A stretch of 32,712 nt of DNA, taken from the NCBI GenBank assembly GCA_022825945.1, contig JAJDVS010000089.1:1-32712 (forward strand), given 5' to 3'. The translations under genes and the position numbers were made by a program. The stretch's first letter is position 1, and every line of letters begins with the position of its first letter. This stretch comes from Pseudomonadales bacterium. Its GTDB lineage: Bacteria > Pseudomonadota > Gammaproteobacteria > Pseudomonadales > Pseudohongiellaceae. Shown piece after piece: positions 1 to 32,712 of this stretch. Under the pieces are notes generated by a model that saw nothing but the letters and a program-made list of their open reading frames with translations, was not told where the DNA came from and ran no database searches.

Positions 1-2003
1 GATGGTTCGGCTCTCGACCCGTTTTTCCGTATTTGTTCGAGGATTTCGCAGCTCCGGCCGCCAATAGGCAAATCGCCGGTCTCGTAGACGCATCGCGCCC
101 CGGACAGGTCCGGAAGTTCGGCCCCGGGGTCGCTGCGAAACCCGGCCAATTCGTCAAGCGGCGTTGTGAGGATTTGCGAGTTTTCCCCCGCATCCTGGGG
201 TGAGTGCGAAAACAGCAGGCTGTTCCGGCTCAGACTGCCGAGGGTTTCACGGCAGCGCCGGCACAGATGTTCGCTGCTTGCCGGAGACAGGCCGTCATGC
301 ACGAGCAGCAGCTTGAGCCGCGTTTCGGGAAACGCCTCCCGGCTGGCGAGATCACCGAGAAAGATCGCCGCCAAGCCGCTTTCGCCCAGTGGCCCGCGGC
401 GGTCGACAAAATCCGCCACCACGGCGGACAGCACGGTGACGATCGAAGCCTCGGCGAGATTCGCCAACGCGATTTTCGCCTCTTCCGGCGACAGGTTGCC
501 CCGCACCACGTGCATGCCGACCTGGAAGGCCTTGTCGTTCGACCAGTTGCGCAGGATTTCCGCGGCATCCCCGGCGTCCGCCATGGGGATTTCCGCAATC
601 TGGCCGCGCATTTCCGCAACGTCCATTTCCCGGGTCCAGTACAACCGCGTCAGGCCGCGGCGGGCAATGGACTCGGATTCCGGGTCCGGGCCGAAACCTC
701 TGGGCAGGTCGAGATCGGTGAACTCGCGGTCCTGGAGGTTGTCGAGCAATTCCGGGTTGCTTTCTATCCACCGGGCGAGCCTCGGTTCGGCGGCGAAAAT
801 CTCGACGATGGCGTCGAAAGCCTCCGGGCGGGAGACGGCAACCGAACTGTCATAGGCGCTCCAGTCCTCGATCTCCGGGTAAAAGCGCCTGCGCCATTGA
901 TCCACCAGCGGGTCCATCAGCCTGAACCAGCGCTTCGGCCATAGCACCACCGACATCAGATCGCCGTAGCATCCCGGCAACTGGGGCGATTCGTCGGCAT
1001 TGCGGAACTGCAGCAGGGGATAGTGCCGGCTCGCCATGGCATGATGGTCCGCGTGACGCTGCATGTTGAAGAACATCCAGTTGCTGTACTTCCAGTCGGC
1101 GCTCCAGGAATGGCGGGGCATGACCTTCTCCCAGCGTCCGTTCTCCAGACGGACCCGGCGCAGCCCGTAGTGCTGCAGATAGTTACTGATCTTCATCGAA
1201 ACAACGCAGCCATAGCCGAACAGGATGAAGACGAGCAAGGCCCAGATGCCCCCCATCCAGTAAGTCAGGCCGAACCAGAACGCCAGGCCCAGGCCGTAGC
1301 GCCAGAAGGGATTGCTGGCGTGCCAGACCGGCAGTTGCCTGCGCGCCAGCCGCTCCCGGGCGACTCTCCAGGATTGGGTCAGATTGCTGGCGATTTCCCT
1401 GGGCAGGTACGCCCAGAAGCTCTCCCCCTTGCGGGCCGATCCCGCATCGTATGGCGTACCCACCTGGGCGTGATGGACATAGACATGTTCGGTGGCGTAT
1501 TGCGGATACGAAGCCGAGGCGAGCAGGAATTCCGCAAGGCGTCTTTCCCAGGTCGTGCGGCGATGCACGAGTTCGTGGCCGACGATGAAAACCGCCTGGG
1601 CCTCGGTTACCAGAATGAGCGCCAGCAATACGTCTTCCCAGACGGCGAATGGATTGGCCACCAGAATCTGCCACATGCCGAAGATCAGCGTGGGGGGCCA
1701 CAACACCGCCCACAACCACACCGGAACGTTATGCCAGCGCAACTGCCGCTCCGGGGTCCTGGTCGGGTCCATGTTGCGCCCGTCCAGTCCGATCAGCTTG
1801 TCTACCCTGCCGCCGACGGTGGCGAAGAACAGAAACGGCGGCAACAGCCACCAGCCGCCGTACAGGATTGCGGCGAAGATCAGCGGAAATATCCCCAGGG
1901 GCAGGTAATGGGGCAGGGCGTTGAGCAGCGAGGGCTCGATGAGTCTGGGTGTTATGGCCTCTGGCAGGCTTGGCGCTCCAGTCGCCGCGCTATCTTGTGG
2001 CAT
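1..2003 (-). CDS. AlkB-like alkane monooxygenase fused to a GlnE-like (pseudo)adenylyltransferase domain, 3' end outside window
   Basis: An uninterrupted frame of at least 667 codons reads leftwards from ATG at 2003 and leaves the window. Residues 1 to about 385 are an AlkB-type non-haem diiron membrane hydroxylase: hydrophobic segments near 30-75, 95-140 and 235-265, and the three histidine boxes HELVHRR (about 140), EHVYVHH (about 170) and NMQRHADHH (about 312). The family oxidises terminal carbons of alkanes or related hydrophobic substrates using rubredoxin electrons. From about residue 395 the sequence follows GlnE: a PELLDNL segment, then LRNWSNDKAFQVGMHVVRG, then a nucleotidyltransferase-like stretch. 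The usual GKLG...SDxDL becomes GDLASREAFPETRLKL, and the later EVDxRLRP motif is not recognisable, so catalysis by this domain is unlikely. No stop or frameshift separates the parts. AlkB assignment is strong; the GlnE-like assignment rests on pattern recognition. Confidence 0.85.
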   Translation of the reverse strand, partial: MPQDSAATGAPSLPEAITPRLIEPSLLNALPHYLPLGIFPLIFAAILYGGWWLLPPFLFFATVGGRVDKLIGLDGRNMDPTRTPERQLRWHNVPVWLWAVLWPPTLIFGMWQILVANPFAVWEDVLLALILVTEAQAVFIVGHELVHRRTTWERRLAEFLLASASYPQYATEHVYVHHAQVGTPYDAGSARKGESFWAYLPREIASNLTQSWRVARERLARRQLPVWHASNPFWRYGLGLAFWFGLTYWMGGIWALLVFILFGYGCVVSMKISNYLQHYGLRRVRLENGRWEKVMPRHSWSADWKYSNWMFFNMQRHADHHAMASRHYPLLQFRNADESPQLPGCYGDLMSVVLWPKRWFRLMDPLVDQWRRRFYPEIEDWSAYDSSVAVSRPEAFDAIVEIFAAEPRLARWIESNPELLDNLQDREFTDLDLPRGFGPDPESESIARRGLTRLYWTREMDVAEMRGQIAEIPMADAGDAAEILRNWSNDKAFQVGMHVVRGNLSPEEAKIALANLAEASIVTVLSAVVADFVDRRGPLGESGLAAIFLGDLASREAFPETRLKLLLVHDGLSPASSEHLCRRCRETLGSLSRNSLLFSHSPQDAGENSQILTTPLDELAGFRSDPGAELPDLSGARCVYETGDLPIGGRSCEILEQIRKNGSRAEP

Positions 2004-2027
2004 TGCATCGTCCCGGCGGTTTGCCAT

Positions 2028-2044
2028 TTACCAGGCTATGGTAA
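2028..2044. promoter_or_regulatory. Palindrome in the divergent promoter region (possible operator)
   Basis: TTACCA-GGCTA-TGGTAA is a perfect 6-bp inverted repeat with a 5-nt spacer. It lies 25 bp upstream of the leftward monooxygenase start and about 100 bp upstream of the rightward methyltransferase start. The position between divergent genes fits a shared transcription-factor site. No regulator gene is visible nearby, so its use is inferred. Confidence 0.35.
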
Positions 2045-2142
2045 CACTGGCGCGAATAGGCGAAAATCCCCGGTCGGGGAAACCGGAAGAAAACTGGGAC
2101 GGTAGAATGGGCCAACGCAATAAAGACAAGGAATCCCATGCC

Positions 2143-2925
2143 ATGCATGGCAGCAAGGTTGTGGGTTACTACGACACGGAAACCACCGGGTTGTATCTCA
2201 CTGGGTGGAACCGCGACCATATCCATTTCGGACTGTTCGAACCCGGCGAATGCCCAAAGCCAAACGAATGGTTCAGGGATTCGGAAATCCATGCGCGCGC
2301 CATGGTGCGGATGGTGGAAACCACCGTGGCTCCCGCTGAAATCGAGCGGCAGCATCATGTTGTGGATGCCGGCTGCGGTGTGGGCGGAGCGGTTATCCAT
2401 CTCGCCCGGTCACGAGGCTGTCGGGTCACCGGGGTGAATATCGTCCCCCAGCATCTGCCTTTCCCCGATCACTCCGTCGATGTGGTCCTCAATATCGAAA
2501 GCGCCTGCCACTATGCCGACCGGCGCAATTTCCTGCGTGAAGTCCACCGCATTCTGAAGCCAAAGGGAAAAATCGTGGCGACGGACTGGATGGCGCGCGA
2601 CGGCTTGACCGACGTGCAATACGAAAGGTACATCGAGCCAATCTGTGAGCCTTACGCCCTGCCCAGCCTGGAATGTCCGGCCTCCTACCGGGAAATACTC
2701 GCCGAAGCGGGTCTTGAAGTTCGGGAATTCGAGGATTTTCATGGAAAAGATGCGGCCAATGTGCAAATCGTGGAAAACGCCTGCAAACTGATGGCCGGCT
2801 TGATGATCGGGGGAATACGCACACCCGAGTTGCGTCGCCTGTACGGCCAGATTCAACCGCTTCATGAAGCCTGGAGCGGCGGCTATTTTGAACTCAGGCG
2901 TTATTGCGCCCAGAAGGCGGCATAG
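2143..2925 (+). CDS. SAM-dependent class I methyltransferase, with motif II region apparently deleted
   Basis: The product (about 260 aa) has the glycine-rich SAM loop VVDAGCGVGGAVIHLA, then PFPDHSVDVVLNIESACH and an LREVHRILKPKGKIVATDW block. This is the pattern of the tocopherol/sterol/cyclopropane-type small-molecule methyltransferases. In relatives about 25-30 residues separate the strand-2 GV(N/T) segment from the LPFPD segment, including the SxxQ helix and an acidic pre-LPF motif. Here VTGVNIVPQHL runs straight into PFPD, so that stretch is missing in frame. I prefer ATG at 2143, which has AAGGA ten bases upstream and gives MHGSKVVGYYD, matching the family N-terminus; ATG at 2107 is an in-frame alternative. 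The gene is divergent from the monooxygenase. The substrate is unknown, and the shortened core may impair SAM binding. Confidence 0.8.
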   Translation: MHGSKVVGYYDTETTGLYLTGWNRDHIHFGLFEPGECPKPNEWFRDSEIHARAMVRMVETTVAPAEIERQHHVVDAGCGVGGAVIHLARSRGCRVTGVNIVPQHLPFPDHSVDVVLNIESACHYADRRNFLREVHRILKPKGKIVATDWMARDGLTDVQYERYIEPICEPYALPSLECPASYREILAEAGLEVREFEDFHGKDAANVQIVENACKLMAGLMIGGIRTPELRRLYGQIQPLHEAWSGGYFELRRYCAQKAA

Positions 2926-2957
2926 AAGCCCGCGCCACAGGAATTCACGGCTGCAAA
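2924..2957. repeat. Dispersed repeat, copy also found at the start of tsaC
   Basis: On the minus strand this reads as GCAGCCGTGAATTCCTG followed by a GGCGC(A/G)GGCT segment. The same word occurs at 26274-26303 inside the 5' end of the tsaC reading frame. Translated in one frame it gives AAVNSCGAG. It sits directly behind the methyltransferase stop codon. Confidence 0.55.
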
Positions 2958-2980
2958 TCCGCTCTCATCCCCGGCCCCGC

Positions 2981-3397
2981 TCAGCGCGGGTCCAGCCGCA
3001 GGAAGCGGCGGGGCGGAAAGCCGGTGAGAAAGCGGACGAGCAAGCCGACATCGTAGGCTTCCGCCACCCGCGCAAGCTCGGCGCCGCTCAGCGGCACGGC
3101 GAGATAGGGCGCGGGTTCGCCATCGGTTGCCACTTCCACTTGCGGATATTCCATCGCCTGGCGGTACCACTGCCGCGGCCAGTGGTTCGCGGCGACGTAG
3201 AGATTGCCGTCGATATCGCGCCGGGAAAGCACCCGTTCGCTGCGGGCGCCATCGTCGCCGGTGGTGACGATGACAATGCTGTCGCCGCCGAATGGCTGAA
3301 AGTAGCCGATCAGGGACTCGAATGCGACCACGAGCAAAACGTATGCCGCCGCCGCAATGACGCCAATGCGGATCCAGCCTGGAATTCCCTCGAGCAT
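2981..3397 (-). CDS. Nitroreductase/deazaflavin-dependent oxidoreductase family protein (DUF385-like), membrane-anchored
   Basis: The 138-aa protein begins with one hydrophobic segment (about residues 10-28). It then has the split-barrel signature IVIVTTGDDGARSERVL, followed by GNLYVAANHW and WYRQAMEYPQVEV. These correspond to the TTGRKSG...R, VVAS and WYxNLxANPxV elements of DUF385/F420-dependent nitroreductase-like proteins. The canonical RKSG basic patch is altered to DDGA, so cofactor use is uncertain. ATG at 3397 has a strong GGAGGGGG upstream. The gene is convergent with the methyltransferase. Family membership is likely; the activity is unknown. Confidence 0.65.
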   Translation of the reverse strand: MLEGIPGWIRIGVIAAAAYVLLVVAFESLIGYFQPFGGDSIVIVTTGDDGARSERVLSRRDIDGNLYVAANHWPRQWYRQAMEYPQVEVATDGEPAPYLAVPLSGAELARVAEAYDVGLLVRFLTGFPPRRFLRLDPR

Positions 3398-3503
3398 GAT
3401 ATCCCCCTCCCGGATGCGTTCCTGTCAGGGCCAAACTTATGCCATAACCGCGCCAGCATGCAACAGGGGCCATTCCCGCCATTCCGCAGAGCCCCATACT
3501 CTC

Positions 3504-3649
3504 ATCCTGCGTGGAGCCCCACCTGTCATCCTGCGCGGAGCCCCCGCCCCCACCTGTCATCCTGCGCGGAGCGAAGCGCAGTCGCAGGATCTCCCCGACG
3601 GGGCCACTGCACAAGATTCTGCGACTACGCTTCGCTTCGCGCGGAATGA
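3504..3649. repeat. Tandem partial copies of a palindromic intergenic repeat with a long hairpin
   Basis: The word TCATCCTGCGCGGAGC (with one CTGCGTGG variant) occurs three times, about 28 and 32 bp apart. The last copy continues into a long inverted repeat: 3570-3592 pairs with 3614-3636 at 21 of 23 positions, and weaker pairing extends to about 3557/3649. A related hairpin lies at 28717-28776 between aroE and the cox operon. This looks like a REP-type dispersed palindrome rather than a gene. In the 3398-4215 stretch I see no intact gene. Confidence 0.7.
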
Positions 3650-3743
3650 AGGACGCTGAGACGCAGTCTGGGGCCATCGCGCAGGGCTGCCGGGGCGCAG
3701 GCTCCTGGGCTGGCGGCATTACCTTTTCAGCCTGGACAGCATT

Positions 3744-3880
3744 TTGGCGCAAGAGCACAGGCAAAAACCCGATCCCGATGATGCAATGCAGGCGCAGCCG
3801 GCCAATCCCGGCCGGCGCGAACTGCTCAAGGGCGCCGGGCTTGTTGGCGCCGCGGCGGTCGGCGCCTGGGAGCATGGGAT
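3744..3880 (+). pseudogene. Fragment encoding a Tat-type signal peptide start
   Basis: From TTG at 3744 the frame encodes a short polar lead followed by GRRELLKGAGLVGAAAVGAW. This is a twin-arginine motif with hydrophobic core, as found at the N-terminus of exported cofactor enzymes. Beyond about 3880 the reading frame has no recognisable domain and merges with repeat sequence. It is probably the remaining 5' end of a lost gene. There is no clear ribosome binding site. Confidence 0.3.
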
Positions 3881-4078
3881 GGCGCGCCATGTTCATCTGC
3901 ATGACAAGGAAAGTGCAGTAGCCAATGATGCCGGCCAGGGAGTTGACTGCGCGCAAGCCAAAAGGTTAAATACCGCCCCTCCACAAGCGCCTTGCCCAGG
4001 TAATTCAAGAAGTCGGGACCGGGGGTTGGCGGAGGCCATAACTTTCGCGCCAGGGAGATGGCATGCAAGAAGTCTAAG

Positions 4079-4105
4079 GAAGCTCTAATCAAGTCAGAGC
4101 TTCCC
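4079..4105. repeat. Hairpin repeat (GAAGCTCTAATCAAGTCAGAGCTTC), copy A
   Basis: GAAGCTCTAA and TCAGAGCTTC form a 10-bp stem with one mismatch around TCAAG. A perfect copy is found at 26843-26867, directly abutting the 73-bp repeat there. Here about 110 bp separates it from the 73-bp repeat at 4216. Confidence 0.6.
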
Positions 4106-4215
4106 TGCGGCACAAGGATGTGTCGCCGAATTCGATGGGTGAAGGCAAGCGTTTTCGAAGCGCGGCCGCAACGGTACGGAGCTACGCTCCGTAACTGGAG
4201 CAAGCCATTGAATTC

Positions 4216-4288
4216 GTGAGCAAAACAAAACCACGCTTTTGTTTTGCGATAATGAAAAATTCCAGGGAGGGAGTTTTTCAGAGAATAC
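4216..4288 (+). repeat. 73-bp dispersed repeat upstream of tRNA-Phe (copy A), with extended -10 motif
   Basis: This segment matches 26868-26940 almost base for base over 73 bp. It contains an AAAACAAAA/TTTTGTTTT stem, then TGCGATAAT (extended -10 form, GATAAT at 4248-4253), then an AAAAATTCC...GGAGTTTTT partial inverted repeat. It ends five bases before the mature tRNA-Phe. Because the same orientation and gene-proximal placement recur before hemF, the repeat may supply a promoter. That role is inferred. Confidence 0.65.
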
Positions 4289-4293
4289 CTAAT

Positions 4294-4369
<76 letters not shown>

Positions 4370-4444
4370 GACCCGCCTGCTCATACCCTGTCACAATACG
4401 CCATAAATACCATACAGAACAATCTCTTATAGGGATTTTCCCTG

Positions 4445-5659
4445 TTGACTCCTGCGCGAGAATACGCTAGATTTCGTTCTCATACGTTGCACAAAAAAGG
4501 ACACAAAAAACGTGTTACAAGGCAAATTGACCCAAAACTGGTCCGTGCGATCACCGAACCCGGGTTTTACGGCGACGGCAACACCCTGTTCCTGCGGGTA
4601 GCGCCGGGCGGCTCGAAGCAGTGGGTTCAGCGGCTCACCGTACATGGCAGACGCCGCAGCATCGGTCTGGGCGGCGTGAGTTATGTGACGCTCGCCGAGG
4701 CCCGCGAGGCGACGCTGGAAAACCGGCGCGTGGCCCGCCGTGGCGGGGACCCGCTGGCCGAGAAGCGGCGGGCGAATGCGCCCCGGTTCCGCGAAGCGGC
4801 CCAAAACACCTGGGAATCCCTGCGCCCCCGCTGGCGCAACGCGAAGGTAGCCGCCAACTGGCTGCAGCAATTGGAGCGCCACGCGATGAAACGGCTCGGG
4901 GACCTGCCCGTGAACCAGATTGACCGCGAGGACGTTCTGGCTGTCCTGACGCCGATCTGGGGCAGGAAGCAGGAAACCGCCCGGCGGGTGCGCCGCTATA
5001 TCCGCACCACGCTGGACTGGTGCCTGGCCCATGGTTTTGTGGATACCAATGTGGCGGGCGACTCCATCAACGGCGCCCTGCCCCGCATGGCCTCCGTCAA
5101 GGCGCATTACAAGGCGCTTCCGTATGGGGAGGTTTCGGAAGTGCTGCAGGCGGTGGAAGCTTCGGGAGCATCCTCGACTGTCCGGCTTGCGCTGCGATTC
5201 CTGATCTTTACCGCCGCCAGGTCGGGAGAGGTTCGCGGCGCGGTCTGGTCCGAAATCGACACCGGCAAGCGCGTCTGGAAAATCCCGGGCGAGCGGATGA
5301 AGGCTGGCGCCGAACATCGCGTGCCGCTAACCGGGCCGACGGTGGAAATTATCAAGCGCGCAAAAAAGCTCCACAAAGGCGGCGATCTTGTTTTCCCTTC
5401 GCCCGTCCGCCGCGACTGTCCAATCTCGGACGCCACATTGAGCAAGCTGTTGCGCTCCACCGGCGTTGCCGGCCAGGCCACTGTGCATGGCTTCCGCTCG
5501 ACGTTCCGGGACTGGTGCGCGGATACCGGCAAGCCGCGGGAGCTTGCCGAGGCCGCGCTCGCGCACACGGTGGGCGGTGTCGAAGGAGCGTATTTCAGAT
5601 CCGACCTTTTCGAGCGGCGGCGGGGATTGATGGATGACTGGGCGGAGTATTTGACGTGA
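4445..5659 (+). CDS. Tyrosine-recombinase integrase of the island
   Basis: Up to 404 aa. The N-terminus (KLVRAITEPGFYGDGNTLFLRVAPGGSKQW) is the arm-type DNA-binding domain of P4-like integrases. A SAM-like core-binding domain follows (about 115-205), then the catalytic domain with ARSGEVR (first Arg near 258), HGFRSTFRDW (His-x-x-Arg near 348-351), LAHTVGGVEGAYFRSD (His/Tyr, Tyr near 382). All key residues appear present, so it is probably functional in excision and integration at tRNA-Phe. No in-frame ATG precedes the conserved start: TTG at 4445 or TTG at 4487 are the candidates, both weak, so low expression is expected. It lies 75 bp behind the tRNA. Confidence 0.93.
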   Translation: MTPAREYARFRSHTLHKKGHKKRVTRQIDPKLVRAITEPGFYGDGNTLFLRVAPGGSKQWVQRLTVHGRRRSIGLGGVSYVTLAEAREATLENRRVARRGGDPLAEKRRANAPRFREAAQNTWESLRPRWRNAKVAANWLQQLERHAMKRLGDLPVNQIDREDVLAVLTPIWGRKQETARRVRRYIRTTLDWCLAHGFVDTNVAGDSINGALPRMASVKAHYKALPYGEVSEVLQAVEASGASSTVRLALRFLIFTAARSGEVRGAVWSEIDTGKRVWKIPGERMKAGAEHRVPLTGPTVEIIKRAKKLHKGGDLVFPSPVRRDCPISDATLSKLLRSTGVAGQATVHGFRSTFRDWCADTGKPRELAEAALAHTVGGVEGAYFRSDLFERRRGLMDDWAEYLT

Positions 5660-5691
5660 ACTATCGACACGAGTTGAAGTGAGAGGAGATT

Positions 5692-5886
5692 ATGATCCAC
5701 ATGTGGTTTCGCTGCCGGAAGTTCCCCCTGATTTACAGTGGATTGGCGAATCAAGTGATTGACTTTCATGGGAATATTGTGTTTTTTGCTATTCAGATTT
5801 GTTCCCATGCATATGATGTCTTAATAATTGATTCCATTACTGTCCAGTTAAATTCTAGCAGGCTGCGGAAAGACCATGTTTCGTAG
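5692..5886 (+). CDS. Small ORF running into an insertion element (doubtful)
   Basis: ATG at 5692 follows GAGGAG closely and opens a 64-codon frame with a hydrophobic, AT-rich middle. Its last ten codons lie inside the IS-derived element that begins at 5859. With that element removed the frame would stop after a few codons. No family is recognised, and it may not be a gene. Confidence 0.25.
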   Translation: MIHMWFRCRKFPLIYSGLANQVIDFHGNIVFFAIQICSHAYDVLIIDSITVQLNSSRLRKDHVS

Positions 5887-6494
5887 CTTAACTTCCCGCT
5901 TTTTCGAGAAAATTCAAACTCTGGACAGTATCCGCTCAGGATTGATAACCTCAAATTCACTCCCGGCAGTAGCCATCGCGTAATTTGCCGGCACCAAAAT
6001 GCCATAAACTGCCCCCATCTCTCATCCCCATCACGTCGAATCCGCCAGCAGTTTCGGCATCCGGGCCAGATTGTAGGCCGCCAGCACCAGCGTGAATTGC
6101 CAGTCAACCTTCGCCAACCCCCGGTGCCGCGTCTCCGCCATGACCCCAATCGTCTTCATCCAGCCGAAGATTTCCTCCACGCGCTTGCGCACCACCTGGC
6201 TTGCCTGGTAATCCGCGTTCTCCGCCAACTTCTCCGGCGCGATGCCGGGGAGGCCTTCCCGGGAATACAGCCTGTCGAAATCTTCCGAAAGCGCCTTCAG
6301 CGTGTCGTCAGACAACGTCCGGATGGCGCGTAACGGATGCTGTGCTGGTATCCGGTCTTCCAGATTCACATAGCTGAACAATTGCTTGGTTTGCGTGTCC
6401 GCGCCTCGCATGCCAGTCTCCAGAAAACAACAGAAAATTGGACTCAATCTTAACAGAATGGGCGCTAAAGACGGGTTTTTCAGCAGCCTGCTAG
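5855..6494 (-). mobile_element. Non-autonomous IS5-like element (internally deleted), CTAG target duplication
   Basis: The ends are inverted repeats: CAGGCTGCGGAAAGACC at 5859 inward and, on the other strand, CAGGCTGCTGAAAAACC from 6490 inward. Both ends are flanked by CTAG (5855-5858 and 6491-6494), a YTAR-type target typical of IS5 relatives. The interior (632 bp) encodes only the two ends of a transposase. The right-hand CTAG contains the TAG stop of the neighbouring gene, so the insertion duplicated and preserved that stop. Confidence 0.8.
6031..6411 (-). pseudogene. IS5-family transposase, large internal deletion
   Basis: From ATG at 6411 the first 70 or so residues (FSYVNLEDRIPAQHPLRAIR...PEKL) are the conserved N-terminus of an IS5-family transposase. 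The frame then jumps directly to the C-terminal signature VVRKRVEEIFGWMKT...RHRGLAKVDWQFTLVLAAYNLARM. The DDE catalytic core, roughly 200 residues or more, is absent although the frame stays open. It cannot be an active transposase. The element would need a complete relative elsewhere to move. Confidence 0.85.
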
Positions 6495-7483
6495 GCCCAT
6501 ATTGAAATGAAATACAGCGATACTCCCATGCCAATAGCGACTAAAATTATCCAGCCAACCAATTTCGGATATCTGCTGCCGCTAGCTTTCTTCATATCTG
6601 TTATGTTCTTCACGACATCCAGCAACCACTTTTGTTTGATCGGTTTTCGCAAAGCGGAGTAGTAGTTTACAACTTCTTCCGAAGAATGTTTAGATGAAGT
6701 TGTGAGTGGCCAATTCAATTGCCAATCTTTACGAGATAAGAGTTGATGTTTTTTCTTAATATGCTCAGGAACCTGTCGAGTAGAATCGATATCTCGGTCA
6801 TCAATGGGGTTTATCGTGTCAGAAAATTTACTGATGTCGTCGTCTGGTGCTACCGACCAAGCTTCCAGAACCTGAGAACCCAATACTGCTTGGAACAATT
6901 GCTCATCACATCCCATATAAGTGGTATTCAAATCGATATCCGTCGTTATCCACCAACCAAAATACTCGCACCAAACAAGATTTGCTGTCTGATCCCAACC
7001 TTCAAAAAATGCTAAATCGATGTCCGACAATGATGCGCGAAAAATTTTCCACTCTCGATATTTGGTGTCAATGATAGCCGTGTCAGGAACGTATTTCCGG
7101 TAATTGCCCCCAAACCCTGGCCAGACACCTAGCCAGCAATTGTTGCTCTGGGAATGGCGAAATAGAAGGTCGCGCAAAGGTTGGCTAACAGCCGGAGGTA
7201 TCGTGCCCTCATTAGGAGGCGAAATTGAACTTCCATTCATTCTAGGGGCAGAGATGTTGTTCCATTGCATCAACGCATGGGGCTTCGCCCCAGTATAGTG
7301 TGCCATGTCGGCCCAACGAAGTGTTGTACAATGGTTTGAATCATTGCGCGACGCGGGATGAAAGATTCTCACGTATCTCTGGAATCCTTTGGGAACAAGA
7401 GAGATAACGCTATGTGATCGAAATGGTGCCATGCGCTCAAAATGGCGCATGACGGCTTGAACATTGTGGACTGGAGTCAGCAA
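6491..7483 (-). CDS. Uncharacterised protein with C-terminal membrane anchor, downstream of the LRR gene
   Basis: This 330-aa frame starts at TTG 7483, overlapping the LRR stop codon by 7 nt, which suggests translational coupling; ATG near residue 12 is an alternative. The N-terminal two thirds contain VPKGFQRYVRIFHPA, a CWLGVWPGFGG segment and WITTDIDLNTTYMGC. This arrangement resembles uncharacterised proteins common in actinobacteria (GFxxYxRxxHPA ... CWFxxWEGYG ... TEIDxxxTYVGG). A single hydrophobic helix closes the protein (about 308-328). The region is clearly AT-richer than the rest, pointing to transfer. No function is known to me. Its pairing with a secreted LRR protein could be effector/immunity-like, but nothing in the sequence proves this. 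Confidence 0.6.
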   Translation of the reverse strand: MLTPVHNVQAVMRHFERMAPFRSHSVISLVPKGFQRYVRIFHPASRNDSNHCTTLRWADMAHYTGAKPHALMQWNNISAPRMNGSSISPPNEGTIPPAVSQPLRDLLFRHSQSNNCWLGVWPGFGGNYRKYVPDTAIIDTKYREWKIFRASLSDIDLAFFEGWDQTANLVWCEYFGWWITTDIDLNTTYMGCDEQLFQAVLGSQVLEAWSVAPDDDISKFSDTINPIDDRDIDSTRQVPEHIKKKHQLLSRKDWQLNWPLTTSSKHSSEEVVNYYSALRKPIKQKWLLDVVKNITDMKKASGSRYPKLVGWIILVAIGMGVSLYFISIWA

Positions 7484-9016
7484 GAAAGATCCGTGAATGT
7501 GGAAGCGTAAAGGCCTGGATGGGGCAAAAACTTTCCAACCATAGAACCTTCAATATACAGTGCCAGTCGGGTGCGGTAGATGCCATCCACACAAGGAGTG
7601 GCCGCTACAAGATCATTTTGATCAATAGACATGGAGTATCCGGGAGATACCGAAACGCCAGTTTCTGTTCCATCCCCGTAGGTGCCAACCTGTCTCCAGT
7701 AAGCATACCACCATCGATCAGTCCACTTTTGCAGATAGGAAATTCCTTGGAAGGTAAGGGTTTGCGTCGGTCCAAAGACGTAGTTGCAATATACTTGCCC
7801 CTTGCCAACGACTTCTGTTGAATCTGTTCTCGACACATGGGCATTATTGGCTTTCGTATTTGGACAATCTACTTCAGCAGTCACTGTAGACTCTATATTC
7901 TGCCTCAAGCTAGCAGATCCTCCTCCTTGGTTCATTCCAAAGCTTTTCCCCGGCACCGTATCCGAACTGGCTCCGCTCGGCCCTGCCCCAAAAGTAAAAT
8001 TCGAATCGGTCCCGGCATCCGGAAGGTTGAGTCTTGGACCTTCATAAAGTTCAAAAACCCGCTCTAAATCACCGGTCGAATGTATCCGATCTCCTGATTC
8101 ACGCAAACTATTATTAATTGTATTTATCACTTCCTCAAGTTGCTCTGTTGATACATCTTGCGGGAGATTCGCTGCCTCAATATGTAAGTAACCATCATCT
8201 ACAAACATAGCAGACATAACTTCGAGAATGAAATTGGCACCTTCGATGTCTTCAATAACAATCGTCGTTTCATTCAGCAAATCTAGCCCAGTTACTTGTT
8301 CAGCTGTAGGCAGGTTTCTTTCATCTATCGAAAGCCTATCCAAACTGGAGAAACTATGGAATCCTGGATGGTTGTGATCGATCTGAAAATGAATGTTCGA
8401 AGTTATCTGTCCAAATCCGGCAGGAATTGTACCTGTCAAGCTATTGTGATTTAAAATGACTCGTCGTAATGTGCCAATTTGACTCAACGCCTGTGGGACT
8501 GCTCCCGTTAGTTGGTTGTGTTGCAGACCCAGCGCTTCAAGCGATTGCAACTCCCCCAAAGTAACCGGAATTGTTCCCATCAACTGATTGTTTGAAAGAT
8601 CCAGACGTTTCAGCGTCTGTATTGACCCAACCGACCAAGGTATTTCGCCCGAAAGTTCGTTTCCGGACAACAAGAGGCTCTCCAGCCTCGCCATTCCTCC
8701 GAACGACTCGGGAATACTGCCCCATATATTGTTCCATCGAAGGTCCAGCACTTCAAGTTTGTCCAAGTCCACAATTTCCAATGGTAGTTGCCCGGTTAGA
8801 TTGTTGTCGGGCAACCCGATCTTAATGACACGTCCGTCACGAGTGACGATGCCATTCGCCCAGCGGGGCTTCGCTAAGCCACCCGCTGGAATTGTTCCAA
8901 TGATCGCCCGAAAGGGCTTCGTAAAGCAACCCCAGAGCATCACGGTCGGAGGAGTACGTAAAACATGAGAACACTGCGGTGGTGGTGGCGACTGCCCCAA
9001 GAATTACTTTCTTCAC
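7477..9016 (-). pseudogene. Secreted plant-type leucine-rich-repeat protein, frameshifted after the N-terminal cap
   Basis: GTG at 9016 has GAGGAG six bases upstream and encodes a signal peptide (VKKVILGAVATTTAVFSCF) and the LRR N-cap (SDRDALGLLYEAL...WNNSSGWLSEAPLGEW). That frame stops at 8837. The homologous continuation (GIVTRDGRV...) is in another frame from about 8856 and runs to 7477. It contains six plant-type repeats of 23-24 residues (LxxLxLxxNxLxGxIPxxLGxL), a linker, and a roughly 300-residue C-terminal region with several cysteines and many aromatics. The junction looks like a small deletion within the usual GEWxG. The encoded protein would have been exported and involved in binding. 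As written the gene is broken, unless this is a sequencing error. Confidence 0.8.
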
Positions 9017-9082
9017 GGCTACTCCTCTTTTTCAAAAAATTTCACTGCTACTCGCGATAGCTGGAATTATCACGAGCGACAG

Positions 9083-9110
9083 TCCATACGAATAGAAAAT
9101 TTCATGTCAA
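9083..9110 (-). promoter_or_regulatory. Candidate promoter of the LRR gene
   Basis: On the minus strand TTGACA (9110-9105) is followed after 16 bp by TATGGA (9088-9083). A perfect -35 with a weak -10, about 70 bp before the GTG start, in an AT-rich leader. Supported by motif only. Confidence 0.35.
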
Positions 9111-9148
9111 CACGCTCACCATGTGCGGGTTGTGCGGGTTCAGCCAGA

Positions 9149-9775
9149 TCCGTCCGAGGTGGAAGTGCGCAGGGATATGGTCTTATCCAGGCTTGAGGCG
9201 GACGGCGGCGCTGTGGAACAGCGACTGATGTGGATGCGAAATGGACAGCAACAGCCGGACTCTCCGGGTGTTGCGCAGCACCACGGCGACGATCTTCAGC
9301 AACTTCAGGCGGATCGTGCCGACATGGGCATTGGCGAGTTCGCTCCCGGATGAGGCGATCCGGCGGACCGCTTCAAGCAGTGTGCAGGCCAGAGCGGAGA
9401 GCAGCAGCCGGTATTGGTTCGGCCACCAGTCGTGACAACTCGTGCGCTTGGCGAACAGGTCGAGTTGCTGTTCCTTGATCCGGTTTCCCATGTCGCCCCG
9501 GACGCAGTACATCCGGTCGTACAGCCATTGCGGCGCGCCCTTGAGGACGATGAAACGCGGGTTGGCCTCCCGCGCCGAATGCTCGGCCTTGACAACCACC
9601 CGCCGGGGTGCTCGCCAGGATCCGGCAGCGTATTGGAAACCTCGAACAGGCGCAGCTTGCCGCCGCCCGCCTCGTGGCCCAACTCCGCCAACTCCATGAT
9701 CGGCCGCGCCTTTCCGGCCAGCGCCGCATTGCGGGCGATGCCAACGACATAGTCCACCCCGTTGCGCTCACACTA
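9149..9775 (-). mobile_element. IS1380-family transposase 3' fragment (arm 1 of an inverted pair)
   Basis: The minus strand encodes the C-terminal part of an IS1380-type transposase: CERNGVDYVVGIARN, then (after a frameshift) VVKAEHSAREANPRFIV, MYCVRGDMGNRIKEQQLDLFA, and VGTIRLKLLKIVAVV near the end. The N-terminal half is missing. The non-coding tail from about 9149 matches the tail of the second fragment in inverted orientation, so both retain the same IS end. It is inactive. Confidence 0.8.
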
Positions 9776-10195
9776 GGACAACAGGCGCGGACGACAGAAT
9801 CCGGAGGCGCGACCGGTGCAAAAACCAACGCCGTCGCCTATGCCGACACCGACACTGATGCCGTTTCGACCGATGGGCGAAGTTCGAAGCGGGCTGGAGG
9901 TGGCGTCTGCTGGGAACGTGGGCGACATGAAGGGAAAGACCTCGGACGAAGCGCCGGAGTTGAACGACATGCAGTGGTGTGCGCTTTCGCTGGAGATTCA
10001 AGGGACGGCCCGTCCAAACGGACGATTCCGGCGGTGTCTGCGCATTCTTCCCGAAGTTCGTTTACCGACTTGGAAAAATCGGGATGTCCCGCACGGAAAA
10101 AGATGTATCCTCCTTCTATAATTGTCGGAATGATTCTTGCTTGCCGTAAGCAAAATGGCGACGCTGAGCACAAGTAGCACGATTAACTTTCTCAT
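9773..10195 (-). pseudogene. Decayed small secreted-protein gene
   Basis: ATG at 10195 follows AAAAGGAG at good spacing and encodes a typical signal peptide, MRKLIVLLVLSVAILLTA. The first frame ends at 9998. More protein-like continuations appear in a second frame (GYIFFRAGHPDFSKSVNELREE at about 10110-10050) and again in the first frame further on (MSFNSGASSEVFPFMSP, ending at 9773). This is consistent with two small indels in one former gene. No family is recognised. It lies between the two inverted IS1380 fragments. Confidence 0.4.
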
Positions 10196-10449
10196 GATTT
10201 CTCCTTTTATGGGCATCGCACCCGACAAATAGGGTTAGATGATCGGAGCAAATATCCCATTGTTTCATAATATTGCGCTACGTAGTCGCTTGAGACCGAA
10301 CCGCCCGCCGCAGTTCCCTCTCAACTTTTTTAGCGTATTCAAGATATGCCTCGCAATGCTCCTTCCCAATCCGGACTCTATATCCTCGAACTTCCCAGCC
10401 TTGGCGCTATTGACCGCAGATTGCACCATTTCCAGGACATCATCCGGGA

Positions 10450-10975
10450 GCGACAGCAAGCTGCGCCTGTTCGAGGGTTTCCGGTACGCCGCCGGATACT
10501 GGCGAGCGCCCCGGCGGGTGGTTGTAAGGCCGAGCATTCGGCGCGGGAGGCCAACCCGCGTTTCATCGTCACCATCCTCAAGGGCGCGCCGCAATGGCTG
10601 TACGACCGGATGTACTGCGTCCGGGGCGACATGGAAAACCGGATCAAGGAACAGCAACTCGACCTGTTCGCCGACCGCACAAGTTGTCACGACTGGCGGC
10701 CGAACCAGTACCGGCTGCTGCTCTCCGCCCTGGCCTGCACACTGCTTGAAGCGGTCCGCCGGATCGCCTTGTCCGGGAGCGAACTCGCCAATGCCTATGT
10801 CGGCACGATCCGCCTGAAGTTGCTGAAGATCGTCGCCGTGGTGCTGCGCAACACCCGGAGAGTTCGGCTGCTGCTGTCCAGTTCGTATCCACATCAGGCG
10901 CTGTTCCACAGCGCCGCCGTCCGGCTCAAGCCTGGATAAGACCACATCTCTGCGCACTTCCACCCCGGACGGGCT
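10450..10975 (+). mobile_element. IS1380-family transposase 3' fragment (arm 2 of an inverted pair)
   Basis: The plus strand carries a second, closely similar copy of the transposase C-terminal segment (KLRLFEGFRY, KAEHSAREANPRFIV, YCVRGDMENRIKEQQLDLFA, VGTIRLKLLKIVAVV) with its own frameshift before KAEH, and then the same tail sequence as arm 1. Together with 9149-9700 it makes an inverted repeat of roughly 0.5 kb around about 0.7 kb. Confidence 0.8.
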
Positions 10976-11460
10976 TTGCCCGGGGGCGCGCTTGTCCCGA
11001 ATTCGGCGGCGGCCCCTTCCCGCTTCATAAATGGCCCAGAAATTGCGGTTCAGGTTACGATATGCACCACGGTCGAACCAGTTTCACCGCCGCCGGAACC
11101 GTCACGCCACACCAGGGGCCAATAGTGAACGAAATCGGTGTGTTCGTGCAATATTCGGGCTAACGGGCTGCGGAAAATCTTCTTCCGGACCGCCCGATTC
11201 GCGCTCGCGCTCATTCCCATCGCAGAGCTCTCTTAAGCACGGGGCATCTTTCACAAAGCACTGCACCTCAACATTTCCTGACGCGGCAAGCATTTCTTTG
11301 AGTGTTGTTGGCCATGTCCGGCGCGGCGGCGGCAACGAGAGGCGGAGGGAGCCGGGAAGGGGCGGGTCCCGGCGGGCCAGCGCGGGTTTCGACCCCGGTT
11401 CGGCGCCGGGGCCGCTCCGGCGTTTCCGCCGCCAACCGCTATCGTCCAGGAGCCCCTCCC
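10976..11460. other. Gap of about 480 bp without a recognised gene; radC leader at its end
   Basis: Short open frames exist on both strands, but none has a ribosome binding site, recognisable motif or plausible composition. It marks the change from IS debris to the GC-rich module. The last 70 bp form the radC leader, with a CCCCGG/CCGGGG stem at 11393-11398/11406-11411 and AGGAG before the start. Confidence 0.5.
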
Positions 11461-11988
11461 ATGTTGAAAGCCGTTTCCGTTTCCAAGGCCGCTTCCCCGC
11501 CAGACGGGGAGGACCGCTTTGCCTCGCTTCACCCCGACGCCCTGTCTCCGGGCGAGCAATCCTCGGTGGTCGATCTCGCCCTGGCCGTCGTGTCCCGGCG
11601 CTTCCGGCCCGGACAGCCGCTCGGATCCAGCGAAAAGGCCCGCCGCTTCCTGCGGCTGCGCTGCGCCGGTCGCCGCAACGAGGTGTTCGGCATGATCTAC
11701 CTCGACAGCCAGAACCGCCTGATCGAGATCGCCGAGCATTTCGAGGGCACGGTCAACGCGGCCGCGGTGCATGTGCGCGTGGTGGTCGAACGCGCGCTCG
11801 CGACAAACGCCGCCGCCGCACTCGCCTTCCACAACCACCCCTCCGGCTGCGCCGAGCCGAGCCGGGCGGACATCGACACCACCAAAAAGCTCCGCGAGGC
11901 CCTGGCGCTGGTCGATGTCCGCCTGCTCGACCATTTCGTGGTCGCGGGGCAAAGCGTCACCTCCCTGGCCGAGCGCGAACTGATCTGA
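11461..11988 (+). CDS. RadC-like JAB/MPN domain protein, short mobile-element form
   Basis: The 175-aa product has the RadC JAMM metalloprotease-like core: an upstream Glu region (EIAEHFEGTVN), the HNHPSG motif near residue 124 and the Asp of SRADIDTTKKL ten residues later. It ends with SLAEREL. The N-terminal helix-hairpin-helix part of chromosomal RadC is absent, as is common in plasmid and integrative-element copies. ATG at 11461 has AGGAG seven bases upstream; a longer upstream frame lacks a site. The biochemical role of RadC is unsettled despite its old 'DNA repair' label. A full-length paralogue lies at 24276-24944. Confidence 0.88.
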   Translation: MLKAVSVSKAASPPDGEDRFASLHPDALSPGEQSSVVDLALAVVSRRFRPGQPLGSSEKARRFLRLRCAGRRNEVFGMIYLDSQNRLIEIAEHFEGTVNAAAVHVRVVVERALATNAAAALAFHNHPSGCAEPSRADIDTTKKLREALALVDVRLLDHFVVAGQSVTSLAERELI

Positions 11989-12116
11989 CACCGCGGCCCC
12001 GCGCCCGCGCCTCATACCGAAACCCATCTCCTTCCACAACGCCGCGCGACCGATTCCGGTCCGGCATTCCGCCCGGCGCCGGAGAGAGGCGGGGCGGGGC
12101 TCCCGGAAGGTGAAGC

Positions 12117-12150
12117 GCGCAGGCGCGGGGGAGTTTTTCCGCGCCTGCGC
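12117..12150. promoter_or_regulatory. 12-bp perfect GC hairpin in the leader of the AAA ATPase gene
   Basis: GCGCAGGCGCGG at 12117-12128 pairs with CCGCGCCTGCGC at 12139-12150 around a 10-nt loop, 43 bp before the start codon. A pyrimidine-rich run with T5 follows at about 12160-12170. It could terminate radC transcripts or structure the ATPase leader. Confidence 0.55.
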
Positions 12151-12193
12151 CGTTTGCCTGTTTTTCTTTCCCTTTCCGTGCCGGAGCCCGAAC

Positions 12194-13219
12194 ATGACCG
12201 CATCCGAATCCGTATCCGCAGACTACACCCTGCGCCCGAGTGAACTCGCCGCCACCCTGGCCCTGCTGGTCGAGGCGCGCCAGTCCTGCATCGTCTGGGG
12301 ACCGCCCGGCGCCGCCAAATCCCAGATCGCCCAACAGGTGGCCGCGGACACTGGACGCCAGTACGTCGACGTCCGCGCCCTGCTGCTCGACCCGGTGGAC
12401 CTGCGCGGCATCCCCTGGCGCGACGAACACGGCCGCACCCGCTGGGCGCCCCCGGGCTTTCTGCCGCCTGATGATGATACCGGCCAGTGGCTCATCAACC
12501 TCGAGGAGCTGCCCTCGGCCACGCCCATGGTGCAGGCGGCGCTGTACCAGTTGGTGCTCGACCGCAAGGTGGGGGAGTACGAGTTGCCCGAAGGCGCCTC
12601 GCTGATCGCCTGCGGCAACCGCGAAGGGGACCGTGGCGTGGTTCACCGCATGCCCACCCCGTTGGCCTCGCGCTTTGTGCATCTGGAAATCAAGGTGGAC
12701 GCCGAGGACTGGTGCGCCTGGGGCGCCGGCGCCGGCATCGCCCCGGAGGTGTTGTTTTTTATCCAGCTCCGGCCGGAGCTTTTGCACAATTTCGATCCCG
12801 CATCGAAAGAGCGCGCCTTCGCCTGTCCCCGCACTTGGGAGTTTGCCAGCCACATCGTCCACCGCCGCCGGGGCCTCGATCCCGCCGTCGAACGGGCGCT
12901 GCTGCGTGGCGCGGTGGGCGAGGCCGCGGCGGTGGAACTTTGCGGGTTTTTGCAAGTCTGGCGCGAGTTGCCCCATCCCCGGGCGGTGCTCGACGACCCC
13001 GATGCGGCGCTGGTGCCCGAAAACGCCAGCGCCCTGATCGCCCTGTGCGGATCGCTCTACCGCCTCGCCACCGACGTCAATTTCGACGCCGTCACCGCCT
13101 ATGCCGGACGGCTGCGGCAGGAAGTGGGCGAGTTCCTGGTCGGATCCTGCATCCGCCGCGAGCCGGAATTGCAGCACACCCCGGCGTTCATCCGCTGGGC
13201 GGCGGCGCGGACGCAGTAG
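12194..13219 (+). CDS. MoxR/CobS-like AAA+ ATPase
   Basis: The 341-aa protein has Walker A GPPGAAKS (residues 36-43), a Walker B-like strand LINLEELPSA (about 99-108, with Glu where Asp is usual), sensor I IACGNRE (about 138) and the arginine-finger region PTPLASRFVHLEI (about 155). A C-terminal helical part includes FACPRTWEF. This matches the MoxR-type ATPases in integrative elements that sit beside a VWA protein. MoxR ATPases with VWA partners are thought to act as chaperones or remodelling machines. ATG at 12194 has GGAG at good spacing. The following two genes are in the same direction, and the set probably works together. Confidence 0.9.
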   Translation: MTASESVSADYTLRPSELAATLALLVEARQSCIVWGPPGAAKSQIAQQVAADTGRQYVDVRALLLDPVDLRGIPWRDEHGRTRWAPPGFLPPDDDTGQWLINLEELPSATPMVQAALYQLVLDRKVGEYELPEGASLIACGNREGDRGVVHRMPTPLASRFVHLEIKVDAEDWCAWGAGAGIAPEVLFFIQLRPELLHNFDPASKERAFACPRTWEFASHIVHRRRGLDPAVERALLRGAVGEAAAVELCGFLQVWRELPHPRAVLDDPDAALVPENASALIALCGSLYRLATDVNFDAVTAYAGRLRQEVGEFLVGSCIRREPELQHTPAFIRWAAARTQ

Positions 13220-13354
13220 CGCGCGACGGCAACAAGGAATGAAGAGCGGGAGGCGCCACCGCCAACTTTGCCCGTTCAACCCATTCTTTCACCCGGCAAT
13301 CGAATCACCCCGCTGGCGGCGCGAATCGGCCCAATGCCCTCGCGCGCGGGACCC

Positions 13355-13383
13355 GCGGCGGCGGAGCGCCGGCCCGCCGCCGC
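13355..13383 (+). terminator. GC hairpin followed by a T-rich run, between the ATPase and DUF3150-like genes
   Basis: GCGGCGGCGG (13355-13364) pairs perfectly with CCGCCGCCGC (13374-13383) around a 9-nt loop. TTCTTTTCGTTTC follows directly. This resembles an intrinsic terminator, or an attenuator since it lies 64 bp before the next start. Confidence 0.5.
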
Positions 13384-13447
13384 TTCTTTTCGTTTCATTC
13401 AACCACGCTTCCGCCCACTGGGGCGGCAACCACTCATGGGAGGCAAC

Positions 13448-14359
13448 ATGAATCTCGAAACCGACGCCATGCTGGTCAGCCTGCACATCCACGCCTGGTC
13501 CGGCCGGATGCACGACCGCGATGTCAGCGACCGCGTCGCCGCCGAGCACGATGCCGGCGCCAGCGCCGGGCGCTACCACAAGCGCCTGCTGCCAAAAGAC
13601 GCTTTTTCGGCGCTCACCGCCACGATCAGCGAGGCCCGCAAAACGCATTTTAAGCAGACCCTGCCCTGGGACGATCAGGGCAACCGCCTGCTCACCGTTG
13701 CGAACCACGCGCACTACACCGAACTGATGGACGCCCTGCGCGAGCGGATGGTGCGCGACCGCACCCGCTTTCTGGAAGATTACGAGGCCAACATCGCCCG
13801 GGCGCGGCTCGAACTCGGGGGGCTGTTCCGCGAGGCGGACTATCCCCCGCCGGACACCCTGCGGGACCGGTTTTCGCTACGTTACCGCATCCAGTCCGCC
13901 CCCGACGCGGACCACTTCATCGCCAAACTCGCCACCCAGGACACCGAGCGCGTCAAGCGCGATATCAAGCAACAGATCGGGGCCAGGCTGGGCGACGCGC
14001 TCGCCGACCTGTACCGGCGCCTCGGCGAGGCGGTGGGCCATGTGTCCGAACGCTTGCGCGAGGACGAGGACGGCAAACCGCTGGTGTTTCGCAACTCGTT
14101 GATCGAAAACGTCCGGGCCGTCGTCGATGTGGCACCAAGGCTGAATCTTTTCGGGGACGAGAATCTGGCGCGGCTGTGCGAGGAGGTGAAGGAGAAGATC
14201 GCTGCCGTCGAGCCGGACGCCCTGCGGCCCTCCCGCGCGTTCGATCCCAAAATCCGGGAGCGGGTGAAGCGGGACGCGGACGATTTGCTTGAGCGGTTTG
14301 CCGGGTATTTTGGGACGGGGGACACGGCGGACGCAGACACGCACCGGGAGGCCGCGTGA
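13448..14359 (+). CDS. DUF3150-like protein
   Basis: The 303-aa product starts with an LVSLHIHAWSGR segment, the hallmark of DUF3150-type proteins in phages and integrative elements. It is otherwise charged and largely helical (long Glu/Arg-rich stretches from 100 to 300) with no membrane segment or catalytic motif. ATG at 13448 follows GGGAGG. It lies between a MoxR-like ATPase and a VWA gene, the arrangement in which such proteins are usually found. Its stop overlaps the next start (TGATG), indicating translational coupling. Function unknown. Confidence 0.65.
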   Translation: MNLETDAMLVSLHIHAWSGRMHDRDVSDRVAAEHDAGASAGRYHKRLLPKDAFSALTATISEARKTHFKQTLPWDDQGNRLLTVANHAHYTELMDALRERMVRDRTRFLEDYEANIARARLELGGLFREADYPPPDTLRDRFSLRYRIQSAPDADHFIAKLATQDTERVKRDIKQQIGARLGDALADLYRRLGEAVGHVSERLREDEDGKPLVFRNSLIENVRAVVDVAPRLNLFGDENLARLCEEVKEKIAAVEPDALRPSRAFDPKIRERVKRDADDLLERFAGYFGTGDTADADTHREAA

Positions 14360-15895
14360 TGGACGGGCGGACCCAAACCGAATCCGCCGGGCGCGTGAGC
14401 CGGTGTGTGACCGGGCTGCTGCGCAAGCAGCCCTTTTTCGGCAGTCTTGCGCTGCGGATGCCGCTCAAGCCGGACGCCACGCGCAAAACCCTGGCGGGGG
14501 ACGGCCAAGACATCCGTTTCAACCCGCGCTGGGTGGCCGACACCGTGGCTGCCGGCATCGAAACCGCCATCGCGCGGGTTGTGCTGGCCTGCGCGCTGAA
14601 ACACCACACCCGGCGGGGGGGAGCGGGACCCCGAACGCTGGCAGCGGGCTTCGCAGCTCGTGACCCACGCCCTGCTGCGGGAGTCCGGTTTTGCGCTTCC
14701 GCCAGATGTGGAAGCCTGGGAGGAAATGAGCGTGGAGGCCGCCTACGACCGGCTGCCGGGGCCGGAGGAAGCTGGAAAAAACGCGACGGAAAACGCTTCC
14801 TCCCCCAACGCCGGGGATTCCGCCCAATCCGCGACCGACGGCCAGGAAGATGACGCGGACAACGGCAATCCAGCGGAAGAAGACGCTCCCGGAAACAGCC
14901 AGGATGCGAAGGACGATGTCAATCCCGCAAACGGGGAGGCGCCCGGAAACGACCAGAGTGAGGATTCCTGTGACCAATCCAATGGCGCCGACTCTTCCAG
15001 TGGCGATCAGTCGAATCGTGGCGATGATTCCGCGACGAATGAATCCGGCACAGAAAACGCGGGGTCGGACGCTAGCGCGGACCAACCGCCGAAGGATGAC
15101 CCCGACCCGCAGGGCGGCGGTAATGCGACGGGAAGCCCCGCGCCTTCCAGTGCGCTGAAAAGCCGCGACCCGGCGGGCACCGGCGAAATCATGGATGCGC
15201 CGGGTAAAGCGGAAGACGCAAGTACCGATCCCTCCCCCGCCGACCTGACGGCGGAGGAACAGGCCTGGGACGAGGCCATGCACCAGGCGGCCAATCTCGC
15301 CAAAGCCGAAGGCAAGCTGCCCGGCGCCATCGCCGAAACCGTTCGCGGCGCCCACACCGCCCGGCTCGACTGGCGCGCCCTGCTGCGCCGTTTTTTGGCC
15401 GATTCCGCCAAAAACGACTATTCGTGGAGCGCCCCCAACCACCGTTTCATCGACAGCGGCCTCTACCTGCCCTCGCTGCGGACCGAAGGCATGGACACCC
15501 TCGCCGTCATCATCGACACCTCCGGCTCGCTGCCCACCGAAACCCTCGCCGATTTCTGGACCGAACTGCGCGGCATCGCCAGCGAAATCCAGCCCGAACG
15601 GGTGGTTGTGGTTCAGGTCGACACCCGGGTGCGCCACACCGCCGAGCACACCGCCTTCGACCTGCCCGGGGAAATCGAAATCCACGGCCGCGGCGGCACG
15701 AACTTCCGGCCGGGATTCGCCTGGCTCGAAAAGCAGGGCATCACGCCCGCCGTTTGCCTGTACTTCACCGACATGGAATGTACGCGCTATCCCCGAACCG
15801 AGCCGGATTTCGAAGTGCTCTGGGTGAACTGGTCGGACCCTCCGGAGGACGATTACAAGCAACCCTGGGGCGAACGCATCGATATCGGGGCATAG
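14359..15895 (+). pseudogene. DUF2201-type putative metallopeptidase/VWA protein, split by a frameshift at a G7 run
   Basis: ATG at 14359 opens the N-terminal DUF2201 domain (LRKQPFFGSLALRMPL ... FNPRWV ... ALKHHTRRG). The run of seven Gs at 14615-14621 shifts the frame by one base; with six Gs the protein continues as GERDPERWQRASQLVTHALL and runs to 15895, about 512 aa. GTG at 14660 could start the second part alone. A long acidic low-complexity linker follows, then a VWA domain with complete MIDAS: DTSGS (about 15514), GGTNF (about 15697) and TDME (about 15769). The family's zinc motif HExxH (usually LAHEVLHCAL) reads IARVVLACAL here, so the peptidase site is lost independently of the frameshift. 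Partner of the MoxR-like ATPase. Confidence 0.82.
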
Positions 15896-15951
15896 GCATC
15901 CTTTGGCGAAAACCTGCCGCCATCCGCGATTTTGCAACCCCCCGCACACAC

Positions 15952-15980
15952 TTGATAGCATTTTGGATTAATGCCATCAT
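15952..15980 (+). promoter_or_regulatory. Promoter with embedded inverted repeat for the toxin-antitoxin operon
   Basis: TTGATA (15952-15957) and CATCAT (15975-15980) are 17 bp apart, about 40 bp before the antitoxin start. The spacer holds GCATT...AATGC (15958-15962/15970-15974). An inverted repeat between -35 and -10 is where a ribbon-helix-helix antitoxin would bind for autorepression. Confidence 0.5.
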
Positions 15981-16020
15981 TCAATCCTGCGGTTCCAAAA
16001 TTCCACCACGGAGGCCACCC

Positions 16021-16260
16021 ATGGCGCAAATCACCATCCGCCAGATCCCCGACGAGGTCCACCGGGCGCTGAAGTCGCAGGCCCAGGTCCAGGGCAAGAG
16101 CGCCGAGGCGCTGGCGCGGAACCTCCTGCAACGGGGGCTGTTCCCCGCCGACCGGGCGCGGCCCGGCGACCTGCTGCGGTCCATCTGGAAAGACGCCGAC
16201 CTCGGGGACGTTTCCTTTGAGCGCGACCGCTCACCCATCGACCCGGCCGAGTTCGAATGA
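16021..16260 (+). CDS. FitA-like ribbon-helix-helix antitoxin
   Basis: The 79-aa protein begins AQITIRQIPDEVHRALKSQAQVQGKSAEALARNLL, the strand plus two helices of FitA/Arc-type DNA-binding antitoxins. An acidic C-terminal tail would bind the toxin. It is expected to neutralise the PIN toxin downstream and repress the operon through the upstream inverted repeat. ATG at 16021 follows GGAGG. Its stop overlaps the toxin start as ATGA. Confidence 0.88.
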   Translation: MAQITIRQIPDEVHRALKSQAQVQGKSAEALARNLLQRGLFPADRARPGDLLRSIWKDADLGDVSFERDRSPIDPAEFE

Positions 16261-16673
16261 TCCTCCTTGACACGAACCTGGTCTCCGAAACCATGAAACC
16301 GGCGCCGAATCCGGGTGTCATGGAATGGTTGAACCAACAGGATCTGGCGTCCCTCTGGCTGCCGGTGATCGTCGTCATGGAACTGCGGTTCGGCGCCGCG
16401 CTGATGCCGCCTGGCTCGCGGCGCCGCAGGCTCGAAAATGGCATTGAAGAGACCGTGGGACGCATGTTCAAGGGGCGGATCAAGCAACTCGACGACTCGG
16501 CGGCGCGGGTATTCGCGGACCGGGCGGCAGCGGCCCGGCGCAACGGCCGCGAAATCGGGTTCGCCGACGCGGCGATCGCCGCTATCGCGATCCATTCCGG
16601 ATTCAGCATCGCCACCCGCGACACGGCCCCTTTCCAGGGCATGGGCGCGGAAGTGATCAACCCCTGGCGTTGA
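16257..16673 (+). CDS. PIN-domain ribonuclease toxin (FitB/VapC family)
   Basis: The 138-aa product has the acidic PIN active-site set: Asp5 (LLDTN), Glu42 (VVMELRFG), Asp104 (GFADAAIAAIA) and Asp122 (TRDTAPF), all present. Such proteins are magnesium-dependent RNases, often cleaving tRNA or rRNA, kept inactive by the antitoxin. It overlaps the antitoxin gene by 4 nt. In this island it probably contributes to element maintenance. The GREIGFADA spacing is typical of FitB. Confidence 0.92.
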   Translation: MILLDTNLVSETMKPAPNPGVMEWLNQQDLASLWLPVIVVMELRFGAALMPPGSRRRRLENGIEETVGRMFKGRIKQLDDSAARVFADRAAAARRNGREIGFADAAIAAIAIHSGFSIATRDTAPFQGMGAEVINPWR

Positions 16674-16798
16674 TTCCAACGGGCCGGAAACTGGACCAGC
16701 GGCCCAGTTGAGGCCGAAGACCCCGGGGGGGCGAGCCATGGCCATGTCCACGACCAGGCTGCCTTGCGCCAACCGGCGGCTGCGGATGTTGCCGGAAC

Positions 16799-17035
16799 CT
16801 ACCAGTCGATCCGGTACACGCTCCAGTCGGGGCCGCGCTTGAATCCGCCGCCGGCGGCGCCCTGGCACTCGTGGCCGCAATCGGTTCGCAGGGATTTTCC
16901 CCGGGCGTTGGCCTGCTCGTAGGTCAGGCCGGATTCCAGAACCAGGTGGGCCGCCCACTCGGGCACCCTCCCTTCGGCCTTCAGTTGCCGCACGCGCGCC
17001 GGAACATCCGTCGCCATGCCGATCCTGCAACCCAT
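16799..17035 (-). CDS. Small conserved mobile-element protein (CRIGMATD motif)
   Basis: The 78-aa protein starts MGCRIGMATDVPARVRQLKA, has a SGLTYEQANAR segment and a cysteine/histidine pair (DCGHEC), and ends WSVYRIDW. The layout (xIGxTTDPxxR ... LTYxxA ... WxVYxxD) recurs in small proteins of phages and plasmids and is reminiscent of a shortened GIY-YIG-like fold, though a catalytic GIY-YIG pair is not evident. ATG at 17035 has GGAGGAG upstream, which decides the start over the longer frame. It is the only leftward gene in the module. Confidence 0.6.
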   Translation of the reverse strand: MGCRIGMATDVPARVRQLKAEGRVPEWAAHLVLESGLTYEQANARGKSLRTDCGHECQGAAGGGFKRGPDWSVYRIDW

Positions 17036-17355
17036 TCCGCACTCCTCCCGATCCGGATTCCCGCCGGGCTCCCCGCCTTTTATATCACACGGGATTCCGG
17101 TCCGGGGCGGACAACCCCGGCGTTTCACCGGCGCCGCCCTACCGTGAATGGGACAGCTGGATTTCGCCGGTCCGGCAAAACCCCGTTTTTGGTTAATCCA
17201 CTCCGAAGCGCGCCGCCGGGCCGCTGTCGGCCTCCAACCTGATCCCGGCGCGCCGCCCGGAGTCGGGGGCGGCTTCGGGGCGGGCCGGAGACGGTCTGTC
17301 CGGCGGGAGCCGGGCGGTTCGTTCTTTCCTTTCTTTTCGATTTTGGGAGAATCTT
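17036..17355 (+). other. parB leader with GC-rich stem-loops
   Basis: This 320-bp stretch separates the leftward small gene from parB. It holds stems GCCGCCC/GGGCGGC (17252-17258/17267-17273) and GCCGGA/TCCGGC (about 17284/17304), then a T/C-rich run and GGGAG before the parB ATG. No gene is seen. It must contain two divergent promoters, but I cannot place them. Confidence 0.4.
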
Positions 17356-19941
17356 ATGCAAGCAGACGCAACACCCGCGGAATCCACCTTCCGGGAGATT
17401 CCGCTGTCAACCCTCGCCCTCGCGCCGGAAAACGTGCGCAAGACCCCGGCCGATTCCCTGGCCCACGACCAGCTCAAGGCGTCCATCGCCGCCCACGGCC
17501 TTTTGGAGAACCTTGTCGTCCGGCCTGTGGAATCGGATGGCGGCGCCGGGGACCGATTCGCCGTGGTGGCCGGAGGCCGCAGGCTCTCGGCGCTTAATGA
17601 CCTGGCCGAAGACGGTCTGATTGCGACCGGCCATCCGGTCCCCTGCCTCGTCGTCTCCAGTCATGACGGCAGCGAGGTTTCCCTGGCCGAGAACACGGTC
17701 CGCATCGCCATGCACCCGGCCGACCAGGTGACGGCCTTCGCCGCGCTGGCCGATGCGGGCTTGCCGGTCTCCGCCATCGCCATGCGGTTTGGCGTTTCCG
17801 AGCGCACCGTCGAGCAGCGCCTGCGGCTCGGCAACGCCGCGCCAAAACTGCTGGCGGCCTTCCGCGCCGGGGAGATTGGCCTTGAAGCCCTTATGGCTTT
17901 CGCGGTCACCACCGACCATGAACGCCAGCTCGCGGTGTGGGAGCAGCTTTCCCAACAGCCGTACGGCCCCAGTGCCTGGCAGGTAAAACGCCTGCTGACC
18001 GAAGAGCGCGTGGCCGCCGCATCAAAGCTGGCGCGCTATGTCGGGGTCGAAGCTTACGAGGCGGCGGGCGGTGCCGTGCTGCGCGACCTGTTCGCCGACG
18101 AGGACGAGAACGGCGTCTGGCTTGAGGATGCGGCGCTTCTGGAGGCACTGGCGCAGCGCAAGCTTCAGGCGATTGCCGACGAGTTGTCCACGCGCTGGAA
18201 GTGGGCCGAGGCGTGGCTGGAAGTGGAATGGGGCGACACGGCGCGGTTTGGGCGCGTGCGGCCCACGCCCGGCCAACCCACCGACGGGGAAACCGCCGAA
18301 CGCGAACGGCTTTTGGCCCGGCATGACGAACTCGTCAATCTGGACGAGGAAGAGTGGACCGAGGCACTCGAATTCGAAGCCGAGGCCATCGAGCCGCGTT
18401 TGACGGAGATCAACGAAACCATCGCCGCGCGGGCCACTTATGCGCGCGAGGACTTTTCGGTGGCGGGCTGTATCGCCACCGTGGGCGGCGACGGCAAGCT
18501 GGAGTTGATCCAGGGACTGGTCAGGCCGGAAGATATGCCGAAACCGGATGCCGCGAAGGGCGGGGCGGGCCAATCGGCCAACGGTTCGGGCGCGCCGGTT
18601 CAAGGGTCCAACTCCGCATCCGATGCGGACCCGGGTACCGGTTCGAGCGCGGGTGCGGAAGATGCCAGCGGCCCGGACCGGATCGAGGCGCCAATGGTTT
18701 CCCCGCCCCAGGCAACACCCGCCGATCCGGCGGCGAAGGCGCGGGAGGAGGCCGGTGTGGGTCTTGGCCTGGCCGACGACCTGCGCGCCATCCGCACGGC
18801 GCTGGTCAAAACACAACTGGCCGGGGATTTCGATGCCGCCTTCGACCTTGCGGTGTTTCAGTTCGCGCAGTCCGTTTTTGGGGAATACGGCGCCGGGTCG
18901 GATGACGCTTTTGACATCGCCTGCCGGGAAACCCCCGACCGGCCGCGCCTGCGCACAAAAGACGATACGTTCGCGCAATGGAGCCCGGGCGAGGCGGTCC
19001 TTGCCGACTGGTCGGACCTGCCATTGGCGTGGATGGATGAAAAAGACAGCCTGGCCCGTTTTGACGCGCTCAAAAACCTGCCCCGGGCGGACAAGGAAAA
19101 GCTGTTCGCCGCCGCGGTGGCGCGCACTCTGAAAGGTCAGCTCGCCTTTGAGCACGGCGCGCGGCCGGAATTCGAGGCGACAGTGGCGCGGCTCGGAATC
19201 GATTTTGCCCAACAAGTGCGGCCGGGTGCGGATGTGTACTGGTCGCGGCTGCGCAAGGACCGCATGCTCGCCGTCGCCCGGGAAGTCTTTGGGCCGGCCT
19301 GGGCGCAGGCGCGCGCCAAATACAACAAGCCCGATCTGGCCGCGGCCATGGAGGAGGGTTTTGCCGCGGGTCCACGGCCGGTGGGCGTGGACGCCAAAAC
19401 CCACGCCGCAGCGCTGGTCTGGGCGCTGCCGGGATTCCGGCCCTTTGATGGCGTTGATGGGGAAGTCGGCGAATCGGATGGGACACCCATCGACGAATCG
19501 GAAAGCGGATCGGAAGGGACACCCATGGCGAGCGACCCGGCCGAACCGGATGGGACACCCATGCCCGAACCGGATGTGGCACCCATCGCGGGAAACCTGG
19601 CGGTTGGCGACAACACGGATGCCGCCTTCCGCGGGGAGGCGGGGGAAGACGCGGGGTCGGTGAACGGAAGCGGGGAAAGTGAAGCGCAATCCGGCGCCCA
19701 ACCGAACCACGATGCGCAAAGCAAAGGAAGTGGTTCGGCAAGCGCCAACGGCGAAGTTTCGTCGTCGAACGGATCGCGGGTCGGCAGGGAAACCGATGCT
19801 GAAACCGGATCGTCACCGACGAACGGCAACGGCGTCGAACCGGGTGCCCCCGCTGGCGCCAATGGCGGACCGCCCGCCAGCGCCGGCGTGGCTATTGCGG
19901 AAAGCGCCGAAATTCCGGCGTTCCTCCAGGACCTTTCCTAG
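17356..19941 (+). CDS. Very large ParB/Spo0J-family protein with low-complexity C-terminal half
   Basis: The 861-aa product begins with a ParB N-terminal domain: LALAPENVRKT, KASIAAHGLLENLVVRP, VVAGGRRLSAL and SLAENTVRIAMHPADQ. A helix-turn-helix follows (SAIAMRFGVSERTVEQRLRLG, about 135-158). The remainder is far longer than ordinary ParB (about 300 aa). It has a second globular part (about 400-690) and a Ser/Gly/Asn/acidic tail holding a run of DGTPM-like units. ParB proteins bind centromere-like sites, and mobile-element versions may be nucleases or regulators. No parA is present, so simple partitioning is unlikely. ATG has GGGAG upstream. The tail DNA carries phased palindromes. Confidence 0.85.
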   Translation: MQADATPAESTFREIPLSTLALAPENVRKTPADSLAHDQLKASIAAHGLLENLVVRPVESDGGAGDRFAVVAGGRRLSALNDLAEDGLIATGHPVPCLVVSSHDGSEVSLAENTVRIAMHPADQVTAFAALADAGLPVSAIAMRFGVSERTVEQRLRLGNAAPKLLAAFRAGEIGLEALMAFAVTTDHERQLAVWEQLSQQPYGPSAWQVKRLLTEERVAAASKLARYVGVEAYEAAGGAVLRDLFADEDENGVWLEDAALLEALAQRKLQAIADELSTRWKWAEAWLEVEWGDTARFGRVRPTPGQPTDGETAERERLLARHDELVNLDEEEWTEALEFEAEAIEPRLTEINETIAARATYAREDFSVAGCIATVGGDGKLELIQGLVRPEDMPKPDAAKGGAGQSANGSGAPVQGSNSASDADPGTGSSAGAEDASGPDRIEAPMVSPPQATPADPAAKAREEAGVGLGLADDLRAIRTALVKTQLAGDFDAAFDLAVFQFAQSVFGEYGAGSDDAFDIACRETPDRPRLRTKDDTFAQWSPGEAVLADWSDLPLAWMDEKDSLARFDALKNLPRADKEKLFAAAVARTLKGQLAFEHGARPEFEATVARLGIDFAQQVRPGADVYWSRLRKDRMLAVAREVFGPAWAQARAKYNKPDLAAAMEEGFAAGPRPVGVDAKTHAAALVWALPGFRPFDGVDGEVGESDGTPIDESESGSEGTPMASDPAEPDGTPMPEPDVAPIAGNLAVGDNTDAAFRGEAGEDAGSVNGSGESEAQSGAQPNHDAQSKGSGSASANGEVSSSNGSRVGRETDAETGSSPTNGNGVEPGAPAGANGGPPASAGVAIAESAEIPAFLQDLS
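19477..19587 (+). repeat. Four phased palindromic 15-mers inside parB
   Basis: GATGGGACACCCATC (19477-19491), a perfect inverted repeat, recurs with changes at 19513-19527, 19549-19563 and 19573-19587. Starts are 36, 36 and 24 bp apart, multiples of 12. They encode the DGTPI/EGTPM/DGTPM/DVAPI units of the tail. They could be only a protein repeat, or binding sites within the gene. Confidence 0.7.
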
Positions 19942-19951
19942 ACTTTTGCGC

Positions 19952-19979
19952 GCGCCCCGTCTGGCAACGGACGGGGCGC
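19952..19979 (+). promoter_or_regulatory. Leader hairpin before the GHKL ATPase gene
   Basis: GCGCCCCGTC pairs perfectly with GACGGGGCGC around an 8-nt loop, 10 bp after the parB stop. There is no T-run, so it is not a classical terminator. The following sequence resembles the leader at 21946-21992 (ACGGGGCG ... CAATnnATCAAC ... GGAG). Confidence 0.55.
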
Positions 19980-20017
19980 ATGTCCTTCACCCAATGAATC
20001 AACGACGGAGCAAGACC

Positions 20018-21787
20018 ATGGTCAGCACCTCCAAAATCCGCGCCCGCATCGACGGCTCGGCCCTCAAACGCGTCACCCGGACCTTTTCCGCCACCCTGGC
20101 GGACATTTTTGGCGAAACCCTCCAAAACGCCCGCCGCGCCAGCGCCAGGGAGGTACGCGTCACCCTCGACGGCCCCGGAACTTTTGATCGGTATGGCATC
20201 GCCATCACCGACGACGGAGAGGGCGTGTCCGACCCTTCGGTGCTGCTGTCTTTTGGCCAGAACGGCTGGGACGAAGCACTGGTCAAGCGCGAGGACGCCG
20301 CCGGCATGGGCATGCTGAGTCTGGCCCGCCGGGGCTGCGTGGTGCTTTCCCGGCCCCGCCAAACCGAGGATGAAAGCGGCGCCGATTCCGGTTTTCGGGT
20401 CGAACTAAAACCCGCGCATTTTTTGGGCGAGGCGGAGGTCGAAGTCCATCCCGCGGAAGATGCGCCGTTTCTCCATGGCACGGTGGTTTCGTTTTTGGCG
20501 GAACAGCACGAAAACGCCCACAACATCCGCACGGCGCTGGAGGGCGCCGCCCGACATTATCCGCTACCGGTGTCGTTCGAGCACCAACCCCACACCCCCG
20601 CCGGGGGCGAATTGCTGCCCCGTCGCGCGTTTCTGGACGGCGCCGTCCACACCGAACGCTGGCGGGGACTGGTGTTCGGCGTTTTCAAAAACAACCCCCG
20701 TATCGGTTTTGGCGATCCCGACCTCAATTTTTACGGTCTTACCCTCAACGTGCGACTGCCGGCGGCGGACACCGCGCACGGGGCGAGCTGGTATGTGGCG
20801 GCCGATGTGGAGAACTGCCCAAAACTTGAACTCGTTTTGCCGGCGCGCAAGGAGGCGGTGGAGACGCCCTTTTTGGCCGAAATGCGCGAAGCGGCGCGGG
20901 TGGCGGCCTTTCGCGCCATGGCGGCCGATCCGGACCCGCGGCCCTCGTTCGACACCTGGCGCAAGGCCGGGGAGGCGGGAATCGATATCGCGCCACCGCC
21001 CGCCGAACTCGTTCCCTGGCTGCCGGGCATCGCCAACGTGGACGATTACCGGGAGGCGCTCAAGCCGGAGGCGCTGAGTCTGAAAGAAGCGCTGGTTGTC
21101 GAATGCGATCCCGAGCCGCCCGAAGCCCAGGCGTTCTGGCGCGCGGCGCGGCGCAATAACTTCCACGAGCGGCTTTTCGAGGCGGACCGGCGGCTTGCGG
21201 GTTTTGCCTGGTATGACGCGCTGCCGCGTGTAACCCATGTCGAGGCGGAGATCACGGCGGAGGGGCGGACCGACACGCTCAAGGATTTTTCAGAACGTCA
21301 CCGGGGTGGTGGTCCCATGCCACAACGGCCTGATTCGATTCGTTTTCGGATCACCGTCGAAACACCCGGGGAGAAGAAAAGCGAAATCGCCCTGTCTGCC
21401 GACCTGGCCTTTGCCGGCGACGACTGGTGCTGGATCGAGGACGCGCGGCCGCTGGTCACCCCGGAAAGCGACATTGACCCGCAAACCCTCGCGAACCTGT
21501 TGCGCAACGCCTATTTTTCGCCGTCGGACGACTGCGAGGCCGATTCCTGGGAGACCCAGGAACGGGATTTTGAACAAAACGCCCTGCATCTGGCCACGCG
21601 ATTGCTGGTCTCCGACGACGAGGCCCGCAGGCGCACCATCGCCGAAGTCGTGGCGCGGGAGTTGTTTTGGCTGATTCCCCGCGGCGCCGACATCGTCGTG
21701 CGCGGGCGCGATGTGAAGGTCACGCTGCTCGGTCCTGAAACCGATGCCGATTCCGCGTCCGAAACCGGTCCCGGGGACAGTCCCTAA
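20018..21787 (+). CDS. GHKL (Hsp90/MutL/histidine-kinase type) ATPase
   Basis: The 589-aa protein has a GHKL nucleotide fold at its N-terminus: N-box ETLQNARRAS (residues 34-43), G1 ITDDGEGV (63-70) and G2 AAGMGMLSLA (95-104). No HATPase partner domain, receiver or DNA-binding motif is recognisable in the remaining 450 residues. The DDG and GMGM motifs are intact, so ATP binding is likely. ATG at 20018 has GGAG seven bases upstream; a longer upstream frame merely overlaps the parB tail. It lies between parB and DUF2958 in the same direction. Similar ATPases occur in integrative-element backbones without assigned function. Confidence 0.85.
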   Translation: MVSTSKIRARIDGSALKRVTRTFSATLADIFGETLQNARRASAREVRVTLDGPGTFDRYGIAITDDGEGVSDPSVLLSFGQNGWDEALVKREDAAGMGMLSLARRGCVVLSRPRQTEDESGADSGFRVELKPAHFLGEAEVEVHPAEDAPFLHGTVVSFLAEQHENAHNIRTALEGAARHYPLPVSFEHQPHTPAGGELLPRRAFLDGAVHTERWRGLVFGVFKNNPRIGFGDPDLNFYGLTLNVRLPAADTAHGASWYVAADVENCPKLELVLPARKEAVETPFLAEMREAARVAAFRAMAADPDPRPSFDTWRKAGEAGIDIAPPPAELVPWLPGIANVDDYREALKPEALSLKEALVVECDPEPPEAQAFWRAARRNNFHERLFEADRRLAGFAWYDALPRVTHVEAEITAEGRTDTLKDFSERHRGGGPMPQRPDSIRFRITVETPGEKKSEIALSADLAFAGDDWCWIEDARPLVTPESDIDPQTLANLLRNAYFSPSDDCEADSWETQERDFEQNALHLATRLLVSDDEARRRTIAEVVARELFWLIPRGADIVVRGRDVKVTLLGPETDADSASETGPGDSP

Positions 21788-21927
21788 ACCCAGCGCGGAC
21801 TACAAGCGCGGATTCCGCGCCAGGGAAGTTCGTCAGCCAGCATCTGCTCGACTTCTGCCGAAGAAACCACCGATTTTCCCGCAGCCGCGGGGCGCGCCCC
21901 GGCGACCGCCGCCATGGGGTGCGTTCC

Positions 21928-21956
21928 GGGCCGTCCCGCAACAAACGGGGCGGCCC
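21928..21956 (+). promoter_or_regulatory. Leader hairpin before the DUF2958 gene
   Basis: GGGCCGTCCCG pairs with CGGGGCGGCCC (11 bp, one G-T pair) around CAACAAA. It lies 36 bp before the start and shares loop and downstream words with the hairpin at 19952-19979. Confidence 0.55.
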
Positions 21957-21992
21957 ATCCACATTCCCAATCAACAAGAGGAGGAACCCTCC

Positions 21993-22415
21993 ATGAAACT
22001 GCTCACCCAGGAAATCCACAAAAAACTGCGCCAAACCGCGCAAGACCCCGATGCCGACCACTATCCGGCGGTGAAGTTCTTCGACCCCTGTGGCAGGGCA
22101 ACCTGGCTGCTGACCGAACTCAACGAAGACGGCGACACGCTTTTTGGATTGTGCGACCTCGGCATGGGTTTTCCCGAACTGGGTTACTCCTCGCTGAAGG
22201 AAATCGCCGGGACGCGGGGCGTCCTCGCACTGCCCATGGAACGCGACCGGTATTTTCGGGCCGCGGCGCCGCTGTCGGTCTATGCCGAAGCCGCCCAGGC
22301 TGCCGGCGGCATCGTCGAGCGCGGAGAGCATTTTGACGCGGCCCTGGCGCAACGGAGCAAACGCCCCGCGACCCCACCTGGCGCCGCGCCGGCTTCCCGG
22401 ACCGCGCCCGCCTGA
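21993..22415 (+). CDS. DUF2958 domain protein
   Basis: The 140-aa protein matches DUF2958 in layout: MKLLTQEIHKKLRQT at the start, AVKFFDPCGRATWLLTELNEDGDTLFGLCDLG, ELGYSSLKEI, and LPMERDRYF. This small domain is a frequent companion of radC and ParB-like genes on plasmids and integrative elements. No enzymatic motif is visible. ATG at 21993 follows AGAGGAGGA. The C-terminal 20 residues are Pro/Ala-rich and probably disordered. Function unknown. Confidence 0.85.
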   Translation: MKLLTQEIHKKLRQTAQDPDADHYPAVKFFDPCGRATWLLTELNEDGDTLFGLCDLGMGFPELGYSSLKEIAGTRGVLALPMERDRYFRAAAPLSVYAEAAQAAGGIVERGEHFDAALAQRSKRPATPPGAAPASRTAPA

Positions 22416-22449
22416 TCCATCCCCCAAAACCTGACAGGAGGACATCCCC

Positions 22450-22728
22450 ATGACATCCCGCACCGAAATCAACACCCGCGTCTTGGGCCTGATCGCCAGG
22501 TATGCCCGGGAAAACCCCGAAATCGACCTGGACACGCCGATCGATGAACTGGACATCGACTCCCTGGCGATGTTCGAGATCGTGTACGAGATCGAGGAAC
22601 GCTTCGCCGTCGAACTCGACGAAATCACGCTCGGCAAAATCGCCACGGTCCGCGAACTGGCGGACGCGGTCCGCCGGGAGCTGGATACCCCGGGCTGTGG
22701 TGATTCATCGGCGCGGGCGGGAGGCTGA
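22450..22728 (+). CDS. Acyl-carrier-protein-like protein 1
   Basis: The 92-aa product has the four-helix acyl carrier pattern: a DLDTPIDELDIDSLAMFEIV core with the phosphopantetheine-accepting serine at position 38 (DSLA), then EIEERFAVELDE and ATVRELADAV. Sequence and length fit a discrete carrier that would hold an acyl group on phosphopantetheine. There is no ketosynthase, acyltransferase, thioesterase or phosphopantetheinyl transferase in the island. ATG follows AGGAGG. About half of its residues match the second carrier at 24967-25230. What it carries, or whether it is used as a protein-interaction module, is unknown. Confidence 0.82.
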   Translation: MTSRTEINTRVLGLIARYARENPEIDLDTPIDELDIDSLAMFEIVYEIEERFAVELDEITLGKIATVRELADAVRRELDTPGCGDSSARAGG

Positions 22729-22733
22729 CCGCC

Positions 22734-23378
22734 ATGCCCCGCATCGTCGAAACCACCGTTTATGAACTGCGCGAGCTTTCGGAGGCCGCGAAGGAGAAAG
22801 CGCGGAGCTGGTACCGCGAACACGGCCTGTTCGATGAATGGTACGACTTCGTCTTCGAGGATTTCCAGGCCATCTGCGGACTGCTCGGCATCGACCTCGA
22901 AACCCGTCCCGTGCGACTGTACGGCGGCGGGACGCGCGAAGACCCTTGCATTTTCTTCCGCGGATTTTGGTCGCAAGGGGACGGGGCGTCCTTTTCCGGA
23001 ACCTACGGATACAAGCCGGACGCCGCCCGCGCCATCCGCGGCCATGCGCCGGAGGACGCCACGCTCCATGCCATCGCCGACCGGTTGCAAGACCTGCAGC
23101 GCCGAAATTTCTACCAACTGACCGCAGGCATTTCCCGGCAGGGCCGCTACTGCCACGAGTACACCATGTCGATCACGATGGACCGCGACAGCCCAACCGG
23201 CCAAGACATGACAGCGGACGCGGAAGACGCCGTCACCGAAGCCATGCGCGGCCTGGCGCGCTGGCTCTACCGCCAGCTCGAGCTCGAATACGAAAGCCAG
23301 ACATCGGACGAGGCCGCCGACGAGGCAATCCAGTGTAATGAATGGACATTTACCGATTCCGGCAAACGGTTCGGCTGA
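22734..23378 (+). CDS. Conserved phage/plasmid protein of unknown function (often called antitoxin of a stability system)
   Basis: The 214-aa protein opens with VYELRELSEAAKEKARSWYREHGLFDEWYDFVFEDF, then the GTREDPCIFFRGFWSQGDGASFSG segment. This arrangement (ELxExAKxKAxxWYR ... WxxxxYEDF ... FxGFxSQGDGAxF) is widespread in phage and plasmid genomes. Database labels calling it a toxin-antitoxin antitoxin are not supported by anything visible here. ATG at 22734 is 5 bp after the carrier stop, with GGGAGG inside the carrier 3' end, so the two are co-translated. Confidence 0.75.
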   Translation: MPRIVETTVYELRELSEAAKEKARSWYREHGLFDEWYDFVFEDFQAICGLLGIDLETRPVRLYGGGTREDPCIFFRGFWSQGDGASFSGTYGYKPDAARAIRGHAPEDATLHAIADRLQDLQRRNFYQLTAGISRQGRYCHEYTMSITMDRDSPTGQDMTADAEDAVTEAMRGLARWLYRQLELEYESQTSDEAADEAIQCNEWTFTDSGKRFG

Positions 23379-23437
23379 TGGCACCGCCGCCCGCACGGGC
23401 TCCACAATGTCGCACACGATTGGAGATCGCAGGCCGA

Positions 23438-23467
23438 ATTGACTCGGCTGAAATCCCTCTGCTACGC
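23438..23467 (+). promoter_or_regulatory. Candidate promoter upstream of the putative nuclease gene
   Basis: TTGACT near 23438 is followed after about 18 bp by TACGCT. The match is moderate. It lies within the 163-bp gap before the start at 23542. Confidence 0.25.
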
Positions 23468-23541
23468 TGCCGTCAGGCCGATCAGGGAATTGGCGGCGGT
23501 TGACGGAAGCCGGGCTGCGGTATTCCAAGGGAGTGGATTGC

Positions 23542-24142
23542 ATGGCAGCCAAAGATGACATTCTGGAACAGATCGTTGAAGAGTACCTGATCGATCAGGG
23601 ATACTTCGTTCAGCACAACGTAAAATTCATTCCCGACAAAGACCATCCGGACTACGTCAAAAGCCAGGACTCGAACCACAGCGATATCGATGTCCTCGGC
23701 TACAACCCGAACCTCGAAGGCCCCGAACGCGTGTATGCCGTCAGCTTCAAGAGCTGGGCGGCCGGTTTCAGTCCGGCCACCGTTATCGCCGCGATAGACA
23801 ACGACAAGAATCTCGGAGGCAAGGAAGCCTGGAAATCCTTCCGGGAACTCTGCAGGCCAAAATTGGTCGGAGGCCTTCGTCAAGGCGGTAAGGGATGCGA
23901 CTGGAACCGGGGAATTCACCTATGTGCTGGCTGTCGCCAAGGTCCGGAAGAACAGGTCGGTTTGGGAGAACAGGAAGTCGTTCCGGCAGGCCATGGGAGG
24001 CAATCCGCTGAAGATATTGACGTTTGGGGACATGTGGGCGGATATCCGGTCAAACGTGGACGGAACACTTGCCCGGTCCGAAGTCGGCAGGCTGATTCAG
24101 GTGTTTCTCGCGGCCGGAATCGAAATCGGGCCGACAACCTGA
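23542..24142 (+). pseudogene. Putative PD-(D/E)xK-like nuclease, frameshifted
   Basis: ATG at 23542 follows AAGGGAG and encodes ILEQIVEEYLIDQGYFVQHNVKF, then SDIDVLGYNP and VYAVSFKSWAAGF. This is the helix, D-x-D strand and (S/E)xK strand order of restriction-endonuclease-like proteins. At 23857-23858 an extra C in AGGCCAAAA shifts the frame. Without it the protein continues as QNWSEAFVKAVRDATGTGEFTYVLAVAKV ... and ends at 24142, about 200 aa. As written, the first frame would run to 24222 in nonsense. Nuclease identity is tentative because the catalytic Glu of ExK is Ser. Confidence 0.6.
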
Positions 24143-24275
24143 GACTACCCACACCCCTTCCGCAATTCCCCCGCCTTTCGCGCTTGATTCCACAAGGAGT
24201 TCGGCTGGCTTTTTTCGGGTGATTTCCGGGACGCTAGGGCGTGTCCCGTCCGTTCAATCTGCCGGAGGGGCCGTC

Positions 24276-24944
24276 ATGACAAGCGCAAACTGGGCATCGC
24301 TCGAAAACCCGCGTAACAAGCTGTTCGAGCTGGGCGCCAAAAACCTCAGCGACGCCGAACTGGTGTCCCTGCTGCTCGGCGGGGGTGGGCAATCCGCGCT
24401 CGGTCTGGCGCGCGATTTGCTGCGGCGTTTCGACGGGCTGGCCGGGCTTTTTGCCGCCGATGCCAGACACGTCGCCCGGCTGCCCCACATCGGTCCCGCG
24501 AAATCGGCGGCCCTGGCTGCCATGCGCGAGCTTGGCCACCGCCAGTTGTACGCCAAAGTGGAAAACCGCGATGTGCTGAGCTGTTCCGAGGCGACGCGGG
24601 AATACCTGCTCGCGCGCTTCCGCCACTGCAAGAGCGAGATTTTCAGTTGCATCTTTCTCACCAACCAGCACCACATCCTCAAGCTCGACGAGATGTTCCA
24701 GGGCACCATCGACTGCGCTGCGGTGTATCCGCGGGAAGTGGTCGAACGCAGCATCGCCTACAACGCCGCTGCGGTCATCCTCGCCCACAACCATCCGTCG
24801 GGCATCGCCGAACCAAGCCAGGCCGACATCGCCATCACGCGCAAATTGCGCGTCGCCCTCGAAACCATCGACGTCCGCGTCCTCGACCACCTTATCGTCG
24901 GCAGTTCCCAGGTCGTCTCGCTGGCCGAGCGCGGATTAATGTAA
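24276..24944 (+). CDS. radC: RadC family protein, full length
   Basis: The 222-aa product has the N-terminal UPF0758 helix-hairpin-helix region (LSDAELVSLLL, LARLPHIGPAKSAAL) and the JAB/JAMM domain with HNHPSG near residue 171 and the following SQADIAITRKL. ATG at 24276 has GGAGG upstream. It resembles chromosomal RadC in length, unlike the short copy at 11461-11988. Its stop is 22 bp before the second acyl-carrier-like gene, so the two form one operon. Its role in DNA metabolism is not established for the family. Confidence 0.9.
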   Translation: MTSANWASLENPRNKLFELGAKNLSDAELVSLLLGGGGQSALGLARDLLRRFDGLAGLFAADARHVARLPHIGPAKSAALAAMRELGHRQLYAKVENRDVLSCSEATREYLLARFRHCKSEIFSCIFLTNQHHILKLDEMFQGTIDCAAVYPREVVERSIAYNAAAVILAHNHPSGIAEPSQADIAITRKLRVALETIDVRVLDHLIVGSSQVVSLAERGLM

Positions 24945-24966
24945 TCAACAGCCGGAGGAGGCAATC

Positions 24967-25230
24967 ATGTCCGATAAACTGAAAATCACCACCAAAATTC
25001 TGCAACTGCTAGCCCGGTATGCGGAGGCTCCGACCAGTGACGGCGTCGATCTCGACACCGACATCGCCGGTCTCGAACTTGACTCGCTCGCGCTGTTTGA
25101 GGTTGTCTTTGAAATTGAGGAGTGCTTTGCAGTAGAACTCGACGAAGCCGAGTTGAACAGGATCGCCACAGTTCGCGATCTGGTTTCATCGGTACTATCC
25201 GCGGTGGAGCGATCCCGATCCTGTAGCTGA
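24967..25230 (+). CDS. Acyl-carrier-protein-like protein 2
   Basis: The 87-aa product repeats the pattern of the first carrier: VDLDTDIAGLELDSLALFEVV with the phosphopantetheine serine at position 40, EIEECFAVELDE, then ATVRDLVSSV. ATG follows GGAGGAGG and sits 22 bp after radC. It carries a Cys in EIEECF and has a short C-terminus. It is the last gene before the right end of the island. As for its paralogue, no carrier-dependent enzyme is nearby. Confidence 0.82.
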   Translation: MSDKLKITTKILQLLARYAEAPTSDGVDLDTDIAGLELDSLALFEVVFEIEECFAVELDEAELNRIATVRDLVSSVLSAVERSRSCS

Positions 25231-25403
25231 CCAATTCTTTCTGAGATTTCGGATTTGCCATTGGATATACTGTATGCGTGAGTCCAAGGGATGAATTCGA
25301 TGCTTGCCAACTTTTCCCTGAATATTTGTTGCACAAATTGTTGCCCCTCGGGGTTAGATATCCTAAAAATATCTTAATTAACAATTAGTTAGGGAAATTT
25401 ATC

Positions 25404-25431
25404 ATTCCGCCCCTGCGGCACCAGACCCGCC
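25404..25431 (+). other. attR: right attachment site of the island
   Basis: ATTCCGCCCCTGCGGCACC and the following AGACCCGCC repeat 4351-4377 (tRNA-Phe 3' end plus flank) with one inserted C. Upstream lies an AT-rich 170 bp stretch with an AGATAT/ATATCT stem and no gene. It marks the right end of about 21 kb of inserted DNA. Confidence 0.72.
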
Positions 25432-25482
25432 CGCGCACATCCCGCCACGAAACGCCAGAAACACGTGGTACAAAATGCGATA

Positions 25483-25646
25483 CGAGGAAGACTGACGATC
25501 AAAATGGTTCGTGCGCTCAAAGAGCCGGGCTCCTACGGCGATGGCAACACGCTGTTCCTGCGGTGAAGCAAAAAGCCAAGGCGCCGCGATTTCGCAAGGC
25601 GGCTCGAAGTACCTGGGACTCCCTGCGGCCCCGATGGCTTTGCGCG
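25483..25646 (+). pseudogene. Relic of a second tyrosine integrase at the same tRNA site
   Basis: The translation GRLTIKMVRALKEPGSYGDG and NTLFLR, ending in a stop, aligns with the intact integrase near its residues 25-56. A second piece, AKAPRFRKAARSTWDSLRPRW, aligns with its residues about 115-138. About 200 bp between them and everything downstream are gone. It is diverged from the intact gene, so it belonged to an earlier insertion at tRNA-Phe rather than being a duplicate of it. Confidence 0.8.
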
Positions 25647-25750
25647 TCTTTCATTTCCAGACAAAATGATTGCTGCCGGAAAAGGATCGAGCTTGCACAG
25701 AGCCTGCTACTAGGTTAGTTTCCCCGGTTTTTGGCAGGAGATTGGGGTTG

Positions 25751-26247
25751 ATGAGTTCGCCTTTTGTCGCGATTTTGATGGGGTCCAAATCAGATCTTGA
25801 AGCCATGCGGGCCGGGGCCGATGTGCTGAAGAAATTCGGTATCCGCTACGAGATCAAGATCAGTTCGGCGCATCGTACGCCGGAAGCGACCAGGGAATAC
25901 GTGGAAGCCGCCGTGGAGCGCGGCTGTCAGGTCTTTATCGCCGGCGCCGGCCTTGCCGCGCATCTTGCCGGCGCCATTGCCGCCCATACCACCAGGCCCG
26001 TCATCGGCGTACCCATGGACGCCGGACCCCTGCGGGGGATGGACTCCCTGCTTTCCACAGTGCAAATGCCCTCGGGGGTGCCGGTGGCTTCCGTGGCCAT
26101 CGGCAGGACCGGCGCCAGGAACGCCGCCTATCTGGCGGCGCAGATTCTCGCTCTGGCCGATACTGCGCTTGCGGGCCGGGTTGCCGCCGACCGCAAGGCC
26201 GACGCCGAAAGAGTGCAGGCCCAGGACCGGGAGTTGCAGGCACAGCG

Positions 26248-26251
<4 letters not shown>
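25751..26251 (+). CDS. purE: N5-carboxyaminoimidazole ribonucleotide mutase
   Basis: The 166-aa protein has class I PurE signatures: [11 protein letters not shown] (10-19), [11 protein letters not shown] (37-47) with the catalytic His, and the [28 protein letters not shown] block. It interconverts N5-CAIR and CAIR in purine synthesis. ATG at 25751 has AGGAG upstream. It overlaps tsaC by GTGA. purK, its usual partner, is not adjacent. It is the first intact chromosomal gene right of the island. Confidence 0.95.
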
Positions 26252-28707
<2,456 letters not shown>

Positions 28708-28716
28708 AAAGACTTG

Positions 28717-28776
28717 GGAGATTCCGCGACTTCGCTTCCAGACCACCTGTCATTCCGCGCGAAGTCGCAGAATCCC
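28717..28776. terminator. Palindromic repeat between convergent aroE and cox operon (bidirectional terminator candidate)
   Basis: GATTCCGCGACTTCGC (28720-28735) pairs with GCGAAGTCGCAGAATC (28759-28774) with one G-T pair, around a loop containing CACCTGTCATTCCGCG. It belongs to the same family as the hairpin at 3557-3649. Its position between two converging transcription units suits termination in both directions. Confidence 0.6.
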
Positions 28777-28817
28777 ATGCAGAATGCTTCGCTTCCGTAG
28801 TAACACCCTGTCCGGTT

Positions 28818-29219
28818 TCAGTGCGCTTCCTCTTCTCCGTGTTCGCCGCCGGCGCCATGCACCTCGGCCGGCGTCAGCGCCACGGCGTCGCGGTCGTGAC
28901 CCATGTAGTCGAAGCGGGCTTCGGTGGTGTAGTCGCCTTCCACCGCCATGAAGGCGATCAGGATCAGCAGCACCCCCGGCGGGCCGAGAATGGTCAGCAC
29001 CAGGGCCAGCCGCTCCCAGAAGGCATGCATGAAGATGGCGATGATAAAGCCCGCCTTCACCAGCATGAAAACGATGACCAGGGTCCAGCGCATGGCGCCC
29101 TGCACGTCAAAATAGTCCACCGCGTAGGAAGCGGCGCTGACCACGAACAGCAGAATCCAGATCTGGTAGTAGATGCCCAGTGGATGCTGTTGTCCCGCGG
29201 TGTCCGATGATGATGCCAT
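28818..29219 (-). CDS. Cytochrome c oxidase subunit IV family protein
   Basis: The protein (133 aa from ATG 29219) has three hydrophobic helices (about 17-35, 44-66 and 72-94) with IYYQIWILLFVVSAASYAVDY and a FIIAIFMHA segment typical of bacterial subunit IV (COX4/CtaF type). A hydrophilic His/Glu-rich tail follows. It stabilises the oxidase in the membrane. ATG 29219 is favoured because GAGGAG lies six bases upstream; ATG at 29225 touches the Shine-Dalgarno sequence. Last gene of the cox operon. Confidence 0.85.
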   Translation of the reverse strand: MASSSDTAGQQHPLGIYYQIWILLFVVSAASYAVDYFDVQGAMRWTLVIVFMLVKAGFIIAIFMHAFWERLALVLTILGPPGVLLILIAFMAVEGDYTTEARFDYMGHDRDAVALTPAEVHGAGGEHGEEEAH

Positions 29220-29231
29220 TGCCATCTCCTC

Positions 29232-29912
29232 TTACAGCAGATAGAAGAATGCGAAGATGAATACCCACACGAGATCGACGAAGTGCCAGTAGAGCCCGGC
29301 GATTTCGACGATCTCGAAGCCTTTCTTGTCGTAGTGGCCCGCCCAGATTCGCCGCGCCACCCATAACAGGTAGATCACCCCGGCCGATACGTGCAGGCCG
29401 TGGAATCCCGTGACCATGAAGAACACCGAGCCGAACTGCGGCGCGCCGAAAGGGTTGCCCCAGGGACGCACGCCTTCTTCCAGAATCAGCTTGGACCATT
29501 CGTAGACCTGCATGCCGACGAAGGTGGCGCCGAAAAAGGCGGTCGCACAGATGAACATGATCGTCCTGAACTTGTCCCTGCGATAACCGTAGTTCACCGC
29601 CAGCGCCATGGTGCCCGAACTCGTGATCAGCACGAAGGTCATGATCGCGATCAGAATCAGGGGAATGGGCGCACCGCCGAAGCTCAGGGCGAAAATCTCG
29701 CTCTGGGGCGGCCAGGGCTGGGTGGTGGTCATGCGGACATTCAGGTAACCCGTCAGGAAACAGGTGAATATGAAGGTGTCGCTGACCAGGAAGATCCACA
29801 TCATGGCCTTGCCCCAGGGCACATGATAGGTCTGTTTATCCGCCGTCCAGTCGTCCACCAGTCCGGTTACCCCGTCCGAGGGGGCCATGCTTGTCGCAGC
29901 AGCTTCACTCAT
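29232..29912 (-). CDS. Cytochrome c oxidase subunit III
   Basis: The 226-aa protein begins with a polar tail followed by WGKAMMWIFLVSDTFIFTCFLTGY and has five or so membrane helices. It includes FGSVFFMVTGFHGLHVSAGV and IAGLYWHFVDLVWVFIFAFFYL, the conserved HGxHVxxG and YWHFVDxVW motifs of subunit III. It supports proton uptake and stability of the aa3 oxidase. A second subunit III-like gene lies just upstream. Confidence 0.94.
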   Translation of the reverse strand: MSEAAATSMAPSDGVTGLVDDWTADKQTYHVPWGKAMMWIFLVSDTFIFTCFLTGYLNVRMTTTQPWPPQSEIFALSFGGAPIPLILIAIMTFVLITSSGTMALAVNYGYRRDKFRTIMFICATAFFGATFVGMQVYEWSKLILEEGVRPWGNPFGAPQFGSVFFMVTGFHGLHVSAGVIYLLWVARRIWAGHYDKKGFEIVEIAGLYWHFVDLVWVFIFAFFYLL

Positions 29913-29934
29913 GCTTGGTTATTCCCGTTGCTTG

Positions 29935-30549
29935 TCAGGTATTGGAAAGAATCGCGAACATCACCAGCCACACCACCAGCAGGAAGTGCCAGTAGAGCGT
30001 ACACAATTCGATGCTCAGCCGCAGGTCTTTCGGCTCGCTTCCCGAGGCGAGCTTGAGCGAGGTGTTTCCCCAGACCCCCAGGCCGCCGAGCAGATGCACG
30101 GCGTGGATGCCGGTGAGCAGGTAATAGAACGAAGCGGCGGGATTCGGTGTCAAATACACTCCCGAATCCTGCAAATCGCCCCACACCAGCAATTGCCCGA
30201 CGATAAAGCCCAGGGCGAGCAAACCGCCGGCCAGGAACAGGGCGAATACATTGCGGGACTCCCCCCGCCCCACCTTGTTCCGCGCAAGCTGGAAGGCCAC
30301 GCTGCTGAGCAGCAGCACGCCGGTGTTGAGCCACAATTGCCCGGGCTCGGTCAGCGGCCGCCAGTCGGGCAGTTCCATGCGGATGAAATAGCTGACGGTG
30401 AACAGGCTGAAGACGATCGTGGCGATGATCAGGAAAAAGCCCAGCGCCACCTTCTCCGCCGCGGAGTCGAAGGCGCCTTCGGGCTTGAGCCCGCCGATGA
30501 TGCCTTTTCGTTCCCAGGGCTTGTCGGCCAGATGCTTTAAGGATTTCAC
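29935..30549 (-). CDS. Second cytochrome c oxidase subunit III-like protein
   Basis: The 204-aa protein has several membrane helices, SFYYLLTGIHAVHLLGGLGV and LCTLYWHFLLVVWLVMFAILS. These are the subunit III histidine-helix and YWHF motifs in a diverged form (YWHFLLVVW instead of YWHFVDLVW). GTG at 30549 overlaps the coxA stop (GTGA). Tandem, non-identical subunit III genes suggest an unusual oxidase composition. The copper-insertion gene ctaG often found here is not present in the window. Confidence 0.9.
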   Translation of the reverse strand: MKSLKHLADKPWERKGIIGGLKPEGAFDSAAEKVALGFFLIIATIVFSLFTVSYFIRMELPDWRPLTEPGQLWLNTGVLLLSSVAFQLARNKVGRGESRNVFALFLAGGLLALGFIVGQLLVWGDLQDSGVYLTPNPAASFYYLLTGIHAVHLLGGLGVWGNTSLKLASGSEPKDLRLSIELCTLYWHFLLVVWLVMFAILSNT

Positions 30550-32330
30550 AGGTCGGCCTTGGACTGGTCCTGGTCCGGGTCAAAATGTTCTTCATCCACC
30601 GTGGGCTCGACGCTTTCCGGGGTGTTCTGGGGAATGAAATCCTCGTGGGCGCCGGGGACACTGTAGTCATAGGCCCAGCGATACACCGTGGGCAGCTTGT
30701 CGCCCCAGTTGCCGTGAATCGGCGGCGTGTCCGGAGTCTGCCATTCCAGGGTATTGGCGCCCCAGGGGTTGGGGTCGGCCTTTTCGCCATTGCGCAGGCT
30801 CCAGAATACATTGATGAAGAACAGCAACTGGGAGATGCCGACGAACAACGCCGCGATGGTGATGGCGGTATTGGCATCCTGGGTGGCCGGGACCATGAAT
30901 TCGGTGGTGCCGAGCGCGTAGTAGCGTCGCGGCACGCCGTGAATGCCGAGATAGTGCATGGGCAGGTAGATGGCGTAGGTGCCGAGGAAGGTGCACCAGA
31001 AATGCAGCTTCGCCATGCCTTCGTGGTACATGCGCCCGGACATCTTGGGGAACCAGTGGTAGAGCGCCGCGAACAGCACCAGAATCGGCGACACGCCCAT
31101 CACCATGTGAAAGTGGGCGACCACGAAATAGGTGTCCGACAGGGGCAGGTCGATGACCACGTTGCCCAGGAACAGCCCGGTCAGCCCGCCATGGATGAAG
31201 GTGAAGATGAAGCCGATGGCGAAATACATCGGCGCGTTCATGCGGATATCGCCTTCCCACAGCGTCAGCACCCAGTTGTAGACCTTGAGCGCCGTGGGCA
31301 CCGCGATGATCAGCGTGGTGGTGGCGAAGAAGAAGCCGAAATAGGGGTGCATGCCGCTGACGTACATGTGATGCGCCCAGACGATGAAGCTGAGCAGGCC
31401 GATGGCGATGATGGCCCAGACCATCATGCGGTAGCCGAAGATGTTCTTGCGGGCGTGGGTGCTGAGCACGTCGGAAACGAGGCCGAACGCGGGCAGGGCG
31501 ACGATATACACTTCCGGGTGGCCGAAGAACCAGAACAGGTGCTGGAAGAGGATCGGGCTGCCGCCGTCGTAGTCCAGCGCGGTGCCGGACTCGATCACCG
31601 CCGGCATGAAAAAACTGGTGCCGAGCAGGGTGTCGAACAGCATCATGATCGCCGCCACGAGCAGGGCCGGGAAGGCGAACAGGCCAAGCACGGTGGCGAC
31701 GAAAATGCCCCATACCGCCAGCGGCAGGCGCATCATGGTCAGGCCGCGGCAGCGGTACTGCAGCACGGTGACCACATAGTTCAGGCCACCCATGGTGAAG
31801 GCGACGATGAATACCGCCAGCGAAAGGAGCATGAGGACGATGCCCATGTCGTGCCCCGGGGTTCCCGCCATGCTCGTCTGCGGCGGGTACAGGGTCCAGC
31901 CGGCCCCCGTGGGGCCGCCCCCGACAAAGAAACTCGCCAGCAGGATGATCACGGAAACCAGATACACCCAGTAACTGAGCATGTTCATGAAGGGGAACAC
32001 CATGTCCCTGGCGCCGCACATGAGGGGAATGAGGTAGTTGCCGAAGCCGCCGAGGAACAGGGCGGTGAGCAGATAGATCACCATGATCATGCCGTGCATG
32101 GTCACGGACTGGTAATACGAATTGGGGTCGATCAGGTCGAAGGTTTCGGGAAAGCCGAGCTGCATTCGCATCAGCAGCGACAGCACCAGGGCCACGAGCC
32201 CCACGGCGATTGCGGTGCCGCCGTATTGAATAGCGATCACCTTGTGATCCTGGCTCCAGACGTACTTCGTCACCCAGCTATGGGGGTGATGAAGTTCGAG
32301 TTCCTGATCCGCCAATGGTACGTATGCCAT
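30546..32330 (-). CDS. ctaD: Cytochrome c oxidase subunit I (aa3 type)
   Basis: The 594-aa protein has all metal ligands: His79 (TMHGMIM, haem a), His271 and Tyr275 (GHPEVYI, CuB and cross-linked Tyr), His320/His321 (WAHHMY, CuB), His406 (haem a3) and His408 (haem a) in VVAHFHMVMG. Glu273 in GHPEVY marks a type A1 proton pathway, and GGFGNYLIPL...RDMVFP fits the D-channel entrance. It is the catalytic subunit reducing oxygen. A long hydrophilic acidic C-terminus (about 540-594) extends beyond the helices. ATG at 32330 follows AGGAGA. Confidence 0.97.
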   Translation of the reverse strand: MAYVPLADQELELHHPHSWVTKYVWSQDHKVIAIQYGGTAIAVGLVALVLSLLMRMQLGFPETFDLIDPNSYYQSVTMHGMIMVIYLLTALFLGGFGNYLIPLMCGARDMVFPFMNMLSYWVYLVSVIILLASFFVGGGPTGAGWTLYPPQTSMAGTPGHDMGIVLMLLSLAVFIVAFTMGGLNYVVTVLQYRCRGLTMMRLPLAVWGIFVATVLGLFAFPALLVAAIMMLFDTLLGTSFFMPAVIESGTALDYDGGSPILFQHLFWFFGHPEVYIVALPAFGLVSDVLSTHARKNIFGYRMMVWAIIAIGLLSFIVWAHHMYVSGMHPYFGFFFATTTLIIAVPTALKVYNWVLTLWEGDIRMNAPMYFAIGFIFTFIHGGLTGLFLGNVVIDLPLSDTYFVVAHFHMVMGVSPILVLFAALYHWFPKMSGRMYHEGMAKLHFWCTFLGTYAIYLPMHYLGIHGVPRRYYALGTTEFMVPATQDANTAITIAALFVGISQLLFFINVFWSLRNGEKADPNPWGANTLEWQTPDTPPIHGNWGDKLPTVYRWAYDYSVPGAHEDFIPQNTPESVEPTVDEEHFDPDQDQSKADL

Positions 32331-32378
32331 GTTCTCTGTCTCCTGATTCGGTATCGCTCGCCGGGCCGGAAGCCCCGC

Positions 32379-32712
32379 TTATTCTCCAACCTCGATTCTA
32401 CTTGACGAAAGCGTGTTGATATACGCCGCCACATCCCGGATTTCTTCCTCGTCGGCCATGGCCGTGGCCATCTGCACCATCTGCTCGCCGAAAGTGTCGT
32501 CCGGGTGCATGCCGCGGACTCTCGACTGGAAATTGCTGAGTTGGGTGACGAGATACCAGTCGTTCTGGCCCGCCAGCGGCGGCGCGTCGGTATACCAGGT
32601 GCCGCTGCCGTCGTCGAGATGACAGGCGGCGCAATTGCGGTCGTAGATGTCCTGGCCGTTGGCGATGTCGCCGGTGACCGTACGTTCGGCCGGTGCGTCG
32701 GGCAGGGAAGCG
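32379..32712 (-). CDS. C-terminal cytochrome c domain of (probably) cytochrome c oxidase subunit II, 5' end outside window
   Basis: The visible 110 residues form one c-type cytochrome domain: CAACH (haem attachment), LAGQNDWYLVTQLSNFQ and a late Met-containing segment (MVQMATAMADEEEIRDVAAYINTL). It ends at TAA 49 bp before coxA. Upstream of coxA the expected gene is coxB, and many proteobacterial subunit II proteins carry C-terminal cytochrome c domains, so this is most likely that fusion. The CuA domain is not in the window. A separate small cytochrome c gene remains possible. Confidence 0.8.
   Translation of the reverse strand, partial: ASLPDAPAERTVTGDIANGQDIYDRNCAACHLDDGSGTWYTDAPPLAGQNDWYLVTQLSNFQSRVRGMHPDDTFGEQMVQMATAMADEEEIRDVAAYINTLSSSRIEVGE

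What the first reader, a model, noticed from the sequence alone, without database searches (positions are those of the whole stretch)
1..2003. AlkB-type hydroxylase fused in frame to a catalytically dead GlnE-like domain
The sequence shows one open frame holding all three AlkB histidine boxes followed by about 270 residues that track GlnE adenylyltransferase blocks (PELLDNL, RNWSNDKAFQVGMHVVRG, the region equivalent to GKLGxxE...SDxDL). The SDxD acids are replaced (TRLK) and the EVDxRLRP motif is absent. GlnE normally modifies glutamine synthetase. A pseudo-nucleotidyltransferase tethered to a membrane hydroxylase could sense nitrogen or P-II status, or act as a scaffold. I know of no described AlkB of this architecture.
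Basis: partly seen in the sequence, partly recalled or inferred. Interest (0 to 1): 0.85.

Follow-up and report, generated by a model that had tools for sequence, protein, structure and literature searches.

The report
Hydroxylase fused to dead GlnE half
The window holds a real membrane hydroxylase fused to a catalytically dead half of the nitrogen-regulation enzyme GlnE, and the fusion turns out to belong to a peptide-making gene cluster shared by bacteria of many phyla, most of them known or probable sponge symbionts, rather than to nitrogen control.

Summary
One frame joins a complete AlkB-type di-iron membrane hydroxylase to the C-terminal half of GlnE with its catalytic site lost. It is no assembly error: 80 named genomes from eight phyla carry the same ~800-aa protein. 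The window's copy is a shorter form, cut ~11 codons before its stop by the contig end.

The nitrogen/P-II reading is not supported. The gene lies beside a YcaO cyclodehydratase in 61 of 68 loci, with C39-peptidase exporters and a precursor peptide usually ending LCCCW, the published core of the sponge proteusin SrpE. It is a conserved component of the srp RiPP cluster. In the window's genus the same 7 of 61 genomes carry fusion and srp YcaO; canonical GlnE is essentially absent.

Best reading: a membrane RiPP-tailoring oxygenase whose pseudo-GlnE half is a non-catalytic docking domain. All nine iron-binding histidines are kept, but the Fe2-ligand Glu is Gln in 80 of 81 members. Domain identity, catalytic loss and cluster membership are shown; substrate and docking role are inferred. 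I could not read the 2021 paper that first described srp, so the gene may already be listed there.

The parts
882..2003 (-). AlkB-type membrane di-iron hydroxylase domain (residues 1-374). Boxes: GHELVH 1563-1580, EHVYVHH 1470-1490, NYLQHYGL 1161-1184 (Gln at the Fe2 carboxylate position), QRHADHH 1041-1061
399..881 (-). Linker plus GlnE pre-NTase helical region (residues 375-535: YPEIEDW, PELLDNL, RNWSNDKAFQVGMHVVRG); the most conserved part of the GlnE-like half
3..398 (-). Pseudo-nucleotidyltransferase core and short tail (residues 536-667); LGDLAS..TRLKLLLVHDG at 291-359 replaces GKLGG..SDLDL; EVDxRLRP absent; frame cut by the contig end
1..2 (.). Contig end. In relative G018 the sequence continues straight into YcaO; contigs C100/C101 of the window's own genome match that continuation
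2143..2925 (+). Divergently transcribed SAM methyltransferase copy with a ~28-aa in-frame deletion in the SAM-binding region; relatives occur in other srp loci

Best explanation
This is a conserved component of the srp proteusin (RiPP) cluster of sponge-associated bacteria. An AlkB-family membrane oxygenase oxidises the leader-bearing srp precursor (or a partner molecule), and its C-terminal pseudo-GlnE half is a non-catalytic cytoplasmic docking domain that brings the precursor and/or the YcaO complex to the membrane beside the exporters. Shown: both domain identities, loss of the nucleotidyltransferase site, retention of the nine iron-ligand histidines, cluster membership, purifying selection. 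Inferred: that the oxygenase is active, that its substrate is the peptide, and that the GlnE half is the docking surface.
For: YcaO in 61/68 loci with at least 3.5 kb of 3' flank, usually directly following on the same strand; SrpE-like matches in 60/89 loci, most small precursors ending LCCCW, the published SrpE core (PMC10858898, PMC10286304). C39-peptidase ABC exporters, an NHLP protein and, in part, a Trp halogenase in the same loci. The same 7 of 61 genus genomes carry fusion and srp-type YcaO (nominal p 2e-9 if genomes were independent); the same six genomes of the order sample carry both. Nine His invariant in 47/47. Window vs L010/L011: omega 0.05-0.13 for the AlkB and helical parts, 0.27-0.32 for the pseudo-NTase. 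The helical part of the GlnE half is as conserved as AlkB (0.77 vs 0.73), the NTase core less (0.60). Full-length model pLDDT 88.1, pTM 0.83; AlkB 8f6t Z 37.7, GlnE 1v4a Z 29.7, 3k7d Z 27.2. Rubredoxin, the usual AlkB electron donor, in 9 of 11 carriers.
Against: No biochemistry. The srp papers I could read describe only thiazoline formation (SrpC) and bromination (SrpI) and mention no hydroxylation. Rubredoxin was not found in two carriers (G036, G021). The Fe2 ligand Glu is Gln, so activity may be altered or lost. The tail of the GlnE half is dispensable in the window's subclade, and 7 of 68 loci lack a nearby YcaO.
Confidence: 0.6

Rival explanations
1. The AlkB domain modifies a membrane lipid or fatty acid (to make an acyl donor for the product, or for self-protection); the pseudo-GlnE half merely anchors it to the srp machinery.
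For: AlkB acts on alkyl chains through a membrane tunnel (PMC10113152). An NHLP protein with a terpene-cyclase-like domain is encoded next to it in many loci.
Against: No acyltransferase was recognised among the frequent neighbours; the precursor and YcaO are the most constant ones.
Confidence: 0.2
2. The fusion is the azoline oxidase of the cluster: its di-iron centre dehydrogenates thiazolines made by YcaO to thiazoles, replacing the usual flavin SagB-type enzyme.
For: It lies directly before YcaO, often overlapping it; no SagB-like protein was recognised among the frequent neighbours; the metal site is altered relative to alkane hydroxylases.
Against: I know of no AlkB-fold enzyme acting on azolines; SrpE rings are described as thiazolines. 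SagB was not searched for specifically.
Confidence: 0.1
3. One reading: a nitrogen or P-II sensing pseudo-enzyme that controls an alkane hydroxylase.
For: The GlnE-derived fold is real.
Against: The genus lacks canonical GlnE almost throughout, with or without the fusion; the context is RiPP biosynthesis; the gene tree crosses phyla.
Confidence: 0.03
4. An ordinary alkane hydroxylase with a functionless C-terminal passenger.
For: All nine AlkB histidines are kept.
Against: The passenger is retained in every kept locus across phyla, its helical part is as constrained as AlkB itself, and the gene co-occurs with the srp YcaO.
Confidence: 0.05

Closest known systems
AlkB alkane monooxygenase (Fontimonas thermophila AlkB-AlkG, PDB 8f6t; FtAlkB, 8sbb)
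   Same: Fold (Z 37.7 and 35.5), nine iron-ligand histidines, about 30% identity; rubredoxin encoded in most carriers tested
   Different: Fe2-ligand Glu271 is Gln in 80 of 81 family members; C-terminal pseudo-GlnE half instead of rubredoxin; sits in a RiPP cluster
GlnE, C-terminal adenylyltransferase half (E. coli PDB 3k7d; NCBIfam PRK14108)
   Same: Colinear over 349 profile columns; same fold from residue ~375 to the C-terminus (Z 27.2)
   Different: Catalytic site lost; one half only; fused to a membrane oxygenase; host genus lacks GlnE
srp proteusin cluster of sponge microbiomes (SrpC, SrpE, SrpI; Nguyen et al. 2021, as cited in PMC10858898 and PMC9426513)
   Same: YcaO, NHLP precursor ending LCCCW, Trp halogenase in part of the loci, sponge-associated genomes
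   Different: The AlkB-pseudo-GlnE protein is not mentioned in the srp papers I could read; the window's subclade has precursors ending SCCL, SCCV or SCCM, without the C-terminal Trp
AlkB-AlkG natural fusions (hydroxylase plus rubredoxin)
   Same: An AlkB with a soluble C-terminal domain
   Different: The domain here is a pseudo-nucleotidyltransferase, not an electron carrier

Membership tests
AlkB membrane di-iron hydroxylase | Sequence and fold similarity to AlkB | tested here: met
   phmmer 1e-52; Z 37.7 to 8f6t for a long-form relative
AlkB membrane di-iron hydroxylase | Nine iron-coordinating histidines | tested here: met
   invariant in 47/47 including the window; ligands as listed in PMC10113152
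AlkB membrane di-iron hydroxylase | Glu carboxylate ligand on Fe2 (Glu271 of FtAlkB) | tested here: not met
   Gln in 80, Glu in 1 of 81 members in which the motif was found; the window has NYLQHYGL. So: AlkB-like, not a proven alkane hydroxylase
AlkB membrane di-iron hydroxylase | Alkane hydroxylase activity | not testable with these tools
   needs an assay
GlnE adenylyltransferase | GlnE fold and colinear sequence | tested here: met
GlnE adenylyltransferase | SDxD and EVDxRLRP catalytic acids | tested here: not met
   EVDxRLRP Asp absent in 85/85; first SDxD acid Asp in only 3/85
GlnE adenylyltransferase | Two nucleotidyltransferase halves in one ~950-aa protein | tested here: not met
   one half only, fused to AlkB
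srp proteusin RiPP cluster | NHLP precursor with a CCC-type core | tested here: met
   LCCCW in most loci with a small precursor; own genome has SCCL/SCCV versions on C100/C101
srp proteusin RiPP cluster | YcaO cyclodehydratase | tested here: met
srp proteusin RiPP cluster | Trp brominase SrpI | tested here: inconclusive
   Trp-halogenase-like gene in 20 of 89 loci; the window's genome was not searched for it and its precursors lack the Trp
srp proteusin RiPP cluster | Sponge-associated host | tested here: inconclusive
   24 of 80 MAGs have jk18x/p16x names (jk18x is named in the Ircinia paper; p16x inferred), 23 have prefixes fitting the sponge species of PMC8163846; the others and the window's own source were not verified

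The most novel reading that the evidence does not exclude
A new class of RiPP enzyme: an AlkB-fold membrane oxygenase with a re-tuned di-iron site that oxidises a leader-bound peptide and uses an exapted, catalytically dead GlnE half as its recognition domain, spread horizontally through many phyla of sponge-associated bacteria.
Probability: 0.4. Interest if true: 0.85.

Novelty: new variant of a known kind. Interest (0 to 1): 0.72.

Why it matters
The srp cluster is reported as one of the most widely distributed biosynthetic clusters of sponge microbiomes, yet its product is unknown. A conserved membrane oxygenase in it would add a missing chemical step and predict a membrane-associated assembly line. 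It would also be a clear case of a regulatory nucleotidyltransferase reused as a dead docking domain, and possibly the first AlkB-family enzyme acting on a ribosomal peptide. The near-fixed Glu-to-Gln change at the second iron makes the tuning of AlkB chemistry directly testable.

Tried and rejected
'The cut frame hides a whole functional GlnE': rejected, relatives end 7-11 aa past the cut or carry only one dead half. Nitrogen regulation: disfavoured by GlnE absence and context. Plasmid spread: no plasmid record covers 80% of the protein. A widely modular pseudo-GlnE domain: only one other partner found, an RND pump in G113; in a class-wide search the best-scoring rows were mostly frames of canonical GlnE length, plus one more 822-aa frame in G530. 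The steroid gene clusters reported in the same Ircinia MAGs were considered; no terpene-sterol core gene was recognised among the frequent neighbours. The primary srp paper (PMC8780398) is not held; paper searches found no AlkB-GlnE fusion. One search was an uninformative alignment; searches failed on coordinates.

Full report
What is in the window. The minus-strand frame from 2003 (ATG; an upstream in-frame ATG lies at 2027) runs to the first bases of the window and is open there. The window is an entire contig, C28, of a 2.64-Mb, 113-contig assembly, so the frame is cut by the contig end. Three close relatives carry the complete gene and end 7-11 residues past the cut. Two further members of the genus carry longer versions of 802 and 786 residues.

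Identity of the two parts. Residues 1-374 are an AlkB-type hydroxylase: phmmer 1e-52 to PDB 8f6t, and Z 37.7 for the full-length model of a long-form relative, L099. Residues from 375 on are GlnE: PF03710 at 21.6 bits, slightly under its cut-off, in the window protein, above it in relatives, with GlnD_UR_UTase in one long form. NCBIfam places the match in the C-terminal part of PRK14108. A profile comparison gives 99.8% and E 9e-28 against canonical GlnE C-halves and a weaker 97.8% against N-halves. The model of the window's own C-terminal part has pLDDT 85.8 and its best solved matches are the two halves of E. coli GlnE at Z 17. In the long form the match covers residues 373-791 (Z 29.7 and 27.2).

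Dead nucleotidyltransferase. Aligned with eight canonical GlnE C-halves, the stretch holding the EVDxRLRP Asp is missing in 85 of 85 family members, the first SDxD acid is Asp in 3 and Glu in 22 of 85, and the GKLGG loop usually reads GDLAS. The second SDxD acid is mostly kept (59 Asp, 13 Glu), though not in the window. The three-acid site is gone.

The fusion is a family. A scan of public genomes found 178 relatives, of which 80 loci were kept. All kept loci encode the fusion, about 800 aa where complete. They are labelled Pseudomonadota, Gemmatimonadota, Nitrospirota, Nitrospinota, Acidobacteriota, Latescibacterota, Binatota and Myxococcota. The tree mixes phyla (19 label changes, minimum 9), although labels are still clustered. 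Transfer between phyla is supported; the tree was a quick one without bootstrap. Twenty-four MAGs have jk18x/p16x names; jk18x is named in a study of Ircinia sponges, p16x is inferred to belong with it. Twenty-three have prefixes that fit the sponge species of PMC8163846 (inferred from initials). The SB06xx names I recall as Ircinia ramosa (memory). The rest were not verified.

Cluster context. Of loci with at least 3.5 kb after the fusion, 61 of 68 have a YcaO, mostly starting within about 200 bp on the same strand. It matches the SagD-type maturase and the TOMM leader-binding domain. Around it lie C39-peptidase ABC exporters, a ~433-aa NHLP-leader protein, an unknown 372-aa protein, a Trp halogenase in part of the loci, and a small NHLP precursor. 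In most loci that precursor ends LCCCW, the published core of SrpE, substrate of SrpC and SrpI (PMC10858898, PMC10286304). The gene is thus a component of the srp proteusin cluster. Within the genus the same 7 of 61 genomes carry the fusion and the srp-type YcaO; in the order sample the same six genomes do. These genomes are related, so the nominal p of 2e-9 overstates the evidence.

The window's own genome. Contigs C100 and C101, 4.7 kb each and 91% identical, hold YcaO, the 372-aa protein, a methyltransferase and the end of an NHLP precursor, SCCL or SCCV. Both align to the stretch that follows the fusion in G018. Two variants of one region explain the contig break; whether they are two loci or two strains is open.

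Selection and conservation. Between the window and its two nearest relatives, omega is 0.07 for the AlkB part, 0.05-0.13 for the helical part and 0.27-0.32 for the pseudo-NTase part. Across the family the helical part of the GlnE half is the most conserved (mean 0.77, against 0.73 AlkB, 0.60 pseudo-NTase, 0.59 tail). That suggests the helical part is the working surface of the GlnE half, and fits the loss of the tail in the window's subclade. It is an inference.

Metal site. All nine iron-ligand histidines are invariant (47/47), but the Fe2 carboxylate Glu271 of FtAlkB is Gln in 80 of 81 family members. Two of the unfused AlkB-like proteins inspected, L026 and L036, also have Gln there, so the change is not unique to this family. 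Its chemical effect is unknown.

Against nitrogen sensing. In the genus the only GlnE matches are the fusions themselves and one fragment in G009; most genomes have none, with or without the fusion. In the class, canonical-length GlnE frames are common.

Mechanism and its status. Best reading: a membrane oxygenase of srp maturation with the pseudo-GlnE half as docking domain. Rubredoxin is encoded in 9 of 11 carriers, which fits an active AlkB, with two unexplained exceptions. That the substrate is the peptide is inferred from context only; a lipid substrate or azoline oxidation remain possible.

Novelty. The cluster is known. I found no description of the fusion in the papers held, but the primary srp paper is not held, so its authors may have listed the gene. 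I therefore call it a new variant of a known kind.

Noticed in passing
L099:5520-6818 and equivalents, upstream of the fusion: A ~433-aa protein with an N-terminal NHLP leader (TIGR03793, below its cut-off) joined to a terpene-cyclase-like domain (weak SQHop_cyclase match, DLDST motif); a precursor leader on an apparent enzyme is odd.
   Followed up: partly
L104:11759-12874 and equivalents, after YcaO: A 372-aa protein found in 64 of 89 loci with no Pfam or NCBIfam match.
   Followed up: partly
L152:8858-13444 (-), genome G113 contig C7: A 1529-aa frame: RND efflux pump with the same pseudo-GlnE domain at its C-terminus; the only second partner found.
   Followed up: partly
window 2143-2925: Methyltransferase copy with a ~28-aa in-frame deletion in the SAM-binding region; the relative in G032 is intact.
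   Followed up: yes
window 4074-4296: A ~220-bp repeat with dozens of full or partial copies in the same genome, directly upstream of tRNA-Phe (4294-4369) and an integrase-like ORF (4445-5659).
   Followed up: partly
G000 contigs C100 and C101 (L162, L163): Two 91%-identical versions of the YcaO-to-precursor segment in one assembly.
   Followed up: partly
window genus, 61 sampled genomes: Canonical GlnE is essentially absent from the genus although it is common in the class.
   Followed up: partly
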